In this document: positions 1 to 61,734 of the stretch, piece by piece
Layout of the letters: each line of letters opens with the position of its first letter
How positions within the stretch are numbered: the first letter of the stretch is position 1
Source of the DNA: a virus
Virus record (IMG/VR): IMGVR_UViG_3300022074_000037
Span: 1-61,734 of that record
Direction: 5' to 3' (one strand)
Length of the DNA stretch: 61,734 nt
The notes under the pieces: generated by a model
Seen by the model: only the letters and a program-made list of their open reading frames with translations
Told to the model about the DNA's origin: nothing
The model's database searches: none
Made by a program: the position numbers and the translations under genes

Positions 1-383
1 TGAGATTTGTTATTGGTTCAACTGCTACAACCGACTTGACTGCTGGTTCATCTGCACAAACTATTACTGTAGAAATCACTTATGACGAACAAGTAACAGT
101 TGCAGGCAACCCAACAGTTGCAGTTGCTAACGGTAACGAAGGAACAGGTTCAGGCAGAGGCCCATACACATTGGTCTACACTGGAACAGGTTCTACTGCA
201 AACAGACTTAGATTCACTCTTGCGTCACAGACAATCGCTGCAGATGACGTATTGACACTTGGTGGTTCTAACATTGCACTTGCTGGTGGTACAATTTCAG
301 ATACAGTACGAGGCGGTACTAACCAAGCTGCTTCATTAGTACTTTCTGGTCTGACTGCCGTAACGCATACAGTACTTGCATAA
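1..383 (+). CDS. Virion/fibre-type protein, C-terminal fragment (5' end outside window)
   Basis: The frame is open from base 3, so the gene enters from the left edge and only about 126 C-terminal residues are seen. They are rich in Thr, Gly, Ala and Val and low in Lys, and read like an immunoglobulin-like beta-sandwich (TYDEQVTVAG, then alternating polar/hydrophobic strands), as found in phage tail, fibre and capsid decoration proteins. The TTG at 36 is an internal Leu codon, not a start. Two further genes with fibre-like composition lie at 708 and at the right edge, so this is probably the edge of a structural module. The exact protein is not recognised. Confidence 0.7.
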   Translation, partial: RFVIGSTATTDLTAGSSAQTITVEITYDEQVTVAGNPTVAVANGNEGTGSGRGPYTLVYTGTGSTANRLRFTLASQTIAADDVLTLGGSNIALAGGTISDTVRGGTNQAASLVLSGLTAVTHTVLA

Positions 384-417
384 GTAATTATATAATTTTA
401 AATCATGGAGATATAAT

Positions 418-687
418 ATGTCAGCATTGACTGAAACTGAAATTAATATTAGAAAACAGACGTTGGATGCAGAACTTGCTCAACACAAGTCTGCACTCAA
501 CAAACTGGAACAGGACAAACAGAATATCACTGCACAGATTTATGCTGTCAGTGGTGCAATTCAACAGTGTGACTTGTTCCTACAACAACTTAATGGTGGT
601 AACGACAAAGATGTTACCAGTAGCATTCCATCTGAACCCAAGAAGAAAAAGGGTTCAAACGATGTCGCCGCAGCGGTGATGAGTTGA
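418..687 (+). CDS. Small coiled-coil protein
   Basis: An 89-residue protein preceded by a GGAG Shine-Dalgarno. Residues about 5-60 form a heptad-like coiled coil (LDAELAQHKSALNKLEQDKQ) with no membrane segment, followed by a charged Lys-rich tail (EPKKKKG). It lies between two virion-type genes on the same strand, so it may be a minor structural or assembly protein. No family is recognised. Confidence 0.75.
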   Translation: MSALTETEINIRKQTLDAELAQHKSALNKLEQDKQNITAQIYAVSGAIQQCDLFLQQLNGGNDKDVTSSIPSEPKKKKGSNDVAAAVMS

Positions 688-707
688 TGGTTTATAGGAG
701 AAAATAA

Positions 708-1187
708 ATGGCCGATAAGAAAATTACAGCGTTATCAGATTTAGGTAATGGAATTGCATCTGAGGATTTACTTCATGTAATTGATGACCCATCTGGTACG
801 CCAGTTAACAAAAAGATTAGTGTTGCGAATCTGTTCAATAACATTCCAACCTACATTGCGTTGGATGGTACTGCACAGTCTATTACAGGCAGTACAGCGC
901 CAAATACAACCACTTCAATTTCACTCGTAGACTTGAGTGGAGTTTCTTCAAGTACAACTGCAACTGGAACTTTAGGTGACGGTACAAATGGTCAAGTCAA
1001 GATTATTGTCATGACTACAGCACCATCAACAAGTTCCACATATAACTTGACAGTAACAAATTGGGGTAGTACTGGAACTGGTACTAATCAAGTGCGATTA
1101 AATGCAATTGGTGAATCTGCAACTCTGTTATTTACTAACAGTAAGTGGTATGCAATTGCAAGTAATGGTGCTGGTGTAATTAACTAA
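708..1187 (+). CDS. Fibre/decoration-type structural protein
   Basis: A 159-residue Thr/Ser/Gly-rich protein starting MADKKITALSDL, an opening typical of phage fibre and head-decoration proteins. Its C-terminal half (GDGTNGQVKIIVM ... LLFTNSKWYAIASNGAG) resembles the C-terminus of the protein at 60587-61540 (NGANGQMKIITM ... SVLLVYNTTGGWAAVSNVG), so the two appear to share a terminal beta-rich domain. RBS is TAGGAG. Role inferred as virion surface protein. Confidence 0.8.
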   Translation: MADKKITALSDLGNGIASEDLLHVIDDPSGTPVNKKISVANLFNNIPTYIALDGTAQSITGSTAPNTTTSISLVDLSGVSSSTTATGTLGDGTNGQVKIIVMTTAPSTSSTYNLTVTNWGSTGTGTNQVRLNAIGESATLLFTNSKWYAIASNGAGVIN

Positions 1188-1197
1188 GGAGTAAATT

Positions 1198-1377
1198 ATG
1201 GAAGCAGTAAGATATGGAGCCGGTGGCGTACCTATGGTTAACCAAGAAAAAAGAGTTGAACCTGTTGCAAAACCAGCAAAAACTAAAAAGAAACAAGAGA
1301 CTCTTCAAGAGATTCTTGAAGTTAATCCAAACGAAGATGATGGATTTGACGAAGAAGTAACAGGGGAAAAAGAATGA
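1198..1377 (+). CDS. Small hypothetical protein
   Basis: A 59-residue ORF starting ATG after AGGAGTAAATT and ending in an ATGA overlap with the next gene. The sequence has a short Gly/Val N-terminus, a Lys-rich centre (KPAKTKKKQE) and an acidic tail (EDDGFDEEVTGEKE), and is likely disordered. The good RBS and translational coupling argue that it is real. Confidence 0.7.
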   Translation: MEAVRYGAGGVPMVNQEKRVEPVAKPAKTKKKQETLQEILEVNPNEDDGFDEEVTGEKE

Positions 1378-1781
1378 AAACCTTTAAACAATATATGAAA
1401 GAAGCCCCCCATCCAGCAGACGGTGATAACCCTGTTGATGGTGACATGATGTTGGGTGACTTGTCCAGCGATGCAGTAGTCGAAAGATTGAATGCATTTG
1501 TTGGTGCGATTGCAGATAGAGAATATCTCAATCCAGAAAAAGCAGTCGCAGAGATGAGACAAAAACTCATGAGAGTGGGCATTCATTTTGGTGACGTTCA
1601 GTTTACTGAAGGGAGTGGAGAGATTTCTGTTCCTCTTATTCAGTATGGTGGTGCATTTGGTAAAAGTGCAGAGACACCAATTGATGAGTTTGATGACCAA
1701 CAAGAGAGTGGAAGGTCATTGAATTTTGTGTACGAAAGAACAGGTGGGGGAACGCATAGAATTTTAGCAAAGATTATGTAA
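1374..1781 (+). CDS. Conserved T4-like phage protein, unknown function
   Basis: A 135-residue acidic protein starting MKTFKQYMKEA, an N-terminus also seen in other phage virion-cluster proteins (compare MKTFQDLQEG at 41689). Residues 30-75 look helical, the rest beta-rich. No catalytic motif. It overlaps the upstream gene by ATGA and is followed two bases later by the next gene, so it belongs to the 1198-3785 operon of probable virion or assembly proteins. Confidence 0.75.
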   Translation: MKTFKQYMKEAPHPADGDNPVDGDMMLGDLSSDAVVERLNAFVGAIADREYLNPEKAVAEMRQKLMRVGIHFGDVQFTEGSGEISVPLIQYGGAFGKSAETPIDEFDDQQESGRSLNFVYERTGGGTHRILAKIM

Positions 1782-1782
1782 T

Positions 1783-2145
1783 ATGTTTGAGAAAATAACC
1801 AATGAGAATGTGATGTTGTTTGCACTGAAACATTACGACAATCCACAGTGCGAAGGCGAGAAAGAATTTCATGATGATATGAAGAGGTTCAAGTATATAA
1901 AGAGATTACTCAAAAAATATACAGACCACGGAGTATTAAAAGAACGGTTATTACTTAATCACATAATTGTGTTAAATAATGTGTTCGGGCCAGATGCTAC
2001 ATCGACACTCTTGTTATTCAAGATTGAACCGAAGTACTGGTCACAGTTAAAGTCTTTCATGAGTTTTTTGGGTATACTCCCAGAACAAGAACTTTTAGAT
2101 GTACACGAAGATTTATATGTGTCAGGCGTTTTAAGGAAACTATAA
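1783..2145 (+). CDS. Conserved T4-like phage protein, unknown function
   Basis: A 120-residue, largely helical protein (MFEKITNENVMLFALKHY ... NNVFGPDATSTLLLFKI). From memory, proteins of this pattern are conserved next to virion genes in marine T4-like phages, but I know of no assigned function. Starts one base after the previous stop and overlaps the next start (TAATG), implying coupled translation. Confidence 0.8.
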   Translation: MFEKITNENVMLFALKHYDNPQCEGEKEFHDDMKRFKYIKRLLKKYTDHGVLKERLLLNHIIVLNNVFGPDATSTLLLFKIEPKYWSQLKSFMSFLGILPEQELLDVHEDLYVSGVLRKL

Positions 2146-2783
2146 TGGGTAGAGCGATAGATTTATTTGTAACGTATAGGTTTATTAAGTTACTTGTGAC
2201 TCCGTTTGAAAAGACGGAGGCGTATAAACTTGGTGTTATTGATGAAAAAGGTAATCGTATTCTGGAGCCAGGTACGAACAAACCCACAATACTAAGAACA
2301 ATTGATGAGAAGAATTCATATACTGTTCTACACAAATTAGTTTTCAACATTAAAAAGTTGTTTGCAAAGGTGCCCGGCCTGCGTACTAAGGTTGGTACAT
2401 ATGCATCTGCATTGTTTTTATTGAAAGATACTTTCAAAGAAGAAGTTGATGACCCCCAGATGTTTGAAAAAGAATTCCTCAAGTATCTAAAAGAAAATGG
2501 ATATGAACTTGACGATACTATTGTAGAAGAGGTAACACTAGAGGATGGTAAGTTACCAAAAGGTATATATAAATTAACACAGGATATTGCATTTGATGAG
2601 GAAGATGCAAATACGCCAGACGCATTAGAAGGTGATGAGGTACAAGCATTTGAAGCAATCGCACCAACTGATACTATCTTAGGAGTAGATGTATTCCCTG
2701 TAATTCATATGCCAACACAGAGTAAAATCTTTGTCAGTGCAGAGGATATCAAAGAAGTAGGAATCGAGGATTTAGAACTATGA
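2145..2783 (+). CDS. Conserved T4-like phage protein, probable virion component
   Basis: A 212-residue protein (MGRAIDLFVTYRFIKLLVTPF ... KVGTYASALFLLKDTF). The N-terminal 90 residues are basic and hydrophobic, the C-terminal 100 acidic (VEEVTLEDGKLPKG, FDEEDANTPDALEGDE). The family appears to be a fixed member of the marine T4-like structural cluster with the preceding and following genes. Assignment as a virion protein rests on context; biochemical role unknown. Confidence 0.75.
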   Translation: MGRAIDLFVTYRFIKLLVTPFEKTEAYKLGVIDEKGNRILEPGTNKPTILRTIDEKNSYTVLHKLVFNIKKLFAKVPGLRTKVGTYASALFLLKDTFKEEVDDPQMFEKEFLKYLKENGYELDDTIVEEVTLEDGKLPKGIYKLTQDIAFDEEDANTPDALEGDEVQAFEAIAPTDTILGVDVFPVIHMPTQSKIFVSAEDIKEVGIEDLEL

Positions 2784-3286
2784 GTTTAAAATTTCAAGAC
2801 ATCATGAAAAATTTCTACAATGATGAGACATTGGGCATTAAGACAGAAGATGCCCCGGCCATGAACACTGGTGCAGTCGCTGGTGCTGGTGATGATGCCT
2901 CAACGGTTGTAGTCAAAAAGAAAAAGAAAAATATGTACGATGGTCGTACTAAAGAAGCAAGGTCGTTCTTAAAACGAATGGAAACGCTTCGTGCAAAGAG
3001 AGAATCTAAAATTGCAAAGACAGTAAAAGAGAATACTGAGAACTTTGGAGTTGAGTATCTTCTTGCAGAGGATAATGTTGCAATCTTACAGAACATCGTC
3101 AAAAGAAAACAGAACAACAAAATCAAGATGAAGGATGGTACAATGCGTATTGACCTTTTCACTGCATCTGCATTGACGCAGGCTCTTGACCAAGTTAAAC
3201 CAGACACCAAAAAGAAAATGATGGATATCATTAACAAAGGTGGTAAATCACAATTGATGAAACTGGTATCTGTAGTTATGAAGTAA
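2780..3286 (+). CDS. Probable virion-associated protein
   Basis: A 168-residue protein with an acidic/Ala-Gly N-terminus, a VVVKKKKKN basic patch around residue 47, then a helical Lys/Arg-rich body (ARSFLKRMETLRAKRESKIAK) and an ordered C-terminal domain. The basic central region could bind nucleic acid inside a capsid, but this is inference only. ATGA overlap with the upstream gene. Confidence 0.7.
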   Translation: MSLKFQDIMKNFYNDETLGIKTEDAPAMNTGAVAGAGDDASTVVVKKKKKNMYDGRTKEARSFLKRMETLRAKRESKIAKTVKENTENFGVEYLLAEDNVAILQNIVKRKQNNKIKMKDGTMRIDLFTASALTQALDQVKPDTKKKMMDIINKGGKSQLMKLVSVVMK

Positions 3287-3290
3287 TGTC

Positions 3291-3785
3291 ATGCGCTCGT
3301 TTAGAGAAGTTGCATACAATTTTCAGAAACCAATTGCAGACCTAAATGCGAATGCAGTAACGGCTGGTCTTGGCACTATGAATCCAATCGTTGACCTTCA
3401 GGCTCAGAAGGAAATCACTAAATCCGATTTAGACCAACTAGAGAAGTACGCAGACAGATTGTTTGGTGCCGTTGGTATTGATGTCGAATTCACCAAACAT
3501 TTCCTCGACAGGGTGAATGACGAAAGAAATAGAAAACAAATTACTACTGCCGAACTTACTAGATTATTCAAACAATCTTTCAAGAAGTACGGTAAAAAAA
3601 TAGCACAACTTGGGCCTGATGCCGAAGCGGTGTTAAACGATATGCGAACAGATGTGAATATGCCGTTCGCATTAAATCTCAAGGGTGGTGAGTTAGAACT
3701 TGTTGCGAAAACAATTATGCGTAAGAAGGACTTTAAAACTCGTAATACAAAACTTGCCTTTGAGCAATATAGGAGACTAACATGA
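3291..3785 (+). CDS. Conserved phage protein, unknown function
   Basis: A 164-residue protein. Residues 55-90 (VEFTKHFLDRVNDERNRKQI) followed by AELTRLFKQSFKKYGKKI recall small toxin-fold or nuclease-like domains in phage structural operons, but no catalytic set can be defended. Ends in an ATGA overlap with the membrane protein at 3782. Last member of the 1198-3785 operon before the lysis-type genes. Confidence 0.7.
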   Translation: MRSFREVAYNFQKPIADLNANAVTAGLGTMNPIVDLQAQKEITKSDLDQLEKYADRLFGAVGIDVEFTKHFLDRVNDERNRKQITTAELTRLFKQSFKKYGKKIAQLGPDAEAVLNDMRTDVNMPFALNLKGGELELVAKTIMRKKDFKTRNTKLAFEQYRRLT

Positions 3786-3943
3786 TTAATTGGATTAAAA
3801 ACAGAGTAGGTGAAAGAACATCTTGGGATGGTGCGGTATGCATTGGACTAGGACTTATGATTCTTTTTATGGCTCCACTCGCAAAGATTGCTGCTGGTAT
3901 TGCAATCGCATGGGGTGTGTGGACAATTTGGAAATCTGAGTAG
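3782..3943 (+). CDS. Small membrane protein, holin candidate
   Basis: A 53-residue protein: a basic N-terminus (MINWIKNRVGER) then one long or two short hydrophobic segments (residues about 18-50, IGLGLMILFMAPLAKIAAG) and a short charged end. It sits directly before the spanin-like genes, where a holin would be expected, and its size and topology fit a small holin. Function is inferred from position and hydrophobicity only. Confidence 0.65.
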   Translation: MINWIKNRVGERTSWDGAVCIGLGLMILFMAPLAKIAAGIAIAWGVWTIWKSE

Positions 3944-3954
3944 GAGAATATAAA

Positions 3955-4305
3955 ATGAATATGAAGTTTGGTATTGGCGTGGTTATTGCAATTGTATTGC
4001 AAGTATCTGCTTTTGTTTGGTGGACTGCACAACAGGCACAAACAATCGAAACATTAAAAGGTGAAGTGAATGAACTGACAGCAAAATCAGCAGTTGCAAA
4101 CGAAATCAATATTCAACGTGATATTGAAGACTTAAAAGAAATCATTGCAAAACACGAACAATGGATTGAAGAGAACCATTGGGATATTGCAGATTTAATT
4201 TACTTTGCAACATTTACTGAAAATAGATGGTCAGATACATATGCAACTGACCCATCATATGAGAGGAAATTTGGAACTAAAAATCCAATGTTACAAACAA
4301 AATGA
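3955..4305 (+). CDS. Membrane-anchored coiled-coil protein (Rz-like)
   Basis: A 116-residue protein with an N-terminal membrane anchor (residues 4-24, GIGVVIAIVLQVSAFVWW) followed by a periplasmic coiled coil (IETLKGEVNELTAKSA) and a Trp/Tyr-rich C-terminus. The topology matches inner-membrane spanin subunits, but the neighbour at 4302 is the better i-spanin because it overlaps a lipoprotein gene. ATGA overlap with that gene and a GGAG RBS. Confidence 0.7.
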   Translation: MNMKFGIGVVIAIVLQVSAFVWWTAQQAQTIETLKGEVNELTAKSAVANEINIQRDIEDLKEIIAKHEQWIEENHWDIADLIYFATFTENRWSDTYATDPSYERKFGTKNPMLQTK

Positions 4306-4691
4306 TTAGACTATATGCAATCATATTCATAGTCGCATTACTTGGCGGTGCAGCTTACGCCGCCAAGTATTATTACGACACAACACAGGCAACCATTGCA
4401 CAGTTGCGTGAGAACAACGCAAAGTTAGAGGTTGCAAACGAAGAAAACCAAGCAACAATTAAACAGTTGGGTGAAGATGCGAAAAGATTAAACGCACTCA
4501 CTGACCAACTTAATACTGACTTGCGAAAGGCGGAGGCCTACGGAGATGAACTCCGAAATACTCTAAATAAACATAATTTAACCCATCTCGCAAATAAGAA
4601 GCCTGGGTTGATTGAGAAGAGGATGCAGAATGCGACAGATAAACTATGGGGTGACCTTGAGTCTGTTACTGGCGACAACACTACTGATTAG
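4302..4691 (+). CDS. i-spanin (Rz-like inner-membrane spanin subunit)
   Basis: A 129-residue protein: signal anchor (residues 3-22, YAIIFIVALLGGAAYAA) followed by about 80 residues of alpha-helical coiled coil (TIAQLRENNAKLEVANEEN). This is the Rz architecture. The overlapping out-of-frame gene at 4630 encodes a lipoprotein, the classic Rz/Rz1 arrangement in which the two subunits span the periplasm and fuse inner and outer membranes at lysis. It implies a Gram-negative host. Confidence 0.8.
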   Translation: MIRLYAIIFIVALLGGAAYAAKYYYDTTQATIAQLRENNAKLEVANEENQATIKQLGEDAKRLNALTDQLNTDLRKAEAYGDELRNTLNKHNLTHLANKKPGLIEKRMQNATDKLWGDLESVTGDNTTD

Positions 4692-5037
4692 TGGTTGTTC
4701 TAGTTTCTATAAACCAGAAAAAGAAGTTGTTACTATAACAAAGTTAATTGAGAGACAGATACCAACTGTTCCTCATCCTAAACAGGTACAGATGAATGAT
4801 ATTCGTATTTACGTTGTATCACCAACTGAGAACTTTGAAGAATTTAAAAAAGAATTTGAGGCCAAGAATGGTGCAGATTCATACATTGCAATTTCTATAA
4901 AAGATTATGAAAATCTGTCTAAGAATTTTGCAGAACTGAGAAGGTATATTGAACAACAAAAACAAATTATCCTCTACTACGAGGAAGCGGTCAAACCGCA
5001 ACAAAAGGAAGAAGATGACGGAGACATTTCCAAGTAA
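4630..5037 (+). CDS. o-spanin (Rz1-like outer-membrane lipoprotein)
   Basis: Begins inside the i-spanin gene in another frame. MRQINYGVT-hydrophobic-LISGC is a lipoprotein signal with cleavage before Cys at about residue 23. The mature part (about 113 residues) has a short Pro-containing region and a long helix (LSKNFAELRRYIEQQKQIIL). An upstream TTG at 4612 is in frame, but ATG 4630 gives the normal signal length. Larger than lambda Rz1 but with the same lipobox and nested arrangement. Confidence 0.75.
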   Translation: MRQINYGVTLSLLLATTLLISGCSSFYKPEKEVVTITKLIERQIPTVPHPKQVQMNDIRIYVVSPTENFEEFKKEFEAKNGADSYIAISIKDYENLSKNFAELRRYIEQQKQIILYYEEAVKPQQKEEDDGDISK

Positions 5038-5761
5038 ACCATATTTGATGGCGACACTATCTGGCGCCGCATATAAAACACCCAAACAGGCAGAAAAGAC
5101 TTTCAAGAAGTATGGGTATGGTAACTATCGTTTTATTGATAACGATGGTGCTCAATGTTATGTGATATGGAATAAAAAATACGCAATCGTAATTTTTAGG
5201 GGTACTGAACCTAAAGAGTTTTCTGATATTAAAGCAGACTTGAACGCACTACAGTCAAAGAGTAGGACTCGTGGAGATGTTCATGCTGGGTTTAAGAATG
5301 AGATAAACAAGATATGGGATGATTTATCATTCACACTTGCAGACTTATCTGGACATGAGATTTTTATTACAGGACATTCACTTGGTGCCGCCATGGCAAC
5401 TATCTGTGCGTCTAGGTTGAACAGAGATTTCAATATCAGTTGTCTATATACATTTGGTTCACCTAGAGTTGGTGATAAAAGATGGGTGAGAAACCTAAAC
5501 ATTTCACACTATCGTGTCGTTAATAATAATGACATTGTTTGTAAAGTGCCATTCTGGTTAATGGGTTACAGACATCACGGCGTTGAATGTTATATTAACC
5601 ACTATGGTAATGTTCGTAGAATGACATGGTGGCAAAGATTTAAAGACCAATGGAGAGGTCGTAAGGCCGCATGGAAAAACAAACAACCATTTGATGGTGT
5701 TCGTGACCATGACATTGTTGCATATGCAAAGAAGATGAAAAATGTGGTTCTGGGCAATTAG
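5015..5761 (+). CDS. Class 3 (fungal-type) lipase / alpha-beta hydrolase
   Basis: A 248-residue alpha/beta hydrolase. The nucleophile elbow is GHSLGAA (Ser at about 122), preceded by the IFRGTEP strand and followed by TFGSPRVGD; the acid is probably Asp173 in NNNDIVCKVP and the base His232 in DHDIVAYA. Order and spacing match class 3 lipases (PF01764). No signal peptide is seen. Start ATG 5015 has GGAAG upstream; a longer in-frame extension from 4949 is only Lys/Arg-rich read-through of the spanin frame. Lying next to the spanins, it could attack host membrane lipids at lysis. Confidence 0.85.
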   Translation: MTETFPSKPYLMATLSGAAYKTPKQAEKTFKKYGYGNYRFIDNDGAQCYVIWNKKYAIVIFRGTEPKEFSDIKADLNALQSKSRTRGDVHAGFKNEINKIWDDLSFTLADLSGHEIFITGHSLGAAMATICASRLNRDFNISCLYTFGSPRVGDKRWVRNLNISHYRVVNNNDIVCKVPFWLMGYRHHGVECYINHYGNVRRMTWWQRFKDQWRGRKAAWKNKQPFDGVRDHDIVAYAKKMKNVVLGN

Positions 5762-5999
5762 TGCAATAGCAGGGTCTATCCTTGGGTCGGCCTCCTCGGC
5801 GTGGTTTGAAAAAACTGCAATGGGTAGATGGTTTTATAAAAAGATAGACGGTTTGTACAACTGGGCTGCAAAGCGTTATGGACTAGAGATATTAAAGTCT
5901 GAAGACAAATGGAGAAAGAAGTATCCAAATGTCTCAAAGAAAATGGATGACCTTGAGAGTAGAATCCAAGAATTAGAGAAATGGTTTGTTGACAAATAG
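5742..5999 (+). CDS. Small membrane-associated protein
   Basis: An 85-residue protein overlapping the lipase by 20 bases. N-terminal hydrophobic Gly/Ala/Ser-rich segment (MWFWAISAIAGSILGSAS) then a charged helix ending in a short coiled coil (DDLESRIQELEKWF). One membrane segment with a cytoplasmic tail is compatible with an antiholin or lysis regulator, but no family is recognised. Confidence 0.65.
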   Translation: MWFWAISAIAGSILGSASSAWFEKTAMGRWFYKKIDGLYNWAAKRYGLEILKSEDKWRKKYPNVSKKMDDLESRIQELEKWFVDK

Positions 6000-6031
6000 C
6001 ACAGTCAAATTAATTTGTTTGTCAAAAGATT

Positions 6032-6054
6032 GACACTGCATAAATAGTAGTGTC
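6032..6054 (+). promoter_or_regulatory. Late-type promoter inside an inverted repeat
   Basis: CATAAATA at 6039-6046 matches the T4-type late promoter core and lies about 33 bases before the gene at 6079. It sits in the loop of a perfect repeat GACACT (6032-6037) / AGTGTC (6049-6054). Confidence 0.5.
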
Positions 6055-6078
6055 GCAAATCGACAACGAGAGAGATAT

Positions 6079-6627
6079 ATGACTAGATACATTTTTATTT
6101 TATTTGGTGTGTTGTTTTTCGCAACGAATTCATATGCACAAACCACAAGTGTGGAAACAACTACTAATAGTAAATCTGATGTTACTACATCAGGCAAGAC
6201 AATTGTTATATCCCCACCACCATCTGCGATTTCGCCAAGTATTGGTTCTTCATCTTCAGACCTTTGTACTACAGGGGTTTCTGGTGCAGTCCAAACACAA
6301 ATTCTTGGTGTCTCTACAGGTGAAATGGTAAGGGATGAAAATTGTGAACGTCTAAAGATTTCAAAGACACTCTATGATATGGGCATGAAAGTGGCCGCAG
6401 TATCAGTCCTATGTCAAGACCGTAGAGTTTATGACGCAATGGAAATGGCAGGCACACCTTGCCCGTTCTTGGGTAAAATCGGTGAGCAGGCAACCGATGA
6501 GTGGAAAAGTAATCCAGACAGAATTCCACCTGTCGAAATAATAGAGAAAAAATCAGATGTTCAAAAAAGAAACGCTACTATCGGCGCTACTGTTGGTAGT
6601 CTTGCTTTGCTTCTCCTCTTACTCTAA
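6079..6627 (+). CDS. Exported protein with signal peptide and C-terminal hydrophobic tail
   Basis: A 182-residue protein: signal peptide (FILFGVLFFATNSYAQ, cleavage after Ala20), a Ser/Thr/Pro-rich linker, a Cys-containing domain (four Cys: LCTTG, NCERL, VLCQD, PCPFLG) and a C-terminal hydrophobic stretch (ATVGSLALLLLLL) that may be a membrane anchor. The 3' end overlaps the next gene by 71 bases in another frame. Family unknown; context is exported phage proteins. Confidence 0.75.
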   Translation: MTRYIFILFGVLFFATNSYAQTTSVETTTNSKSDVTTSGKTIVISPPPSAISPSIGSSSSDLCTTGVSGAVQTQILGVSTGEMVRDENCERLKISKTLYDMGMKVAAVSVLCQDRRVYDAMEMAGTPCPFLGKIGEQATDEWKSNPDRIPPVEIIEKKSDVQKRNATIGATVGSLALLLLLL

Positions 6628-8545
6628 CGCACAAGTAACTTGTTCAACAGACGGTACTACTAATCCATTAGCAGGCAATGGCACCTGTCTAGACCCCAAC
6701 GATAATACTGTTCAACAAATTATAGACCAAGGTGATTTTGGCACAGGTAGTCATAGCACTGGAAGTTCTCATAATCAGATGTATCAGATGACGGACAGAA
6801 GAACTGGTGCAGTTTTGTCTACTGATTACATTATGCACTTCTCGTATACTGACGATACATGGATAACCAATCTGGCTATCAATCAAGCGTTAGTTGGTGC
6901 TGGGTTTGATATTGCTGGTTACATAACAGAATGGGAATGGAAAAATGAAACCACGAATACAATAAATGGTGCTTGTACAGCAACAAAAGTAAACGGTGAT
7001 TGTTTAGATGATTTAGTAATCACTGTCGATGCATTTGCTTCTGGTACTAACATTTATTCTGAAGAGTGGGATTACAGTCAAACAAAATCAAATGGATATA
7101 CGGTTGAGGAAGTATTAAGTTTTGCTCCATTAGCATTAGTGCCAGGCGTAACTATTGACCAAATTGAAGTAACTATCCGAGGCAAAGACAATGGTTATTG
7201 GCAAGGTATGCACGGCCCAAAGGTGAAGAACTTTACTGGTAGTGTAGTTCTTATGCCAGATACCTGTACACTCAATGGAGCGCTATCTGATGCCTCCTGT
7301 CCTGGCTATGCAAATGCGTTGTTTCAACAACAATGCACTTCCAATCCATTATTTGACCCATCTTGTTCAGGCTATGCGGCTGCATACTTGACACAACAGT
7401 GTTCTGCAAATCCTTTGTATGACCCTGCCTGTCCTGGCTATGCAAACGCATATTACAATCAACAATGTCAACTCAATCCACTATATGATAGTGGATGTAC
7501 AGGATACAAGACCGCATATTACAATCAACAATGTCAACTTGACCCACTATATGATAGTGGGTGTACAGGGTATAAGACTGCATACTTCAATCAACAATGT
7601 TCGCTAGACCCCCTCTATGACCCATCATGCCCCGGCTATGCGTCAGCAAACCTTGCAAAACAATGTGACTATGACCCACTATATTCGGTGGAGTGTACTG
7701 GATACCAACAAGCATATCTAGAACAACAATGTGAATTAGATTCATTATATGACGTACAATGTCCAGACTATCAAACCGCAATAGAACTTACAAAGATTGT
7801 TGACAATGGTAGGACAGATGACCCTACAATTATAAACAATGAAATAGATGTTACTACAACAACTGAAATTGAAGGTTTACCAAATGTATTGACGTTACCA
7901 GATGTACAGACAGTTGTGGTTGAAGAGATTGATGACGGTGAAGGTTTTCAAGAAGTCGAAGATAATATCAGAGGTGACCAACTTGCAATGGAAGATGACA
8001 TCGAAAAAGAAATTGAAGAACTAGAAGGTCAAACTGGTAATACTGCAATGGATGATGACATTGAGAAAGAACTTGCAGAAGTAGAGAATGAAGCAAGCTC
8101 TGGTGATGGTAACACAAACCAAGAGGACGATATTGAGAAAGAACTTGCAGAGTTAAAAGAAAATACATCTGAAGATGAAGACTTTCAAGACCCAACTAAA
8201 AAGACTGTTGTAGATAAATCATCAGAACAAAAGATTGGAAAGAAGAAAGTAGTAGAGAAGAAGTCAACTAAGAACGACAAGATAAGAATGTTGTTGGCCC
8301 AGAAGGCGATTGAGTTGACAAAGAAGATTGAACAAGAAACGAATTTGGAAAACCAAATGTTAGTACAACGTCAACTCCTTGCACTGATTTCGTATGTGCC
8401 TGGATTTGACTATGCAGAAAAGAAGAACAAGGATAATGATTTCTATCCAGACAAACCAACTGTAGACCATGCGTTTGCAAGATGGTTTTTGAATGACCCC
8501 AATTTCGACACGATGGAAAACTTACAATATCCAAACTTAAACTAG
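6557..8545 (+). CDS. Large exported Cys-repeat protein
   Basis: A 662-residue protein with a signal peptide (residues 1-25, ending SYSNAQ), an N-terminal domain of about 210 residues (beta-rich, Trp/Asn/Thr-rich), eight tandem 22-residue repeats (consensus C-x-x-[DN]-P-L-Y-D-x-x-C-x-G-Y-x-x-A-Y-x-x-Q-Q, residues 237-412), an acidic region with three copies of DDIEKE[LI], and a helical C-terminal domain. Each repeat has two Cys, suggesting one disulphide per unit in the periplasm or outside the cell. An adhesion or virion role is possible but unproven. The start lies within the previous gene. Confidence 0.8.
   Translation: MFKKETLLSALLLVVLLCFSSYSNAQVTCSTDGTTNPLAGNGTCLDPNDNTVQQIIDQGDFGTGSHSTGSSHNQMYQMTDRRTGAVLSTDYIMHFSYTDDTWITNLAINQALVGAGFDIAGYITEWEWKNETTNTINGACTATKVNGDCLDDLVITVDAFASGTNIYSEEWDYSQTKSNGYTVEEVLSFAPLALVPGVTIDQIEVTIRGKDNGYWQGMHGPKVKNFTGSVVLMPDTCTLNGALSDASCPGYANALFQQQCTSNPLFDPSCSGYAAAYLTQQCSANPLYDPACPGYANAYYNQQCQLNPLYDSGCTGYKTAYYNQQCQLDPLYDSGCTGYKTAYFNQQCSLDPLYDPSCPGYASANLAKQCDYDPLYSVECTGYQQAYLEQQCELDSLYDVQCPDYQTAIELTKIVDNGRTDDPTIINNEIDVTTTTEIEGLPNVLTLPDVQTVVVEEIDDGEGFQEVEDNIRGDQLAMEDDIEKEIEELEGQTGNTAMDDDIEKELAEVENEASSGDGNTNQEDDIEKELAELKENTSEDEDFQDPTKKTVVDKSSEQKIGKKKVVEKKSTKNDKIRMLLAQKAIELTKKIEQETNLENQMLVQRQLLALISYVPGFDYAEKKNKDNDFYPDKPTVDHAFARWFLNDPNFDTMENLQYPNLN
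7265..7792 (+). repeat. Eight tandem 66-bp coding repeats
   Basis: Eight in-frame units of exactly 66 bases, each starting with the TGT/TGC Cys codon. Units 4 and 5 (from about 7463 and 7529) are nearly identical at DNA level, indicating recent duplication; outer units are more diverged. All keep the two Cys, the PLYD-like core and the GY motif. Confidence 0.9.
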
Positions 8546-8554
8546 GAGAGAAAA

Positions 8555-9085
8555 ATGGCTGAAGTAGAATATGGCGGAGTGAAACTTACAGGAAGTAAAT
8601 TGTTTATGATTATCCCACTGGTATCCATGTTAGGTGGTGGTCTGTGGGCAGGCTTTGAATTTTACAAAGACTACATGGACATGAAGGAACAAATACAGAG
8701 TTATGTCGCACCAGACTTATCTGAATTTGATAAAAAACTTGCAGTGTTAAGAGAAGAAATGATTGCACTTGATGAGGGTGTTGCAACTTCTGTTGATGTT
8801 ATGAGAGAAACCAAACATGACTTGAGAGAGGATTTGGTTCGTATGGAACGTATTCTTGACAAGGTTGAGAATGACATTGATGTGGTTGAAGACGAAGCAA
8901 CTTTATTAATGGACAGGACTAAGAAAGAAACCAGAGAATTAATTCTTGATGCGAACAACCGTTTCAATGATAAGATTGATGGTATGGAAGGTTATGTCAA
9001 AAGAGAACTGCAACAACTTGAAGACGAAATGAATAGTAAGTTGACTAAGGCCCTAGACAACCCACTGGCGAATCGTAAAAACTAG
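8555..9085 (+). CDS. Membrane-anchored coiled-coil protein
   Basis: A 176-residue protein with one transmembrane segment (residues about 16-36, LFMIIPLVSMLGGGLWAG) followed by about 120 residues of charged coiled coil (REDLVRMERILDKVENDIDV). RBS is AGGAG. Paired with the similar but oppositely oriented membrane coiled-coil protein at 9117. No enzyme motif. Confidence 0.75.
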   Translation: MAEVEYGGVKLTGSKLFMIIPLVSMLGGGLWAGFEFYKDYMDMKEQIQSYVAPDLSEFDKKLAVLREEMIALDEGVATSVDVMRETKHDLREDLVRMERILDKVENDIDVVEDEATLLMDRTKKETRELILDANNRFNDKIDGMEGYVKRELQQLEDEMNSKLTKALDNPLANRKN

Positions 9086-9089
9086 TTCC

Positions 9090-9097
9090 CATAAATA
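9090..9097 (+). promoter_or_regulatory. Late-type promoter CATAAATA
   Basis: CATAAATA 20 bases before the ATG at 9117. It is the loop of a small hairpin CCCAT/ATGGG (9088-9108). Confidence 0.55.
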
Positions 9098-9116
9098 TCT
9101 TCATGGGAGATATGAG

Positions 9117-9560
9117 ATGTCCGTAGAAACAGAAATTGCGCTCTTGAAAAGAGAAGTAGATGACATGAAACAGATTCATGTTCGTCTTGATACTGCTATT
9201 GAAAAGATTGCAGATGTTTCTACGTCATTGCATACTATCATGGCGGTGCATGAAGAGAAGTTAATTAGACAGGAAGAAGCATTGGACGAACAAGAGAAAA
9301 AACTTACAGAAAATATCATGGAGTTGCATTCTCGCATTACGTCCAACGCAAAGGAAACTAACAAGGCTATGGGTGATATGGAACGCCGTCTGGTTGAACA
9401 GATGAACGCTCATAGTAAGATTGAAGAGGAACACTTTCGTAAGATGCGTGAAGAATTGTCGCAGAGGGTGGGTGTTCTGGAAAAGTGGAGATGGCTCATC
9501 ATTGGTGGGTCAATCGTTATAGGGTTTATTCTTCAAAAGGTCTTGACATTCCCCATGTAA
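9117..9560 (+). CDS. Coiled-coil protein with C-terminal membrane anchor
   Basis: A 147-residue protein: about 110 residues of coiled coil (LKREVDDMKQIHVRLDTAIE) and a C-terminal transmembrane segment (WLIIGGSIVIGFILQKVL). Reverse topology to the 8555 product, so the two could face each other or interact. Preceded by a late-type promoter and GGGAG. Confidence 0.75.
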   Translation: MSVETEIALLKREVDDMKQIHVRLDTAIEKIADVSTSLHTIMAVHEEKLIRQEEALDEQEKKLTENIMELHSRITSNAKETNKAMGDMERRLVEQMNAHSKIEEEHFRKMREELSQRVGVLEKWRWLIIGGSIVIGFILQKVLTFPM

Positions 9561-9571
9561 ATGTATATACT
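9543..9571 (+). promoter_or_regulatory. Sigma70-type promoter for the primase gene
   Basis: TTGACA (9543-9548), 17-base spacer, TATACT (9566-9571). The predicted start site is about 9577-9579, at the primase ATG. Confidence 0.75.
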
Positions 9572-9578
9572 CACTTTT

Positions 9579-10589
9579 ATGAGTATGTACATAGACCTCA
9601 AATATCTTAATCTAATATCGCACAGACTCCAAAGGTTCAAGAAGAAGAGTGATTATCTCTGGAACTTTAGGTGTCCGTTCTGTGGCGATTCCAAGAAAAG
9701 TCAGTCGAAAGCGAGGGGGTTCGTCTTTCGCAAAAAGAATGACCTATTCTACAAATGTCACAACTGTAGTATGGGAACAAATTTATCAAATGTGATAAAA
9801 CACATCGACTCAAAGATACATGATGACTATATATTAGAACGGTACAGAGAGGGCACCACTGCAACAGGAAGGGGTGGCCATGTCGAGAATCCAAAATTCG
9901 ATATACCGAAACCTGTCTTTACCAAGAAGGGTATCTTCAATAATGTCAAATCTTTTAGGGAAATTGGAAAAGAACATCCTGCCTATCGGTTCATCGAAGA
10001 CCGAAAAATTCCCAATGACAACGATATCTATTTGGTCAATCAGTTTTATTCTTGGACTAATCAATTAGTTCCAAATAAGTTTCCAACCTTGGATGGTGAC
10101 CACCCAAGGATGGTGATTCCGTTTCGTGATTCCAATGGTGACATATTTGCATATCAAGGGAGAGCGTTTGGAAAAGAAAAACCAAAGTACATTACCATCA
10201 TTCTTGATGAGAGTGTACCAAAGATATATGGTCTTGACAGGGTTGATACTTCTAGGGATATTTTTGTCGTGGAAGGCCCTATTGATAGTCTTTTTATATC
10301 AAACTGTATTGCGGTGGCTCAGAGTGATTTGCGTGTACCTCAATATAAAGACAAAGCAGTTCTTGTTCCAGACAACGAACCAAGGAACAGGGAAATCATT
10401 AAACAACTAGGAAAGGCGATTGATGAAGGTTATAGAGTAGTAGTGTGGCCTGATTATGTGCGACAAAAGGATATTAACGATATGATACTATCTGGAATGG
10501 ACGCTCTTGAAATCAAAGAACTTATACATACTAGCACCTACCAAGGTTTAACCGCCAAAGTCGAATTTCAAAAATGGAAAAAAATATAG
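9579..10589 (+). CDS. 61: DNA primase (T4 gp61-like)
   Basis: A 336-residue primase that makes RNA primers for lagging-strand synthesis with the replicative helicase. An N-terminal zinc ribbon (CPFC at 32-35 and CHNC at 60-63) precedes a TOPRIM-type catalytic region: IFVVEGPIDSLF, VLVPDNEPRN and KDINDMIL carry the acidic residues. An earlier ATG at 9561 lies inside the promoter's -10 region, so ATG 9579 (or 9585) is preferred; neither has a Shine-Dalgarno, so the mRNA may be leaderless. The next gene, nrdA, follows in the same direction. Confidence 0.85.
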   Translation: MSMYIDLKYLNLISHRLQRFKKKSDYLWNFRCPFCGDSKKSQSKARGFVFRKKNDLFYKCHNCSMGTNLSNVIKHIDSKIHDDYILERYREGTTATGRGGHVENPKFDIPKPVFTKKGIFNNVKSFREIGKEHPAYRFIEDRKIPNDNDIYLVNQFYSWTNQLVPNKFPTLDGDHPRMVIPFRDSNGDIFAYQGRAFGKEKPKYITIILDESVPKIYGLDRVDTSRDIFVVEGPIDSLFISNCIAVAQSDLRVPQYKDKAVLVPDNEPRNREIIKQLGKAIDEGYRVVVWPDYVRQKDINDMILSGMDALEIKELIHTSTYQGLTAKVEFQKWKKI

Positions 10590-10599
10590 GAGAATTAGA

Positions 10600-12423
10600 A
10601 TGCAAACAGCAGAGGTTGTGGAGTTTCCGATGGTGAGAAACTCGCAGTATTTGGGTATCAACATAGATTTTAAACGTGACGATACCTTATCAGAACAAGC
10701 ATCAAAGTTATTAAAAGATTACTATTGTATTGATGGTGAGTATAGTCCACAACAAGCGTTTGCAAGAGCCTCAGTTGCATATTCATATGGGGATATGGAA
10801 CTTGCACAAAGAATTTACGATTACGTTTCAAAGGGGTGGTTCATGTTTGCATCACCTGTATTATCAAATGCACCTTTGCCTGGCCAAAAGGTAAAGGCGT
10901 TACCTATCTCTTGTTTTCTAACTTATGTTCCAGACTCGTTAGAAGGTCTTATTGACCATACGGCGGAACTGAGATGGCTTTCTGTGAAGGGTGGTGGTGT
11001 CGGTGGTCACTGGTCTGATGTACGAGCAGTATCCGACAAAGCCCCAGGCCCAATGCCATTTCTGCACACAGTTGATGCAGATATGACAGCATACAGACAG
11101 GGTAAGACAAGGAAAGGTTCTTATGCTGCGTACATGGATGTTACACATCCAGACATCATTGAATTCTTGAATATGAGAGTTCCTACAGGTGATGTTAATC
11201 GTAAGAACCTTAACTTGCACCATGCAATTAACATTACTGATTCGTTCATGAGAGCAATTGAACGAGATGAGATGTGGGATTTACTTGACCCCAATGATGG
11301 GTCAGTTCGTGATTCCATGAAGGCAAGAAAGTTATGGGAACAAATTCTAGAAGTAAGATATCGTACAGGTGAACCATATTTGAATTTCATTGACACTGCT
11401 AATCGTGCGTTACCTCAAACTCAAAAGGACAAAGGATTAAAGATTCATGGTTCAAACTTATGTAACGAAATTCATCTTCCAACTTCAGATGATAGGACTG
11501 CTGTATGTTGTCTTTCTTCAGTCAATGTTGAGTTGTTTGAAGATTGGAAAAAGACAACAATGATTCGTGACCTTGTTCGATTCTTGGACAACGTGTTACA
11601 ATTCTTTATTGACAACGCACCAGACGAAATCAGTCGTGCAAGATATTCTGCACAACAAGAAAGGTCACTTGGACTAGGTGCAATGGGTTGGCATTCTTTC
11701 CTACACAGAAAGAGAATTCCTTTTGATGGTAGTCAAGCAGATGTATGGAACGCAGTTATATTCCAATACATTCAAAAAGAAGCAATCGAAGAAAGTTTAT
11801 CCCTTGGTTCATCTAGAGGAGAGGCACCAGACATGGAAGGCACTGGTAGACGTAATGCACATCTACTTGCAATCGCCCCGAATGCAAACAGTTCTATCAT
11901 CTGTGGTACTTCACCATCAATTGAACCATTGAAGGCAAATGCGTATACACACAGAACCAGAGCAGGTTCGCACCTTGTAAAAAATAAGTATCTTGCAGAA
12001 GAACTTGAGAAGGTTGAGAAGAATACCGACAAAGTATGGCAAGACATTATTACCAAGGGTGGTTCTGTACAACACCTTAAATTCTTGAAAGACGATGTGA
12101 AAGAAGTTTTCAAGACCGCAATCGAACTTGACCAGAATGTACTGGTAAAACAAGGTGGTGACAGACAAAGATTCTTGTGTCAAGGTCAGTCATTGAATCT
12201 ATTCTTTCCTGCCGGTGCAGAGAAAAAGTATCTACACAAGGTACACTACAATGCATGGAAAGAAGGTTGTAAAGGTCTTTATTATTTGAGAACTGAGACA
12301 GGTCAACGTGCAGAGAACGTATCTGAAAAGGTCGAAAGAAACGCATTGAAAGATTATGAATCACAGGCCGTATGCGACATCACTGCACAATCGCAAGATG
12401 AGTGTGTAGCGTGTCAGGGCTAG
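10600..12423 (+). CDS. nrdA: Class I ribonucleoside-diphosphate reductase, alpha subunit
   Basis: A 607-residue catalytic subunit that reduces NDPs to dNDPs. Visible motifs: first active-site Cys105 (PISCF), the SNLCNEI loop (Asn286, Cys288, Glu290), the partner Cys in AVCCLSSVN (303/304), the radical-transfer Tyr pair in GLYYLRTETG near 565, and the redox tail CVACQG at the C-terminus (Cys602, Cys605). It is shorter than bacterial NrdA and lacks the N-terminal ATP-cone, as is usual in phages, so it may escape dATP inhibition. RBS is AGGAG. Confidence 0.95.
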   Translation: MQTAEVVEFPMVRNSQYLGINIDFKRDDTLSEQASKLLKDYYCIDGEYSPQQAFARASVAYSYGDMELAQRIYDYVSKGWFMFASPVLSNAPLPGQKVKALPISCFLTYVPDSLEGLIDHTAELRWLSVKGGGVGGHWSDVRAVSDKAPGPMPFLHTVDADMTAYRQGKTRKGSYAAYMDVTHPDIIEFLNMRVPTGDVNRKNLNLHHAINITDSFMRAIERDEMWDLLDPNDGSVRDSMKARKLWEQILEVRYRTGEPYLNFIDTANRALPQTQKDKGLKIHGSNLCNEIHLPTSDDRTAVCCLSSVNVELFEDWKKTTMIRDLVRFLDNVLQFFIDNAPDEISRARYSAQQERSLGLGAMGWHSFLHRKRIPFDGSQADVWNAVIFQYIQKEAIEESLSLGSSRGEAPDMEGTGRRNAHLLAIAPNANSSIICGTSPSIEPLKANAYTHRTRAGSHLVKNKYLAEELEKVEKNTDKVWQDIITKGGSVQHLKFLKDDVKEVFKTAIELDQNVLVKQGGDRQRFLCQGQSLNLFFPAGAEKKYLHKVHYNAWKEGCKGLYYLRTETGQRAENVSEKVERNALKDYESQAVCDITAQSQDECVACQG

Positions 12424-12701
12424 TTCAGTTAACTGATAGTGCAAAAGAATATCTAAGACAAGTCGGTAAACCAAATGTCTACTTGTCAGTCAAGGGTGGT
12501 GGTTGTTCTGGATTCCAATATGTTTGGAATACCACAGATGAACCAGCCACTGTTGAGAACTTAGTTATTGACCCTGTTGCAGAGATGTTTGTAATGGGTT
12601 GCACAGTAGATTATGTTACAGAATTGGGTGGGTCTTACTTAAAAGTATCTAACCCTAATGCCACTGCATCATGTGGATGCGGTGAGAGTTTTGCAGTGTA
12701 G
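12411..12701 (+). CDS. A-type iron-sulfur carrier (IscA/ErpA/HesB family)
   Basis: About 96 residues, QLTDSAKEYL ... GGGCSGFQY ... ASCGCGESF. The three conserved Cys (one in GGGCSGF, two in the C-terminal CGC) are the cluster ligands of A-type carriers that pass Fe-S clusters or iron to apoproteins. It overlaps the nrdA end and lies between nrdA and nrdB, suggesting a role in supplying iron to the reductase during infection (inference). The start is GTG 12411 or GTG 12402. Confidence 0.9.
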   Translation: MSGLVQLTDSAKEYLRQVGKPNVYLSVKGGGCSGFQYVWNTTDEPATVENLVIDPVAEMFVMGCTVDYVTELGGSYLKVSNPNATASCGCGESFAV

Positions 12702-12711
12702 GAGACAATTC

Positions 12712-12942
12712 ATGCAAGAGACATCTTTCGGAATACCACTGACTACACCAGTACAGGTTAATGCCGACCTTACTGGAAAACAAAAGCGTTACATTCTAGT
12801 ACGAATGGAACAACTAAAAGAAGATATGGAGAAGGCACATGATGAACACGATAAAAAGTGGTACAACAGGTGCATCCAAGAATTAGATTGGGTTTTACAA
12901 ATGCGTGAAAAACCTAATCACAACTGTTACATGGAGAAGTAA
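12712..12942 (+). CDS. Small hypothetical protein in the nrd operon
   Basis: A 76-residue protein after a good AGGAG. The N-terminus is polar, then a helical region (GKQKRYILVRMEQLKEDMEK) and WYNRCIQELDWVLQ. ATG 12712 is chosen over upstream ATG 12658, which lies within the Fe-S carrier gene. No family is recognised; position between the Fe-S carrier and nrdB suggests nucleotide metabolism. Confidence 0.75.
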   Translation: MQETSFGIPLTTPVQVNADLTGKQKRYILVRMEQLKEDMEKAHDEHDKKWYNRCIQELDWVLQMREKPNHNCYMEK

Positions 12943-12945
12943 GAA

Positions 12946-14196
12946 ATGGAAATAAAAGTAGTAACTAAAACAGACTGTCCTTTTTGCGAAATGGCCAAGA
13001 AATGGTTAGACGAAAATGGATTTGAATACCATGCAGAAGTCATGGACAATGAGGAAGAACGTCTTGCGTTCTATCAGTCAATCAACGGTATCAGTGAAAT
13101 CGTTGGGAAACCAAACGATGTTCGCAGAGTAAATTCAGTACCACAAATCTTTGTGGATGGTGACCGTATCGGTGGATACGATGACTTGATGAAATATGCT
13201 GAAACTCTCTTTAAGAAAAGAGGTGGTGGAAGTCTGTTGAAGTTTAGTGAAACTTACAAACCATTCTACTATCCTTGGGCAGTTGAAATCACAACAAGAC
13301 ATGAGAAGGTACACTGGATTGAAGACGAACTTGATTTGTCAGAAGATGTATCTGATTGGAAGTCTGGTAAGGTTAGTGTTGCAGAAAAAGATTACATCAC
13401 CAACATTCTAAGACTATTCACACAGGCCGATGTTGCAGTTGGACAAAACTATTATGACCAGTTGATTCCAAAATTCAAGAACAATGAAGTCAGAAATATG
13501 TTGGGTTCATTTGCGAACAGGGAAGCAATCCATCAACGTGCATATGCATTGTTGAACGAGACACTTGGTCTTCCACCAGAAGAATATCATGCGTTTCTTG
13601 AGTATTCAGAAATGGCAGACAAGATTGACTTCATGATGGATTCAAACACATCGACACACAGAGGTCTTGCACTTGCAATGGCCAAGTCAGTAATGAACGA
13701 GGGTATCGCTCTGTTTGCATCATTCGTGATGTTGTTGAACTTCCAGCGTTTCGGTAAGATGAAAGGTATGGGTAAGGTTGTTGAATGGTCAATCAGAGAT
13801 GAATCAATTCACGTTGAGGGTATCGCAAAACTGTTCAGACAATTCTGTACAGAATATCCAAAGGTTGTGGACGATGAATTCAAGTCTGAAATCTATGAGA
13901 TGGCAAGACAGTCAGTGAAATTGGAAGACAAGTTCGTTCAGTTGACCTATAAGATGGGCGCTCCAGAAGGTCTTGAGGCCTCTGATGTGAAGACCTATAT
14001 AAGATATATCACCGACAGAAGATTGCTTCAGTTGGGATTGAAACCGAATTTCAAGGTGAAAGAGAATCCTCTACCGTGGTTGGAATGGGTACTTAACGGT
14101 GCAGACCATACTAACTTCTTTGAGAATAGAGTGACCGAATATGAGGTTGCTGGTTTGACTGGCACTTGGGATGATGCGTATGAGGACGCTGCATAA
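12946..14196 (+). CDS. nrdB: Glutaredoxin-ribonucleotide reductase beta subunit fusion
   Basis: A 416-residue fusion. Residues 1-85 are a glutaredoxin with the CPFC active site (Cys11, Cys14) and the TVP-like loop SVPQIFV; residues from about 105 are a class I RNR beta subunit. Metal and radical motifs are present: an Asp in QADVAVGQ, E-x-x-H-x-x-x-Y (REAIHQRAY, so the radical Tyr position is retained), MNEGIALF and RDESIHVEG. Fusion tethers the electron donor to the reductase that needs it to re-reduce NrdA. Encoded four bases after the preceding gene. Confidence 0.93.
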   Translation: MEIKVVTKTDCPFCEMAKKWLDENGFEYHAEVMDNEEERLAFYQSINGISEIVGKPNDVRRVNSVPQIFVDGDRIGGYDDLMKYAETLFKKRGGGSLLKFSETYKPFYYPWAVEITTRHEKVHWIEDELDLSEDVSDWKSGKVSVAEKDYITNILRLFTQADVAVGQNYYDQLIPKFKNNEVRNMLGSFANREAIHQRAYALLNETLGLPPEEYHAFLEYSEMADKIDFMMDSNTSTHRGLALAMAKSVMNEGIALFASFVMLLNFQRFGKMKGMGKVVEWSIRDESIHVEGIAKLFRQFCTEYPKVVDDEFKSEIYEMARQSVKLEDKFVQLTYKMGAPEGLEASDVKTYIRYITDRRLLQLGLKPNFKVKENPLPWLEWVLNGADHTNFFENRVTEYEVAGLTGTWDDAYEDAA

Positions 14197-14198
14197 AT

Positions 14199-14360
14199 AT
14201 GAGTAGAAAGATTATCTCCTGTGAGGAATGTGACGCAGAATTCACAGTGCGACATACAATGTCAAGTAGACATTATCAAGTACAGTACTGTGTTTTCTGT
14301 GGTGCAGAAATCCCAGAAGATAATGAAGATGACTTATACGATGAAGAAGAAGAATATTGA
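14199..14360 (+). CDS. Small zinc-ribbon protein
   Basis: A 53-residue protein with two CxxC pairs (SCEEC at 8-11 and YCVFC at 34-37) that should bind one zinc, then an acidic tail (EDNEDDLYDEEEE). CATAAATA (14192-14199) overlaps its start codon, so it probably is not served by that late promoter. The stop overlaps the TTG start of the next gene. Role unknown; possibly nucleic-acid or protein binding. Confidence 0.7.
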   Translation: MSRKIISCEECDAEFTVRHTMSSRHYQVQYCVFCGAEIPEDNEDDLYDEEEEY

Positions 14361-14701
14361 AAACTCAAAGTGCGAAAGCTAAAGGCCGAAGATTACAACA
14401 GTGGGTTCGTGACCAACTTATAGAAAAACTTGAAGTGCATCCAGAAGATGTTGAATCAAGGTCAATGGGTGCAGGCGGTGAAGACTTGATTATGGCAAGG
14501 GCTGCGAGAGAAAAGTTCCCTTATTCTGTTGAGTGTAAAAACCAAGAAAAAGTAAACGTGTGGGAATCATATTCTCAGGCAGTCGAAAATTGCAAAGACT
14601 ATGAACCAGTGGTGGTTATTAAACGTAACAACCATAAACCACTTGTGGTAGTTGATGCTGAATATTTTGTAGGACTGCATAAAGGTGATATACCAACATA
14701 G
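14357..14701 (+). CDS. Putative PD-(D/E)XK-type nuclease
   Basis: A 114-residue basic protein (MKTQSAKAKGRRLQQWVRDQ). The core SRSMGAGGEDLIMARAAR ... YSVECKNQ matches the small Holliday-resolvase/restriction-like nuclease pattern: Asp in GEDL, then Glu-Cys-Lys. Such enzymes cut recombination intermediates or branched DNA. Starts at TTG in a TTGA overlap with the previous stop; the first in-frame ATG is too late to include the basic N-terminus. Confidence 0.75.
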   Translation: MKTQSAKAKGRRLQQWVRDQLIEKLEVHPEDVESRSMGAGGEDLIMARAAREKFPYSVECKNQEKVNVWESYSQAVENCKDYEPVVVIKRNNHKPLVVVDAEYFVGLHKGDIPT

Positions 14702-14906
14702 ACATTTTATTCTAGACATGAACGGCCGTAAAGCAAAACTTTACAAAAGTGGTCGCTTGCAATTTATGGGTGACCATTATGTTGCAATCACTATGTTATT
14801 ACGATTCTCAGACAATCATCCAGACGTTAGAGAAAAGTTTCGACAACAAATTGAGATGCGTGAGAAACCCCAATTCACTTCCCCAGAATATACTGCAAAA
14901 AAATAA
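14685..14906 (+). CDS. Small hypothetical protein
   Basis: 73 residues from GTG 14685, or 62 from ATG 14718 (MNGRKAKLYKSGRLQFMGDH). Neither start has a convincing Shine-Dalgarno. Mixed alpha/beta composition and no family. It overlaps the nuclease gene by 17 bases if GTG is used. Confidence 0.55.
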   Translation: MIYQHRHFILDMNGRKAKLYKSGRLQFMGDHYVAITMLLRFSDNHPDVREKFRQQIEMREKPQFTSPEYTAKK

Positions 14907-14972
14907 TCAGACCTATGCAAAAATAGCACTACAGATTTTCCGTAGCCGCAACAGTTATGGCAGTGTTACTGT

Positions 14973-14980
14973 TATAAATA
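14973..14980 (+). promoter_or_regulatory. Late-type promoter TATAAATA
   Basis: An exact TATAAATA in the 119-base gap before the ORF at 15026. It could drive the short ORF up to the terminator at 15094, and by read-through the pseudoazurin cassette. Confidence 0.6.
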
Positions 14981-15025
14981 ATTGCGTAATAAACCATTAC
15001 AACTTAACCTAAAAGGACTTGCCGA

Positions 15026-15088
15026 ATGTGGCCTTACACCGAAGAAGAAGCGGACTATCTTAGTTTGCGAAAAATTACAAAAAAATAA
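15026..15088 (+). CDS. 20-residue peptide ORF
   Basis: A short ORF (MWPYTEEEADYLSLRKITKK) with an AAAAGG Shine-Dalgarno, between a late-type promoter and an intrinsic terminator. Its isolation as the only ORF in that transcript argues for translation. It could be a real micro-protein or a leader peptide. Confidence 0.5.
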   Translation: MWPYTEEEADYLSLRKITKK

Positions 15089-15093
15089 TACAG

Positions 15094-15115
15094 GGGTGCA
15101 TTGCACCCTTTTTTT
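15094..15115 (+). terminator. Intrinsic terminator
   Basis: Stem GGGTGC/GCACCC with loop ATT, followed by seven T. Confidence 0.9.
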
Positions 15116-15132
15116 ATGCGTGGAGTAATAAT

Positions 15133-15297
15133 ATGTTAAAAATATTGACTAATTTGTTTCAACAGAGACAAGACGATAGGGGAATTGTTAATTATGTTCG
15201 CACTGAATGGAATAGTGAAACTAGACATCTATCAAATGAAGCCTGCATAGACTTCTATAACAACTACTTGACATCTAAAGGGAGAATTAAACGATGA
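15133..15297 (+). CDS. Small hypothetical protein
   Basis: 54 residues after TGGAG. Gln/Arg/Asn-rich (LFQQRQDDRGIVNYVRTEW) with no membrane segment. ATGA overlap with the next gene places it first in the pseudoazurin operon. Confidence 0.7.
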   Translation: MLKILTNLFQQRQDDRGIVNYVRTEWNSETRHLSNEACIDFYNNYLTSKGRIKR

Positions 15298-15500
15298 GTA
15301 TTGGATTAGTATTAAGACACACTTACGAAGAGACTTGTGAAATCTGTGAAAAGATTGCACACTTCTTTAAAATTGCTGGGAAAAAATGGAATGTATTTTT
15401 TACCAGAGTTGGATATGCAAGAGCGGCTTCGCAACTTGCATCTCAAGGATATTACGAAGAGGCGAAGGCCCTCATGACAGAAAAGGATAATTTAAAATGA
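15294..15500 (+). CDS. Small hypothetical protein
   Basis: 68 residues with two Cys close together (ETCEICEKIAHFF) and a helical C-terminus (ARAASQLASQGYYEEAKALM) resembling a tetratricopeptide-like helix pair. Coupled by ATGA overlaps to the genes before and after. Confidence 0.7.
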   Translation: MSIGLVLRHTYEETCEICEKIAHFFKIAGKKWNVFFTRVGYARAASQLASQGYYEEAKALMTEKDNLK

Positions 15501-15931
15501 AACCACTTGCATTTATAGGAACAGTATTTGCGTTTGTCTTTATGGCGAATCTTGCATACGCAAAAACTATTGAAATCGAAATGTTGAATAAAGACGGAGC
15601 AGGCCGAAAGATGGTTTACTCTCAAGAATTAGTACACGTTGATTCTGGTGATGTGGTTGTATGGTTTCCAACATCCAAAGGACACAACGTAGAAATCGTT
15701 GCGGCTCCAGAGGGATTTGAGATTCCAAAGAAGTCAAAGAACAGTAAAGAAGTATCTATCGAATTTACTGTGCCTGGCATTTATTATTACTGGTGTACAC
15801 CACACAAAGGAATGGGTATGATTGGATTGATTGTTGTGGATGGTGATACGTCAAATAAAGATGCTATTGCAAATGCAAAGGCGATGGGTAAGTCAAAAAA
15901 GAAACTTAAAAAACTTCTTGACGAACTGTAA
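15497..15931 (+). CDS. Pseudoazurin-like blue copper protein
   Basis: A 144-residue exported cupredoxin: signal peptide ending NLAYA, then IEIEMLNKDGAGRKMVYS and a C-terminal helical extension as in pseudoazurins. All four type 1 copper ligands are present: His63 (KGHNVE), Cys100 and His103 (WCTPH), Met108 (GMGM). Pseudoazurins are periplasmic one-electron carriers, best known as donors to copper nitrite reductase and other terminal reductases in proteobacteria. As a phage gene it is probably an auxiliary metabolic gene supporting host respiration. Operon end; a terminator follows. Confidence 0.88.
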   Translation: MKPLAFIGTVFAFVFMANLAYAKTIEIEMLNKDGAGRKMVYSQELVHVDSGDVVVWFPTSKGHNVEIVAAPEGFEIPKKSKNSKEVSIEFTVPGIYYYWCTPHKGMGMIGLIVVDGDTSNKDAIANAKAMGKSKKKLKKLLDEL

Positions 15932-15952
15932 AAAATACTATATAAAGATAAT

Positions 15953-15977
15953 AAGGGGAACAATTAAGTTCCCCTTT
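15953..15977 (+). terminator. Intrinsic terminator
   Basis: Stem AAGGGGAAC (15953-15961), loop AATTAA, GTTCCCCTT (15968-15976), then T and AT-rich sequence. Nearly symmetrical, so it may work in both directions. Confidence 0.85.
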
Positions 15978-15994
15978 AATTTATGGAGTGTCCA

Positions 15995-16468
15995 ATGTCC
16001 GATAAACTTTGGAGAAAGGTTAAGAAAATGGAATTAGGTAATCCGATTATCACAGCACTTGTAGGCCTTGTAGTATTTTATATCGGTTTGAAAATGTTTT
16101 CTGGTGGTATGAAATCTATGGGTAATATGGAACACCTTGCATTCTTCTTAGGTAATCCAATTTATATGTTCTTTGGTGGTATTGTTATGACATTGCTCTG
16201 GCAATCATCATCACTCTCAACAACGGCAATCATTGCATTAGTTGCTTCTGGTGCGTTACCACTTCCTGCCGCAATAGGGGCAGTTCTTGGTGCAAACATA
16301 GGAACGACAGGTACAATCTGGTTGGCAGGACTTCTGGTTTCAGATGGAATGCCTAAGGGTGATACCTTGAGGGTTGCACTTGCACATTCTGGTGCAAATC
16401 TATTCATGTCTATCATGTTACTACCTTGGGTACATCATATCGCAAGGTTCTTAGGTAAGGTAGGGTGA
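15995..16468 (+). CDS. Na/Pi-cotransporter family membrane protein (single repeat)
   Basis: A 157-residue polytopic membrane protein with about four hydrophobic segments. QSSSLSTTAIIALVASG and GAVLGANIGTTGT are the QSSS and GxxxGxNxGTT signatures of the Na+/phosphate cotransporter family (PF02690). Bacterial NptA-type proteins have two such repeats; this has one, so it may act as a dimer. ATG 15995 is preferred over 15983 because GGAG lies 6-7 bases before it. A role in phosphate uptake during infection is inferred. Confidence 0.8.
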   Translation: MSDKLWRKVKKMELGNPIITALVGLVVFYIGLKMFSGGMKSMGNMEHLAFFLGNPIYMFFGGIVMTLLWQSSSLSTTAIIALVASGALPLPAAIGAVLGANIGTTGTIWLAGLLVSDGMPKGDTLRVALAHSGANLFMSIMLLPWVHHIARFLGKVG

Positions 16469-16529
16469 TTCGGCACGATTCGGCATTTTACACTAATCTA
16501 AACTAAAAACTCTAAAAAATCTCTCACGA

Positions 16530-16558
16530 AAGCCCTTGATTTACAAGGGCTTTTTTTT
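16530..16558 (+). terminator. Intrinsic terminator (CCCTTG-ATTTA-CAAGGG type)
   Basis: Stem AAGCCCTTG/CAAGGGCTT, loop ATTTA, then T-run. The same hairpin core recurs at 42363 and, slightly varied, at 49409. Confidence 0.92.
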
Positions 16559-16573
16559 ATTTTAAAAAAGGCC

Positions 16574-16602
16574 TTGACTTTGTTCTCAAAACATCGTATA
16601 GT
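16574..16602 (+). promoter_or_regulatory. Early promoter with spacer palindrome
   Basis: TTGACT (16574-16579), N17, TATAGT (16597-16602). The spacer carries TGTTCTCAAAACA (16581-16593), one of seven TGTT-N5-AACA palindromes in such spacers. Confidence 0.85.
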
Positions 16603-16631
16603 GTATATGTAATTGAGAGAAAGGACTTCAA

Positions 16632-16874
16632 ATGACAAATCAAGAAACAATTTTTATCGGTGCCGACAACGGTGGTATTAAAGTTTACAAAGGTGTTGGT
16701 AACAATGTTGGGTTTGCAAAGACCGCTAAGATGCTTGCATATATCCTTGACACCCACAAGATTTACGGTGAAGTGATGTTCACAAGCAGCATGGACTTTG
16801 CTGATGAGTATGGGTTTGACCACTATAACGGTGCGAAAGACCTTTGGAATGAAGCTGTTGAGATGAGGGTTTAA
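16632..16874 (+). CDS. Small early-type hypothetical protein
   Basis: 80 residues, soluble alpha/beta (IFIGADNGGIKVYKGVGNN ... YGFDHYNGAKDLWNEAVEM). Strong GAGAGAAAGG leader and promoter directly upstream. First gene of a three-gene early operon. No family is recognised. Confidence 0.75.
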   Translation: MTNQETIFIGADNGGIKVYKGVGNNVGFAKTAKMLAYILDTHKIYGEVMFTSSMDFADEYGFDHYNGAKDLWNEAVEMRV

Positions 16875-16876
16875 TT

Positions 16877-17113
16877 ATGGGTTACTTTTACGATGATTGG
16901 AAGGACAAAAAGATGTTTGTCGAGAACGCAGAAGGTCAGTTTGTTATGAACTTTGGTGAAGCCGAAAAGTCAATGATTCAGAATCTTGAAGATGCTGTCA
17001 TCAATCTTACAGAAGGTGCTTCTGATGAGAAGAGAATGGCCATTGGATACATGGAGTATCTTGCAGATTGCCTGAAAAGGGGTAAACTTGAAGTGAAGTG
17101 GAATATCTCATAG
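16877..17113 (+). CDS. Small early-type hypothetical protein
   Basis: 78 residues, acidic and helical (MGYFYDDWKDKKMFVENAEG ... DAVINLTEGASDEKRMAIGY). Starts two bases after the previous stop. Part of the operon driven from 16574. Confidence 0.75.
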   Translation: MGYFYDDWKDKKMFVENAEGQFVMNFGEAEKSMIQNLEDAVINLTEGASDEKRMAIGYMEYLADCLKRGKLEVKWNIS

Positions 17114-17121
17114 GAGTAGAA

Positions 17122-17322
17122 ATGTTTAACAATGTAGGACATCCAATCGAAGGTTGGGCAATTCTGAAATGTGAATCAGACAATCAACCAGAAATTGTTT
17201 CTTTGCACCAATGTTTGGGTAATGCAGAGGAAGAAAAGATGGTTCTGAATGAAATGGCCGAGGGTACAGATACTACCTTTGTAGTAAAAAATACTTTTGG
17301 TTGCATGATAGAAACGGTCTAA
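17122..17322 (+). CDS. Small early-type hypothetical protein
   Basis: 66 residues from ATG 17122, which has AGGAG at proper distance; an in-frame ATG at 17098 lies inside the preceding gene. Beta-rich N-terminus (NVGHPIEGWAILKCES) and a short acidic helix. Last gene of the operon. Confidence 0.7.
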   Translation: MFNNVGHPIEGWAILKCESDNQPEIVSLHQCLGNAEEEKMVLNEMAEGTDTTFVVKNTFGCMIETV

Positions 17323-17329
17323 AAACTAC

Positions 17330-17358
17330 TTGACATTGTTCTGATAACATGATAGCAT
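17330..17358 (+). promoter_or_regulatory. Early promoter with spacer palindrome
   Basis: TTGACA (17330-17335), N17, TAGCAT (17353-17358). Spacer palindrome TGTTCTGATAACA at 17337-17349. Confidence 0.8.
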
Positions 17359-17382
17359 ATGTATAGAAAGTGAGGAAATATT

Positions 17383-17739
17383 ATGAGTTTAAAAGTTTTA
17401 GAGTTTGAAAATGATGATGCATTGAATACCAATGGTTATCATTATATCAGTTGTGTTACTACCACTTATGACAAGTTGGTAGAGATTTTTGGTAAACCAA
17501 CATACACAGATGCAGACCCATATGAAAAGGTCAATGCAGAGTGGACTATCGAGGCCAAGGTTGTCGATGGAGATGATGACCCAGATGATTACTATTACAA
17601 GGGGTTCACCGTCTACAATTGGAAAACTGGTTACATTCCTACTGAGGAATACGAGTGGCACGTTGGTGGTAAAGATTATGAGTCAATGGAGGCTCTGCAT
17701 GAAATCTTTGAGAATCACATAAATAAATCTAAAGGATAA
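17383..17739 (+). CDS. Conserved small early-type protein
   Basis: 118 residues, strongly acidic. YDKLVEIFGKPTYTDADP followed by a beta-rich core (VNAEWTIEAKV ... YYKGFTVYNWKTG) suggests a compact alpha/beta fold that may recognise nucleic acid or a host protein; similar proteins occur, as far as I recall, in other marine phages without assigned function. Strong promoter just upstream. Confidence 0.75.
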   Translation: MSLKVLEFENDDALNTNGYHYISCVTTTYDKLVEIFGKPTYTDADPYEKVNAEWTIEAKVVDGDDDPDDYYYKGFTVYNWKTGYIPTEEYEWHVGGKDYESMEALHEIFENHINKSKG

Positions 17740-17745
17740 GATGTT

Positions 17746-17958
17746 ATGGTAACAATTACAACGGCAGTAACCATTACTATGTGTTGTACGATGTTCGCAT
17801 TTTACTTTGGTCAGAACCTTGGTCGTAGGGAAAGGATTGAAGTAATTATTGACTCCATGCTTACACGTTTGGAGAAAGATGGGTTCATCAGAACTAAAAA
17901 AGGTAAAGATGGGGAGACAGAATTAATTCCCATAAAAGACTTGACAAATGGTGGATAA
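17746..17958 (+). CDS. Small membrane protein
   Basis: 70 residues: N-terminal transmembrane segment (ITTAVTITMCCTMFAFYFG) then a basic/acidic cytoplasmic helix (RRERIEVIIDSMLTRLEKDG). CATAAATA lies at 17718-17725 upstream. The 3' end contains the TTGACA of the next promoter. Confidence 0.7.
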   Translation: MVTITTAVTITMCCTMFAFYFGQNLGRRERIEVIIDSMLTRLEKDGFIRTKKGKDGETELIPIKDLTNGG

Positions 17959-17967
17959 TGTTATAAT
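17941..17967 (+). promoter_or_regulatory. Promoter for a candidate small RNA / lipoprotein leader
   Basis: TTGACA (17941-17946) and TATAAT (17962-17967), both perfect hexamers but with a short 15-base spacer; a 17-base spacing would use TAATAT. Confidence 0.55.
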
Positions 17968-17971
17968 ATGA

Positions 17972-18060
17972 GTTTGAGAGTCGGAATTAAGGTTGGTTGG
18001 CCCACTTTGAAAGTTCCAAATATTATGGTGTGGGGATGCAAGTTTCCGACTCTCATTTTA
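17972..18060 (+). ncRNA. Candidate structured leader or small RNA
   Basis: Between the promoter at 17941 and the lipoprotein start at 18075. A perfect 12-bp closing stem, TGAGAGTCGGAA (17975-17986) with TTCCGACTCTCA (18044-18055), encloses about 57 bases; inside, CCCAC (18001-18005) can pair with GTGGG (18030-18034). The closing stem is followed by TTTTATT. It could be a stand-alone RNA or the structured 5' UTR of the lipoprotein mRNA. Confidence 0.45.
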
Positions 18061-18074
18061 TTATGTTGGAGATT

Positions 18075-18644
18075 ATGAACAAATACATTGGAATGACATT
18101 GATACTTGGATTGAGCGGTTGTCCGACTTGGGCGCCTGCATACGAGAATCAAACCCCATGTGATTATGAACATCTAGTAAACTCTTCATACATATATACA
18201 ATTCAGAACACAAAAGAATTCAAGAAAGAGGTGTTTCCTTATGTCGAGGACACCAGAAAATGCGTTATCACAATGTGGGTAACCATTGAGGATAAGACAT
18301 ACCCAGCACAAGGTAGTTATGTATTTGGGCCTGATATGACAGAAAATCAGGCGTGTGAGTTCGCAGAGAAGAAAGCGAAAGAACAGGTAATACGAGAAGT
18401 ATCACCTGTTAAGTTGTCTTCCAATACTGACCTTTCATGCATCAAGAAAGATGTTGTAGAGGCACCAGAAGAGGAAGTTATTGTTAGTAGTGAGGTTGTA
18501 GAGGTTCGTCCTGTAACACTGGCTGATAAGTTCAAACCTATCAAACCATCTTACAGTCCAGACCCAACTTACTATTATGGAAACTACGACAGTGGTAAGA
18601 TTACTTTTAGTAGTGTACTGTCGTTATTATTAGGGGGTATGTAA
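18075..18644 (+). CDS. Lipoprotein, unknown function
   Basis: 189 residues from ATG 18075 (TTGGAG Shine-Dalgarno); upstream in-frame ATGs lie in the structured leader. Lipobox LGLSGC gives a lipidated Cys at about residue 16. The mature protein has paired Cys (PCDYEH, KCVITM, ACEFAE, SCIKKD) and an acidic Val/Glu-rich stretch (APEEEVIVSSEVVEVRP). Probably periplasm-facing during infection; no family is recognised. Confidence 0.75.
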   Translation: MNKYIGMTLILGLSGCPTWAPAYENQTPCDYEHLVNSSYIYTIQNTKEFKKEVFPYVEDTRKCVITMWVTIEDKTYPAQGSYVFGPDMTENQACEFAEKKAKEQVIREVSPVKLSSNTDLSCIKKDVVEAPEEEVIVSSEVVEVRPVTLADKFKPIKPSYSPDPTYYYGNYDSGKITFSSVLSLLLGGM

Positions 18645-18784
18645 TGTTTAAATTCATATTCGGTATTGTTGTGGGTATTATTCTTGTCACCTATTACCCA
18701 GATATTATAACAACCACCACTGATTGGTTTATCGACAGTGGTGCTCGTGACGAAGTAATCGAAACTCTAGAAGGGATGAAATGA
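18644..18784 (+). CDS. Small membrane protein
   Basis: 46 residues, one N-terminal membrane segment (FKFIFGIVVGIILVTYYP) and an acidic tail. TAATG overlap with the lipoprotein before it and ATGATGA overlap with the lipoprotein after it, so translation is coupled. Confidence 0.7.
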   Translation: MFKFIFGIVVGIILVTYYPDIITTTTDWFIDSGARDEVIETLEGMK

Positions 18785-19449
18785 TGAAAAATGTGATTAT
18801 GATTGGTGCGGTTGCATCTTTACTTGCGGCGTGTTCTAGTACAAAGAATGTCGCAGTGATGGACTCACCACCACCACACTCTGGTGTTGATAAGGAAGTT
18901 TATGAGTACAAGGCCAAACTTGCAAATCAACAGGTGAAGGCGATGCCTGAATGGTATACGAAAATTCCAGAAGATGAAGAGGCGATTTTTGCAGTTGGTA
19001 CGGCAGTATCACCAGACCTACAGTTGTCTAATGATATTGCAATTCTACTTGCAAAGAGAACACTTGCTGACCGTATCAATGGTGAGTTGCGTTCTCAAAC
19101 AAAGTCGTTTGTATCGAAGATTGGTACTGATGCGAATGCCTCAGTCTTGAATGAGATTGAGACAGTGACTAAAAATCTGATTGCAGATGTTGATGTTGCT
19201 GGTTACAGGGTCAAGGAATCTGATGTTGTAGTAAACGGTACACAGTATCGTGTTTACGTTCTGTTGGAATATTCCAGTGCAGAGGCAACCAAGATTCTTA
19301 TGAATAGACTAAAACGAGAGAAACAATTGTTGTCTAAGATTTCTGCACTGAACGCTTTCAAGGAACTTGATGCACAGGTGACTGAGAAGAAAAATAGTGA
19401 TGCAGAGAAACTTGACAAGATTGTGGAAACAATAACCACAGAGGGATAA
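18781..19449 (+). CDS. LPP20-like lipoprotein
   Basis: 222 residues with a lipoprotein signal (VASLLAACSS, lipidated Cys at about 18). The region PEWYTKIP ... AIFAVGTA ... LAKRTLADRINGELRSQ matches the LPP20 lipoprotein family (PF02169), followed by a helical C-terminus. LPP20 proteins are outer-membrane lipoproteins of Gram-negative bacteria; in a phage this may alter the infected cell's envelope. Start is ATG 18781 or 18784. Confidence 0.75.
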   Translation: MMKNVIMIGAVASLLAACSSTKNVAVMDSPPPHSGVDKEVYEYKAKLANQQVKAMPEWYTKIPEDEEAIFAVGTAVSPDLQLSNDIAILLAKRTLADRINGELRSQTKSFVSKIGTDANASVLNEIETVTKNLIADVDVAGYRVKESDVVVNGTQYRVYVLLEYSSAEATKILMNRLKREKQLLSKISALNAFKELDAQVTEKKNSDAEKLDKIVETITTEG

Positions 19450-19668
19450 ATGGAAGTAAGGGTCAGAAAGGGTAGAGATGGTAAACCAGATGTTAATGGT
19501 GCCATTCGTGTACTAAAGAAGAAACTTATGAAGGAAGGGTTCTTTCAAGAACTAAGAGCCCGTGAATCTTTTATGAGTAGGGGTGAAAAGAAACGCAAAC
19601 AAAAGGCCGCAGGCCGAAGACGTTGGTTGCGTAATCAGGCAAAACTGAAGGATGAGAGAGGTTACTAA
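19450..19668 (+). CDS. rpsU: Ribosomal protein bS21 homologue
   Basis: 72 residues, extremely basic (MEVRVRKGRDGKPDVNGAIR ... KKRKQKAAGRRRWLR). The order of a short N-terminal strand, helix VLKKKLMKEGFFQELRARE and a Lys/Arg-rich C-terminal helix is that of bS21 (about 70 residues), the small-subunit protein near the anti-Shine-Dalgarno that helps initiation. Phage-encoded bS21 has been reported in marine phages; it may replace host S21 and bias translation to phage mRNA. Starts right after the upstream stop. Confidence 0.85.
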   Translation: MEVRVRKGRDGKPDVNGAIRVLKKKLMKEGFFQELRARESFMSRGEKKRKQKAAGRRRWLRNQAKLKDERGY

Positions 19669-19669
19669 A

Positions 19670-20065
19670 ATGCCAAGACGTAAAATGACACCAGAACAGA
19701 GAGAGGCTGCCGCAGAACGGTTGCGTCTTGCAAGGGAAAAAAGGTTGCGTGAGAACCCACCTAAGTATTCTAATATACACCCATCTGTTTTGACGTTACC
19801 AGATGAACATCCATTCTCAAGAGTGAATGTTACAAAGTATATCAAAACCCAGAAGGAACAGCTTTCTTCATATCGGGCGGCGGTACGTCAAAAGGTAAAG
19901 GGTGCGATTGCAAACGAAGCATCATGTAAGGCGTATATTCGACACTGTGAAACGTACTTACGAAATGGTGATTGGTGTGATGACTTCTATGGTGAATACC
20001 AAGAGAAGCGAGTTAAGTGGGTGACTGTTGTGCCTGCTGGTCGGAAGGTGGATGATGACGGATGA
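19670..20065 (+). CDS. Conserved basic protein, unknown function
   Basis: 131 residues from ATG 19670. Arg/Lys/Glu-rich N-terminus (PRRKMTPEQREAAAERLRLA) and a C-terminal domain with two Cys (ASCKAYIRHCETYL, DWCDDFYGE). Located between bS21 and the RNase H group, conserved basic character suggests nucleic-acid or ribosome association, but nothing specific can be claimed. Confidence 0.7.
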   Translation: MPRRKMTPEQREAAAERLRLAREKRLRENPPKYSNIHPSVLTLPDEHPFSRVNVTKYIKTQKEQLSSYRAAVRQKVKGAIANEASCKAYIRHCETYLRNGDWCDDFYGEYQEKRVKWVTVVPAGRKVDDDG

Positions 20066-20462
20066 TGGACAGACTAGTAACATTGTGCAGTTCCCAAAGA
20101 AGTATGTGGGTATTGCACCAAAAGTGACAAACTTTGATGCGATGAAACTCAATAAAGAGTTACAGTTCGCAGACGAGTTAACGGATGGAATTATGGTTTC
20201 AATGATACATAATATGGATGAGAATGACGTAGAGATTTCCGAAAGTAAGTTTATACAGGATATTGCATTTTTGTCTGAGGCTATCAAAGCGACCATATAC
20301 AGAGATAGAGGGTTTACTCATCCTTTTCAAAACTTGATTGAATTGATTTCAAATGTGAGTTATGATGAGAAGGAAAAGAAGCACGATGTCCATATGGACA
20401 TGGAATTGATAAGAGAATTGTCAGAAGACTTCACTGAGGATGATGACCCAGACAAGGCATAA
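20055..20462 (+). CDS. Conserved phage protein next to RNase H
   Basis: 135 residues from ATG 20055 (or 20052), overlapping the previous gene by 11 bases. Acidic helical protein (IVQFPKKYVGIAPKVTNFDA ... DIAFLSEAIKATIYRDRGF) with an acidic tail (EDFTEDDDPDKA). Probably co-expressed with rnh. No motif is recognised. Confidence 0.7.
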   Translation: MTDDGQTSNIVQFPKKYVGIAPKVTNFDAMKLNKELQFADELTDGIMVSMIHNMDENDVEISESKFIQDIAFLSEAIKATIYRDRGFTHPFQNLIELISNVSYDEKEKKHDVHMDMELIRELSEDFTEDDDPDKA

Positions 20463-20471
20463 GGTGATAAT

Positions 20472-21326
20472 ATGATTTTAGTTGATATGAACCAAGTGAC
20501 GCTTTCTAATCTGATGATTCAGATTGGCCGCAACACTGAAGTTGACCCAGACATGGTTCGACATATGGTTCTCAATTCATTAAGGGGTTATCGTAGTAGA
20601 TTCAATGAAGAGTTCGGAGAACTGGTACTATGTTATGATAACAAAAGTAATTGGAGAAGAGAATACTTTCCAAATTACAAACACGGTAGACGTAAAGACC
20701 GTAAGGCATCCAAGTTAGATTGGGGTTCGATATTCGATACCTTGCATCTAATCAAAAAAGAATTAGAAGAGAATCTGCCCTACAAGGTTTTAGAAGTAGA
20801 GAACGCAGAGGCCGATGACATTATCGCATCTGTTGTATCCTACGTTGCAGAAACACCTTCACACTATGAGAAGGTATTGATTGTATCTGGTGACAAAGAT
20901 TTCATTCAATTGCAGAAACACAGTTTCGTTACACAATACAGTCCGACACTGAAAAAGTTCGTGAACGGTATTGACCCAGACGTATACATCAAAGAACACA
21001 TCCTAAAGGGTGACCGTAGTGATGGAGTACCAAACTTCTTATCACCAGATAATTGTTTTGTAGATGAATTACGTCAACGTCCTATCTCAAAGAAGAAACT
21101 GGCGACATGGGTTGACCTTGTCCCAGAGGATTTTTGTAACGAAGAGATGTTGCGAAATTATCAACGCAACAGAAAACTGATAGACTTAGAGTATGCACCA
21201 GATGAGATTAACAAGGCCTGTGTGGATACCTATCTAAATAGTTCGGTAAATGATAGAAGTGGTCTATTAAACTACTTCATTAAACATCGACTAAAAAACC
21301 ATATGGAAAATATTGGAGACTTTTAA
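20472..21326 (+). CDS. rnh: RNase H / 5'-3' exonuclease (T4 Rnh, FEN family)
   Basis: 284 residues. FEN-type nuclease that removes RNA primers and adjacent DNA on the lagging strand. The acidic metal-binding residues are visible in order: VDMNQ at the N-terminus, LCYDNKSNWRRE, ENAEADDIIA (a paired Glu/Asp cluster), VSGDKDFIQL and GDRSDGVPN. Length is close to T4 Rnh (305). In an operon with DUF6433-like protein downstream. Confidence 0.92.
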   Translation: MILVDMNQVTLSNLMIQIGRNTEVDPDMVRHMVLNSLRGYRSRFNEEFGELVLCYDNKSNWRREYFPNYKHGRRKDRKASKLDWGSIFDTLHLIKKELEENLPYKVLEVENAEADDIIASVVSYVAETPSHYEKVLIVSGDKDFIQLQKHSFVTQYSPTLKKFVNGIDPDVYIKEHILKGDRSDGVPNFLSPDNCFVDELRQRPISKKKLATWVDLVPEDFCNEEMLRNYQRNRKLIDLEYAPDEINKACVDTYLNSSVNDRSGLLNYFIKHRLKNHMENIGDF

Positions 21327-21327
21327 A

Positions 21328-21786
21328 ATGGCAGTGAATACATATACACCTTTACTACATGAGGTGCTGAAGAAAGTTCATAATGCAAAGACTAAAGAGA
21401 AGAAGATTGAAATTCTTAGAGAGAATAATAGTGATGCATTGCGAATGATTATTAAGGGTTCATTTGACCCTAAAATCGAATGGATTTTACCACCTGGCGA
21501 AGTTCCTTTCAACAGAAACGAAGCCCCAGATGGAACTGAACACACTTTACTCTTCCAAGAGTCAAAGAAGTTATACAGGTTCATCAAAGGTGGTGACAAC
21601 CAAACACCGCAATGGAAGAAGGAACAGATGTTCGTTCAGATGTTGGAAGGTCTGTCTCAAGGCGAGGCAGAGGTGGTAGTGGCCGCAAAGGATAAAAAAT
21701 TACATCAAGTCTATAAAGGACTTTCGGCGGTTGTTGTCAAAGAAGCGTTTGGGTGGAATGACGAATTTGTTGACCCAAATAAGTAA
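21328..21786 (+). CDS. DUF6433-like conserved T4-type phage protein
   Basis: 152 residues from ATG 21328 (GGAGAC upstream). NTYTPLLHEVLKKVHNAKTK, then SDALRMIIKGSFDPKIEW and PPGEVPFNRNEAPDGTE, a pattern I recognise as a family conserved beside rnh in marine T4-like phages (DUF6433). Function unknown; conserved linkage suggests replication or transcription. A promoter and a gene-less transcript follow. Confidence 0.8.
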   Translation: MAVNTYTPLLHEVLKKVHNAKTKEKKIEILRENNSDALRMIIKGSFDPKIEWILPPGEVPFNRNEAPDGTEHTLLFQESKKLYRFIKGGDNQTPQWKKEQMFVQMLEGLSQGEAEVVVAAKDKKLHQVYKGLSAVVVKEAFGWNDEFVDPNK

Positions 21787-21792
21787 AACTTC

Positions 21793-21821
21793 TTGACATT
21801 TTGGTACTGATGAGGTACTAT
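21793..21821 (+). promoter_or_regulatory. Sigma70-type promoter for candidate small RNA
   Basis: TTGACA (21793-21798), N17, TACTAT (21816-21821). No TGTT-N5-AACA palindrome. Nothing convincing is coded before the terminator at 21922. Confidence 0.8.
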
Positions 21822-21827
21822 GATTAA

Positions 21828-21949
21828 AGACTTGGTAATGAGGTTGTTATGAAACGGAACACGACTCCTCTCTCTCTCACTTTCAGTGTTCCAGTGATTC
21901 GGCGTGATTTGCTAAAGTCTTGGGGGGAAACGAACTTTCCCCCCTTTTT
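21828..21949 (+). ncRNA. Candidate small RNA with CU-rich loop
   Basis: A promoter at 21793 and a strong terminator at 21922-21949 delimit a transcript of about 120 nt. It contains a perfect 7-bp stem GGAACAC (21856-21862)/GTGTTCC (21886-21892) whose 23-base loop includes CTCCTCTCTCTCTC (21865-21878). That loop is complementary to the GA-rich Shine-Dalgarno leaders of this phage, for example AGAGAGGAG at 53388-53396 and GAGAGAGG before 51593. It resembles an antisense or anti-SD regulator; no expression evidence. Confidence 0.55.
21922..21949 (+). terminator. Strong intrinsic terminator
   Basis: Nine-bp stem GGGGGGAAA/TTTCCCCCC, loop CGAAC, five T. Preceded by no convincing ORF. Confidence 0.95.
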
Positions 21950-21997
21950 CTTTTCTAAACCCTTGATTTTCAAGGATTATTTAGTTCGTTTTTTCCC

Positions 21998-22026
21998 TTG
22001 ACATTGTTATCAAAACATAGTAGCAT
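21998..22026 (+). promoter_or_regulatory. Early promoter with spacer palindrome
   Basis: TTGACA (21998-22003), N17, TAGCAT (22021-22026). Spacer palindrome TGTTATCAAAACA at 22005-22017. Confidence 0.8.
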
Positions 22027-22056
22027 ATACTTGTAATGATGAGAAAGAGAGTAAAT

Positions 22057-22485
22057 ATGAATTACGTTGTTGTAGAGGGTGGGAACAAAGTCCAGAGAGA
22101 CATTGCCGAGAAGGTAGTGAATTTCATGATTGGTCAGTTGTTACCACGACATCGTACACTGGATATTACAGTTCAGTTAAACAAGATGAATGATGACGCA
22201 ATCGGTTACTGTCAGATGGAAGATACCAATCGTGAGTTCATCATCGAAGTTGACAAGACCATTGGTATCAAAGAGTTGGTGACCACAATTTGTCATGAGA
22301 TGATTCATGTCAAACAGTATGTCCGAAATGAAATGAACGATGATTTGGTCGAGAATGGCCAGGCCGTTTGGAGAGGTCGTAAGGTCAACCCAAACACAAA
22401 GTATTACGACTTACCTTGGGAGAAGGAAGCGTATCGTCTACAAGACAAATTTGCAAACCTAGTATGGAAAGAGGAGATTATATAA
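22057..22485 (+). CDS. Putative zinc metallopeptidase (HExxH)
   Basis: 142 residues from ATG 22057, preceded by GAGAAAGAGAG. The helix TICHEMIHVKQYVRNEM carries the HExxH zinc motif, with a downstream Glu (PWEKEAYRLQDK) that could be the third ligand. Size and layout resemble small SprT/ImmA-like zincins. Target unknown; it heads an early operon whose promoter has the spacer palindrome, as does the second zincin at 42465. Confidence 0.75.
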   Translation: MNYVVVEGGNKVQRDIAEKVVNFMIGQLLPRHRTLDITVQLNKMNDDAIGYCQMEDTNREFIIEVDKTIGIKELVTTICHEMIHVKQYVRNEMNDDLVENGQAVWRGRKVNPNTKYYDLPWEKEAYRLQDKFANLVWKEEII

Positions 22486-22793
22486 TGACACAGGTAGCAG
22501 TTATTCACACGGCGTTTGAGGACACACCATCCACAGTCGCTTTCGTAGATGTACCAGAGTTTCCAACATTGATTGAGACTCTTGAGTACGCACATCGGTG
22601 GACACAGAACATCATGGACAGTTGGTCACTGAAGATGCCAGAGGATGGTAACGATGCAGTAACCGTTGTTGGTGATATCTCTAGTGGTATGGGATTGCGG
22701 TCTACTTCAGTTGGTGACCAAGTTCTGGTCGGTACTGAAAAGTATGTGGTCGCACCTATGGGATTTACAACACTTGATGGAGAACCAGTATGA
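22485..22793 (+). CDS. Small hypothetical protein
   Basis: 102 residues from ATG 22485 with GAGGAG upstream; overlaps the zincin stop (TAATG). Mixed fold (VAVIHTAFEDTPSTVAFVDV ... VVGDISSGMGLRSTSVGDQV). No family is recognised. Confidence 0.75.
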   Translation: MTQVAVIHTAFEDTPSTVAFVDVPEFPTLIETLEYAHRWTQNIMDSWSLKMPEDGNDAVTVVGDISSGMGLRSTSVGDQVLVGTEKYVVAPMGFTTLDGEPV

Positions 22794-23035
22794 TGAAATT
22801 CAAAAACACTTCTGCGCCGTTGACGATTAATCTTGACGGCCCAGATGGAAATGCATTTGTACTCTTGGGTACTGCACGAAGTCTTGCTCGACAACTCGAC
22901 ATGGATGAAGACGCAATCACCAAGGAAATGCAATCTGGTGACTATATGAATCTGGTCAAGACAATGGACAAGTATTTCCCCTTTGTTGTTTTTGAAACAA
23001 ACAATGATGAATATATGGAGGCGTTTCATGCTTAA
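22790..23035 (+). CDS. Small hypothetical protein
   Basis: 81 residues (INLDGPDGNAFVLLGTARSL ... LDMDEDAITKEMQSGDYMN). The pattern of a short beta hairpin followed by helices resembles small phage proteins in early operons. ATGATGA overlap with the previous gene and overlap with the next. Confidence 0.75.
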   Translation: MMKFKNTSAPLTINLDGPDGNAFVLLGTARSLARQLDMDEDAITKEMQSGDYMNLVKTMDKYFPFVVFETNNDEYMEAFHA

Positions 23036-23561
23036 AGAATTAATTCTAAGTTCAATGTTGTCATTGACACCAACTGCAAATGCAGATACGGTGCCGACAA
23101 AACAACAATTTATCACAGACGAGGCGTTCTGTCTTGCACAGAATGTTTACTTTGAGGCTCGTAATCAACCACTCGCTGGTCAGATGGCGGTTATATCTGT
23201 TACAGTAAATCGTGTTAATGATAGTCGTTATCCAAATACTATTTGTCAAGTGGTTTACCAAGGCCCACATCGTCCAAGTTGGAAAGACAACACAGTTATG
23301 ATTCCTGTAAGGAATCGTTGTCAGTTCAGTTGGTATTGTGATGGTAAGTCAGACCGTGTTCATGACATGGAAACTTTTGAACAGATTTTTACCTTGACAA
23401 TTGGTGTTGTAGATGGTAGCTATAAGATTGCAGATATTACAGAAGGTGCAACCCACTACCATGCAGATTACGTTGAACCAGCATGGGCGAAGACAAAGAC
23501 AAAGACGATAGAGATTGAAGACCATATCTTTTATCGTTGGGAGATGGAAGAAACAGAATGA
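23028..23561 (+). CDS. SleB-like cell-wall hydrolase with signal peptide
   Basis: 177 residues from ATG 23028 (GGAGG upstream). N-terminal signal (LKELILSSMLSLTPTANA) followed by the Hydrolase_2/SleB domain (PF07486): CLAQNVYFEARNQPLAGQMA with the likely catalytic Glu, VVYQGPHR, CQFSWYCDG and THYHADYVEPAWA. Such lytic transglycosylase or amidase-like enzymes cut peptidoglycan. The exported form suggests action from the periplasm, in addition to the signal-less GH108 enzyme at 25528. Confidence 0.85.
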   Translation: MLKELILSSMLSLTPTANADTVPTKQQFITDEAFCLAQNVYFEARNQPLAGQMAVISVTVNRVNDSRYPNTICQVVYQGPHRPSWKDNTVMIPVRNRCQFSWYCDGKSDRVHDMETFEQIFTLTIGVVDGSYKIADITEGATHYHADYVEPAWAKTKTKTIEIEDHIFYRWEMEETE

Positions 23562-24112
23562 ACATTTTTTACTTGAATCATGACCCAAAGATTTGTGCCC
23601 AGATGCACAATGACAGTCATTGCAGTAAGATGATTATTGAGTACGCTCAGTTGATGTCTACTGCACACCGTTATCTTGACGGTGAACAATATTATGGCAA
23701 GACTGCGAATGGTCGCAAGATTGCACGATGGAAACTGAACAGTGACCTTGAACACGTTCTGTACAAAGCGTCACACATCAAACACCCCAGTGGTATTTGG
23801 GTTCGTAAGTCAGTTTCAAATTACAAGTGGTTGTATGAGATGTGGACTGAACTAAACAATGAGTTCATGTATCGTTACAATCATGACAAACCCCATGAGA
23901 GTTATCGTAAACTACATGAGGCATTGGAAAGACCACCAACCAATATGTACGAGGTTGGTTTCTGTGAACCGTATCAGGCGATGTTTGATGATGTTAAGAA
24001 CCCAGACAGTTCAATTCGTGCATATCATGACTACTATATAAAGTATAAACAACATTTGGCGAAATGGACAAAAAGAGGAGCTCCGTATTGGTATGAACAA
24101 ACAGCAGCATGA
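23558..24112 (+). CDS. Conserved phage protein, unknown function
   Basis: 184 residues from ATG 23558 (ATGA overlap with the hydrolase stop). Distinct N-terminus MNIFYLNHDPKICAQMHNDS then HCSKMIIEYAQLMSTAHRYL; many His, Tyr and Trp residues. I recall this family in marine T4-like phages without a demonstrated role. The conserved His/Asp/Lys could support catalysis, but that is speculation. Confidence 0.75.
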   Translation: MNIFYLNHDPKICAQMHNDSHCSKMIIEYAQLMSTAHRYLDGEQYYGKTANGRKIARWKLNSDLEHVLYKASHIKHPSGIWVRKSVSNYKWLYEMWTELNNEFMYRYNHDKPHESYRKLHEALERPPTNMYEVGFCEPYQAMFDDVKNPDSSIRAYHDYYIKYKQHLAKWTKRGAPYWYEQTAA

Positions 24113-24311
24113 CCCAGAACCAGAACGCTATTATGATTGGATGTTATGGAAAATGAGACAGGAAAGAAAAGAAGAACCTGTTGTTATGACAACAGAAAAT
24201 ATGTATAAACGAGAGATTGCAGATATGCAAGCACAAGTTCATGCATTACAAATGAAAGTGAAAGAACTAACAGATGCCCTATTACAACTTCAAGAACAAC
24301 GAGACAGGTGA
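24093..24311 (+). CDS. Small coiled-coil protein
   Basis: 72 residues. Polar N-terminus (DPEPERYYDWMLWKMRQERK) and C-terminal coiled coil (IADMQAQVHALQMKVKELTD). Overlaps both neighbours out of frame, typical of compressed phage operons. Confidence 0.65.
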   Translation: MNKQQHDPEPERYYDWMLWKMRQERKEEPVVMTTENMYKREIADMQAQVHALQMKVKELTDALLQLQEQRDR

Positions 24312-24567
24312 AGAGTGGGAAGAATTCTTTACCATTTCTGGTAGGGAAGACTTTCTGAAAGAGAACCCACACATCACACAGACACCATCAATGTTTGGTA
24401 TTGCTGGCGGTACAGGTGACAGAATTAAAAATGACGCTGGATGGAAAGAGAATCTATCACGGATTGCAGAGGCCCATCCATCATCTGAACTTGCAGACAG
24501 ATACGGTAAAAAGACAACAAAGGAAATTAAGACTAGACAAGTTTTAAAGAAACACAAAGTGATATAA
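24274..24567 (+). CDS. Conserved T4-like phage protein
   Basis: 97 residues. MPYYNFKNNETGEEWEEFF recalls the N-terminus of FmdB-like putative regulatory proteins but without their zinc Cys, followed by GREDFLKENPHITQ and a basic C-terminus (RYGKKTTKEIKTRQVLKKHK). Conserved in marine T4-like phages as far as I recall; function unknown. Confidence 0.7.
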   Translation: MPYYNFKNNETGEEWEEFFTISGREDFLKENPHITQTPSMFGIAGGTGDRIKNDAGWKENLSRIAEAHPSSELADRYGKKTTKEIKTRQVLKKHKVI

Positions 24568-24570
24568 ATA
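24563..24570 (+). promoter_or_regulatory. Late-type promoter TATAAATA upstream of phoH
   Basis: Exact TATAAATA overlapping the stop of the preceding gene, 126 bases before the PhoH ATG. Confidence 0.6.
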
Positions 24571-24645
24571 AAACTGTACTGGTGAGAAAACTACAGTACC
24601 CTCGCAAAGAGACTGTAAACTGTGTAGTCAATCCACCAATGTACA

Positions 24646-24670
24646 GGGGCGATAGTAAACCTATCGCTCC
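24646..24670 (+). promoter_or_regulatory. Hairpin in the phoH leader
   Basis: Ten-bp stem GGGGCGATAG/CTATCGCTCC (one G-T pair) with loop TAAAC. No clean T-run follows, so it is more likely a leader structure than a terminator. It supports translation starting at 24696 rather than at GTG 24582. Confidence 0.5.
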
Positions 24671-24695
24671 ACCTTTAATTATAGTGAGTAAAAAT

Positions 24696-25397
24696 ATGGC
24701 GAAGAAAAAAGATGTGACAGGTGATAGTCTGGTAAAGGTAAAACCGATTACCGACAATCAAAAACTTGTATTTGAAGAATACGCAAAAGGACAGAATTTA
24801 TTCTTACATGGTGCGGCCGGTACAGGTAAAACATTTGTATCACTTTACCTTGCACTAGAACAGGTTCTTAACCCATCAACCCCATACGAATGTGTATATC
24901 TTGTAAGGAGTGCAGTTCCAACTAGAGAAATTGGATTCCTGCCAGGCGATGAAGAAGATAAGACTGCACTGTTCCAAGTACCGTACCAGAACATGGTACA
25001 GTTTATGTTTGAACAGGCATCCGATAGTGCGTTCAGTATGTTATATGACAGACTGAAAGTGCAGGGCAGTGTTATGTTCCTCACCACTTCTTTCCTAAGA
25101 GGTATCACGTTAGATAATGCAATCATCATAGTTGATGAATGTCAGAATCTAAACTTCCATGAATTGGATACTATCATGACTCGTGTAGGACAGGACAGTA
25201 AAATCATCTTCTCTGGTGATTACTTCCAGACTGACTTGCAGAAGAATGGTGAGAAAGAAGGGTTGGGTGCATTTATGGGCATCATCGAAGCGATGGAAGA
25301 ATTCTCCACGGTTGAATTTACAATCGGTGACATCGTGCGTTCTGGATTAGTTCGCAGTTACCTCATTAATAAAATCAAACAAGGAGTTGAAATCTAG
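24696..25397 (+). CDS. phoH: PhoH-like P-loop ATPase
   Basis: About 233 residues from ATG 24696; an in-frame GTG at 24582 would add 38 residues through a hairpin. Walker A GAAGTGKT, Walker B IIIVDE followed by CQN, and SGDYFQTDL are the PhoH/superfamily 1 helicase-like core. PhoH is one of the most common auxiliary genes in marine phages; its role (RNA metabolism or phosphate-stress link) is unproven. Upstream late-type promoter; the following small gene is coupled by TAGTG. Confidence 0.93.
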   Translation: MAKKKDVTGDSLVKVKPITDNQKLVFEEYAKGQNLFLHGAAGTGKTFVSLYLALEQVLNPSTPYECVYLVRSAVPTREIGFLPGDEEDKTALFQVPYQNMVQFMFEQASDSAFSMLYDRLKVQGSVMFLTTSFLRGITLDNAIIIVDECQNLNFHELDTIMTRVGQDSKIIFSGDYFQTDLQKNGEKEGLGAFMGIIEAMEEFSTVEFTIGDIVRSGLVRSYLINKIKQGVEI

Positions 25398-25531
25398 TGG
25401 CAAAGATGTTTAGTAGTGCAGTCCATGAACCAACCCAAAAGGGAACTTCAATGGGCAAGAAACCAATTACGTCTACGATGAACAAGAACAAACGTAGGTC
25501 GTTTAAAAAATATAGAGGACAAGGTAAATGA
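25397..25531 (+). CDS. Small basic conserved protein downstream of phoH
   Basis: 44 residues starting at GTG overlapping the phoH stop. Very basic (GKKPITSTMNKNKRRSFKKY, then RGQGK). Proteins with this pattern occur beside phoH in other marine T4-like phages, from memory. Likely nucleic-acid binding. ATGA overlap with the endolysin gene. Confidence 0.7.
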   Translation: MAKMFSSAVHEPTQKGTSMGKKPITSTMNKNKRRSFKKYRGQGK

Positions 25532-26067
25532 GTAACTTTGATGAATGTTTGAAACTCATACTCCACCACGAAGGCGGATATGTGAATCATCCTAAAGACC
25601 CTGGCGGCGAAACCAACATGGGTGTAACCAAAAGAGTCTACGAAAAGTGGTGTATGGAAAATGACCTTCAACAGAAGGACATGAGAGATTTAGAATTTGA
25701 TGACGTTGCACCTATCTACAAAAAGAACTATTGGGATAGAGTAAAGGCAGACCAACTTCCAGAGGGGCTTGACCTTTGCGTTTTCGACTGGGCCGTTAAT
25801 TCTGGTACAGGTAGAGCGGCGAAGAAACTTCAGTCCATGATTGGAACAGTTGCAGATGGTGGCATCGGCCCGAACACTTTGCGTTGTCTTGACGAATATA
25901 TCGAAGAACACAGTGTTGAAGGTACGATTGCCAACTACACAGAAATCAGACAGGAGTTTTACGAAAGTCTGAGTACATTCGATACGTTTGGTAATGGATG
26001 GTCACGAAGAAATAAAGAAACAGAAACAGAGGCATTTAAGATGGCAGGGGTATACCTTCCTTCTTGA
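25528..26067 (+). CDS. Endolysin, glycoside hydrolase family 108 (N-acetylmuramidase)
   Basis: 179 residues without a signal peptide. EGGYVNHPKDPGGETNMGVT is the GH108 signature with the catalytic Glu; NYWDRVKADQLPEGLDLCVF and WAVNSGTGRAAKKLQ match the rest of the domain, and the C-terminal part is the peptidoglycan-binding 3-like region (GTVADGGIGPNTL ... FGNGWSRRN). It cleaves peptidoglycan at lysis and needs a holin for release. A TTGACA promoter lies over its 3' end. Confidence 0.92.
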   Translation: MSNFDECLKLILHHEGGYVNHPKDPGGETNMGVTKRVYEKWCMENDLQQKDMRDLEFDDVAPIYKKNYWDRVKADQLPEGLDLCVFDWAVNSGTGRAAKKLQSMIGTVADGGIGPNTLRCLDEYIEEHSVEGTIANYTEIRQEFYESLSTFDTFGNGWSRRNKETETEAFKMAGVYLPS

Positions 26068-26092
26068 CAAACCCATTCTGTTATGATATGAT
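26064..26092 (+). promoter_or_regulatory. Sigma70-type promoter
   Basis: TTGACA (26064-26069), N17, TATGAT (26087-26092). Drives the exonuclease gene at 26119. No spacer palindrome. Confidence 0.85.
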
Positions 26093-26118
26093 TATGTAAA
26101 TTAACTTGAGGATATATT

Positions 26119-26823
26119 ATGTTTACACACAAACCTGTAGAGATTACAGAACTAGAGACTAAAACAGTAAACCGTAAAAGGTTTTATTTGACACCAGATG
26201 GTAAGATGTATCCATCTATCACCACTGTATTGAGTAACCGCAAGGCAGAGGGTCTTCACGCATGGCGTAAGAAAGTTGGTGATGATGTTGCAAATTATAT
26301 CGCACGAACCGCCGCCGCAAGGGGTACAAAAGTACACCATATGTGCGAGGACTTCTTAAATAACAAAGAAGTAAATCGTGAACCATTTCTGGCCGCCGCA
26401 CTATTTGGTCAACTAGAAAAAGTTATCAAAGAAAAAGTAGATAACATCTATTCACAAGAATGTGGTTTATATTCTGACAGGTATATGGTTGCTGGTCGTG
26501 TAGACTGTATTGCAGAATACAATGGTGAATTATCTATCATTGATTTTAAGACATCTCGTTCAGAACGTAATGATGATTGGAACGAGAATTACTATATTCA
26601 GGCATCTGCATATGCACAGATGTTTGAAGAACGCACTGGTCATGCAATTAATCAGATTGTAATTCTGGTGGTAACAGAGGATGGAGTTGTTCAAGAGTTC
26701 ATCAAAGATAAAAAAGATTATCTAGGGATGTTAGTAGATGCGGTTGACGATTTCACCCAAGCATGGGAAAAAGAAAATGAAAAACTGGATGAAGGCCCTG
26801 ATGTTATCGGCGCTCCTGTTTAG
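26119..26823 (+). CDS. PD-(D/E)XK exonuclease (RecB/Cas4-like)
   Basis: 234 residues. Catalytic core: helix with RGTKVHHMCEDFL, then VAGRVDCIAEYNGELSIIDF-KTS, i.e. Asp in GRVD and the D-x-K pair in IIDFKTS, followed by YYIQASAYAQMFEE (the Q-x-x-x-Y helix). This matches the PD-(D/E)XK superfamily exonucleases of T4-like marine phages. Probable role in recombination or host DNA degradation. RBS is GAGG. Confidence 0.88.
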   Translation: MFTHKPVEITELETKTVNRKRFYLTPDGKMYPSITTVLSNRKAEGLHAWRKKVGDDVANYIARTAAARGTKVHHMCEDFLNNKEVNREPFLAAALFGQLEKVIKEKVDNIYSQECGLYSDRYMVAGRVDCIAEYNGELSIIDFKTSRSERNDDWNENYYIQASAYAQMFEERTGHAINQIVILVVTEDGVVQEFIKDKKDYLGMLVDAVDDFTQAWEKENEKLDEGPDVIGAPV

Positions 26824-27172
26824 TGGGAGTGCAATCGCACAAGAAAGTGATTTACAACAGGAATTAGAAGACAAAAACTTATTTTACTGGGCACAGAAAC
26901 CTGCCCAGTGTTCAAGCGCTGATGCAGTGGTTGACCTAATGAAGAGACATGGTGAGAACCCTACTGTGTGGATGGAAGGTATCACTGGATTTCCGAATGG
27001 TGCTTTTAACAAATCAAAATTTGTTATTGCAATTAACCATGAGGCGAATCCTATTACATGGTCATTGATTGAATTTGTTGATGACGGTAGACAGGCTTGC
27101 ATTCTTGGATTTGGTCAAGGTGCAATCAACCTTGGTAACATCCCCCTCAAAGAAAAGGGGATTGACCTATGA
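26777..27172 (+). CDS. Exported hypothetical protein
   Basis: 131 residues from ATG 26777, overlapping the exonuclease by 47 bases. Signal peptide (MKALMLSALLFSGSAIAQ), mature domain with two Cys (PAQCSSADAV, QACILGFGQG) and a WSLIEFVDDG strand. Periplasmic; family unknown, though similar exported proteins occur in marine T4-like phages. Confidence 0.75.
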   Translation: MKNWMKALMLSALLFSGSAIAQESDLQQELEDKNLFYWAQKPAQCSSADAVVDLMKRHGENPTVWMEGITGFPNGAFNKSKFVIAINHEANPITWSLIEFVDDGRQACILGFGQGAINLGNIPLKEKGIDL

Positions 27173-27357
27173 ATATTATCTGGCACATATTACTAACAGT
27201 GTGTTCTGGTAGTACTTGTTTGGAACAGGATGTACAGTGGTTTGAAAGTCGTGCAAATTGTGAAACCATGTTAGTAGAATATACAGAAATACCTGTTGAT
27301 GGTAGTTGGGATACAGTCGAATATATCTGTAAACCAGTAGGAAGTAGAGGAACATAA
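27169..27357 (+). CDS. Small exported Cys-containing protein
   Basis: 62 residues. Hydrophobic N-terminus (MNIIWHILLTVCSG), four to five Cys, and a C-terminal YICKPVGSRG. The C-terminal Y-x-C-K-P-V motif also occurs in the product at 33339, so they may be paralogues. ATGA overlap with the preceding gene and TAATG overlap with the nuclease. Confidence 0.65.
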   Translation: MNIIWHILLTVCSGSTCLEQDVQWFESRANCETMLVEYTEIPVDGSWDTVEYICKPVGSRGT

Positions 27358-27782
27358 TGTATCAATACAAATGTAAATTGGTGAAAGTAGTTGATGGTGA
27401 CACAATTGATGTTGACATTGACTTGGGCTTTGGAGTGTGGTTACGCAAACAACGGATTCGTATGTATGGTATCGACACACCAGAATCTAGAACCAGAGAC
27501 TTAGAAGAAAAGAAATATGGATTGGCCGCAAAGGCGTTCCTAGAGAAATGGACAAACGCTGGTCATCTTGTTCTTAGAACATTTAAGGATGGTAAAGGTA
27601 AGTATGGTCGTATCCTTGGACAGATTTGGTACGAGGACACTCACAATATTAATCAACTTCTAATCGACAATCATCATGCGGTTGCATATCATGGTCAATC
27701 AAAACAAGAGATTGCTGAGGAGCATATCAAAAACAGAGAGTTCGTTAATCTTAACGATGCTGTAAAATCCCTTGACAATTGA
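27357..27782 (+). CDS. Thermonuclease (SNase-like)
   Basis: 141 residues. KVVDGDTIDVDIDLGFGVW, then RIRMYGIDTPESRT and KYGRILGQI: the Asp (DGDT), Arg (R in RMYG) and Asp/Glu catalytic set of staphylococcal nuclease-type enzymes (PF00565) is present. No clear signal peptide, so it may act in the cytoplasm on host DNA or RNA. The tmRNA promoter overlaps its 3' end. Confidence 0.9.
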   Translation: MYQYKCKLVKVVDGDTIDVDIDLGFGVWLRKQRIRMYGIDTPESRTRDLEEKKYGLAAKAFLEKWTNAGHLVLRTFKDGKGKYGRILGQIWYEDTHNINQLLIDNHHAVAYHGQSKQEIAEEHIKNREFVNLNDAVKSLDN

Positions 27783-27802
27783 ATCAGTCTTTGGTATAAA
27801 TA
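27772..27802 (+). promoter_or_regulatory. Dual early/late promoter of the tmRNA gene
   Basis: TTGACA (27772-27777), N17, TATAAA (27795-27800): a near-consensus sigma70 promoter. The same -10 reads TATAAATA (27795-27802), the late-promoter core, so the RNA could be made throughout infection. Confidence 0.85.
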
Positions 27803-27806
27803 TAAT

Positions 27807-28092
27807 ACAGTTTGATGATACAAATCAAAGGACGGACAGGACATGGGGGCAGTACCCATCGCCTCCACCATAACTACTCTTAGATGAGATAGTGAATCAC
27901 TGCATGAGAGTAGTTATGATGGGGGCGAACTAGGTTCGACTGACGTAGATAGAGGCGAGTAGAATTGTCGGATGACTGCGTAATAGGTCAAAACTCGTAA
28001 ATGCAAACGATAACAATGCATATGTAGATTACGCTCTCGCAGCCTAATCGTACTGAGTTTCGGTGGTGTACTTGGAAACAGAAACACCACCA
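27807..28092 (+). ncRNA. ssrA: Circularly permuted (two-piece) tmRNA
   Basis: Acceptor piece first: hairpin TTTGAT/ATCAAA (27811-27829), T-arm ATGGG/CCCAT (27843-27859), 3' acceptor strand CGCCTCC (27860-27866) and ACCA (27867-27870). Intervening segment 27871-27920 carries ATAACTACTCT/AGAGTAGTTAT. Coding piece: 5' acceptor strand GGGGGCG (27921-27927), pairing all seven positions with CGCCTCC (one G-T), then a tRNA-like D region AACTAGGTTCGACTGACG, a CGAGT/ACTCG stem (27956-27960/27993-27997) and the tag frame 28003-28047, ANDNNAYVDYALAA-stop. A hairpin GGTGGTGT/ACACCACC (28062-28091) ends it. The T-loop GGCAGTA is atypical. It rescues stalled ribosomes and tags nascent proteins for proteolysis. 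Confidence 0.92.
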
Positions 28093-28110
28093 CTTAATTT
28101 TGGAGATAGT

Positions 28111-28602
28111 ATGTATAAGGTGACAGGACAGTTTAAAGAACGCAAGGTAGTAAAATACTTTGTTGACCTGTATGACGCTATTGATTTTAAGGATAATGTG
28201 GATGCACACTATCCAATGAAACTGACGATGGAAAAGGTAATTGATATGAGAGAATTTATTCATGACAGTTGGCACAGTGTAATGAATGCCGACAAGAACC
28301 CACTAAGACATATCCCAGATACTAATACTAGACATATGGTACTACAGGTACTTGCATGGATGTGGTGTATTGTATTTTCAATGTGGATTGGTAGTTTTTG
28401 GGTTATGGGTGTAAGTATGATTGCCCATGCCTTGATACTTGCGGCCATTGTAATTACAGTTGCAACCTTTGAGACTGCAAGATTACGTCCTACATTCTTT
28501 ATGCACTTTCCTACATCGACACCAAGTCGTGCAAGAGATATCTGGATTGACGGTAAGAAAATTAAACTAGACCCACAAGATAAAGGTGGTGAACATGAAT
28601 AA
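28111..28602 (+). CDS. Membrane protein, conserved in marine T4-like phages
   Basis: 163 residues from ATG 28111 (TTGGAG upstream). N-terminal soluble region (YKVTGQFKERKVVKYFVDLY), a PxRHIP segment, two membrane helices (VLAWMWCIVFSMWIGSFWVM and HALILAAIVITVATF) and a cytoplasmic end. Immediately follows the tmRNA hairpin. Function unknown. Confidence 0.75.
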   Translation: MYKVTGQFKERKVVKYFVDLYDAIDFKDNVDAHYPMKLTMEKVIDMREFIHDSWHSVMNADKNPLRHIPDTNTRHMVLQVLAWMWCIVFSMWIGSFWVMGVSMIAHALILAAIVITVATFETARLRPTFFMHFPTSTPSRARDIWIDGKKIKLDPQDKGGEHE

Positions 28603-28732
28603 GTTCAAACAATGGTGGCACGAGACTGACAGTATTGAAATGGTTCTCTTTGCAACCCTATGGAGTCTGTTTGGTTATGGTGCATATGTGGTAGCAGTTG
28701 CACTTGCACAAAAGATTACATGGATAGGGTGA
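28595..28732 (+). CDS. Small membrane protein
   Basis: 45 residues with one membrane helix (LFATLWSLFGYGAYVVAVAL). Starts inside the end of the preceding gene (ATG within GAACATGAAT). Possibly a partner of the upstream membrane protein. Confidence 0.65.
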   Translation: MNKFKQWWHETDSIEMVLFATLWSLFGYGAYVVAVALAQKITWIG

Positions 28733-28944
28733 CGCCTTAATACGTCCGTGTGGGGTCACGGTTAACTCCACAACACAGAGACACCGCATCCTAGGCAAGC
28801 ACTGTGGTACTATAGACCTCTGTGTCAACACGAAAGGAGAAGGGTGGGTTAGTCACCACCTTGCAACAGTCGGTATATATGACTGCTCTGCTGTATAAAA
28901 TCAGATAGAGGGTGACTCCCTCTATCGTCTTAAAGGAATATAAT
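28733..28944 (+). ncRNA. Structured non-coding region, candidate RNA
   Basis: 212 bases without a credible ORF between a membrane-protein gene and gp33. In order: TGTGGGGT...ACTCCACA (one G-T), ACACAGAG...CTCTGTGT enclosing ACCGCA...TGTGGT, GGTG...CACC, CAGTC...GACTG and GATAGAGGG-TGACT-CCCTCTATC, which sits just before the gp33 Shine-Dalgarno (AAAGGAA). Five adjacent stems in one short region suggest a functional RNA or structured leader. No known RNA family is recognised and no T-run follows the last stem. Confidence 0.45.
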
Positions 28945-29166
28945 ATGGAAAAATTGATGACACCAAAAAAGTTCTCACTTGCAGTGGAACAAGTTGTTCA
29001 AGAGTGTGGTTGTTCTCATATGGAAGCAGTACTAGATTACTGTGAGAAAAACAACATCGAACCAGATACCATCAAACCCCTTATTACAAAATCACTGAAG
29101 GAAAAGATTGAGTGTAATGCAAGGGATTTAAATTACCTACCAAAAGTTGCACAGTTGCCCGTATAA
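28945..29166 (+). CDS. 33: Late transcription coactivator (T4 gp33-like)
   Basis: 73 residues from ATG 28945 (AAAGGAA upstream). MTPKKFSLAVEQVVQE, SHMEAVLDYCEKNNIEPDT and KSLKEKIECNARDLNYLP follow the pattern of gp33 in marine T4-like phages. gp33 bridges host RNA polymerase and the sliding clamp for late transcription at TATAAATA promoters, which are abundant here. The gene order gp33-gp59 and nearby gp32 repeats T4. The match is by pattern, so slightly uncertain. Confidence 0.72.
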   Translation: MEKLMTPKKFSLAVEQVVQECGCSHMEAVLDYCEKNNIEPDTIKPLITKSLKEKIECNARDLNYLPKVAQLPV

Positions 29167-29750
29167 TGGAAGCCTATGACGCATATAGAATATATCATGC
29201 GTTGAAACTTCACTTTACCAGTAACTATGACTATGCAAAATATAATGGTAAGGCGAATGTGAGCGTTGACTCGTTCTTAAAACGTAATGATAGGCCTTTC
29301 TTTGGTAAGGTCGCAAGAAAGTATAAAGAAGATACCAAAGACTTCTTCATATCCAACTTCATAGTCAATCCCAAAGGCTGGGTTGGAAACTTTAACGATG
29401 AGAATTATTTGAACTGGAAGAAAAGAAATCAATCCCTTAAATATAATTACAAATCAGAGATGGTTGAATTATTTCACAAAGTTGAATCATTCGATGAAAT
29501 ATTTCAAGGTGGTGGACAACACCCCTTGTTATTAAAACAATTCATGTCCAAGAAGGTTTCGATTGAGACAGTCGCAATACTGGAATCACTTCTTGGTTTC
29601 TGCAACCGTTTTGATAAGGAGATTAATGAAACGATAGTATGGCCCGACAGAAAAAAACTGATAAAAAATTATAGTAACCTCTTGACAAATGATGTAAATG
29701 AGTATAGAGTAGTAACAATGCAGTTAATAAAGGAGCATTTTGATGACTGA
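29166..29750 (+). CDS. 59: Helicase loader (T4 gp59-like)
   Basis: 194 residues. YDAYRIYHALKLHFTSNYDY, AKYNGKANVSVDSFLKRNDR, FFGKVARKYK and FFISNFIVNPKGWVG align by eye with T4 gp59 (217 residues), the all-helical protein that loads gp41 helicase on forked DNA coated with gp32. TAATG overlap with gp33 and the nearby gp32 gene support the call. Confidence 0.88.
   Translation: MEAYDAYRIYHALKLHFTSNYDYAKYNGKANVSVDSFLKRNDRPFFGKVARKYKEDTKDFFISNFIVNPKGWVGNFNDENYLNWKKRNQSLKYNYKSEMVELFHKVESFDEIFQGGGQHPLLLKQFMSKKVSIETVAILESLLGFCNRFDKEINETIVWPDRKKLIKNYSNLLTNDVNEYRVVTMQLIKEHFDD
29682..29710 (+). promoter_or_regulatory. Sigma70-type promoter, weak -10
   Basis: TTGACA (29682-29687), N17, TAGAGT (29705-29710), inside the end of gp59, upstream of the operon leading to thyX. 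Confidence 0.55.
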
Positions 29751-29955
29751 CGTAACCCTTCACTTTGACGGTGACCCTGTAGAGAAAGAAAGGGATTTCT
29801 ATCGTGCAAAACTAGAAGAGGCCAATGCACGAATTCACACTTTGGAGTATGACTTGGCCGAACTCCAACAGAGAGATAAAACTCTCACTGAGCGAGTCAA
29901 GTTTATGGCTTCAAATCCACCTCGTAGACCAAGGAGTCGTTATGCACGACACTAG
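29743..29955 (+). CDS. Small coiled-coil protein
   Basis: 70 residues from ATG 29743 (AAAGGAG upstream). Acidic start (TLHFDGDPVEKERDFYRAKL), coiled coil (EEANARIHTLEYDLAELQQR), and Arg-rich tail (RRPRSRYARH). No family. Confidence 0.7.
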   Translation: MTDVTLHFDGDPVEKERDFYRAKLEEANARIHTLEYDLAELQQRDKTLTERVKFMASNPPRRPRSRYARH

Positions 29956-30151
29956 GTCTTACAAGGTATTCCAAGGCGGTTATGTCATCCCAGCCAAGGA
30001 TGACAGACCTGCCGATTATGTAAAGGCGAAACCACCTGTCTTTCACTGTCAAGTATTTGATGGTAAAAATACAGTTGCGTTTTATACAAGAAAAACTTAT
30101 GCAGAAGCAAAAATGGAAGGGGAGAATTCACTTGAACGTAGAGTTGGTTGA
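29942..30151 (+). CDS. Small hypothetical protein
   Basis: 69 residues from ATG 29942, which has GGAG upstream; it begins inside the previous gene. Beta-rich (YKVFQGGYVIPAKDDRPADY ... CQVFDGKNTVAFYTRKTYAE). The thyX TTG start lies within its 3' end. Confidence 0.65.
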   Translation: MHDTRSYKVFQGGYVIPAKDDRPADYVKAKPPVFHCQVFDGKNTVAFYTRKTYAEAKMEGENSLERRVG

Positions 30152-30755
30152 CCATATGGGTGATGACCTTTCTGTAGTGAATGCAGCAAGAGTATCCTTT
30201 GGTAAAAAAAAGACACAGTTTGAACACGGTGACCTCAAACTGATTAAGTTTCTTGCAAGAGAAGACCATTGGAGTCCATTTGGACACGCATCTATGCAGT
30301 TCCATATCAAGGCTCCAATCTTTGTTGCAAGACAGTTAGTCAAACACCAAGTAGGTTTGGTATGGAATGAAATATCAAGACGATATGTTGATGATGAACC
30401 AGAATTCTATACACCGAAAGAGTGGAGACTGCGAGCAGAAGATAAGAAACAAGGTAGTAGTGAAGAGACTGTCGAGTATAATATTGATGGTGCAATTCAG
30501 TTCGTGACACAGACATACAAGAATCTGTTGAACGCCAATATCGCACCAGAGATGGCGAGAATGGTTCTCCCACAAAACCTTTACACAGAATGGTACTGGT
30601 CTGGTACACTGATGGCCTTTGCAAGAATTTGTAATTTACGTTGTGCAAAGGACACTCAATATGAGACACAGATTATCGCAAACAAGATTGATGAATATGG
30701 ACACAATTTATTCCCAGCATCCTGGCCTGAACTCAGAAGTATTGATTCAGAATAG
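30132..30755 (+). CDS. thyX: Flavin-dependent thymidylate synthase
   Basis: 207 residues from TTG 30132, chosen because GGGGAG lies at correct distance and the product then starts MNVELVDHMGDDLSVVNAAR like other ThyX. Makes dTMP from dUMP with FAD and methylene-THF. VKHQVGLVWNEISRRYVD stands where RHR(x7)S is found in cellular ThyX, with the phage-typical KHQ variant and one extra residue. ARMVLPQNLYTEWYWSGTL is the C-terminal substrate motif. Confidence 0.92.
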   Translation: MNVELVDHMGDDLSVVNAARVSFGKKKTQFEHGDLKLIKFLAREDHWSPFGHASMQFHIKAPIFVARQLVKHQVGLVWNEISRRYVDDEPEFYTPKEWRLRAEDKKQGSSEETVEYNIDGAIQFVTQTYKNLLNANIAPEMARMVLPQNLYTEWYWSGTLMAFARICNLRCAKDTQYETQIIANKIDEYGHNLFPASWPELRSIDSE

Positions 30756-30756
30756 G

Positions 30757-31578
30757 ATGACAACAGAGAACGCATTTTGTTTTGGTAACGGAAAGTCAAG
30801 ACTAGATTTTGACATGAAGGTTATCGAAGGTAGAGGCACCACGTTTGGGTGCAATGCAATATATCGTGATATGAAGGTTGACCATCTGGTAACAGTGGAT
30901 AATGAAATCACTCATGAGATTTACAGAAGTGGTTACTGTCAAGACAATCACACTCATATTCGTGATTGGAATGTATTACCTATGTTCTTTCTCAATGAGA
31001 TGAAGGAAGACTATCAAGACGCTGATATCTGTATAGGACATGATGACGTTGGGTTTGTAATACACGGTTCTAATACGGCCGATGTGGATGCACACTTTAA
31101 AAAGATTGTGGAAGAGAACCCAGACATTGACATCAAGAAACTAGAATGGGAACGCAAACAAGTCAAGACCTTTATCACTGGTGTTAAAGAAGGTGACCTT
31201 GCAAAAACGATTGTGAATGACAGGATGCAGAGTTGTGGTGTTCTGTCTATTCAAATCGCCTGTGAGATGGGTGCAAAGAATGTGTTCATTATAGGTCATG
31301 ACCTATATTCAAAAGATTTGAAGTTAAACAATGTATATGGTGGAACAACTGGATATCTACCAGAAACTTCAAATTATGTGAAGCCCGACAGTTGGATTGT
31401 CGGTCATAAAACTAATTTTGACAACTACCCAGATGTCAACTTTTACAAGGTGAATAAAGATGTTCTAGGAACAGATGACACCTGTTGTTTTGTTGAGGCC
31501 TGGCGTGATTGTGAAAATCTACAGTATATTACCCAAGAAGAAGTTGAAAGACTCCTTGACTTTGGGTGGATGATGTAG
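30757..31578 (+). CDS. Conserved phage protein, possibly MptE/DUF115-like
   Basis: 273 residues from ATG 30757 (TAGGATG, overlapping signals with thyX). FGNGKSRLDFDMKVIEGRGT, TFGCNAIYRDMKVDHLVTVD and later IGHDLYSKD resemble Rossmann-like DUF115/MptE-type domains that occur in phages and glycan-related loci. Enzymatic role not established; alternatives include a nucleotide-sugar or pterin-linked transferase. Lies between thyX and gp32. Confidence 0.65.
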   Translation: MTTENAFCFGNGKSRLDFDMKVIEGRGTTFGCNAIYRDMKVDHLVTVDNEITHEIYRSGYCQDNHTHIRDWNVLPMFFLNEMKEDYQDADICIGHDDVGFVIHGSNTADVDAHFKKIVEENPDIDIKKLEWERKQVKTFITGVKEGDLAKTIVNDRMQSCGVLSIQIACEMGAKNVFIIGHDLYSKDLKLNNVYGGTTGYLPETSNYVKPDSWIVGHKTNFDNYPDVNFYKVNKDVLGTDDTCCFVEAWRDCENLQYITQEEVERLLDFGWMM

Positions 31579-31589
31579 TATTATAAATA
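31556..31589 (+). promoter_or_regulatory. Overlapping early and late promoters for gp32
   Basis: TTGACT (31556-31561), N17, TATTAT (31579-31584), and TATAAATA at 31582-31589. The dual arrangement resembles that of the tmRNA promoter. Confidence 0.75.
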
Positions 31590-31648
31590 AAATATATGAT
31601 GAAAGACTGTGAAATACTTAAACATACGATAACATACGGAGAAAAAAT

Positions 31649-32533
31649 ATGTCGTTAGATACACTTAGACGAGCGAACACGCTCGACAAACTACTCTCTC
31701 AAGTTCAGGCAGAGAGTGCCCCTCAAGAGAAGAAGTCTTATGTAGACGAAAGACTGTGGAAACCAGAACTGGATAAGTCTGGTAACGGTTATGCAGTTAT
31801 TCGTTTCTTGCCTGCACCAGAAGGTGAAGAACTACCTTGGGTGAAAGTCTGGAAACACGCTTTCCAAGGCCCAACAGGTAAGTGGTACATTGAGAATTCT
31901 TTGACCACCATGAACCAAAAAGACCCTGTGTCAGAATACAATTCCTCACTATGGAATTCTGGTCTTGAGTCTGATAAGGAGATTGCGAGGAAACAGAAAC
32001 GTAAACTTGAGTACTACTCAAACATTTACGTTGTGTCTGACTCCAAACACCCAGAGAATGAAGGAAAGGTATTCCTTTTCAGATACGGTAAGAAAATCTT
32101 TGATAAGATGATGGCGGCAATGCAACCAGAATTTGAAGATGAGACACCTATCAATCCTTTTGACTTTTGGGAAGGTGCGAACTTCAAACTGAAGATTCGT
32201 AAAGTTGATGGTTACTGGAACTATGATGCATCCTCTTTTGAGACTGTATCTGCACTGAAAGATGATGATGATGCTCTCAACAACATCTGGAAGACCCAGT
32301 ATTCATTGCAAGAGTTTCTTGCACCTACCAACTTCAAGTCTTATGACGAACTGAAGAAGAGACTTGATGATGTTCTCTCTGGTACGGTAACTGCAAGTGC
32401 GGCTGCAATGATGGATGAAGATGTTGTTGAAACACCTCAATTGAAGAGTGAACCAGCGCCATCTATTCCTAGTGTAGATGCAACTGACGAAGATGACACC
32501 ATGTCATACTTTCAGAAACTTGCGAATGGGTAA
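31649..32533 (+). CDS. 32: Single-stranded DNA-binding protein (T4 gp32-like)
   Basis: 294 residues. N-terminal cooperativity segment (SLDTLRRANTLDKLLSQVQA), OB-fold core (YAVIRFLPAPEGEELPWVKV ... KVFLFRYGKKIFDKMMAAMQ, FDFWEGANFKLKIRKVDGYW) and an acidic C-terminal tail (TDEDDTMSYFQKLANG) that recruits replication partners. The protein contains no Cys: the CPVC-type zinc site of T4 gp32 is replaced (KDPVSEY), so the zinc subdomain must be stabilised differently. Followed by a strong terminator, as in T4. Confidence 0.95.
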   Translation: MSLDTLRRANTLDKLLSQVQAESAPQEKKSYVDERLWKPELDKSGNGYAVIRFLPAPEGEELPWVKVWKHAFQGPTGKWYIENSLTTMNQKDPVSEYNSSLWNSGLESDKEIARKQKRKLEYYSNIYVVSDSKHPENEGKVFLFRYGKKIFDKMMAAMQPEFEDETPINPFDFWEGANFKLKIRKVDGYWNYDASSFETVSALKDDDDALNNIWKTQYSLQEFLAPTNFKSYDELKKRLDDVLSGTVTASAAAMMDEDVVETPQLKSEPAPSIPSVDATDEDDTMSYFQKLANG

Positions 32534-32606
32534 GTTGTCAAACCCTGTGTAGAAAGTCCTTAGTGTCGTAACACCACAAAAAGACAACGCATAGTAGACC
32601 AAGACG

Positions 32607-32638
32607 GAGAGGCAGGGGCAACCCTGTCTCTCTTTTTT
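32607..32638 (+). terminator. Intrinsic terminator after gp32
   Basis: Eleven-bp stem GAGAGGCAGGG/CCCTGTCTCTC (one G-T), loop GCAA, six T. Confidence 0.95.
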
Positions 32639-32674
32639 ACTAAATACTATTGAAGTCATCAGTAGGAGAGAGAG

Positions 32675-33157
32675 ATGATTGAGGTAGTCGCCGCTGTGTC
32701 AGCGGCATCGAGCGCCTTTGGCGCCATCAAAAAAGGTTTTGAGGTCGGTAGAGATATTGAATCCATGGCAGGCGATTTAGGTCGCTGGATGGGTGCAGTA
32801 TCAGATATCAAGAAGGCCGAAGAGTATAATAAAAAACCACCCCTGTTTAAAAAACTGTTTGCGGCCGGTTCTGTTGAAGAAGAGGCCATGCAAATATTCA
32901 TGGCCAAGAAGAAGGCCGATGATATGCGTGAACAGTTACGTCAAATCATTACCTATACTAGAGGGCCAACTGCATGGCAGGAGCTCTTGAAAACAGAGGC
33001 GGATATACGCAAGAAACGTCAGAAGATGATTTATGACCAAAAGGAAAGACAACGTAAGTTTGTAGAGTACACACTCGCATTTATACTTGTTGCGATAACA
33101 TCTGCCTTAATTGTTTGGGGTATCTATTTCATCATGGATGTAAAAGGAATGTTGTAA
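32675..33157 (+). CDS. Conserved phage protein with C-terminal membrane anchor
   Basis: 160 residues. Ala/Ser-rich N-terminus (VVAAVSAASSAFGAIKKGFE) followed by DIESMAGDLGRWMGAVSDIK, PPLFKKLFA, a charged helix and a membrane segment (LAFILVAITSALIVWGIYFI). A conserved neighbour of tail genes in marine T4-like phages as I recall; function unknown. GGAGAGAGAG leader. Confidence 0.75.
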   Translation: MIEVVAAVSAASSAFGAIKKGFEVGRDIESMAGDLGRWMGAVSDIKKAEEYNKKPPLFKKLFAAGSVEEEAMQIFMAKKKADDMREQLRQIITYTRGPTAWQELLKTEADIRKKRQKMIYDQKERQRKFVEYTLAFILVAITSALIVWGIYFIMDVKGML

Positions 33158-33342
33158 TGATGTTGTTTTTTATTGTGGCCTGTCTCGTTTCACTTCTTGG
33201 GTGTCTAGGTTATATTATATGGATGGATGACCAGTTATACAGAGAACCATATATTCCAGAGTTTGATTCAGAGAGAAAAGTTCGTGAGATTAAATTACGT
33301 CTTGCAGACTTAGAATTCAAACAGAAACAGTCGATACAATGA
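33157..33342 (+). CDS. Small membrane protein
   Basis: 61 residues from ATG 33157 (TAATG overlap). Signal-anchor MMLFFIVACLVSLLGCLGYI then a charged helix (FDSERKVREIKLRLADLEFK). A lipobox-like LLGC lies late in the segment, but the following residue pattern favours a membrane anchor. Confidence 0.65.
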   Translation: MMLFFIVACLVSLLGCLGYIIWMDDQLYREPYIPEFDSERKVREIKLRLADLEFKQKQSIQ

Positions 33343-33569
33343 TACACGCATTCATGTTAGTAGTTGTTTTAGGAACAGGTGAGTTTCGACAGATACAACC
33401 GAATGCAATGGTATTCAGAAGTATTGATGTGTGTTTGTATTATGCAAAACGTATTCCTAAACAATATGGTAATTACTCATATAGTTCATACATAGACCCC
33501 AAGGATAGAGTCACTGCATATTGTAAACCTGTCAAAGTTCAAGACGGGCCTAACGTGTATGACCACTAA
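33339..33569 (+). CDS. Small exported Cys-containing protein
   Basis: 76 residues: hydrophobic start (MIHAFMLVVVLGTGEF), DVCLYYAKRIPKQYGNY and C-terminal VTAYCKPVKVQ. Shares the YxCKPV ending with the product at 27169. The stop converges with the minus-strand tape-measure gene by 4 bases. Confidence 0.65.
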   Translation: MIHAFMLVVVLGTGEFRQIQPNAMVFRSIDVCLYYAKRIPKQYGNYSYSSYIDPKDRVTAYCKPVKVQDGPNVYDH

Positions 33570-35509
33570 AGTACTGGTACTGTTCCTGCCGGTGCTGCTG
33601 TATCTTTAAGAGGTTGAGTAGTCACACTTGAACTACTACTGTTATTACTATTATCAGTGTTGTTATAGTTGTTTACAACGACACCGCCCTGTTGACCCCT
33701 CATTTCTTCAGACGCATTAATTAACTCTTCCATTCTATCTGCATCACCAGACGCTCTCGCCTCTGCAAACTCTTGAGTAAGACCTGCCGACTTCAATAAT
33801 GCAGATTGAGTATCATCTGGTTCTGGAAGAATCCTTGCACCTGTGTTTGGGTCAAGACCAGCGAATTCGTAAACACCATCTGGAATAACGGATGAAACTG
33901 CACCCCTAATCCAGTTTGCAATTCTACTACCACCTTCTTCTCCAGCAGGATTAGGTAAGATACCACGAAGAATACCTTTCAATAAGTCTTTTGCGGCCTC
34001 ACCAATATTTTTCATACCAGACATCAAGTCTGCAATCAAATCATTTTCACCAGTAAACAGACCTACAATATAATCAACTGCCTTTGATACAAGGTTGAAC
34101 GGTGCAGATACAATATCCATCAATAGGTCTTTGAAACTAAAAGAGTCAAGGAATTCAACCGCACCGTCAAACCCAAGTTTACCCATAATCCATGAGACAC
34201 CATCTTTAAGTAAGTCAAGAGGCATACCAATCAAGTTACCTATCAGTTTAGATAGACCACCACCAACACCATCAATAAATTTAGATACTATACTGTCACC
34301 ATCTGATTCTTTCCAACCGTCAATGAAACCTGTTATCGAATCAAATGCCATCATAACGATTGTTACTGGTAGGAATAATTTACCCAACACTGTACCAAAT
34401 CCTTTTGCAAAACCAAGTATTTTACCAATGACACCACCCTTGCCCGCCATTGCAGAAACACTGGTTACTGAATTTCCAATTGCACCAAACACTCTTGATA
34501 CTGGTTGAAATAAACTTTTCACACCCTTGATAAAATCATCCAACATGGTTGATGCAGTAGTAATAAACTTGTTTCCTTGGAGATTTGTTAGACCTGTAGT
34601 GAAGAAACTTTTGATTGCCTTGAATTTGTCACCAATGAATGTAAAGAATCTACCAATTAGAGTGTCGGGCCCTGCGAATGTATTTGCAGTATTTCTTATG
34701 ATGGCCTTGATAGGGTCAAAAAGTTTGTCAAATGTTAGAATTATCGCCTTGATACCGTTGAATTGTCTTTTGATTTCTGTTACAAACCCACCAACAAATG
34801 ATGTAATGACTGCACCTATCAAACCAATCGGTGCGAGTAGACCCATACCGACATCTTCTGCTTTGATGTTTGCGACACCTTCTGCAAGATTGTCGATACC
34901 TCTTGCAATACTGTGGAAGATAGATTGTGTCTCTTGTTCTTGACGCATCTTCTCATTATCTTTTTCAACTCTTTTGGCCGCACCCTTCATCTCATTTGCA
35001 CGAGCCTTATCGTCTGCGTCAAGTTGTTCTTGATTCATACCAATCAACTTATCGACACCCATCAAGAACCCACCCTTGTCATTGGTGAACATACCAGCGG
35101 CGATGTTAAATTGGTCTACATCAAATCCAAGTAAATTTTCTGTTGCAGACTTTAACTCTGACGCCTCTTTTTCTTGTGCCTGAAATACTGCCTGTTGTTT
35201 TTTAAGATGACCAAACTGTTCTCTTGTAAGACCAAGACGTTGACGCAAGAGTGCTTGTTCTCTCTTGTCCTTCAACATTGCAAACCCTTTGTTGAACAGT
35301 GTCTTACCAACTGCACCAAGTGTTTGTACGCCAGGCAGATTTAGAAACGGTTGTGTGAATGAATCAGTGACCTTTTTCAAATCGCCAGCGACTGTCAATG
35401 CAATCTCTTTACCTGCCGATTGATTAAAATCTCTGAGTTCTTCTGTAACCCTAGTTAGTTGTCTGGATGCCTCTGCAAACGCTTGGGCCTGTCGTGCGTC
35501 ATCTGCCAT
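33566..35509 (-). CDS. Tail tape-measure-like protein (gp29 position)
   Basis: 647 residues. Helical N-terminus (FAEASRQLTRVTEELRDFNQ), charged coiled-coil regions, then a long series of hydrophobic Gly/Ala/Phe-rich segments (VGMGLLAPIGLIGAVITSFV; FLPVTIVMMAFDSITGFIDG) and an Asn/Ser-rich tail (VVNNYNNTDNSNNSSSSS). This composition and its place at the end of the minus-strand tail block fit a tail-length tape-measure or hub protein. Shorter than tape measures of long-tailed phages; the gp29 identity is inferred. Confidence 0.75.
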   Translation of the reverse strand: MADDARQAQAFAEASRQLTRVTEELRDFNQSAGKEIALTVAGDLKKVTDSFTQPFLNLPGVQTLGAVGKTLFNKGFAMLKDKREQALLRQRLGLTREQFGHLKKQQAVFQAQEKEASELKSATENLLGFDVDQFNIAAGMFTNDKGGFLMGVDKLIGMNQEQLDADDKARANEMKGAAKRVEKDNEKMRQEQETQSIFHSIARGIDNLAEGVANIKAEDVGMGLLAPIGLIGAVITSFVGGFVTEIKRQFNGIKAIILTFDKLFDPIKAIIRNTANTFAGPDTLIGRFFTFIGDKFKAIKSFFTTGLTNLQGNKFITTASTMLDDFIKGVKSLFQPVSRVFGAIGNSVTSVSAMAGKGGVIGKILGFAKGFGTVLGKLFLPVTIVMMAFDSITGFIDGWKESDGDSIVSKFIDGVGGGLSKLIGNLIGMPLDLLKDGVSWIMGKLGFDGAVEFLDSFSFKDLLMDIVSAPFNLVSKAVDYIVGLFTGENDLIADLMSGMKNIGEAAKDLLKGILRGILPNPAGEEGGSRIANWIRGAVSSVIPDGVYEFAGLDPNTGARILPEPDDTQSALLKSAGLTQEFAEARASGDADRMEELINASEEMRGQQGGVVVNNYNNTDNSNNSSSSSVTTQPLKDTAAPAGTVPVL

Positions 35510-35513
35510 TTAC

Positions 35514-35858
35514 TTACTTCTTTTTATCTGTATATGCATTTGCACCAAAGTATGCGGCGACTAATGCAGAGATGGCAACAAAGTATGTCGGTGCAATATC
35601 ACCAATAATTGTTGCGGCCTTCTCTTGTCCTAAAATTGATGTAATAAAAATACCTGCCGGATAGAGTAACATACCCAACAATGCAAACCAAGTCATCTTA
35701 CGCATTGCATCTCTACGGGCATCTGCGTCTTCAAGTTCTTTTCTTTTGAATTCCAAATTCATCTCCATTTCTTCTTGTGAAATGTGTCCATCACCATTAC
35801 TGTCAACCTTGTCTATAACCGCTGGGTCTGCGGTAACGGTTTTCTTCTCTTCAGACAT
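35514..35858 (-). CDS. EF-hand membrane protein
   Basis: 114 residues. DKVDSNGDGHISQEEMEMNL is a canonical EF-hand loop (D-x-N-x-D-G-x-I-x-x-x-E), then a charged helix and two membrane segments (FALLGMLLYPAGIFITSIL and YFVAISALVAAYFG). A Ca2+-binding membrane protein located between tail genes is unusual. GGGAGAGAG leader, and TATAAATA about 20 bases upstream on the minus strand. Confidence 0.8.
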   Translation of the reverse strand: MSEEKKTVTADPAVIDKVDSNGDGHISQEEMEMNLEFKRKELEDADARRDAMRKMTWFALLGMLLYPAGIFITSILGQEKAATIIGDIAPTYFVAISALVAAYFGANAYTDKKK

Positions 35859-35875
35859 TACTCTCTCCCTTTGTA

Positions 35876-36016
35876 TTATTTATACTGTGCGTTCTGTCTT
35901 TTAATGCGTTCATTTTCTTCTTCAATATGTGCCTTCAACATTGAGACATATATTTCCCTTTCCCACGGTATCATATCATCTAATTCTGTTAGATTGTAAT
36001 GATAGTTTTGCATCAT
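35876..36016 (-). CDS. Tail assembly chaperone second part (frameshift extension / small ORF)
   Basis: 46 residues from an ATG pair (MMQNYHYNLTELDDMIPWER ... then EIYVSMLKAHIEEENERIKR). The frame is open further upstream, back through GLSHDSLKAYYKTNF to the end of the gp26-like gene, with no stop. It can be reached by a -1 shift at the T TTT TTA heptamer (36070-36076). The layout is that of phage tail assembly chaperone pairs (lambda G/GT-like). It may also start independently at 36016, but that ATG lacks a good Shine-Dalgarno. Confidence 0.75.
   Translation of the reverse strand: MMQNYHYNLTELDDMIPWEREIYVSMLKAHIEEENERIKRQNAQYK
35877..35884 (-). promoter_or_regulatory. Late-type promoter TATAAATA (minus strand)
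   Basis: TATAAATA read on the minus strand, 19 bases before the ATG of the EF-hand gene and overlapping the end of the frameshift extension ORF. Confidence 0.65.
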
Positions 36017-36063
36017 GATAAAATTAGTCTTATAGTACGCTTTAAGACTATCATGAGAAAGGC

Positions 36064-36771
36064 CTACCCTAAAAAACTTTGCAATCCTTCAAGTCTGATT
36101 TTATTCTCAACATCAGTGTTTGGGTTCTTGATTACAATATCATGTCTCAATCTAGGGATACCATCAAAGAACGCTTGTACATCTGCGAACTGGTCAGTAT
36201 TCATAGATTCGATAAACTCATCTAATTCATTTTTAGGTAGTTCCTCATAAACCTCATTCTCATCAAAAATGTTTACAAGACATTCACCAATCACACCAAA
36301 CGTCAACTCTACTGCACCCATCTCACCACTAGTATACTTTTTCAAGTCTTTCAGTGATGGATACTTCATTGTCATACCAACTGTGTCGGTAATCATGATT
36401 GTGTTGGAATGACCTTCAGTATGTTGAATTTCAACATCATTAAGATTTAGAGTGTATGGAACAATTGTCTTATTATCGTCTTCACAAGTTAGTTGTAATT
36501 CGATTTCGTCACCAACTGACTTGGAACGAATTTTGAGAAACATATACTCAACATCGAATGACGGTAATTGTTCTGGATTTGCAATTGCACCAAAGGTACA
36601 TGACTTGATGAGTTCGCACATGGCATCGGCCATCTCTGTACCTTCACCTGTCTCTTGCGCCATCATCAAGACCTTTTGTTCCTTTACCAGAAAGGGTCGG
36701 AACTTAATTGTTTCCCCTGTTGACGGTTGTACCATCTCATGCGTAGGGGTATTTAACTTAGGCAACGCCAT
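36064..36771 (-). CDS. 26: Baseplate hub / tail assembly chaperone, T4 gp26-like
   Basis: 235 residues. PKLNTPTHEMVQPSTGETIK, FRPFLVKEQKVLMMAQETGE and MKYPSLKDLKKYTSGE match the T4_baseplate family (PF12322, gp26). Mostly alpha/beta with no export signal. The 3' end carries a slippery heptamer, so a fraction of ribosomes should make a gp26-small ORF fusion, as tail assembly chaperones do. The start follows AGGAG. Confidence 0.82.
   Translation of the reverse strand: MALPKLNTPTHEMVQPSTGETIKFRPFLVKEQKVLMMAQETGEGTEMADAMCELIKSCTFGAIANPEQLPSFDVEYMFLKIRSKSVGDEIELQLTCEDDNKTIVPYTLNLNDVEIQHTEGHSNTIMITDTVGMTMKYPSLKDLKKYTSGEMGAVELTFGVIGECLVNIFDENEVYEELPKNELDEFIESMNTDQFADVQAFFDGIPRLRHDIVIKNPNTDVENKIRLEGLQSFLG
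36070..36076 (-). other. Predicted -1 ribosomal frameshift site T TTT TTA
   Basis: On the minus strand the gp26-like gene ends CAA AGT TTT TTA GGG TAG. The heptamer T TTT TTA fits X XXY YYZ in the correct phase, two codons before the stop. After a -1 shift the frame stays open for 64 more codons, encoding the conserved small tail protein. Confidence 0.75.
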
Positions 36772-36792
36772 AATATTCTCCTATATTAATAA

Positions 36793-37521
36793 TTAAAATA
36801 ATCGCCTCAAAACAGCTGGTATCTGAGTTTGTACTTGTTTGATAACAGCGTCTTTCAATATATCTTGAAGTGTAGACTCAAGATTTGCCTTTTGTGGTTC
36901 GGTTGCAATATTTCTCCAATAACGATACGCAAACGAAACACTACACTTATTTATCGTGTTACTTGATGCATGACCAAATGGTATTGCATCAATAGTTTTA
37001 GGGAACGCCTCTTCAAGACGGACACCCATTGTTCTCTCATCTTTTTCGTTGAGTGCATAAATCTCAACTGCACCAACATACTCTTTATAATAGTTGATGT
37101 TATATGTGTCTGGATTGTATGTGACCTTCTGCCATTCCTCAAAGAAATATCTTTCGGCCATGTCAGACCCCATGTAGAATGTTGCGGCAACCTCTGCAAA
37201 TGTTTGACCCTGTACCATCTCATGTGGTGGGCCATAAATGTTACCATTCATTTGAGTACGAAGGTTTCTGCCTGGCATGGAAATACTGTCACAACGAAAC
37301 GAAATACGTCTTGCAGTTTCACCATGTAGTTGTGATAACAAGTTACCAGATTGTGCAGAATCACCTGCCTCTGGATTGTTACTACCAGACGGTAAACCAA
37401 TCACCACCTCATAACGATTTGCCTTTGAATATCCATCTCTGGATGCATTGTGTGAAAGGATTGCATTCAACCCACCAAACACTGCACCACCAAGGACATT
37501 ACCAAAATTGAATTTTGCCAT
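36793..37521 (-). CDS. Baseplate tail tube initiator, gp54-like
   Basis: 242 residues. YEVVIGLPSG, ARRISFRCDSISMPGRNLRT, YGPPHEMVQGQTFAEVAATF-YMG and KCSVSFAYRYWRN are the tube-protein fold signatures shared by T4 gp54 and the tail tube protein. With gp48 at 38529 already present, gp54 (first ring on which the tube polymerises) is the best assignment; a second tube protein is the alternative. Confidence 0.72.
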   Translation of the reverse strand: MAKFNFGNVLGGAVFGGLNAILSHNASRDGYSKANRYEVVIGLPSGSNNPEAGDSAQSGNLLSQLHGETARRISFRCDSISMPGRNLRTQMNGNIYGPPHEMVQGQTFAEVAATFYMGSDMAERYFFEEWQKVTYNPDTYNINYYKEYVGAVEIYALNEKDERTMGVRLEEAFPKTIDAIPFGHASSNTINKCSVSFAYRYWRNIATEPQKANLESTLQDILKDAVIKQVQTQIPAVLRRLF

Positions 37522-38042
37522 TAAATCATCTTCCTAGAATCTGACCATACTTCAGTCGCAGACGCTTTCTTAAACCGTTGTACTGGTAACATAATTGCAG
37601 TAAGGTTGTCATCATCTGGTATCTTGCGAAAGGCCGACTTTGTAAACCCATACAAATATCTTTTCAGACATGGACGAGTCAATCGGTTATTTTCAATCGC
37701 ACTGATACTTAGATTATCACCACCAGCCGCATCAAGTAATCTCGCTCTTAATGCATATGGTAGATAGTGAAAGTTAAGACCAAGGAAACCATTACTATAT
37801 CTTTTCAATGGTAGTACCAATGGGAACGTGTCATAGTATGGTAGTTTATTTCTCAACTTAGGAGAATACACAAACATATTCAATGAACCAAACGCAGGCG
37901 TTCTATTTAAATCACCACTACGCAACAGTTCAGGCACACTAGGTGTACCCAATTCCTTAATACGATTTCGATACCATTTAAACGGTTCGTTGCCCGTCTT
38001 TATCTGTTTCGATATCCTGTCAAAGTAACTTTCTTCTGCCAT
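37521..38042 (-). CDS. Conserved T4-like virion protein, unknown function
   Basis: 173 residues (NEPFKWYRNRIKELGTPSVP ... KLPYYDTFPLVLPLKRYSNG ... RFKKASATEVWSDSRKMI). A family conserved beside gp4 and baseplate genes in marine T4-like phages, as far as I recall. A DNA-end-protector or head-tail completion role is possible from position. Start overlaps by one base with the next minus-strand gene's stop region; TATAAATA lies just upstream at 38048-38055. Confidence 0.7.
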   Translation of the reverse strand: MAEESYFDRISKQIKTGNEPFKWYRNRIKELGTPSVPELLRSGDLNRTPAFGSLNMFVYSPKLRNKLPYYDTFPLVLPLKRYSNGFLGLNFHYLPYALRARLLDAAGGDNLSISAIENNRLTRPCLKRYLYGFTKSAFRKIPDDDNLTAIMLPVQRFKKASATEVWSDSRKMI

Positions 38043-38047
38043 ACTTC

Positions 38048-38055
38048 TATTTATA
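38048..38055 (-). promoter_or_regulatory. Late-type promoter TATAAATA (minus strand)
   Basis: TATAAATA on the minus strand ending 6 bases before the ATG at 38042, so that gene would be nearly leaderless from this promoter. Confidence 0.6.
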
Positions 38056-38485
38056 TCATCAATTCAACTTCTGTGAGGATGATAAACTCCATATTCCTGT
38101 CCTTACACCACTCTGTCGCATTCATCCACTTGGCCTCATTGATTGCATATGTACGCACCTCATTGATGTATTTCTTGGTTTTGCGTTTTGGTGTTTTAGG
38201 GGGTTTTGTTTGCACTTTCGGTTTGACTTCTACTACCCACTTCTTGACTTTGTTTTCTTTGGTTTTGACCTTTACATAGAAGTCTGGAAAGTAACGGTGT
38301 ATCTTACCATCAATGGGTGAACGATATGGAATGAAAAACTCTTCAGAACCCCATTCTATAATTCTGTCATTCATGTCACAATAAACCATGAACTTTCGCT
38401 CCCACAAACTACGATAAATAATATTAGATGGGTCGCCTTTATACTTTTTGGGGTTGGATGGACTATATCTTCCACGGTATGCCAT
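38051..38485 (-). CDS. 4: Head completion protein (T4 gp4-like)
   Basis: 144 residues from ATG at 38485 (the frame is open further to 38644, but that part overlaps the divergent gp48 gene). MAYRGRYSPSNPKKYKGDPS, NIIYRSLWERKFMVY, EWGSEEFFIPYRSPIDGKIH-RYFPDFYVK align clearly with T4 gp4. The RYFPDF(Y)VK ... VVEVKPK core is PD-(D/E)XK nuclease-like (Asp, Glu-x-Lys). gp4 finishes the packaged head before tail joining. Confidence 0.93.
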   Translation of the reverse strand: MAYRGRYSPSNPKKYKGDPSNIIYRSLWERKFMVYCDMNDRIIEWGSEEFFIPYRSPIDGKIHRYFPDFYVKVKTKENKVKKWVVEVKPKVQTKPPKTPKRKTKKYINEVRTYAINEAKWMNATEWCKDRNMEFIILTEVELMI

Positions 38486-38528
38486 GATGTTACACCTAAA
38501 TAAATAATATACAAGGATATTTATAACG

Positions 38529-39587
38529 ATGCGTGGATTCTTAAACGAAATCAAAAATGTTGCAATTAACAGGGCAACGAACAGAATTAACAATGCACTG
38601 GGCGGTTTAGTCAGTCCTTTGGGAAGAGGTATTCCCAATAACATTGGTGGTACATTTCAAACGAATGTGTACAACACCCTTGCAAACAATCCCTTCAAAG
38701 GTGAAACCGTCATCTACCCAGAAGACTTAGGGTCAAATGACCAAGGCCACTATGTGCAGTTTTACATCAACGAACAACAAAATGCACAGGTGAACTTCCA
38801 AGGTAAAAGTCCAACATTTGCACCAAGTGGTGAACAGTTAAGTGGTGGTACATCAACTGCATCAATCAAACGTGCGCCCACCAAAAGATTGCAAAGTTCA
38901 ATTTGTATGTATATGCCCGCAACGGTTAGTGCATCACAGAACTCAAAGTATGGTGAAGTAGAAATTGGCGCCGCAGTTGCGACTGCACTTGCAGCGTATA
39001 AAGGATACCAAGATGGTACAGGTTTCTTTGGTACAATGGAATCTGTTTTTGCAAACGCATCACCAACAATGAAAGAGAATTTGGCCGAGGCAGGTAAGAA
39101 GGCACTTGACATTGCAGCGCCAGGCGCCAAGGCGGCGATTGACATTGCGAGAGGTAAGGTTACAAACAACCGTATGGAGATGGTATTTGAGGGTGTTGAT
39201 AGAAGGTCATTCAGTTTCAGTTTCAAGATGATGCCCAAGTCAGAGGCAGAGGCGATTGCAGTCGATAAGATTGTCAATATGTTTAGGTTCTACATGGCAC
39301 CATCATTTGACAGTGCGGCCACTCAATCCAGAACATTCATCGTACCAGCAACATTTGATATTGAGTATTATTACAACCCTGGCAAGAGAAACAAATTCTT
39401 GAACAGGATTTCAACTTGTGTTCTTGAATCATGTAACGTCACATATGGTGGAGAACGTACACAGTTCTTCAGACCAACAAGTGGTGGTGTACATGGTGAT
39501 GGTGCTCCCCCTGTTGAAACTTCTATTGAGTTGTCATTCAAAGAACTGGAAGTTATCACCAGAGAAAAAATTGCAGAGGGTTTCTAA
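38529..39587 (+). CDS. 48: Baseplate tail tube cap (T4 gp48-like)
   Basis: 352 residues. FLNEIKNVAINRATNRINNA at the N-terminus, YVQFYINEQ, an Ala/Gly-rich insert, NNRMEMVFEGVDRRSFSFSF-KMMPKSEAEA and MFRFYMAPSF are typical of gp48 in marine T4-like phages. It caps the baseplate hub and, with gp54, starts the tail tube. Diverges from gp4, 43 bases apart; starts the 38529-41497 baseplate operon with gp53 and the hub protein. Confidence 0.82.
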   Translation: MRGFLNEIKNVAINRATNRINNALGGLVSPLGRGIPNNIGGTFQTNVYNTLANNPFKGETVIYPEDLGSNDQGHYVQFYINEQQNAQVNFQGKSPTFAPSGEQLSGGTSTASIKRAPTKRLQSSICMYMPATVSASQNSKYGEVEIGAAVATALAAYKGYQDGTGFFGTMESVFANASPTMKENLAEAGKKALDIAAPGAKAAIDIARGKVTNNRMEMVFEGVDRRSFSFSFKMMPKSEAEAIAVDKIVNMFRFYMAPSFDSAATQSRTFIVPATFDIEYYYNPGKRNKFLNRISTCVLESCNVTYGGERTQFFRPTSGGVHGDGAPPVETSIELSFKELEVITREKIAEGF

Positions 39588-40115
39588 ATGTCATATTTTT
39601 CTATGTTCCCAGAGATTGTTTACGATGCAAAAGGTAATAACAAGTATACACTGATGAAAGACATCTTTCGCAGAGTGAAGATTAGTTCATCTGCAAGGAA
39701 CGCCGTCATGGAGTATGATTACTATGATGTACAGGATGGAGAGGCACCAGAAATTATTGCATACAAGTATTATGGTGATGCAGAGTTACACTGGACTATT
39801 CTAGTTGCAAACAACATTGTAGATTACTATCACGATTGGCCCATGTCATCACAGACATTTGAACAGTATATGAAAGAGAAGTACACGAACCCAGACGCAA
39901 TCCATCATTACGAAATCGAACAAACATCTGGTGACACAACTGAGGTGATTGATGTAGGAATGAATACTACAGACTATCCATCTGCGACACCGATTTCTAA
40001 CTACACATACGAGACAAGAATCCAAGATGTGAAACGACAAATCAGATTGATACAACCGCAATATATTGAAGACTTTGTAGACGAATTTGAGACAAAACTT
40101 AAAGAAGGTGATTAA
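39588..40115 (+). CDS. 53: Baseplate wedge protein (T4 gp53-like)
   Basis: 175 residues starting directly after the gp48 stop. DIFRRVKISSSARNAVMEYD, PEIIAYKYYGDAELHWTILV and NNIVDYYHDWPMS are the gp53/LysM-like wedge signature. gp53 binds gp6 and holds neighbouring wedges around the hub. Confidence 0.92.
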   Translation: MSYFSMFPEIVYDAKGNNKYTLMKDIFRRVKISSSARNAVMEYDYYDVQDGEAPEIIAYKYYGDAELHWTILVANNIVDYYHDWPMSSQTFEQYMKEKYTNPDAIHHYEIEQTSGDTTEVIDVGMNTTDYPSATPISNYTYETRIQDVKRQIRLIQPQYIEDFVDEFETKLKEGD

Positions 40116-40117
40116 AC

Positions 40118-41497
40118 ATGGCTAGAGGTGACTTGCAATTTGCGGGCGAATTTCTGGTTCAACGTGCAGAGTTATTAACTGCATCTGGTACAACATATGA
40201 TATCAGACAGTTGATTCAATCCATCAACATATACGAAGACATTTTCTCAACCGCAGTCAGTGGAGATATTGTTCTGAAAGATACCAACAACATGGTTGCA
40301 AACGGCCCAATTGTTGGTGAAGAACGTCTGTTACTAAAAATCCACACACCACAAGCGAATCCAAATGAAGATTCAGTAATCGACTATACAGACACACCGT
40401 TGATACTGTATCGTGTAAACCTTGTGACAGGTGAGGGTGAGAATGCATTGTTGTATTCACTAAACTTCACAACACAAGAGGCCATTCGCAATCAAACATC
40501 AAGAGTTTCACAATCATACAGAGGTCAACCGTCTGAGATTGTAGAGAAGATTGTAAGAGATAAGAACTATCTGGACTCCACCAGAAGACTGTTCCTTGAG
40601 GAAACTGCAAACAATACAATGGTTCTGTTTCCAAACATCAAACCATTTATGGCCATCAATCATCTCAAGAAGATATCAAATTCAAAACAGTACAATCAAT
40701 CACCAGCGTGGTTGTTCTATGAAACCTGTAAGGGGTTTCACTTCAGAACATTAGACGGTCTTGCAAGTCAAGAAACCAAATGGGAGTTTGAAGAGAACAT
40801 ACCGAATACGTTAGATGAAAAAGGTGTGATTAGTGCAGAAAAAAATCTACATACGATGAATAGTTTCTCGATTCAACCGACAAGAGATACTATATATAAT
40901 ATGAGTGAAGGTCTTTACTCATCAAAGTTAAGAGTGCATGATTTGTACAACAAATCAGTCAAAGATTATGATTACAATTATTTGGACAGTTTTGCAAATG
41001 ATATCCACACAGAAACTAATGGTTCACCAATTGTTTCAGACTCAATCGACAGTTCTACAGGTAAACGCCTGAGTGACCATTCGGACACTAAACTATTTGT
41101 TTCGACAACAAGTAGTGGAAAACATTTTTACGAAACTCAAGACTATCCATACCAAAGTGACAACTTAGAGAATACACTACAACGAGGTAAATCTAGAGTG
41201 CAACAGTTTGAAAAGGGTGTCAAAGTACAAGTCCAAGCGCCAGGCCAAACTTACATACAGGCTGGTGACATCATCCAACTCAAAGTTGGACAGACATCTG
41301 CAACGTCAACTGGTAAGTATGATATGCAACACTCTGGAAGATACGTTCTCACTGCACTTAGACATCAATTCAACCTCACTGGTGACCCCAGACATACAAT
41401 CTATATGGAGGCAACCAAGGATAGTCTAATCGAACAATTACCATCAAGTGGCGCCCAGTACTCTAACAATGGGTCGGCCCAAACAGTAACCACATAG
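40118..41497 (+). CDS. Baseplate hub protein (gp27-like)
   Basis: 459 residues. FLVQRAELLTASGTTYDIRQ, IYEDIFSTAVSGDIVLKDT, a central beta-rich domain, and QAPGQTYIQAGDIIQLKVG near the C-terminus resemble the tube-like hub fold (gpD/gp27). Follows gp53 by two bases. By context and fold pattern it forms the trimeric hub that joins the gp5 spike; direct identity with gp27 is inferred. Confidence 0.75.
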   Translation: MARGDLQFAGEFLVQRAELLTASGTTYDIRQLIQSINIYEDIFSTAVSGDIVLKDTNNMVANGPIVGEERLLLKIHTPQANPNEDSVIDYTDTPLILYRVNLVTGEGENALLYSLNFTTQEAIRNQTSRVSQSYRGQPSEIVEKIVRDKNYLDSTRRLFLEETANNTMVLFPNIKPFMAINHLKKISNSKQYNQSPAWLFYETCKGFHFRTLDGLASQETKWEFEENIPNTLDEKGVISAEKNLHTMNSFSIQPTRDTIYNMSEGLYSSKLRVHDLYNKSVKDYDYNYLDSFANDIHTETNGSPIVSDSIDSSTGKRLSDHSDTKLFVSTTSSGKHFYETQDYPYQSDNLENTLQRGKSRVQQFEKGVKVQVQAPGQTYIQAGDIIQLKVGQTSATSTGKYDMQHSGRYVLTALRHQFNLTGDPRHTIYMEATKDSLIEQLPSSGAQYSNNGSAQTVTT

Positions 41498-41564
41498 GAG
41501 GCAAGTCATAACAACTCAAGAAATCTTTGTCATGATAGTTAAATCACATAGAGAAGGAATTCAC

Positions 41565-41741
41565 ATGAAAGCGAAACAAAAACAGAAACTAAAAAAGTTC
41601 ACCAATTTGCAGAGACAATCAAGGGAGTTAGAACCTATGAACCCAGAGGAACATAAATACATTAAAGAGTTGTTAGAGAAAGTAGACCATGAAAACATTT
41701 CAAGACTTACAAGAGGGAGTTTACGACCCCAATATATTTAA
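41565..41741 (+). CDS. Small basic hypothetical protein
   Basis: 58 residues from ATG 41565 (AAGGAA upstream); an earlier in-frame ATG at 41532 lacks a Shine-Dalgarno. Lys/Gln-rich start (MKAKQKQKLKKFTNLQRQSR). Overlaps the next gene by 53 bases. Confidence 0.6.
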   Translation: MKAKQKQKLKKFTNLQRQSRELEPMNPEEHKYIKELLEKVDHENISRLTRGSLRPQYI

Positions 41742-42357
41742 AGCCATATTCATGGCAGGTGGGCCTGGCAGTGGTAAGTCTTATGTTGCAAGACGAACCA
41801 CTGGTGGGATGGGTATGAAGATGGTCAACAGCGATGACATCTATGAAAAGATGTTGAATGACGCTGGACTAGATACCACACCAGAAGACATTTATTCAGA
41901 CCAAGGACAAGAGATTCGTGGACGAGCGAAAGGTGTTACCAAACGTATGCAAGGTAACTTCCTTGAAGGACGTTTAGGACTCATCATTGACGGTACAGGT
42001 AAAGACTACGACAAGATTGCAAAACAGGTACAAGGCCTGAGAGCTCTTGGTTACGAATGTTACATGATATTTGTCAATACATCACTTGATACTGCACAGG
42101 AACAGAATGCAAAACGCAAACGTACACTTCCAGAGAAGGAAGTTACTACAATGTGGAATGCGGTGCAAAACAACATTGGTAAATTCCAGAGATTATTCGG
42201 TGGTAAGAACTTCATCATTGTCGATAATAACATGGCTGGTGAAGACGTATTTGAAAAGGTCTGGAAAAGATGTATGTTACTGATTCGCAAAAAGGTCACG
42301 AATCGCATCGCAAAAGCGTGGATTGCGAAGGAACTCGCAAAGAAAAACAGAAATTAA
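41689..42357 (+). CDS. P-loop kinase, zeta-toxin-like
   Basis: 222 residues. IFMAGGPGSGKSYVARR is a Walker A loop; VNSDDIYEKML and GLIIDGTGKDYDKI suit the zeta-toxin/polynucleotide kinase-like family (PF06414), with TLPEKEV and a basic helix as lid. Substrate unknown: a nucleotide, nucleic-acid end or UDP-sugar are possible. The basic C-terminus (RNRIAKAWIAKELAKKNRN-like) is notable. Followed by a terminator. Confidence 0.78.
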   Translation: MKTFQDLQEGVYDPNIFKAIFMAGGPGSGKSYVARRTTGGMGMKMVNSDDIYEKMLNDAGLDTTPEDIYSDQGQEIRGRAKGVTKRMQGNFLEGRLGLIIDGTGKDYDKIAKQVQGLRALGYECYMIFVNTSLDTAQEQNAKRKRTLPEKEVTTMWNAVQNNIGKFQRLFGGKNFIIVDNNMAGEDVFEKVWKRCMLLIRKKVTNRIAKAWIAKELAKKNRN

Positions 42358-42362
42358 TTTAG

Positions 42363-42389
42363 AAACCCTTGATTTACAAGGGTTTTTTT
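42363..42389 (+). terminator. Intrinsic terminator (CCCTTG-ATTTA-CAAGGG type)
   Basis: Stem AAACCCTTG/CAAGGGTTT, loop ATTTA, T-run. Confidence 0.92.
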
Positions 42390-42402
42390 CTTTATAAACC
42401 TC

Positions 42403-42431
42403 TTGACATTGTTCTCATAACATGATAGCAT
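42403..42431 (+). promoter_or_regulatory. Early promoter with spacer palindrome
   Basis: TTGACA (42403-42408), N17, TAGCAT (42426-42431). Spacer palindrome TGTTCTCATAACA at 42410-42422. The spacer differs from that at 17330 by a single base. Confidence 0.85.
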
Positions 42432-42464
42432 AACTATAGAAACTGAGAGAAGAGGTTCTATATT

Positions 42465-43115
42465 ATGTACAACAGTTCAACAGATGCCTACCAAGCGGCT
42501 GCAAAAATCATGTCTCATGATTATGCAAACAAGTACGCTAATTACTGGTCAAAGAAAAACAAGGTAATTAAAACAGGTAAGGCCAACTTCAAAGATGCCG
42601 GTCGTCAAAAGACCTACAATGCAGAATTCGCTGCCATTGCAGAGTATCGAAACAAATATCCCAATGACGTAAAATTCAAACGATTGAACTGGAAACAGTC
42701 AGAACGATATTTCAAGAAGATTGCAAAGTCTAAAACATATCAGGCATTGTGCAAGAAAGAGGATGCGTCACGTTATGGTCGATTAGACCCACAACTTGAA
42801 CTTGCACACTTTCGTGGACGCACCGCTGGACAGGCGACTTGGTATGGTACAATGCGTCTTCAAGAGAACAACTGTCCTTACACAATCATTCATGAGTTCG
42901 CACACTTGTGTGGGAATATGCATCATGACATTGGATTCCGTAGGGATGTAATCAAACTGTCTTCACGGTTCTTAGGAACTGAGTTTGCAAAAATGTTAAA
43001 AGGTCAGTTTAAGAAGGCCAAACTGAAAGTTACCGTATCGCAACACATTATGACACCAGAGAAGTGGATTGAGAGTGTGATGCGTATGGAGAAAATACGA
43101 GAAGGAAATATATGA
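42465..43115 (+). CDS. Putative zinc metallopeptidase (HExxHxxGxxHH)
   Basis: 216 residues. The C-terminal half holds TIIHEFAHLCGNMHHDIGFR: an HExxH with a further His at the metzincin-like spacing. The N-terminal half is helical and Lys/Tyr-rich. A zinc-dependent peptidase or SprT-like fold is likely. Second HExxH protein under a spacer-palindrome promoter (the first is at 22057), suggesting early attack on host proteins (inference). Confidence 0.75.
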   Translation: MYNSSTDAYQAAAKIMSHDYANKYANYWSKKNKVIKTGKANFKDAGRQKTYNAEFAAIAEYRNKYPNDVKFKRLNWKQSERYFKKIAKSKTYQALCKKEDASRYGRLDPQLELAHFRGRTAGQATWYGTMRLQENNCPYTIIHEFAHLCGNMHHDIGFRRDVIKLSSRFLGTEFAKMLKGQFKKAKLKVTVSQHIMTPEKWIESVMRMEKIREGNI

Positions 43116-43621
43116 TGAAAATATACTTGGATATGGATGGTGTACTTGCAGACTTCTTTACAGGGTTTGCAAATCACTTTGGAAAAGACCACTGGAAACA
43201 AATCCAGAATAAAGAGAAGTCGATACAGGAACTACAAGGTACTGACTTCTTCAATACACTTGATACCTATCCATCAACAATGGAGTTAGTCAACTTTGTA
43301 CAGACTCTTGTTGGTGATGACGATTGGGGTATCTGTTCTTCACCACTGAGAGGTGATAGAGACAACTCTGCATATTGGAAGAGAGTTTGGTTAACCAGAC
43401 ACTTCATCTTGCCGAAGATAGAGAACCTTATCTTTACTGGTCAGAAAGAAAGATATGCAATGGACAAGATTGATGGAAAACCAAATGTCTTGATTGATGA
43501 CAAACCAGACAACGTAGGACGATGGATTGCGAAGGGTGGTATTGGAATCAGATATCAGGCCAATGAGGATAGTCTTGTAGACCTCAAACAAAAGTTGATA
43601 AAAGCCGTAGAAAGTTCTTGA
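43112..43621 (+). CDS. 5'(3')-deoxyribonucleotidase-like HAD hydrolase
   Basis: 169 residues. IYLDMDGVLADFFTGFANHF is motif I (D-x-D-G-V) of the NT5C family (PF06941); ICSSPLRG is motif II, and KPNVLIDDKPDNVGRW contains the motif IV acidic pair. Dephosphorylates deoxynucleotides, presumably tuning dNTP pools with thyX, nrd and mazG. Overlaps the upstream zincin by ATGATGA; a promoter covers its 3' end. Confidence 0.88.
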   Translation: MMKIYLDMDGVLADFFTGFANHFGKDHWKQIQNKEKSIQELQGTDFFNTLDTYPSTMELVNFVQTLVGDDDWGICSSPLRGDRDNSAYWKRVWLTRHFILPKIENLIFTGQKERYAMDKIDGKPNVLIDDKPDNVGRWIAKGGIGIRYQANEDSLVDLKQKLIKAVESS

Positions 43622-43646
43622 CTTTTGTTGTGATAACAGGTATACT
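43618..43646 (+). promoter_or_regulatory. Early promoter with spacer palindrome
   Basis: TTGACT (43618-43623), N17, TATACT (43641-43646). Spacer palindrome TGTTGTGATAACA at 43626-43638. Confidence 0.85.
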
Positions 43647-43673
43647 ATGTATAGATAATAGAGGAGTGATTCG

Positions 43674-44099
43674 ATGGAATATGTGATGGAAAAAGAACTT
43701 GTGGACGTTATCAATACTCAACGTGCAGAGGCGATTGAGTTTTCTAAACAACCCAACTGTTGGATGGGTATGTATGTTGAACCCTCTGATACCAAGTATT
43801 GGTCAGAGCGTGTACCTTCTGGTACACTAAAGGAGTTCAACCGCATCAATCTTGAAGAGGATGCATACTACGCTGTTGCAGACGCATACAGTAAATCGTA
43901 TGCTCGTTCTTTTGATTTTGCATCTATGACAGATGCAGAGGTTGAGGAAATCTTTGACGATGCCTGTGCGTCAATGGAACGTGAACGCAAGTGGGAAGAA
44001 CAAATGAAAAAGGAAGCGATTGAGGAAGAGACAAATCTTGCGAAGTCGCTAGGGATTGATGTTCCCACACTACAACGGTGGATACAGGAGGCAGCGTAA
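43674..44099 (+). CDS. Early-type hypothetical protein
   Basis: 141 residues, acidic and helical (MEKELVDVINTQRAEAIEFS ... MTDAEVEEIFDDACASMERE), with a possible C-terminal helix-turn-helix-like end (KSLGIDVPTLQRWIQEAA). The latter recalls small DNA-binding motifs, but this is weak. GAGGAG Shine-Dalgarno and own promoter. Confidence 0.75.
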   Translation: MEYVMEKELVDVINTQRAEAIEFSKQPNCWMGMYVEPSDTKYWSERVPSGTLKEFNRINLEEDAYYAVADAYSKSYARSFDFASMTDAEVEEIFDDACASMERERKWEEQMKKEAIEEETNLAKSLGIDVPTLQRWIQEAA

Positions 44100-44365
44100 T
44101 GGAAAACTTTAGTGATTTAAAATTTCATAAGTTCATGGATGGTATCGCCGCCAGTGTAACGTATGGTGAATACGAACTGTCGGTTGTACAACACTCTAGT
44201 TCTTATGGTGGTAATGGTGGTCTGTATGAGATTGCAGTGTTCAAGGGTCATGAAATGTTAGAGATGCCTGGCATCACTGAAGATGGTGACACCGTAAAAG
44301 GTTGGTTGACAGAAGACGCAGTCACAGGAATCATGAAGAAGATGATTGCAATTGGAGGCCCGTAG
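44099..44365 (+). CDS. Early-type hypothetical protein
   Basis: 88 residues (FHKFMDGIAASVTYGEYELS ... YGGNGGLYEIAVFKG). TAATG overlap with the preceding gene. Beta-rich, no motif. Confidence 0.7.
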   Translation: MENFSDLKFHKFMDGIAASVTYGEYELSVVQHSSSYGGNGGLYEIAVFKGHEMLEMPGITEDGDTVKGWLTEDAVTGIMKKMIAIGGP

Positions 44366-44367
44366 TA

Positions 44368-44658
44368 ATGTTGTTTGCAAAGTGGCGTGATTGGACACCA
44401 GAGGATTGTTACAAGGGATATGAACTTGGACTTCAAGAACATGAGTATGATGACAATCTCAAGTGGGATTGGACAATCTACAAGTTTGTAGAAGAACGGT
44501 CTTATGATGGCCGCCCTCTTGCACGAAAGGTATTCACTCAACAGATGTACGAAGAAGTGTGCAGTTTGGATGTGTCACCTTATGAACGAAACAGGGGTAC
44601 AATTCGTGATTTGTTTCAAAAACAAGTTACAAAACTACTTGACAATGACAGTGAATGA
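44368..44658 (+). CDS. Early-type hypothetical protein
   Basis: 96 residues from ATG 44368 (GGAGG upstream). Acidic and Trp-rich N-terminus (MLFAKWRDWTPEDCYKGYEL), helical C-terminus. The next promoter lies over its 3' end. No family is recognised. Confidence 0.7.
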   Translation: MLFAKWRDWTPEDCYKGYELGLQEHEYDDNLKWDWTIYKFVEERSYDGRPLARKVFTQQMYEEVCSLDVSPYERNRGTIRDLFQKQVTKLLDNDSE

Positions 44659-44667
44659 TGGTATTAT
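44639..44667 (+). promoter_or_regulatory. Sigma70-type promoter
   Basis: TTGACA (44639-44644), N17, TATTAT (44662-44667). No TGTT-N5-AACA palindrome. Confidence 0.8.
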
Positions 44668-44703
44668 AAGAAGTAAAATGAGTGAGAAAGGTTTGGTTAT
44701 GTG

Positions 44704-44847
44704 ATGGATTACGACACACTAGAAGAAGCGGTTGCGGCCGCCAAGGAAATGGTTGTCGATTTGGAAACGATTGTGAAGATTACTATTGAAACGAATGGTA
44801 AGTATCAGTTGTTTGGAACTGGTAAGGTTGTACAGGTTGTAGAATGA
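44704..44847 (+). CDS. Small early-type hypothetical protein
   Basis: 47 residues (TLEEAVAAAKEMVVDLETIV, then a beta hairpin KYQLFGTGKVVQVVE). Promoter at 44639; ATGA overlap with the following gene. Confidence 0.65.
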   Translation: MDYDTLEEAVAAAKEMVVDLETIVKITIETNGKYQLFGTGKVVQVVE

Positions 44848-44999
44848 CCAATTATGATTTATTATGTTTGCGTATATCTAAGGTAGAAAGACACCTAGAG
44901 AAGATGCAAGATTGGGGTTGTACATCATGGGCAGTAAATTACTGGCAAGGTGTATTGAGTGCGTTATACACTCAGATACCCAAGGAGAAATTGAATTGA
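44844..44999 (+). CDS. Small early-type hypothetical protein
   Basis: 51 residues (LLCLRISKVERHLEKMQDWG ... SWAVNYWQGVLSALYTQIPK). Helical, Trp-rich. Coupled to both neighbours by overlapping start/stop codons. Confidence 0.65.
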   Translation: MTNYDLLCLRISKVERHLEKMQDWGCTSWAVNYWQGVLSALYTQIPKEKLN

Positions 45000-45283
45000 T
45001 GGAAAGGTTTCAGTTTGTAAAGGGTAGGAAATCACCCAAAGACCACATCATGTTATTCAATGGTGTTGCAGTCAAGTTTGAGGACGTTGCAAAGATGTGT
45101 CTCTTCTTCATGAAGAATGAAGATAATCTGTATCCACCAGAGAAGGGGTTCAAAGGGGCTACACTGTTCAAGGAATATATGTACGAAGTCTTAGAGACAC
45201 GACAGATTCCACAGGACAGGAAGTATGAAATCAAGAAAAACAAACTAACCAAAATAACAGAGGAAGGTGAAATCTATGAGTAA
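44999..45283 (+). CDS. Small early-type hypothetical protein
   Basis: 94 residues from ATG 44999 (AAGGAG upstream). Basic (MERFQFVKGRKSPKDHIMLF ... KYEIKKNKLTKITEEG). Mixed fold; no motif. An in-frame ATG at 44912 is inside the preceding gene and lacks a Shine-Dalgarno. Confidence 0.65.
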   Translation: MERFQFVKGRKSPKDHIMLFNGVAVKFEDVAKMCLFFMKNEDNLYPPEKGFKGATLFKEYMYEVLETRQIPQDRKYEIKKNKLTKITEEGEIYE

Positions 45284-45491
45284 TCAACGAGCCGGAAAAT
45301 GGAAATCTGCAACACTGCGTGATGGTGGTGGGATGCAACAGGTGAACTTCTTTAAGTATGCAAAGGAAGTACTTGAGAGTGAGGGTCATGAAGACGCCGC
45401 ATTCTATTTTGAACAAATTGAATCGTGGTTGCGTGAGGGTAAATCATTACCACAAGATTCACGTTCAATCGCACACGCATTGGGCGTATAG
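45276..45491 (+). CDS. Small hypothetical protein
   Basis: 71 residues from ATG 45276 (GAGGAAGG upstream), overlapping the previous gene. WKSATLRDGGGMQQVNFFKY, then a helical acidic part and SRSIAHALGV. No family. Confidence 0.65.
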   Translation: MSNQRAGKWKSATLRDGGGMQQVNFFKYAKEVLESEGHEDAAFYFEQIESWLREGKSLPQDSRSIAHALGV

Positions 45492-45506
45492 TAAAAGGAG
45501 TAAAAA

Positions 45507-45917
45507 ATGAAATATCTAATATATGGTATTGCCATTCTATTTGGATTGGTGATGGCAACAATTGCAAATGCAGAAACAACGAAAGACCATTTCAAGACAG
45601 TCTTTCATAAAACACCACACTATGTCGAGGTCTGTTATGACAAACGAGTTAGTGGAGACAAGACAGGCGATACACTGAAGGGTGCAATCCTTGGTGGTGT
45701 TATTGGTAACAATGTCGGTGACGTAGAAAATGGTGGCGCTATTGGTGCAATCATTGGGGGTATGTTAGGACACAACAATAGTAATGCATCTGGTGGTACT
45801 AAAACTATCTGTCAGACGGAGACTAGATATACAGAGGAGAAGAGAACAATCTATTCTCACTCTACAGTAACCTTCACACATGAGGGTAAATCATATACAT
45901 TGAGGTTTCAAAAATGA
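45507..45917 (+). CDS. Exported glycine-zipper protein
   Basis: 136 residues: signal peptide (AILFGLVMATIANAE), conserved YVEVCYDKRV, then a glycine-zipper membrane-inserting domain (GAILGGVIGNNVGDVENGGA-IGAIIGGMLG) as in 17-kDa surface antigen-like proteins (PF05433), and a C-terminal Cys/Thr region. Probably inserts into the outer membrane or periplasmic face of the envelope. AAGGAG Shine-Dalgarno. Confidence 0.78.
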   Translation: MKYLIYGIAILFGLVMATIANAETTKDHFKTVFHKTPHYVEVCYDKRVSGDKTGDTLKGAILGGVIGNNVGDVENGGAIGAIIGGMLGHNNSNASGGTKTICQTETRYTEEKRTIYSHSTVTFTHEGKSYTLRFQK

Positions 45918-46099
45918 CATATGAACCAGACACATTCATGTCTCAACCAGACGGTAAAATCGTCTACGAAGAGCATATTCGATATATCAAGGATGAAAAC
46001 GGTGTGTTGACCAAACACACAGTGACCAGACACTTCTATGGTGATGGTGACTATCAAGACGGTCAACATTCAACACCACTAAACGGCCCAGATTGGTAA
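45914..46099 (+). CDS. Small hypothetical protein
   Basis: 61 residues (YEEHIRYIKDENGVLTKHTV). Strand-rich with a His/Asp/Gly-rich end (FYGDGDYQDGQHSTPLNG). ATGA overlap with the glycine-zipper gene and one-base gap to the next. Confidence 0.65.
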   Translation: MTYEPDTFMSQPDGKIVYEEHIRYIKDENGVLTKHTVTRHFYGDGDYQDGQHSTPLNGPDW

Positions 46100-46100
46100 T

Positions 46101-46997
46101 ATGATTCTTGCAGTACTGACATTACTGACGGCTCTTGCGATATCGGCAGTCGCCGCCTATTATAGTATCATCGGACTGATTGCAATTTTCAGTTCGGCCA
46201 TGATACCTATTGCAGTAATGGGAGTTGTTCTTGAAACAGGTAAGTTGGTGTCTGCCGCATGGGTATATCACCACTGGAAGAGAACACCAGTACTACTTAA
46301 AACCTATCTCATCAGTGCAGTTGTTGTATTGATGTTTATCACCTCAATGGGTATCTTTGGTTTTCTATCAAAGGCACATATCGAACAAACCACAGTCAAT
46401 TCAGACAACACACTTCAAATAGAACTAATCGAATCACAGATACAACGAGAGCGTGGTAGTATAGAACGTGCAGAGAACACTCTTGCACAGTTAGACGGTG
46501 CATTAGAGAAGTATGTAGAACTAGGTGCAGTCACTAAGGGATTAACCGCTCGTAAAGACCAAGAGGCAGAACGAAATGAACTCAACGCAACGATTAATGA
46601 ATCAACAGATGTTATCACGAGCCTCACGAAGGAGATGTCAGAACTCAACGCAGACAGAATTGCAATTGAAGCAGAAGTCGGCCCAATCAAGTATATCGCA
46701 GAACTTATCTACGGAGAAAGCTCGACAGGAGTACTTGAAGATGCAGTCAGAGGAGTCATCCTCATCATAGTATTTGTCTTTGACCCACTTGCAGTTCTTT
46801 TGTTGGTTGCGGCCAATCAGTCACTTGTGCAAGAGAATAGAAGACGTAAACAACGCAACAGTGCAAGACGTTCACGACAGAGAAGAAAACAGGAAACTGC
46901 ATGGGAAAAGAAGGTCAAGGAAACCAAAGAACAGGGTGTATTGACCAAGGTAACCAGAACCGCTGACAACGGTACAAAGATGGAGTTTTACGAATGA
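46101..46997 (+). CDS. Multi-pass membrane protein with central coiled coil
   Basis: 298 residues. Three hydrophobic segments at the N-terminus (ILAVLTLLTALAISAVAAYY; FSSAMIPIAVMGVVLETG; LISAVVVLMFITSMGIFG), a periplasmic coiled coil of about 100 residues (IELIESQIQRERGSIERAEN), one more membrane segment (GVILIIVFVFDPLAVLLLVA) and a strongly basic tail (NRRRKQRNSARRSRQRRKQE). Conserved in marine T4-like phages as I recall; function unknown. The basic tail could bind nucleic acid at the membrane. Confidence 0.75.
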   Translation: MILAVLTLLTALAISAVAAYYSIIGLIAIFSSAMIPIAVMGVVLETGKLVSAAWVYHHWKRTPVLLKTYLISAVVVLMFITSMGIFGFLSKAHIEQTTVNSDNTLQIELIESQIQRERGSIERAENTLAQLDGALEKYVELGAVTKGLTARKDQEAERNELNATINESTDVITSLTKEMSELNADRIAIEAEVGPIKYIAELIYGESSTGVLEDAVRGVILIIVFVFDPLAVLLLVAANQSLVQENRRRKQRNSARRSRQRRKQETAWEKKVKETKEQGVLTKVTRTADNGTKMEFYE

Positions 46998-47158
46998 GAA
47001 CGAATATTAGAGAGTATATAAACCATTTAAAAGAGTTACACCATGAACTGAATAAGGACAAACATCCAACTAAAGAGATGAAGGTTCAGAAACTAAAACT
47101 CAAGGACGAGATATTCAAACTTGAACAACAATTCGCAGAGGAATATTGGAGTACATGA
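46994..47158 (+). CDS. Small coiled-coil protein
   Basis: 54 residues, charged and helical (IREYINHLKELHHELNKDKH). ATGA overlaps on both sides. No family. Confidence 0.65.
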   Translation: MRTNIREYINHLKELHHELNKDKHPTKEMKVQKLKLKDEIFKLEQQFAEEYWST

Positions 47159-47325
47159 ATTACATATTTAAGATATGGCAATACGCACTAGGTAGTTATA
47201 GTGACGAAAAGACTCAACCATATGACATAGGTATGTTACTTATTAGAACGGCATGGGTTGCACTACACATTATAACGTGTCTGTTCATCATTGTAGGAAA
47301 CGGAAGGGTATTAGAATTATGGTAA
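47155..47325 (+). CDS. Small membrane protein
   Basis: 56 residues with one membrane helix near the C-terminus (LLIRTAWVALHIITCLFIIV). Overlaps the next gene by 7 bases. Confidence 0.65.
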   Translation: MNYIFKIWQYALGSYSDEKTQPYDIGMLLIRTAWVALHIITCLFIIVGNGRVLELW

Positions 47326-47555
47326 AAGACAATAGGACGTTTTATAGTAAACACATGGGTGTAGACGAATACGCAGATAGAACCGCCTGTATTTTCAAGA
47401 ACGAACATGGCCATTGGGAAGTAGATTTCTGGCAGGCAGATAAACTAATAGAAACAGTTGTCATGAAAACAGAACATGGTGATGAGGTAGTATTTCATAA
47501 TGAGACATACGCTGATTCCGCCGCAGAGAATTATGTATTAGGGTATCATAGATAG
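47319..47555 (+). CDS. Small hypothetical protein
   Basis: 78 residues from ATG 47319. Polar, His/Asp/Glu-rich (KHMGVDEYADRTACIFKNEH ... GDEVVFHNETYADSAAENYV). The longer frame from 47253 overlaps the membrane gene and lacks a good Shine-Dalgarno. Confidence 0.6.
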   Translation: MVKDNRTFYSKHMGVDEYADRTACIFKNEHGHWEVDFWQADKLIETVVMKTEHGDEVVFHNETYADSAAENYVLGYHR

Positions 47556-47632
47556 ACTACTATATAATAATGTAATCAGACTGTCGAAAGACGAATTGAT
47601 TACCCAAATGTTTAACAACGAAAAGGAGAAAT

Positions 47633-48643
47633 ATGATGTCAAACATTAAGACGATTCTAGGTCGTGACATTGACCTAGTTACAATTCAACAACAAAACCC
47701 ACAGTCAGAGATTCAACGCAAACTTCCAGATGGAGTAGATTACGTTGGTATCAAATGGCGTGAAATTCCAGAACATCCGACAGACGATAACCTTGGGGTT
47801 CGTGCATTAGGTACACCGAATGCATATGATACACTTGGGTTTGACCTCAAGAGAAACGGTTGGGATATCACCGCTGACCTTCCAGTAGAAGACGTAGATG
47901 ATGGTGAACTCAACGATGGTCGAACCAGAGAAGGTGAGATGCGTAGATTGGGTGAGAAGTGGATGCCTGTTGTGGTCGCTAAGATTGCACCAGAACTGAA
48001 ACGTGCATCTGCGGTCAAGTTAAACAATCACAGTTACTCTAAGAGAATGACGATGGATGACTGTGTTGTTGCGTTGGTTGAGGATATCGCAGATGGGTAT
48101 GTATTACCGAACCAAGATTCGATTGAGACGGCTTTGCATACACGATATAACGTATCAGAACTCTTTCACGAAGGTGGAGGCACATACACCAAGATTGTAT
48201 TGAAGGTACTCGACAGAGTAAACAATGCGGATGAGGTAGTGCGTAACAAGGAAGGTTCTGGTTGGCAAGATTGGGTCAACGCAAACACGGAGTATTCTGG
48301 TATTCATACTATCAACGCTGGAGGCAAGGCCCCACAAAGGTTCTTTGCAGACCATATAGTACCAAAGGGTAGAAAAGGCGAGAAAGTCCAAGTCATTCTA
48401 TATGCACATGAGACAACAGTAGAGAGATGTAAGGAAGTATTTCGTCTATTCAGAAAGAACACAAACAAACTCTATTCAGATGCATTTCACATGGTCATGA
48501 ACACAGTGCCAGGCATCAAGATTGACATCCCAGAACAAGGGTATGAGATTGTCGGTATCGTTCCACAAGTACAGAATGACGTACAAAAGGATGCATACGA
48601 AAACGGTGAACTCATCTCATGGGATGACTATATGAACCAGTAA
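47633..48643 (+). CDS. ParB-like domain protein
   Basis: 336 residues. Residues 65-112 (GFDLKRNGWDITADLPVEDV ... ELNDGRTREGEMRRLGEKWM-PVVVAKI) follow the ParB/sulfiredoxin-like N-terminal layout, with the (N)DGR-T-R motif where ParB has DGxHR. The rest is helical with a DHIVPKGR stretch. ParB-like phage proteins can be nucleases, CTP-binding partition proteins or methylase regulators; which is unknown. AAGGAG Shine-Dalgarno. Confidence 0.7.
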   Translation: MMSNIKTILGRDIDLVTIQQQNPQSEIQRKLPDGVDYVGIKWREIPEHPTDDNLGVRALGTPNAYDTLGFDLKRNGWDITADLPVEDVDDGELNDGRTREGEMRRLGEKWMPVVVAKIAPELKRASAVKLNNHSYSKRMTMDDCVVALVEDIADGYVLPNQDSIETALHTRYNVSELFHEGGGTYTKIVLKVLDRVNNADEVVRNKEGSGWQDWVNANTEYSGIHTINAGGKAPQRFFADHIVPKGRKGEKVQVILYAHETTVERCKEVFRLFRKNTNKLYSDAFHMVMNTVPGIKIDIPEQGYEIVGIVPQVQNDVQKDAYENGELISWDDYMNQ

Positions 48644-48652
48644 AATAAATAA

Positions 48653-48680
48653 GTGTACAGGGGATAAAACCTCTGTACAC
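48653..48680 (+). other. Eleven-bp hairpin downstream of the ParB-like gene
   Basis: GTGTACAGGGG/CCTCTGTACAC pairs (written with the loop ATAAAA at 48664-48669, one G-T pair). No T-run follows, so it is a processing or attenuation hairpin rather than a clear terminator. AATAAATAAG just upstream weakly resembles a late promoter. Confidence 0.6.
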
Positions 48681-48698
48681 ATTTCCAAGAGGATAGAC

Positions 48699-48845
48699 AT
48701 GGACAGATACGACTTATACGCATTCATCATCGCATTAACCCTTGCATTCCTTATAGGGTTTATCATGGGAGAAGGAACACTTGGTATCGCACTGGTAACA
48801 GGTCTAACCACATATATCGGTATACGACTATTGGAGTACATATGA
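48699..48845 (+). CDS. Small membrane protein
   Basis: 48 residues, almost entirely hydrophobic (YAFIIALTLAFLIGFIMGEG; LGIALVTGLTTYIGIRLL), two membrane segments. AGAGGA Shine-Dalgarno. ATGA overlap with the following gene. Confidence 0.65.
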   Translation: MDRYDLYAFIIALTLAFLIGFIMGEGTLGIALVTGLTTYIGIRLLEYI

Positions 48846-49015
48846 ATAAGATGTTAATATGTCTATTGGTATCACAGAACATAGTCATCGCTGATACAGG
48901 GGAAAGAGATAGAATGTGTGTATATAAGTGTCAAAAGAACGAGAAAGAAACCGTATATACACATCCAGTATATCAATGTCCAAAGAGGTTGTATATAGAT
49001 GACAAAACAGAGTAA
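48842..49015 (+). CDS. Small exported Cys-containing protein
   Basis: 57 residues: signal-like N-terminus (MNKMLICLLVSQNIVIAD) then CVYKCQKNEKE and YQCPKRLY with three Cys. Resembles the other small exported Cys proteins at 27169 and 33339 in size and layout. Confidence 0.6.
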   Translation: MNKMLICLLVSQNIVIADTGERDRMCVYKCQKNEKETVYTHPVYQCPKRLYIDDKTE

Positions 49016-49223
49016 GTATACACAAAGACAATGGGATAGAACAGTAGGATGGGGAACAGTACCAGATGAATATAGTCACGTTTCCACTGACAGTACAGAT
49101 GGACAAGATAGTAAGACAAGCGAAGAGAGTAGAGAAAAGGTCTATAGAACTGTTAGAGAGATACAAGAAGAATGGACACTTGATGACCCTAGATGGGATG
49201 AAAGATGGTATTGCGGAAAGTAA
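48999..49223 (+). CDS. Small hypothetical protein
   Basis: 74 residues, polar (KYTQRQWDRTVGWGTVPDEY ... REIQEEWTLDDPRWDERWYC). Overlaps the previous gene by 17 bases. The 305 bases that follow hold no gene except regulatory elements. Confidence 0.65.
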   Translation: MTKQSKYTQRQWDRTVGWGTVPDEYSHVSTDSTDGQDSKTSEESREKVYRTVREIQEEWTLDDPRWDERWYCGK

Positions 49224-49408
49224 TCCCAGAGAAACCCATGATATCCCATGATTCCCCATAAATTAAAAAAAGGTTAAAAAGAATATAGCTGTCTTGTCTT
49301 TAAATCCTGCGGCCTATCGGCGAATCGGGCCGAATCACCTGCCAAATAACACACGAAATCCCACGAAATGTTACCAGAACAACCTATGGACAGACTGTCG
49401 CACCTCAG

Positions 49409-49434
49409 AAGCCCTTGATTTATAAGGGCTTTTT
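49409..49434 (+). terminator. Intrinsic terminator (CCCTTG-type)
   Basis: Stem AAGCCCTT/AAGGGCTT, loop GATTTAT, T-run. In the gap 49224-49528 there is otherwise only an imperfect repeat of GATTCGG-like sequence (49320-49335) and the promoter at 49460. Confidence 0.88.
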
Positions 49435-49459
49435 CTTTGATTTTTTTTGGCGAAAGCCC

Positions 49460-49488
49460 TTGACAACTCCTTGACATTCTGGTATTAT
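49460..49488 (+). promoter_or_regulatory. Sigma70-type promoter
   Basis: TTGACA (49460-49465), N17, TATTAT (49483-49488). A second TTGACA lies inside the spacer (49471-49476), which would pair with TGTAGA at 49494. Confidence 0.8.
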
Positions 49489-49543
49489 CTGTATGTAGAG
49501 TGAGAATAAAGACTAAATCTAATAACTAATGAGAGGTATGAAT

Positions 49544-49798
49544 ATGGATAGAATGATATGGACTGACGCTGAAGCTTACATGGGTAGAGGTATTAAAGAC
49601 CCAGAGAATGACCATGAGTACAACACCACTGAGTTTCACAGTGGCCCTGAGAACAAGAGAGAGTGTCCTTGTGATACTTGTCCTATGTTTGATATGTGCG
49701 CCAAGGATGGTACTGAGTGTAGTGCGTTCCGTAATTGGGGTACGAATGGTGACTTCAAGGATGCAGATGTGCAGAGGTTACTAAGGGTTGCTGCCTAA
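49544..49798 (+). CDS. Small Cys-rich protein
   Basis: 84 residues from ATG 49544, seven bases after GAGAGG (alternatives 49529, 49538). DRMIWTDAEAYMGRGIKDPE, then a Cys cluster CPCDTCPMFDMCAKDGTEC that could bind zinc or an Fe-S cluster, and AFRNWGTNGDF. The cluster C-x-C-x-x-C-x5-C-x6-C is conserved-looking. Function unknown. Confidence 0.7.
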   Translation: MDRMIWTDAEAYMGRGIKDPENDHEYNTTEFHSGPENKRECPCDTCPMFDMCAKDGTECSAFRNWGTNGDFKDADVQRLLRVAA

Positions 49799-49872
49799 TG
49801 AGAGGTATACTGTTGTTCGGACTGTTTACCTTTGTGATGTTAATGATGCTGGCCAAGTGTGCTGGTTTATAG
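49798..49872 (+). CDS. 24-residue membrane peptide
   Basis: A very short ORF in a TAATG overlap: MRGILLFGLFTFVMLMMLAK, then CAGL. It is one transmembrane helix with a C-terminal Lys-Cys. Coupling to the preceding stop and an AGAGG-type leader for the next gene suggest it is translated. Confidence 0.5.
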   Translation: MRGILLFGLFTFVMLMMLAKCAGL

Positions 49873-49882
49873 AGGAGTTGTT

Positions 49883-50230
49883 ATGAGTACAAAAGAGTTT
49901 ACTGCACAGGAGATTGCAGACATCAATAAGGATTTCGCTGTAGGTAATGCGATTACCAAGTGGAAGTTTATGCAGACACCAGAGTATGCGAGACTGCCTG
50001 ATGCGGTGAGGTTCACAGTAGAGAAGGAGTGTCTTACGCATTACTTCAATATACTTACTGATGGTATGCCTGATTGGAAGTTGCCTATCTCTGGTACTAT
50101 TCCTATTAGAGACTTGAATCCATTCAGAGCCGCCGTGGAGTATTTCACTGGTACGGAACTGTCTGTCATTGAACAGGACGGCACCAACTTCAAGGTGTTC
50201 GCAAAGGGGTATTACATGATGGGCGATTAG
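49883..50230 (+). CDS. Early-type hypothetical protein
   Basis: 115 residues from ATG 49883 (AGAGGAG upstream). FTAQEIADINKDFAVGNAIT, ARLPDAVRFTVEKECLTHYF, then a beta-rich C-terminus. No family is recognised. Confidence 0.7.
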   Translation: MSTKEFTAQEIADINKDFAVGNAITKWKFMQTPEYARLPDAVRFTVEKECLTHYFNILTDGMPDWKLPISGTIPIRDLNPFRAAVEYFTGTELSVIEQDGTNFKVFAKGYYMMGD

Positions 50231-50233
50231 TAC

Positions 50234-50262
50234 TTGACATTTGGTTGAGAGTGTGGTAGTGT
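50234..50262 (+). promoter_or_regulatory. Sigma70-type promoter upstream of a tRNA
   Basis: TTGACA (50234-50239), N17, TAGTGT (50257-50262). Likely drives the small ORF and tRNA-Arg(ACG). Confidence 0.7.
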
Positions 50263-50301
50263 AAGGCTATAGTATGGGTATCCCCTAAAACTGAGTGCCG
50301 A

Positions 50302-50490
50302 TTGATAATCTATAAATGCAATAAAGATACGGAGATATATTTGTTAGATAAGTTTCATTTCAAAGTAATCTACCCAGACGGAGAGGTAGAGTATTGGTTT
50401 AACACAGTCGCAGAGACAATCGCAGAGTTGTCCAGACTACAGAAGATACATGACAACAAGGTTCAAATCAAAGGGCCACTAACACTATAG
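50302..50490 (+). CDS. Small hypothetical protein
   Basis: 62 residues from TTG 50302 (IIYKCNKDTEIYLLDKFHFK ... YPDGEVEYWFNTVAETIAEL). A later TTG at 50341, after GGAG, is an alternative start. Its stop overlaps the first base of the tRNA. Confidence 0.55.
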   Translation: MIIYKCNKDTEIYLLDKFHFKVIYPDGEVEYWFNTVAETIAELSRLQKIHDNKVQIKGPLTL

Positions 50491-50566
50491 GGCCTGTAGT
50501 TCAACTGGATAGAATGTCAGTCTACGAAACTGAAGGTTCATGGTTCGAGTCCATGCAGGCCCACCA
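50490..50566 (+). tRNA. tRNA-Arg (ACG)
   Basis: 77 bases including an encoded CCA. Acceptor GGGCCTG/CAGGCCC, D-arm GTTC/GAAT, anticodon stem TCAGT/ACTGA with loop CTACGAA (anticodon ACG), T-arm CATGG-TTCGAGT-CCATG. Reads CGN codons after A34-to-inosine editing. Confidence 0.95.
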
Positions 50567-50578
50567 TAAGGAGTTCAT

Positions 50579-51076
50579 ATGAATAAGACAGAAGAGATAA
50601 TGGTCAACACTATGGAAGAGTGTGGCGAACTTGTGCAAGCGTGTTCCAAAGCAATACGCAGAGGAGAAATGTTTCGCAACTCTGATAGTGAGATTACATT
50701 CAAAGAAGAAGTAGGTGATGTCTATACAATGATATGTCTACTGGTTGAACATGGTTATATTACATGGGATGAGATATCTCAACGTGAAAAGATTAAACGT
50801 GCAAAGTTAAAGAAGTGGTCTAAGTTAGATATCTTGGATGACCCCCACCCCCCAAAATCTGAAGAGAAAGAAAAGAACTTCCCTAGTAATTCTGTTACAT
50901 GGAGACAATCCACTGATTATAATTATGTGGATGAAAGAGGATATGGTAGAGTTACCTATGTGAAAGAAGACAACACAAATTGGTCTTCAGAACCTATGAG
51001 TGAATATGAAGAACGTGAGTGGGAACGTATTGAACAGATTATGGAAAGTCAGAAACGTGGAAAAGAAACTATCTAA
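50579..51076 (+). CDS. mazG: MazG-like nucleotide pyrophosphohydrolase
   Basis: 165 residues. NTMEECGELVQACSKAIRRG and FKEEVGDVYTMICLL carry the E-x-x-E ... E-x-x-D metal-binding motif of all-alpha NTP pyrophosphatases. The C-terminal half (about 70 residues) is polar and unlike MazG, so it may be a fused or disordered extension. Phage MazG may hydrolyse (d)NTPs or alarmone-related nucleotides. Confidence 0.85.
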   Translation: MNKTEEIMVNTMEECGELVQACSKAIRRGEMFRNSDSEITFKEEVGDVYTMICLLVEHGYITWDEISQREKIKRAKLKKWSKLDILDDPHPPKSEEKEKNFPSNSVTWRQSTDYNYVDERGYGRVTYVKEDNTNWSSEPMSEYEEREWERIEQIMESQKRGKETI

Positions 51077-51314
51077 GGTAACACCTCTACATGACCTTAC
51101 ATGGTATGTGAAATGGGTGAGTACACTTCTGGTGATTGCAGCCGTTATGTGTCGTTCTCTTGAACTGCATCTATATGATATGGTGTTCAGTTTGTTGGGA
51201 GTAATCGGATGGACATTCGTAGGCCTGCGCTGGCACGACAGAGCGCTCACTCTTCTTAACACCGTATTAGGTGTACTACTTATCTTAGGTATCGGTAAGT
51301 ACTTCGTTTCTTAG
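51057..51314 (+). CDS. Small membrane protein conserved in marine phages
   Basis: 85 residues from GTG 51057 (product begins MEKKLSKVTPLHDLTWYVKW). Three hydrophobic segments (LLVIAAVMCRSLELHLYDMV; LLGVIGWTFVGLRW; LLNTVLGVLLILGI). TPLHDLTWYVKW is a recurrent motif in marine T4-like phages as I recall. Overlaps mazG by 20 bases. Confidence 0.7.
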   Translation: MEKKLSKVTPLHDLTWYVKWVSTLLVIAAVMCRSLELHLYDMVFSLLGVIGWTFVGLRWHDRALTLLNTVLGVLLILGIGKYFVS

Positions 51315-51321
51315 TGGTTAC

Positions 51322-51407
51322 GCCCCTGTGGTGGAATAGGTAGACACACAAGACTTAAAATCTTGAGACTTTTAGTCGTGCGAGTTCGAGTCTCGCTGGG
51401 GGCACCA
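51322..51407 (+). tRNA. tRNA-Leu (TAA)
   Basis: 86 bases with encoded CCA. Acceptor GCCCCTG with TGGGGGC, anticodon stem CAAGA/TCTTG with loop CTTAAAA (anticodon TAA), long variable arm (GACTTTTAGTC) typical of Leu, T-arm GCGAG-TTCGAGT-CTCGC. Confidence 0.95.
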
Positions 51408-51532
51408 CCGCCGAATCACTTTGCGAATCATCTGTACGATTCGCTGAAAAAACCTCTTCCCTTCCCAAAAAATCCAAAAATCCGACTCGTAAGTCACTGA
51501 TATTATTGAGAAAATAAATCTGTTTTTTGCCC

Positions 51533-51561
51533 TTGACTTGTTATGAAAACATTGGTATAGT
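51533..51561 (+). promoter_or_regulatory. Early promoter with spacer palindrome
   Basis: TTGACT (51533-51538), N17, TATAGT (51556-51561). Spacer palindrome TGTTATGAAAACA at 51539-51551. Confidence 0.85.
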
Positions 51562-51592
51562 ATATGTATAGTCAATGAGAGAGGTACTAAAA

Positions 51593-51874
51593 ATGTTTCG
51601 TATGAATGATTTCCATGTAGTCGAGGGTATGACTTGGGATGAGGCGGTTCGCATCATCAAGGGTCGTGCTAATGATAACCTTCTTGACGGTATGGAATAT
51701 ATGAACGATGTTTGGAATCGTTATGTCACTGACCAGAACGCCTACTACAATGGTGAGAAGGATGAGATGATTTACGGTGATGATAATGACTTCTTTGAAC
51801 ATTGGTGTTATGAGTGTACTGCTTACAACATTGTGTTTGAAGGTATGGGTAAACTTTTTGGAGAGGCTGCGTAA
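51593..51874 (+). CDS. Early-type hypothetical protein
   Basis: 93 residues from ATG 51593, preceded by GAGAGAGG (complementary to the CU-rich loop of the candidate small RNA). Acidic, Trp/Tyr-rich (FHVVEGMTWDEAVRIIKGRA ... DNDFFEHWCYECTAYNIVFE). No family. Confidence 0.75.
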   Translation: MFRMNDFHVVEGMTWDEAVRIIKGRANDNLLDGMEYMNDVWNRYVTDQNAYYNGEKDEMIYGDDNDFFEHWCYECTAYNIVFEGMGKLFGEAA

Positions 51875-52023
51875 TGACTTTTGATACTTTGGTTATGACT
51901 GACTATGGTATGATAGGACGGATTGGTTCTATTGAGGATGTGGATGGTGTTACATACTACACTGTCTATTTTGATGATGGTGCAGTAAAACGGTTTACTG
52001 CTGATAACTTGGAGATTATATAA
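51874..52023 (+). CDS. Small SH3-like hypothetical protein
   Basis: 49 residues: DTLVMTDYGMIGRIGSIEDV then YYTVYFDDGAVKRFTADNLE. The pattern of five short strands resembles a small SH3/KOW-like barrel. TAATG overlap with the previous gene. Confidence 0.65.
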   Translation: MTFDTLVMTDYGMIGRIGSIEDVDGVTYYTVYFDDGAVKRFTADNLEII

Positions 52024-52208
52024 TGGAACAGTTGACACAATTACAAAATGAGTATGTGTTCTTCAAAGATATGTTGAAGACACTAGAACGAAAGAAGAAG
52101 AAGACTCCAGGCAATGGTTTCGCAATGATGAAGTGCAAAGAAAAGATTGCGGAACTAGAGAAAATCTTCGATGATATTGATTATGCAGCACAGGTGACTT
52201 ATGACTAA
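52023..52208 (+). CDS. Small coiled-coil protein
   Basis: 61 residues, Lys/Glu-rich helix (LQNEYVFFKDMLKTLERKKK ... KCKEKIAELEKIFDDIDYA). TAATG overlap with the previous gene, short overlap with the next. Confidence 0.65.
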   Translation: MEQLTQLQNEYVFFKDMLKTLERKKKKTPGNGFAMMKCKEKIAELEKIFDDIDYAAQVTYD

Positions 52209-52449
52209 TACAGAAACAATCGTGAATACTCTATGTGACTTTATCGCTTATGTAGATTCGTTCTACAATGAAAAGTCTGGTATCTATCCTATCAAGGGTA
52301 TGACTAATCAAATGGTCATCAATGGTGTACAAACCTACATCACTCAAATCGGTCAGGCCGAATCACTTGAGTGGGGTGGGGGCGATTCGGTTGACCGTGA
52401 ACGTGTTCGTGACATTATCCTCGCTGACAATGAACTTCAGTGGGGATAA
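52201..52449 (+). CDS. Early-type hypothetical protein
   Basis: 82 residues (IVNTLCDFIAYVDSFYNEKS ... TNQMVINGVQTYITQIGQAE). Helical, acidic. Last of the operon started at 51533. Confidence 0.65.
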   Translation: MTNTETIVNTLCDFIAYVDSFYNEKSGIYPIKGMTNQMVINGVQTYITQIGQAESLEWGGGDSVDRERVRDIILADNELQWG

Positions 52450-52499
52450 ACCCTTGATATTACTAGGCTTTTTATTTGAAAAAAAAGTGAAAAAAAGCC

Positions 52500-52528
52500 T
52501 TGACTTGTTATGAAAACATTGATATAGT
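52500..52528 (+). promoter_or_regulatory. Early promoter with spacer palindrome
   Basis: TTGACT (52500-52505), N17, TATAGT (52523-52528). Spacer palindrome TGTTATGAAAACA at 52506-52518; the spacer differs from that at 51533 by one base. Confidence 0.85.
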
Positions 52529-52557
52529 ATAAGGGTAATAGAGAGAAAGGAAACGAA

Positions 52558-52980
52558 ATGGCTTATATTTCACAAGAGAAAAAGAAAGAACTTGCTCCTG
52601 CCATCAAGGCGGTATTGAAGAAGTATGGTATGAAAGGTACTATCGGTATCAACCATCACAGTTCTTTGGTTGTTAATCTAAAGGAAGGTGTTCTTGACCT
52701 TCTTGGTGATGCACAGAAACACAATGACAAGGTTGCGGAACAACGTGGTCAACAGAGTTATCCTATTGGTGACCACCTTCAAGTCAATACCTGCTACGCA
52801 GATGAGTGGGCGACTGATGAAAAAATCAGTAACTTCTATGAGGAGTTGATTGGTGCGATGAAAGGTACTACTTGGTACAACAAGTCTGATGCAATGAGTG
52901 ACTACTTTGACATTGCGTATTACTTGGATGTCAATGTTGGTAAGTGGGATAAAGGTTATGTCTTGAAGGAGGTTGCGTAA
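52558..52980 (+). CDS. Conserved early-type protein
   Basis: 140 residues. YISQEKKKELAPAIKAVLKK-YGMKG then SLVVNLKEGVLDLLGDAQKH and WYNKSDAMSDYFDIAYYLDV-NVGKWDKGY. The pattern occurs, as I recall, in varied phages and large polyvalent proteins as a small domain of unknown role. GAGAGAAAGGA leader and own promoter. Confidence 0.78.
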   Translation: MAYISQEKKKELAPAIKAVLKKYGMKGTIGINHHSSLVVNLKEGVLDLLGDAQKHNDKVAEQRGQQSYPIGDHLQVNTCYADEWATDEKISNFYEELIGAMKGTTWYNKSDAMSDYFDIAYYLDVNVGKWDKGYVLKEVA

Positions 52981-53174
52981 TGTTGAAACAGATGTTAGGT
53001 GCGTTTTTTATTTTTGCTGGTCTGGTTGCGATTGCAGGCAGTGCTGGTGACTGTGACGGTAAGTGCATGGAGTATGCAAACACCCTAGAAGAAATGTTGA
53101 TTATTTGTTTTATAGGGTTGACATTGCTTGTCACAGGTGGTATTATAATCTATAAGGAGAATGAAAATGGGTAA
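52980..53174 (+). CDS. Small membrane protein
   Basis: 64 residues with two membrane helices (MLGAFFIFAGLVAIAGSAG; MLIICFIGLTLLVTGGIIIY) around a periplasmic loop with CDGKC. TAATG overlap with the previous gene. Confidence 0.7.
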   Translation: MLKQMLGAFFIFAGLVAIAGSAGDCDGKCMEYANTLEEMLIICFIGLTLLVTGGIIIYKENENG

Positions 53175-53388
53175 AGTGAAAAACTACATGATGGACATTG
53201 AAGAGAATGTCTATGACCTTGTTGGTCTTGAAGATAAGATTTCAGAATCAGAAGATGTTTCTGAAGTGAAGTCTTGGGTTGTTGACCAACTTGGACTGAA
53301 GACACATTTCGATATTGGTATCGCCGAAGGTGCGGTCACCGAAATGTGGAATGAACTTTGGGGCAACTATCAAGATTGCCCTTACTAA
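53167..53388 (+). CDS. Small early-type hypothetical protein
   Basis: 73 residues from ATG 53167, eight bases after AAGGAG (the ATG at 53161 is too close to it). Acidic helical (MDIEENVYDLVGLEDKISES ... GIAEGAVTEMWNELWGNYQD). No family. Confidence 0.7.
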   Translation: MGKVKNYMMDIEENVYDLVGLEDKISESEDVSEVKSWVVDQLGLKTHFDIGIAEGAVTEMWNELWGNYQDCPY

Positions 53389-53403
53389 GAGAGGAGAATA
53401 ATT

Positions 53404-53736
53404 ATGGGTTTACTAGTGAATGTTTATAAGGATGCGTCATCAAAGTATGATTGCACAAATGGTGGTGTCTCGTCTAGGGATATCAAAGGTCTTTGTCTGA
53501 CTAACGTGCCTGGGCCGTTTGACCCAAGTGAGGATTATCCTGCCGCACAGTTGGTGAAACAGACTTTCGGTTTTGGTTCTTCAGTGAAAGTTATTCCAGA
53601 AGAATGTGAAGGTAAACAGACTATGATGGGTGGTAACTATGCTGGAACATCCGACTCAAGGTTCAGTGATATGATTAAGTCATTTCTTGGTCACGGTTTC
53701 TATGGTGCGGTTGCAATCCACGACAGAGTAGAATAG
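53404..53736 (+). CDS. Early-type hypothetical protein
   Basis: 110 residues (LLVNVYKDASSKYDCTNGGV, SSRDIKGLCLTNVPGPFDPS). Preceded by AGAGAGGAG, a 9-base perfect complement of the CU-rich loop at 21865. Followed by a tRNA and a terminator. Confidence 0.75.
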   Translation: MGLLVNVYKDASSKYDCTNGGVSSRDIKGLCLTNVPGPFDPSEDYPAAQLVKQTFGFGSSVKVIPEECEGKQTMMGGNYAGTSDSRFSDMIKSFLGHGFYGAVAIHDRVE

Positions 53737-53742
53737 GACAAT

Positions 53743-53820
53743 GCATCCTTAGCTCAGCTGGATTAGAGCAACGGTCTTCTAAACCGTAGGTCACAGGTTC
53801 GAGTCCTGTAGGATGCGCCA
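53743..53820 (+). tRNA. tRNA-Arg (TCT)
   Basis: 78 bases with encoded CCA. Acceptor GCATCCT/AGGATGC, D-arm GCTC/GAGC, anticodon stem ACGGT/ACCGT with loop CTTCTAA (anticodon TCT, reads AGA/AGG), T-arm ACAGG-TTCGAGT-CCTGT. Confidence 0.96.
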
Positions 53821-53823
53821 ATC

Positions 53824-53849
53824 AAGGGGGAACAATCGTTCCCCCTTTT
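53824..53849 (+). terminator. Intrinsic terminator
   Basis: Stem AAGGGGGAAC/GTTCCCCCTT, loop AATC, T-run. Separates the early-type tRNA region from the late baseplate operon. Confidence 0.93.
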
Positions 53850-53852
53850 CTG

Positions 53853-53860
53853 TATAAATA
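53853..53860 (+). promoter_or_regulatory. Late promoter TATAAATA
   Basis: Exact TATAAATA six bases before the gp5 ATG, directly after a terminator. A transcript starting here would be nearly leaderless. Confidence 0.75.
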
Positions 53861-53865
53861 TCTAT

Positions 53866-55038
53866 ATGCAGAACTTCTTAGGTAGAGATGGATTCATATG
53901 GTTTACTGGTGTTGTCGAGGATAGACAAGACCCAGATAAACTCGGCCGTGTTCGTGTGCGGTGCGTTGGATACCATACAGATGACGTAAATAAAATTCCA
54001 ACAACGGATTTACCTTGGGCATGGGTTATGATGCCGACAACCACTTCTTCTATGGGTGGATTGGGTGAAGGTATGCCGTTTATCGTTGAAGGTAGTTGGG
54101 TTGTAGGTTTCTGGCGTGACCCAGATAATATGCAAGAACCAATTGTTATCGGAACATTACCAGGCGTTCCATCTGAAACACAAAAGGTTGACACTGGTTT
54201 CAATGACCCTCGTAGTGAAAGTGCGGAACAAAGTGAAGGTGCATACAAATACAAACCAGACTTTGGGCCTTATCCTTTACGAACTAATGATAGTGACGTA
54301 TCCAGACTTGCAAAGAATGACACAAACAATATTCATACAGAGATTCAAGAACGTGATGGTGCGGTAACAGAAGGCGTACCAACCGCAAACGAAAAAGAAA
54401 TATATTCTGGTAAAGCAATCGCAACCAACATTGACCCATCTGCAACAACGTGGAAAGAACCAAAGACTACGGATGATTCCGTTAGAGGTGCAGATGCAAC
54501 AGGCCGCAATCCAGAAACAAAAGAAAATAGAACTGCTCCTTACAAAAGACGCAACACGGAATATCCATACAACCGTACATACGAAACAGAGAGTGGCCAC
54601 ATTGTTGAGTTTGATGACACACCATATGCGGAACGTATCTATGAGAAACACAAGAGTGGAACATTCAGAGAGATTGATGCAGACGGTAATGTGGTCACAA
54701 GAGTTGTAGGAAACAACTATGAGATTATTGCAGGCGCAAACTTTGTCAACGTCAAGGGTGATGTCAATCTTACAATCGACTCAAACTGCAAGACTTATAT
54801 TAAAGGTGATTGGGATATTCAAGTTGATGGTAATGTCAATGAGGTAATCAAAGGAACACTAACACAAGATGTTACAGGTGCAGTGTCAGAAACGTATAAA
54901 GATACAAAGACCGAAAATGTAACTGGTGCTGTTACTGAAACATATGCCGCAAACCAAACTACAAACATAACAGGAACACTAGACTTGGATGCTTCTTCTG
55001 AAGTAGACATTGATGCTGGTGTTATTAACTTAAACTAG
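53866..55038 (+). CDS. 5: Baseplate central spike (gp5-like, no lysozyme domain)
   Basis: 390 residues. An N-terminal OB-fold (IWFTGVVEDRQDPDKLGRVR-VRCVG ... MPTTTSSMGGLGEGMPF) as in gp5/VgrG, a polar middle, and a C-terminal triple beta-helix with repeating short strands (VNVKGDVNLTIDSNCKTYIK; VTGAVSETYKDTKTENVTGA). T4 gp5 carries a lysozyme between these parts; here that domain is absent and only an unstructured stretch of about 100 residues is present. The PAAR tip gene follows. Confidence 0.88.
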   Translation: MQNFLGRDGFIWFTGVVEDRQDPDKLGRVRVRCVGYHTDDVNKIPTTDLPWAWVMMPTTTSSMGGLGEGMPFIVEGSWVVGFWRDPDNMQEPIVIGTLPGVPSETQKVDTGFNDPRSESAEQSEGAYKYKPDFGPYPLRTNDSDVSRLAKNDTNNIHTEIQERDGAVTEGVPTANEKEIYSGKAIATNIDPSATTWKEPKTTDDSVRGADATGRNPETKENRTAPYKRRNTEYPYNRTYETESGHIVEFDDTPYAERIYEKHKSGTFREIDADGNVVTRVVGNNYEIIAGANFVNVKGDVNLTIDSNCKTYIKGDWDIQVDGNVNEVIKGTLTQDVTGAVSETYKDTKTENVTGAVTETYAANQTTNITGTLDLDASSEVDIDAGVINLN

Positions 55039-55046
55039 GATATGTC

Positions 55047-55343
55047 ATGCCCGCAGTAACAAGAGTAGGATTAGATAGTCATGTAGGTCACGCAAGTCCT
55101 ACACCAAATCCATTTCACAAAACCGCATATGCATCTGGTTCTTCAAATGTAAATACTAATGGAGCCGCAACAGTTCGTATTGGGGATGCGACAGGTTGTG
55201 GTGACCCAGCAGTTGGTGGTTCTGGTACAGTTTTTGTAAATGGTATTGGTGTTCACAGACAGGGTGATGGAACAGGTGGTCATGGAAGTTGGGTGCCGAA
55301 TGCGTCTGCTTCTGGTTCACCAAATGTTAATGCTGGTGGATAA
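55047..55343 (+). CDS. PAAR spike-tip protein (gp5.4-like)
   Basis: 98 residues, rich in Gly, Asn and His. VGHASPTPNPFHKTAYASGS, TVRIGDATGCGDPAVGGSG and GIGVHRQGDGTGGHG show the PAAR-type repeats with His/Cys that bind a metal at the tip. It sharpens the gp5 spike for membrane puncture. Confidence 0.9.
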   Translation: MPAVTRVGLDSHVGHASPTPNPFHKTAYASGSSNVNTNGAATVRIGDATGCGDPAVGGSGTVFVNGIGVHRQGDGTGGHGSWVPNASASGSPNVNAGG

Positions 55344-55373
55344 ACGGACTAAATAATAAAAAGAGAGACTAAG

Positions 55374-55814
55374 ATGACAGTACAATCCGCATACAGAGAT
55401 GCACAGGCAACAAACGATACTAATCGTAATGCACAGGTGTACAAAGATTTAAATCTTAACTTTACAAAACATCCTATCAAAAGAGATTTGGTGCCTTTGT
55501 CAAATGCGGCCGCTGTTAAAAGAAGTGTAAGAAACCTTGTTCAGTATGGTCACTTTGAAAAACCTTTTCATCCAGAGATTGGTTCTGGTGTTCGTGACCT
55601 TTTGTTTGAGAACATGACTCCCTTCACTGCAAATACTCTTGCAAGAAAGATTGAGGATGTAATTACAAACTTTGAACCTAGAGCGTTACTCGCTGGGGTT
55701 GAAGTTATACCAAGATTTGATAACAATCAATATGAGGTGACAGTGGAGTTTTATATCCAGAATGCTCCTGCCGAACTTCAAGATTTATCATTCACATTAG
55801 AGAGAATTAGATAA
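55374..55814 (+). CDS. 25: Baseplate wedge protein (T4 gp25-like)
   Basis: 146 residues. DLNLNFTKHPIKRDLVPLSN, AAAVKRSVRNLVQYGHFEKP, FHPEIGSGVRDLLFENM and IEDVITNFEPRALLAGV match gp25 with the EPR core motif that couples the baseplate to the sheath. Confidence 0.95.
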   Translation: MTVQSAYRDAQATNDTNRNAQVYKDLNLNFTKHPIKRDLVPLSNAAAVKRSVRNLVQYGHFEKPFHPEIGSGVRDLLFENMTPFTANTLARKIEDVITNFEPRALLAGVEVIPRFDNNQYEVTVEFYIQNAPAELQDLSFTLERIR

Positions 55815-55815
55815 G

Positions 55816-57717
55816 ATGGCAAGCACAGATAAAAGACTTAATGTCACCGAATTAGATTTTGATGATATCAAAACGAATCTAAAAACATTTATGCGTAACC
55901 AAGATGAGTTTACGGATTATGATTTTGAAGGTTCTGGTATCAATGCATTAATGGACTTACTTGCATATAATACACATTACCTTGCAATGAATGTCAACAT
56001 GGCTGCAAACGAAATGTTTCTGGATACCGCTTCGGTTCGTGCGTCTGTTGTTTCTCATGCAAAGACTTTAGGATACACACCAAACTCTGCAAGAGCTCCG
56101 ATTGGTACAATCAATGTATCTCTGAATAGTTTCCCATCAACATTAACTACTGCAACAATTCCAGCAGAAACAGTTTTCACTGCAAGTGTTGATGATGTGT
56201 CTTATCAGTTCGTAACAATATCTGAAGTCACTATACCTGTTGCGAATGGTATTCTTTCATTTTCAAATATTCCAATCTATGAGGGAACATTCACAAAGAA
56301 CAGATACACTGTTGATATAAAGAACGTAGACCAAAAATTTAAACTTACAAGTGACCGAGCAGATACGACAACTCTAAAAGTTCAAGTATTCGATTCTGCA
56401 TCTTCATCTAACTTTACAACATATACACTTGCGACAGACATTACTCAAGTCGGTTCAACTTCTAATGTATACTTCCTACAGGAGTGTGGTGATGGTAGAT
56501 TTGAGGTTTACTTTGGTGACGGTATTGTGGGTCGTGCATTGTCTGACAATAATGTAGTGGTGTTATCATATGTGGTAACTAATAAAACCAAAGCAAACGG
56601 TGCAACCAACTTTAGAACAACCGCAACTATTTCTGGTATTACAAATGTTACAACAACAACTGTATCCGCCGCATCTGGTGGAGCAGAACCAGAATCAATT
56701 CAATCAATCAAACTCAATGCACCATTAGACTATGCTGCTCAAGGTCGTGCGGTTACCCCAGAAGATTACAAGACAATTATTCCAAAGGTATATGCAAATA
56801 CAAAATCAGTTCAAGTGTGGGGTGGTGAAGATAACTCAACACCTGTCTATGGTCGTACATATATTTCTATTGTTCCAACTGCTGGTTCTATCACTGCGGC
56901 CGCTAAGGAACAAATCGTAAAAGACTTAAAGGGAACTTATGCAATTGCATCTGTGACTCCTGTTATCGTTAACCCTATAACAACCTTTGTTCGTCTTGGT
57001 GTAAATTTTAAATTCAACAAGAAGAACACAACAAAGACATCTGAAACTTTGATTAGTAATGTTACTAAGTCACTGCAAAATTATGACACAGAAAACTTAC
57101 AAAAGTTTGATGGCGTCTTTAGACATTCACAAGTAACAGGTTTGATTGATGATACTGATGATTCAATTTTATCAAATATCACAACAGTAAAACTTTCACA
57201 GTTTATCACACCTTCTCTAAATGTCAATACAAAATATACTTTAGAATTTAACAACGCAATCTACAATCCACACACTGGTCATGCATCTGCCGAGGGTGGT
57301 GTATTGTCTTCTACTGGATTTAAAATTTCTGGTAATTCAAATGAAATGTTCTTGAATGATAATGGTCAAGGTGTTGTGAGAATGTTCTACTATACTGATG
57401 GAACAACAATCACATATCAAGATGAAACTGCTGGTACTATTAATTACAAAACTGGTGTTATTGAATTAACTGCATTGAACATTACTTCTATCTCAAGTGT
57501 TGATGGTGCATCTTCTTCTAAAATTAGAATTGTTGTTACCCCAAACTCAACGGATGTAGTGGCAGTAAGAAATCAAATTTTACAGATTGACTTTGCAAAC
57601 ACAACAGTTGAATCTAGTGAGGATACAATCGCTGGTGGTGGTGCATCTGCTGGTGTCGGTTACACGACAACTAGTTCTTATACCCCAACCACATCAAGTA
57701 CAAGTAGTGGATACTAA
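55816..57717 (+). CDS. 6: Baseplate wedge protein (T4 gp6-like, gpJ family)
   Basis: 633 residues. LNVTELDFDDIKTNLKTFMR, QDEFTDYDFEGSGINALMDL-LAYNTHY, MAANEMFLDTASVRASVVS and LDYAAQGRAVTPEDYKTIIP are the gp6/J signatures. gp6 dimers form the continuous ring of the baseplate. One base after gp25. Confidence 0.95.
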   Translation: MASTDKRLNVTELDFDDIKTNLKTFMRNQDEFTDYDFEGSGINALMDLLAYNTHYLAMNVNMAANEMFLDTASVRASVVSHAKTLGYTPNSARAPIGTINVSLNSFPSTLTTATIPAETVFTASVDDVSYQFVTISEVTIPVANGILSFSNIPIYEGTFTKNRYTVDIKNVDQKFKLTSDRADTTTLKVQVFDSASSSNFTTYTLATDITQVGSTSNVYFLQECGDGRFEVYFGDGIVGRALSDNNVVVLSYVVTNKTKANGATNFRTTATISGITNVTTTTVSAASGGAEPESIQSIKLNAPLDYAAQGRAVTPEDYKTIIPKVYANTKSVQVWGGEDNSTPVYGRTYISIVPTAGSITAAAKEQIVKDLKGTYAIASVTPVIVNPITTFVRLGVNFKFNKKNTTKTSETLISNVTKSLQNYDTENLQKFDGVFRHSQVTGLIDDTDDSILSNITTVKLSQFITPSLNVNTKYTLEFNNAIYNPHTGHASAEGGVLSSTGFKISGNSNEMFLNDNGQGVVRMFYYTDGTTITYQDETAGTINYKTGVIELTALNITSISSVDGASSSKIRIVVTPNSTDVVAVRNQILQIDFANTTVESSEDTIAGGGASAGVGYTTTSSYTPTTSSTSSGY

Positions 57718-57719
57718 TA

Positions 57720-60539
57720 ATGTCCTATGATGACAATACGCTGACAAATAAATTATCTTCGTTAGTAAGAACAAGTCTGCCTGAGTTTATTCAAGCAGAC
57801 CATCCTGTATTTTCTCAGTTTATTAGAACGTATTATCAGTTCCTTGAAAGTGCAGAGGTTACTTTCAGTGAGGTTAATAATTATCTTGTTCAAGAAACAA
57901 CTTCAACCAACTTTGTCTTAGATGAGAATGGTGACAATGTTGTTCTTGAAGATTCGCAGGCCAAATTTGTTGTTGGGGAAACAATCACTGGTTTAACATC
58001 TGGTGCAACTGCAACTGTTCTTGTTGATGACGTTGATGATAATAAGCGCTTGTTTATTTCATCTCAAACTCAGTTTATCATAGGCGAAACTGTTAACGGT
58101 TCGGTATCCAATTCATCTGGAACAATTCAAACATATCGTGCAAACCCTGTACAGAACATTCAACAACTTCTTGAGTTCGCAAACGTAGATGCGACAATCT
58201 TCAAATTCCTTGACAACTTTAGAGATGCATTCTTAGATGGTGTTGTCGATAACCTTGATACTGGTGTTGACAAAAGAAAACTTATTAAAAGCATTCGTGA
58301 CTTGTATGTATCAAAAGGTACACGAAAAGGTCATGAGTTATTCTTCAGACTTTTATTTAATGATGATGCAGTTATTTCATATCCTAATGAAAATATGTTA
58401 CGGGCGTCTGATGGTGTTTGGACTTCAAGAACTATTATGCGTGTTCAAGAAACCGCTGGTAATGTTGAAGAACTTATTGGTCAAACAGTTACAGGTCAGA
58501 CTTCTGGTGCAGTTGCAATTCCAGTATCTACAATTGGTATTCGTGAAGCGTTTACTGATATCGTTGAGATTGAGATTGATACTGATACCCAGACAGGAAC
58601 ATTCGTTTCTGGTGAAACCGTAAAGGGTATTTCAAACGTATCAGACCAAGACGTTTCATTTACTGTATTCTCTATTATTACTGATGCAGATGTTTCGACA
58701 ACAGATGAAGGACAATACTATACCGCAGGGCAACAAGTTAACATTGCGTCCAGTGGTTCTCAAACTGCAACCGCAATAATCAATACAGTTGGCGCTGGTT
58801 CTGTCAATGATATTGTTATTGATGATGCTGGTTCAAACTTTGCAATTGGTGATGCAATTAATTTTGACAATAGTGGAACTGATGGTGTTGGTATTTCTGC
58901 TGAGGTTCAAGTTGTAGGTGGTGCAGTAGCGCCTGAGGCTGGTGATGTCGCACAATATGGAATGTCCTTAGATGACCATATTGTTCTTGAAGATGGAACT
59001 CAGTCGTTCATGAACGACACATATCATGGAACTAAGATAGTTCTTGAAGACGCAACCTTTGGTGATGCGCCAGGCAGTTCCGTTGCAGAACGTGGGTCTA
59101 TTACAGATGTAAGACTTATTAATGGTGGTTTTGGTTACACGAAACTTCCTACTGTTACAAGCATTACAACTAGTTCTGGTAGTGGTGCAAAACTTTTGCC
59201 GACTTCGACTTCTGGTATTGGTGCAGTAAAAGATGTTGAGATTACAAACTTTGGTTTTAATTATTCATCGGCCCCAGCGTTCAGTCCATTTAGACACGCC
59301 GTCATTAAAGATATTACAGGAACATTTTCTATTGGAGATGTGTTAACATCACACACTGGTACGGTCACTGCATTTGACAGTACACGACAATTGTTATCTA
59401 TTAATACAACTGCAAACTTATCAAACGGTAATAGTATCACAACCTCTGGTGCAAGTGCAACAATCGCTCAAGTTGATACTCCAACAATCACTCCACAAGT
59501 CGGTACTGTTGCAACAACCTCTGGTGAGTTCTTAGGTGAACGTGGTAAGATTTCATCTGATGTGATGAGAGTACAAGATAGTTTCTATTATCAAGATTAC
59601 TCGTATGTGGTTAGAGTTGGTGAATCAATTAACACATGGAGAAACGCAATCAAGAGAACAGTCCATCCTGCTGGTTGGGCGGTCTTTGGTGAGGTTTCAA
59701 TTGTATCATCTGTAACTGCTGGTATAAATGCGTTCACTGCCGGTGACCTTAGTGTACCAGAAGGAACATTCACACCAGAACTTGCATCTCTCTTTACTAC
59801 AGTATTTACAACTATCTTTGGTAGAAGACTTGGTACGGTAGATGATGGAACTTCAGTTCGTGCAACACCTTCAGTTGGTTCTGACGCAATCTTATCTAAC
59901 ACTGAACGTGACCTTACTCTTACAAGAATTAATACAATTAGTGTTGGTGTGGTTCGTGCAAACGCAAACTTGGGTATCGGGCCTACTCTGGAAAACCTTG
60001 CAAAGTATGCCTTTGCGGTTGAACCCATGTTGACAGATTCAGAACTTGCACATTATCCAAACTTTAGAAGAACTGCAAGAAGTGGTGAGAACGACAGAGC
60101 ATATTATAACATTGAACAGTTCAAACATTTCAGAATTAATCAAGTATCAGAACGTGGTGGAAATGTAGATAGTTTTGATGATACAACTCAGAAGTTTGAT
60201 TCTGACCAAGAGGGGTTTGATGCAAGTGATGTTAATATTCCACAGGCCGCATTTACCACAAGGATTAATGTACCGCCTCCTGGCGAGATTAATATCAGTT
60301 CAACTAGTTCTACCAGTAACTTCTCAGATTCATTTATCACATTTGATGATACGATTAATGAATTCTCAGAAAGTGGTAGTTCAAGTGCAACTCCAACTGT
60401 GACTGACTTCTCTGAAACACTAGTCACTTTTGATAATAATGCAGAGAAATTTGATGAACAGACTGCTGGTGTTCCAGTAGACTTTAGTACGATAGCAAAT
60501 ACATTCGACCAGACAGTAATTACGATGGACGATGGTTAA
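57720..60539 (+). CDS. Large baseplate wedge/tail structural protein (gp7 position)
   Basis: 939 residues. SSLVRTSLPEFIQADHPVFS-QFIRTYYQFLE and RKLIKSIRDLYVSKGTRKGH-ELFFRLLFND form an N-terminal helical domain; the rest is beta-rich with repeated VGETI-GLTSGATATVLV-like and IGDVLTSHTGTVTAF-like strands, and a C-terminal part with recurring ITFDDT/VTFDNN motifs. By its place after gp6 it corresponds to gp7, but sequence identity with gp7 is not evident. Confidence 0.75.
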   Translation: MSYDDNTLTNKLSSLVRTSLPEFIQADHPVFSQFIRTYYQFLESAEVTFSEVNNYLVQETTSTNFVLDENGDNVVLEDSQAKFVVGETITGLTSGATATVLVDDVDDNKRLFISSQTQFIIGETVNGSVSNSSGTIQTYRANPVQNIQQLLEFANVDATIFKFLDNFRDAFLDGVVDNLDTGVDKRKLIKSIRDLYVSKGTRKGHELFFRLLFNDDAVISYPNENMLRASDGVWTSRTIMRVQETAGNVEELIGQTVTGQTSGAVAIPVSTIGIREAFTDIVEIEIDTDTQTGTFVSGETVKGISNVSDQDVSFTVFSIITDADVSTTDEGQYYTAGQQVNIASSGSQTATAIINTVGAGSVNDIVIDDAGSNFAIGDAINFDNSGTDGVGISAEVQVVGGAVAPEAGDVAQYGMSLDDHIVLEDGTQSFMNDTYHGTKIVLEDATFGDAPGSSVAERGSITDVRLINGGFGYTKLPTVTSITTSSGSGAKLLPTSTSGIGAVKDVEITNFGFNYSSAPAFSPFRHAVIKDITGTFSIGDVLTSHTGTVTAFDSTRQLLSINTTANLSNGNSITTSGASATIAQVDTPTITPQVGTVATTSGEFLGERGKISSDVMRVQDSFYYQDYSYVVRVGESINTWRNAIKRTVHPAGWAVFGEVSIVSSVTAGINAFTAGDLSVPEGTFTPELASLFTTVFTTIFGRRLGTVDDGTSVRATPSVGSDAILSNTERDLTLTRINTISVGVVRANANLGIGPTLENLAKYAFAVEPMLTDSELAHYPNFRRTARSGENDRAYYNIEQFKHFRINQVSERGGNVDSFDDTTQKFDSDQEGFDASDVNIPQAAFTTRINVPPPGEINISSTSSTSNFSDSFITFDDTINEFSESGSSSATPTVTDFSETLVTFDNNAEKFDEQTAGVPVDFSTIANTFDQTVITMDDG

Positions 60540-60546
60540 CAAACCT

Positions 60547-60566
60547 TATAAATAAAGGTATAAATA
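60547..60566 (+). promoter_or_regulatory. Tandem late promoters
   Basis: Two TATAAATA copies 12 bases apart (60547-60554 and 60559-60566), followed by TAGGAG and ATG at 60587. Confidence 0.75.
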
Positions 60567-60586
60567 TACTCTAGGAGAAACCAAAA

Positions 60587-61540
60587 ATGGCATATCAAGC
60601 AATCGGGCGTGGTTCTTCAGCCAATGACGGAACAGGTGATGACCTTCGTAGTGGCGCAGGCAAAATCAACGCCAACTTTGTAGAAGTATACACCAAGCTC
60701 GGTGATGGTTCTACTCTTACGTCTGACACAGTAGGTTTACTTGCTGCAACTCAGACTATGACTAACAAAACTTTAACTGCACCTACAATCAATGGTGTTG
60801 TTGGTGGTACAACTACTTCCCAAACAATTACAACTCTGACTACTGAAGGTATTCAGAATGCAACTGGTGAGTTAGAAATTACTGCCGCAAACCAAGTAGT
60901 AGAGATTCAAGGTGGTGGTTCAAACTCTGGTGCAATCACTCTTAACTGTGAACAAAACTCTCACGGTCAAAAGATTATCGCACAACCGCATAGTGCCGGT
61001 GTGACAAACACCTTGACACTTCCTGCCGGTGGCAATCAAGAACTGGTTGGTACTACTGCAACTCAAACACTTGCTGCAAAAACTTTAACATTACCGCAAA
61101 TTAATGATACATCTTCTGACCACCAATATGTGTTCGCAGTATCAGAACTTGCGGCCGATAGAACTGTAACTCTTCCGTTACTTGCTGGTAATGATGAGTT
61201 TGTCTTCAAAGACCATGCAGTTACAATGACTAACAAAACTATGGGTGCAATGTTCGGTACAGTACAAGCACTTTCTGGTGCTGGTGCAGTGGATATCACT
61301 TCGTTGATTACACAAGTTACTACAACTGGTGCAGATGCATTGACACTTGCTAACGGTGCAAACGGTCAAATGAAAATTATTACTATGGTTGCAGACGGTG
61401 GAGATGGAACTCTCACTCCAGCAACTTTTGCAAACGGAACAACAATTACATTCAATGATGTTGGTGATAGTGTACTCTTAGTATACAATACAACTGGTGG
61501 ATGGGCAGCTGTATCTAATGTTGGATGCACAATCGCATAA
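60587..61540 (+). CDS. Fibre-type structural protein
   Basis: 317 residues, Thr/Ala/Gly/Asn-rich, with short repeats (TMTNKTLTAPTINGVVGG; AAKTLTLPQI; MTNKTMGAM). The TMTNKTL type repeat is common in phage head- and tail-fibre proteins. Its C-terminal 80 residues resemble the end of the 708-1187 product. Expressed from tandem late promoters. Confidence 0.78.
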   Translation: MAYQAIGRGSSANDGTGDDLRSGAGKINANFVEVYTKLGDGSTLTSDTVGLLAATQTMTNKTLTAPTINGVVGGTTTSQTITTLTTEGIQNATGELEITAANQVVEIQGGGSNSGAITLNCEQNSHGQKIIAQPHSAGVTNTLTLPAGGNQELVGTTATQTLAAKTLTLPQINDTSSDHQYVFAVSELAADRTVTLPLLAGNDEFVFKDHAVTMTNKTMGAMFGTVQALSGAGAVDITSLITQVTTTGADALTLANGANGQMKIITMVADGGDGTLTPATFANGTTITFNDVGDSVLLVYNTTGGWAAVSNVGCTIA

Positions 61541-61550
61541 GGGGTAGACA

Positions 61551-61734
61551 ATGGCAATTGATACTATTGGTACAAACGCAATCGCAAATGATGCTGTAAC
61601 TGCTGCAAAGATTCCTGCTGGTGCGGTTGATGCCGATATCACTGCAATTCCAGATGGTTCGGTGACAACTGCAAAGATTGCTGATAATGCTGTAACTTCT
61701 GCAAAGGCACTAAACCTTGGTCGTAGGAATCTTG
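61551..61734 (+). CDS. Tail fibre-like protein, N-terminal fragment (runs off the right edge)
   Basis: The first 61 residues are visible: AIDTIGTNAIANDAVTAAKI, PAGAVDADITAIPDGSVTTA and KIADNAVTSAKALNLG. The DNAVTSAK repeats are typical of phage tail fibre/collar proteins. GGGGT Shine-Dalgarno. The rest lies outside the window. Confidence 0.8.
   Translation, partial: MAIDTIGTNAIANDAVTAAKIPAGAVDADITAIPDGSVTTAKIADNAVTSAKALNLGRRNL

Follow-up and report, generated by a model that had tools for sequence, protein, structure and literature searches.

The window, i.e. the whole stretch of 61,734 bases analyzed here, is a virus record with T4-type genes (Table 1) and belongs to the T4-type marine phages of bacteria. 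The gene calls used were crude. Rfam models matched the window at a tmRNA (two models; permuted, alphaproteobacterial type) and at three tRNAs. The S21 gene is also annotated in the phages Melnitz and HTVC008M. A putative small RNA gene is flanked by a DUF6433 gene and an SprT-like gene, and its main predicted target, a late gene whose product is predicted to be a tail-anchored membrane protein, lies 10.8 kb away.

Table 1. Positions of the putative small RNA, its predicted pairing sites and the genes discussed (window numbering unless a locus is given).
Feature	Position	Strand	Remark
Sigma70-like promoter (TTGACA, 17-nt spacer, TACTAT)	21793..21821	+	motif scan
Putative small RNA gene, about 120 nt	21828..21949	+	5' end inferred from promoter
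Outer stem, 5' arm AAGACTT	21827..21833	+	partner 21915-21921
Outer stem, 3' arm AAGTCTT	21915..21921	+	partner 21827-21833
Loop-closing 7-bp stem, 5' arm GGAACAC	21856..21862	+	2/7 pairs changed on both sides
Loop-closing 7-bp stem, 3' arm GTGTTCC	21886..21892	+	fold
Predicted unpaired 23-nt loop with pairing motif CTCCTCTCTCTCTC (21865-21878)	21863..21885	+	fold, conservation
Intrinsic terminator GGGGGGAAA-CGAAC-TTTCCCCCC plus T tract	21922..21949	+	scan
Main target gene, 160-aa late protein, C-terminal hydrophobic (membrane) helix	32675..33157	+	phrog_32327
Main pairing site AGTAGGAGAGAGAGA, covers SD and A of start codon	32661..32675	+	best window site outside sRNA locus
Late-promoter-like octamer ACTAAATA	32639..32646	+	T4-type TATAAATA in many relatives
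Secondary site, leader of ORF 42465-43115	42438..42459	+	-21.8 kcal/mol
Secondary site, early leader of ORF 16632	16614..16630	+	pairing prediction
Site GAGAGAGG, 8 nt, before 51593	51577..51584	+	also at 8824, 19654, 19699
Site AGAGAGGAG, 9 nt, before 53404	53388..53396	+	once on + strand
DUF6433 gene	21334-21786		upstream neighbor of small RNA locus
SprT-like gene	22057-22485	+	downstream neighbor, same strand; Pfam score under cut-off
Ribosomal protein S21 gene	19450-19668		Pfam 5e-9; ~2 kb upstream of small RNA
RNase H gene	20472		T4-type gene of window
Late-promoter regulator gene	28912-29166
Single-strand binding protein gene	31649
Baseplate protein genes	55816 and 57720
Group D membrane-protein ORF	L241:301-453		spans CU motif; homologous ORFs in L242, L244

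An earlier note on this DNA had described a promoter and a terminator bracketing the segment, and our scan recovered both (21793-21821; 21922-21944), the terminator hairpin being followed by TTTTTCTTTT. Terminator-like sites between 19000 and 25000 numbered 13 vs 3.3 in shuffles, and promoter-like sites numbered 21 vs 15.8, which is barely above chance. The predicted fold of the RNA (-38.5 kcal/mol, z -2.26) consists of an outer stem, an inner stem that bears the 23-nt loop, and the terminator. The 7-bp hairpin that the same note had drawn around the loop was confirmed (21856-21862/21886-21892), with the CU stretch unpaired at a predicted probability of at least 0.99. That note mentions neither the outer stem nor the recurrence of the CU loop in relatives nor the much better pairing site at 32661-32675. 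The Rfam covariance-model search of the window gave no gathering-level match at the small RNA locus, Yfr1 included. Judged from its sequence, the RNA has its own promoter and terminator, as is expected of a trans-encoded sRNA. The SprT-like gene adjoins it on the same strand, and the RNA might thus be a cis-acting leader or attenuator of that gene, an account to which we give almost no credence: the terminator and a separate promoter at 21998 led us to reject an SprT gene leader, and in L073 and L078 more than 540 nt separate the RNA from the SprT-like gene downstream.

Relatives of the locus were collected by searching for the SprT-like protein, which left 80 IMG/VR loci, in each of which up to 700 nt upstream of the SprT-like gene were inspected. 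The CU motif was present in 63 of the 80; 11 loci were without it and 6 were too short to tell. All but one of the 63 motifs were enclosed by a predicted hairpin and were mostly or wholly unpaired. Alignment distinguished three kinds, A, B and C; a fourth variant is D. Group A carries the window-like motif ACUCCUCUCUCUCUCAC, group B carries ACCUCUCACUCUCUCUC on an AUAUGG/CCAUAU stem, and group C carries ACCUCUCUCUC-AA-CUCUCUCUC on a long stem, after which a tRNA-like sequence sometimes follows. By eye, no terminator separates the CU hairpin from this 3' tRNA-like sequence in L036, L068, L072, L073 and L076, so the RNA and the tRNA may be cotranscribed. Promoters were present at the corresponding place in the other groups; the promoter pattern search found none in L048 and L050.

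The loop is the part of the RNA that persists. The earlier note had named a loop less conserved than its flanks as grounds for refutation, and the comparison gave the reverse: stems diverge and the CU loop is retained across groups. In the group C alignment, all 10 invariant columns fall inside the CU loop. The loop core lacks G and consists of CU/YC dinucleotides, with a repeat number that varies by one CU unit. Within group A, the outer stem is paired in 98% of alignment cells with almost no variation. The covariation score of the group A stems was 0.126 vs 0.057 in shuffled alignments (reached by 0/500 shuffles), and 2 of 14 stem pairs had changed in both partners; at least that many also occurred in 111 of 500 shuffles. 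A group A covariance model found group B weakly (E 0.007 to 0.45) and gave no convincing match in HTVC008M, the examined part of Mosig, G007 or G008 (one HTVC008M match, E 0.18). A conserved unpaired seed region, one mark of a trans-encoded sRNA, is present.

When 2.9 million viral contigs were scanned twice for exact motifs, 24 and 28 stretches were returned. Among these were 43 new loci, 40 of which had a promoter-like sequence together with an SprT or DUF6433 neighbor; the misfits were L105, L116 and L125. In L105 and L125, whose setting differs, the identical 17-mer lies within one arm of a perfect 13-bp hairpin with GAGAGAGAGGGG. The isolated phage Melnitz, which infects OM43, has a C-type copy of the RNA, whose promoter is at MZ577097 38511. 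Bacterial genome contigs contained four exact 17-mer matches of the motif, and none of them was seen displayed in a phage-like closing hairpin in predicted folds; a bacterial sRNA acquired by the phage was rejected on this basis, as far as the exact motif is concerned.

The segment had been described as containing no credible ORF. In the window, an SD-like GAGG and an ATG (21849/21850) do start a frame across the loop, and throughout group A an SD-like GAGG/GAAG accompanies an invariant ATG, as if a small gene were the conserved thing and the RNA no more than its message. Among 16 group A loci, the ATG-started frames that cross the motif are spread over all three reading frames; thus no peptide is conserved there, and a conserved group A peptide was ruled out. 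The earlier description is to be qualified accordingly. The RNA is noncoding in group A and not in group D (G022, G024 and G028), where the motif lies inside an ORF of 51-52 codons for a small membrane protein and its codons encode (D/N)SSLS. This membrane protein of 51-52 aa is the second point in favor of a coding gene, which we nevertheless regard as a highly improbable general explanation given the three-way change of frame in group A. In two of three longer folds, the group D motif is predicted to lie in a hairpin loop; it has GATTCG/CGAATC-like flanks and a G6/C6 terminator, and the locus has DUF6433 and SprT neighbors in G024 and G028. Because its loop also pairs with the target leader at a predicted -16 to -18 kcal/mol, the group D transcript is a message and possibly a regulator as well, i.e. 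a dual-function RNA. Melnitz-1 CDS 65 (L082:4863-5042), annotated as hypothetical, overlaps the RNA in Melnitz; this annotation is probably spurious.

Among 74 window genes with at least three orthologs each, pairing of the loop with orthologous leaders ranked gene 32675 first (mean -21.7 over 6 phages). A protein search for relatives of this gene left 80 loci with 77 readable leaders, 66 of which contain a late-promoter-like motif. The group B loop ACCUCUCACUCUCUC faces the target leader GAGAGAGUGAGAGGU, and 20 of the 77 leaders contain at least 12 nt perfectly complementary to this loop, the CAC interruption included. Such a match precedes exactly these 20 among all 18,902 ATGs in the 80 loci. 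The G-free, YC-rich core with its varying number of CU units would also suit a sponge that titrates an RNA-binding protein such as Rho, which prefers YC, or S1. We consider this very improbable, since a protein site needs no exact group-specific interruptions such as the CAC of group B, which match the leader in trans.

When each contig was scanned with its own loop (both strands of the contig or contig part, with the sRNA locus masked), the target leader ranked first in 10 of 11 group A, B and D contigs and second in G028; with shuffled loops it came first in 1 of 36 runs. Over twelve contigs, cognate pairs averaged -22.1 kcal/mol vs -19.0 for all pairings (p = 5e-5), although permutation p-values overstate independence because the contigs are related. 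Pairing energies vary slightly between analyses as the boundaries of loop and leader vary, and they are to be read with the caveat that purine-rich SDs favor any CU-rich RNA. Shuffled leaders matched the native energy in 0 of 500 cases for G012, G002, G003, G013 and G029 and in 1-7 of 500 for G001, G039, G022, G024 and G028. For the window, 15 of 500 did so, which makes its match the least striking one in group A. In G002, 15 consecutive pairs are kept through two A-to-G changes that give G-U pairs. Covarying complementarity to a distant mRNA, as expected of a trans-encoded sRNA, is thus seen in groups A, B and D and not in the group C contig G006.

In G006, the target gene is present with a leader devoid of pairing (rank 797; energy matched by 289 of 500 shuffled leaders), and neither Melnitz nor the examined part of G005 yielded the target protein. 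The target therefore differs between groups, and group C must use others. G036, G037 and G038 have GA-rich target leaders (-14 to -18) and no CU RNA detected in their contigs, so that the leader alone is no proof of the RNA.

A Pfam search gave nothing for the target protein of the window and weak scattered hits for other members of its family. Its AlphaFold2 model is all helical (pLDDT 78), and the model matched only unnamed or uncharacterized phage proteins at E <= 0.001. In other phages, relatives of the gene lie beside terminase genes or three genes before an L-alanyl-D-glutamate peptidase. A role of the protein in lysis is only a guess.

The group A target leader is predicted to present the pairing site in a hairpin loop on a GUCAUC/GAUGAU stem that holds the AUG, which suggests a loop-loop contact with the RNA. 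The same predicted fold could serve activation, in that loop binding could alter access to the start codon; pairing would then open an inhibitory leader hairpin, or else shield the late mRNA from decay. We consider activation decidedly unlikely, because the SD itself is inside the paired segment and because the predicted fold of the group B contig G003 has no hairpin closing over the target start codon.

The earlier note had proposed action on early mRNAs, citing complementarities of 9 nt before 53404 and 8 nt before 51593, both of which exist as stated. Pairing with the ortholog of ORF 16632 is also predicted in G001, G002, G006, G011 and Melnitz. In the window, promoter-proximal leaders bound the loop better than other leaders by -4.9 kcal/mol (p 0.00015; 0/200 shuffled loops equal) and were still better after correction for binding of the 16S anti-SD (p 0.006). 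The corresponding excess in Melnitz was not significant after this correction (p = 0.19), and promoter leaders of HTVC008M showed no better loop binding. The sRNA-bearing genomes share a promoter class with a GTT-N5-AAC element (mostly TGTT-N5-AACA) and short GA-rich leaders, which was not found in HTVC008M, in the examined part of Mosig or among the G007 and G008 promoters. The 41 unique leaders of this class averaged -14.7 kcal/mol with their own group's loop vs -7.5 for 74 others. Loops fit own-group leaders slightly better (p 0.008, uncorrected for kinship).

These leader statistics, and the finding that the best sites in the group C contig G006 are leaders of early-type genes, are what would be seen if the RNA were a generic SD antagonist, i.e. 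an anti-SD mimic. Without preferring any one target, such an RNA would cover the GA-rich leaders of numerous early mRNAs of the phage (or host) and so switch off a whole class of genes, as T4 RegB does by cleavage. However, the GTT-N5-AAC leaders are also the stronger binders of the 16S anti-SD (-10.5 vs -6.4), so that SD strength accounts for much of the signal, and the excess left after regression on anti-SD strength (p = 1.3e-4) comes from pooled related genomes. The long group-specific match and the covariation at one late gene would be left unexplained, and we regard a generic antagonist as unlikely. The term anti-SD mimic, used in the earlier note, is partly apt, but the conserved pairing uses CUCUCUC plus group-specific interruptions, not CCUCC. 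Since SD strength explains much and Melnitz gave a non-significant result, we kept early leaders as secondary targets: the proposal of a CU loop pairing with GA-rich SD leaders is well supported, whereas its best target is the late gene 32675 rather than an early one.

The palindrome TGTT-N5-AACA occurs at 33 window sites vs 3.1 in Markov sequences, including 16581, 17337, 22005, 42410, 43626, 51539 and 52506, and seven of the sites lie inside TTGAC promoters. Of the spacings compared, only 5 stands out, with 33 sites against 1-7 for the others. Melnitz has 80 such sites, and none was found in the examined part of Mosig, G007 or G008. The palindrome is perhaps the operator of a phage regulator. 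The sRNA promoters are without this element and possibly have a separate operator: their spacers (21799-21821 in the window, and those of relatives) tend to be palindromic, with 4.93 of 6 arm pairs vs 4.05 (0/200 shuffle sets), a statistic that rests on related sequences and is a lead only.

Taken together, we think it likely that the region encodes a stand-alone trans-acting antisense sRNA of the phage that represses translation of the late gene 32675 and for which early leaders are secondary targets. That the loop base-pairs with the target leader is strongly supported at the sequence level because loop and leader covary, and their joint change across relatives points to a built-in RNA brake on the late gene. 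We infer transcription of the RNA, repression rather than activation, and timing. A host-type sigma70-like promoter would drive an RNA of about 120 nt that ends at the intrinsic terminator and displays the unpaired CU-rich loop on a stem. By pairing with the GA-rich leader of the gene for the late membrane protein, this loop would cover the SD and, in group A, extend as far as the start codon, most likely keeping ribosomes from binding. Given its sigma70-like promoter and the T4-type late-promoter motif ahead of the target gene, the RNA probably builds up before the late mRNA does. It would then brake translation and thereby delay or limit the late protein, initiation being blocked until the late mRNA outnumbers the RNA, and the shorter matches to early leaders would represent secondary targets. 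A broader reading, which we put forward tentatively, is that of a fast-evolving RNA timing device in T4-type marine phages: an early-type RNA, in group D also the mRNA of a membrane protein, whose loop is selected to match the ribosome binding site of one late membrane protein and which brakes a late step such as lysis, possibly through a loop-loop (kissing) complex.

No publication on this RNA was found in the literature, as covered mostly without subscription papers. Yfr1 of cyanobacteria is an Rfam family with a CUCCUC-type motif. The phage RNA differs from Yfr1 in the continuation of the motif, in its phage origin and in having no gathering-level Rfam match; according to the part of the source at hand, Yfr1 is likewise a short sRNA defined by one conserved motif (PMC6778093). 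The rhizobial sRNAs SmelA075 and SmelA099 carry CCUCCUCCC as an anti-SD loop, and, in the sections of the report available, their hairpin loops resemble the phage RNA in presenting a conserved pyrimidine anti-SD motif on variable stems (PMC3927594). As far as these sections go, they differ in being bacterial genes with three or four hairpins, whereas the phage RNA has one displaying hairpin, a CUCUCUC core and one covarying target (PMC3927594); CCUCCUCCC loops in several hairpins were not found in the predicted folds of the phage RNA. T4 RegB, as described in excerpts of a T4 review, resembles the phage RNA in acting on SD regions of phage mRNAs during T4-type development, but it is a protein, a nuclease that targets GGAG in early mRNAs, whereas here an RNA would act with a late gene as main target (PMC3014915). 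The same excerpts state that no small trans-acting RNA from T4 had been functionally characterized and suggest that genomes of T4-related phages might supply sRNA candidates (PMC3014915). VpdS, PreS, c4 RNA and STnc6030 are, like this RNA, phage-encoded regulators of phage or host RNAs; in the accessible portion of the source they belong to temperate phages or prophages, whereas the present RNA belongs to a T4-type marine group and shows phylogenetic covariation of loop and target (PMC12197685). The available part of the Melnitz paper has no occurrence of 'sRNA' or 'small RNA'.

The RNA is thus a trans-acting sRNA candidate of T4-related phages: a target can be named for it, it occurs in several lineages, loop and target covary, and one carrier, Melnitz, has been isolated. 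If this is true, early-to-late control in this marine phage group would have an RNA layer, and the transition between coding and noncoding could be traced at one locus.

Follow-up and report, generated by a model that had tools for sequence, protein, structure and literature searches.

The locus described here raises two questions: whether a marine phage encodes an intact permuted two-piece tmRNA (ssrA) of its own, and whether that gene was taken recently from a host. A first-pass annotation, made from the letters alone, had proposed such a tmRNA and suggested its acquisition from a host, with a putative takeover of ribosome rescue. The window, that is, the whole stretch of 61,734 nucleotides that was analysed, is a 61.7-kb linear contig. 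Its gp32 is 69% identical to that of phage Melnitz and 61% identical to that of Pelagibacter phage HTVC008M; together with a shared gene block, this places the phage among the marine T4-like myoviruses, near Melnitz and the pelagimyophages. We find that the window contains an intact permuted two-piece tmRNA gene of alphaproteobacterial type.

Results

Identity and anatomy of the gene

In Rfam searches, RF01849 (alpha_tmRNA) matched positions 27768-28094 with 123.0 bits (gathering score 50, E 4.5e-33), and RF04321 (tmRNA_permuted) matched positions 27807-28047 with 122.9 bits (gathering score 47, E 1.5e-23), each scoring more than twice its gathering score. ARAGORN independently called a permuted tmRNA with the tag ANDNNAYVDYALAA. 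The permuted two-piece form was thus borne out, by a covariance search of the kind that the annotation had named as its check as well as by a separate program. For the stretch that spans the acceptor strands and the spacer hairpin (27860-27927), the folding energy is -35.7 kcal/mol, versus -13.8 kcal/mol (sd 2.8) for shuffled sequences (z -7.9); this fold and the Rfam and ARAGORN calls together put the tmRNA signal far beyond chance.

As annotated, the acceptor piece, with its encoded CCA, precedes the coding piece (Table 1). The acceptor strands, proposed to pair over seven positions, do so at all seven, with a G.U at the third pair (G3-U70). G3-U70 is the alanine identity element in tRNA-Ala and tmRNA. 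The tag frame described as ending in ALAA and a stop is the one that ARAGORN reports, and ANDNNAYVDYALAA has the -AA degron ending of alphaproteobacterial-type permuted tmRNAs. The suggested stem joining the pieces across the spacer agrees with the stable fold and with a base stem that covaries in viral spacers. The start of the acceptor piece, however, had been put at 27811 and very likely lies near 27807 instead, given the pairing of 27807-27813 with the coding piece. A weak match of mir-3524 to the spacer scored far below the gathering score and was dismissed as a chance hairpin.

Table 1. Features of the tmRNA locus and its neighbours (positions in the window)
Feature	Position	Strand	Basis or remark
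Endonuclease phrog_452, upstream neighbour	27357-27782	+	hmmscan E 3.3e-39
Promoter, TTGACA (27772-27777), 17 nt, TATAAA (27795-27800)	27772-27800	+	read in sequence
Acceptor piece	27807-27870	+	RF04321, RF01849, ARAGORN; compensatory changes in T stem and inter-piece helices
T arm	27843-27859	+	within acceptor piece
3' acceptor strand CGCCTCC	27860-27866	+	read in sequence
Discriminator A	27867	+	
Encoded CCA	27868-27870	+	end of acceptor piece
Spacer, 50-nt hairpin extending acceptor stem	27871-27920	+	fold z -7.9; base stem covaries
Coding piece	27921-28092	+	RF01849, ARAGORN; conserved in relatives
5' acceptor strand GGGGGCG	27921-27927	+	start of coding piece
Tag reading frame ANDNNAYVDYALAA, then TAA	28003-28047	+	ARAGORN; same or near-same tag in close phage relatives
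3' hairpin of coding piece	28062-28091	+	
Protein of unknown function, downstream neighbour	28108-28602	+	tblastn: in Melnitz and relatives; no PHROG match
Late-transcription coactivator, gp33-like	28912-29166	+	phrog_254 E 1.4e-22
Helicase loader, gp59-like	29166-29750	+	phrog_269 E 2.2e-57

Pairing is maintained in relatives

Homologous phages provided the pairing support on which the annotation had made its proposal depend, with compensatory changes in the acceptor stem, the T arm and the inter-piece helices. A pattern scan that used sequence only yielded at least 120 viral stretches. Its search pattern left the outer two pairs of the T stem free, and among the matches listed these were paired in 44/45 and 45/45 distinct sequences, each pair showing all four Watson-Crick types. 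For 33 distinct T4-like phage relatives, a consensus fold computed de novo on both pieces joined, with the spacer omitted, recovered the T arm and acceptor stem as well as the inter-piece helices (27807-27813/27962-27968, 27832-27834/27944-27946 and 27837-27839/27940-27942), and variable pairs mostly occurred as two to five standard pair types. Acceptor and T-stem counts in this fold are biased, since the 33 relatives had been selected for seven of seven acceptor pairs and at least four of five T-stem pairs; the inter-piece helices played no part in the choice. The compensatory changes indicate continued selection on the tmRNA.

Promoter and genomic site

The tmRNA has its own promoter, which overlaps the 3' end of the upstream endonuclease gene. 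The layout TTGACN-N15-19-TATAAN stands upstream of the tmRNA in 70 of 134 distinct stretches (129 viral and 5 bacterial) versus 0.1% of shuffles, with a spacing that is nearly always 17 nt. The gene lies between the endonuclease (phrog_452) and the gp33-gp59-gp32 block, which is common to many IMG/VR relatives. ARAGORN also found three tRNA genes elsewhere in the contig: Arg-ACG (50490-50566), Leu-TAA (51322-51407) and Arg-TCT (53743-53820).

A two-piece tmRNA was reported in 2022 in Methylophilales phage Melnitz EXVC044M (MZ577097; AEM, PMC9004378), together with a survey of 402 tmRNA phages in which two-piece forms, nearly all of them aquatic, made up 53 of the 133 distinct tmRNA structures. 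Since phages of the same group were already reported with such genes, the tmRNA described here is a further member and not a new kind. The Melnitz tmRNA is likewise permuted and of the alpha type (81% identity over 78% of the query), has the same promoter layout and carries the tag ANDNYVPVDYALAA; the order tmRNA, late-transcription coactivator (gp33), gp59, gp32 is the same in both phages. In Melnitz, however, a glutamine riboswitch directly follows the tmRNA, whereas an Rfam search for one near the present tmRNA gave no match.

An old gene of the phage lineage

With the alphaproteobacterial two-piece tmRNA (RF01849; merged permuted model RF04321) the phage gene shares gene order, helices, CCA, G3-U70 and the tag start AND. 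This type would also suit a host ssrA copy that was captured recently or is decaying, and that serves no phage function. In a tree of 166 tmRNAs, 32 of them from alphaproteobacterial genomes, the present tmRNA (represented by the identical L129) nevertheless falls in a phage-only clade of 101 with a support of 0.97, in a tree that is built from short sequences, rooted at the midpoint and weak in its inner branches. The nearest phage tmRNAs are 94-97% identical to it and the 12 nearest phage sequences span 83-97%, against 60-63% for the nearest alphaproteobacterial tmRNAs in the sampled set. Promoter and genomic site are conserved, and the compensatory changes speak for continued selection, so that a functionless captured copy is extremely improbable. 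The recent acquisition from a host that the annotation suggested does not fit the phage-only clade and the conserved gene neighbourhood; these comparisons favour the view that the tmRNA, though of alphaproteobacterial type, has long belonged to the phage lineage.

Among the bacterial sequences, an alphaproteobacterial genome of 4.1 Mb carries a tmRNA with a phage-like tag, ANDNVASQDFALAA (G388:C2:778480-778577; L203, L233). A phage origin was considered for this best bacterial match and rejected, as no T4-like neighbours lie within 17 kb.

Small genes in the spacers of relatives

The unexpected result lies outside this phage's own sequence, in protein genes within the spacers of its relatives. 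Across 118 distinct viral examples, the spacer between the pieces measures between 4 and 266 nt. Its base stem pairs at -8 kcal/mol or below in 96.5% of 86 distinct spacers, versus 19% with the ends swapped; what is conserved in the stem is its pairing rather than its sequence, and covariation maintains it. Small ORFs with Shine-Dalgarno-like sequences occur in the spacers of L002, L036, L066, L088, L095, L100, L128, L158 and L234-L244. The Melnitz spacer, 142 nt long, holds an unannotated small ORF of 54 aa, whereas that of the present phage is a 50-nt hairpin with no gene in it.

In simple pairwise counts, made without a formal test, pN/pS was 0.07 for a 69-aa family (L036, L095), 0.14-0.43 for a 44-aa membrane-protein-like family (L066, L088, L100, L075), 0.26-0.50 for a 47-aa family (L128 and relatives) and 0.28-0.44 for the Melnitz-type ORF, and in shifted frames it was mostly about 1 or above. 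These values (0.07-0.5) indicate that the spacers of several relatives, among them Melnitz, hold small protein genes under purifying selection. Members of the 69-aa family occur widely in viral contigs; of the 80 best loci, 11 have the gene within a tmRNA spacer.

In the spacers of L066, L088 and L100, two small reading frames of about 22 and 44 aa overlap, and each has its own Shine-Dalgarno-like sequence. The first of these, AAAGGAGAT, pairs with ATCTCTTTT, the bases immediately upstream of the coding piece, an arrangement that looks like a link between translation and the precursor fold. Gene-less spacers of about 70-110 nt, of a similar form that recurs in several phages, are found in L022, L026, L051, L142 and L184, and in these no Rfam family matched beyond the tmRNA models. 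We lean towards the view that the tmRNA spacer is a cargo site, flanked by a covarying stem, for unrelated small protein genes or alternative structured RNAs. A literature search of partial coverage, notably of the older key papers, found no report of genes in two-piece tmRNA spacers.

Discussion

The phage ssrA gene is complete and looks functional, and it is very probably used for trans-translation with host factors. A single precursor would be transcribed from the gene's own sigma-70-like promoter and would fold with the acceptor stem continuous with the spacer hairpin. Host tRNA-processing nucleases would then excise the spacer, leaving an acceptor RNA that ends in CCA and a coding RNA, and the acceptor helix together with P2 would hold the mature pieces to each other. 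Host AlaRS would charge the molecule via G3-U70, and host SmpB and EF-Tu would deliver it to stalled ribosomes, after which ANDNNAYVDYALAA would be added. The likely benefit to the phage is that ribosomes are kept free and truncated proteins cleared while phage nucleases degrade host transcripts. Searches of the window and of the complete Melnitz genome turned up no SmpB gene, which suggests dependence on the host protein and is consistent with use of host SmpB by the phage tmRNA.

The tags of some close relatives (L045, L103, L132, L151, L164 and others) end in AQAA or AIAA, not ALAA. Such endings could weaken the proteolysis signal or alter recognition by ClpXP, which counts against this reading. 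This variation would also fit a decoy or competitor, a phage tmRNA that binds SmpB or ribosomes and so inhibits or adjusts trans-translation in the host. As cited in PMC11915505, mycobacteriophage DS6A has a tmRNA-like gene lacking a CDS that is reported to inhibit the endogenous tmRNA upon expression in E. coli. The tag frame, the resume region, G3-U70, CCA and all tRNA-like helices are kept, however, which is more than a decoy requires, and we regard this alternative as unlikely.

With trans-translation as the preferred reading, the gene is a well-supported addition to those of lytic marine phages with a ribosome-rescue RNA of their own, an RNA that probably keeps translation going in such phages during transcript degradation. 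With the comparative set, two questions become testable: why these phages encode a tmRNA without an SmpB, and what makes small genes recur inside the tmRNA spacer. If the spacer is indeed a cargo site, a single transcript would couple tmRNA maturation to protein expression, and the phage described here would have the minimal, gene-less form of it.
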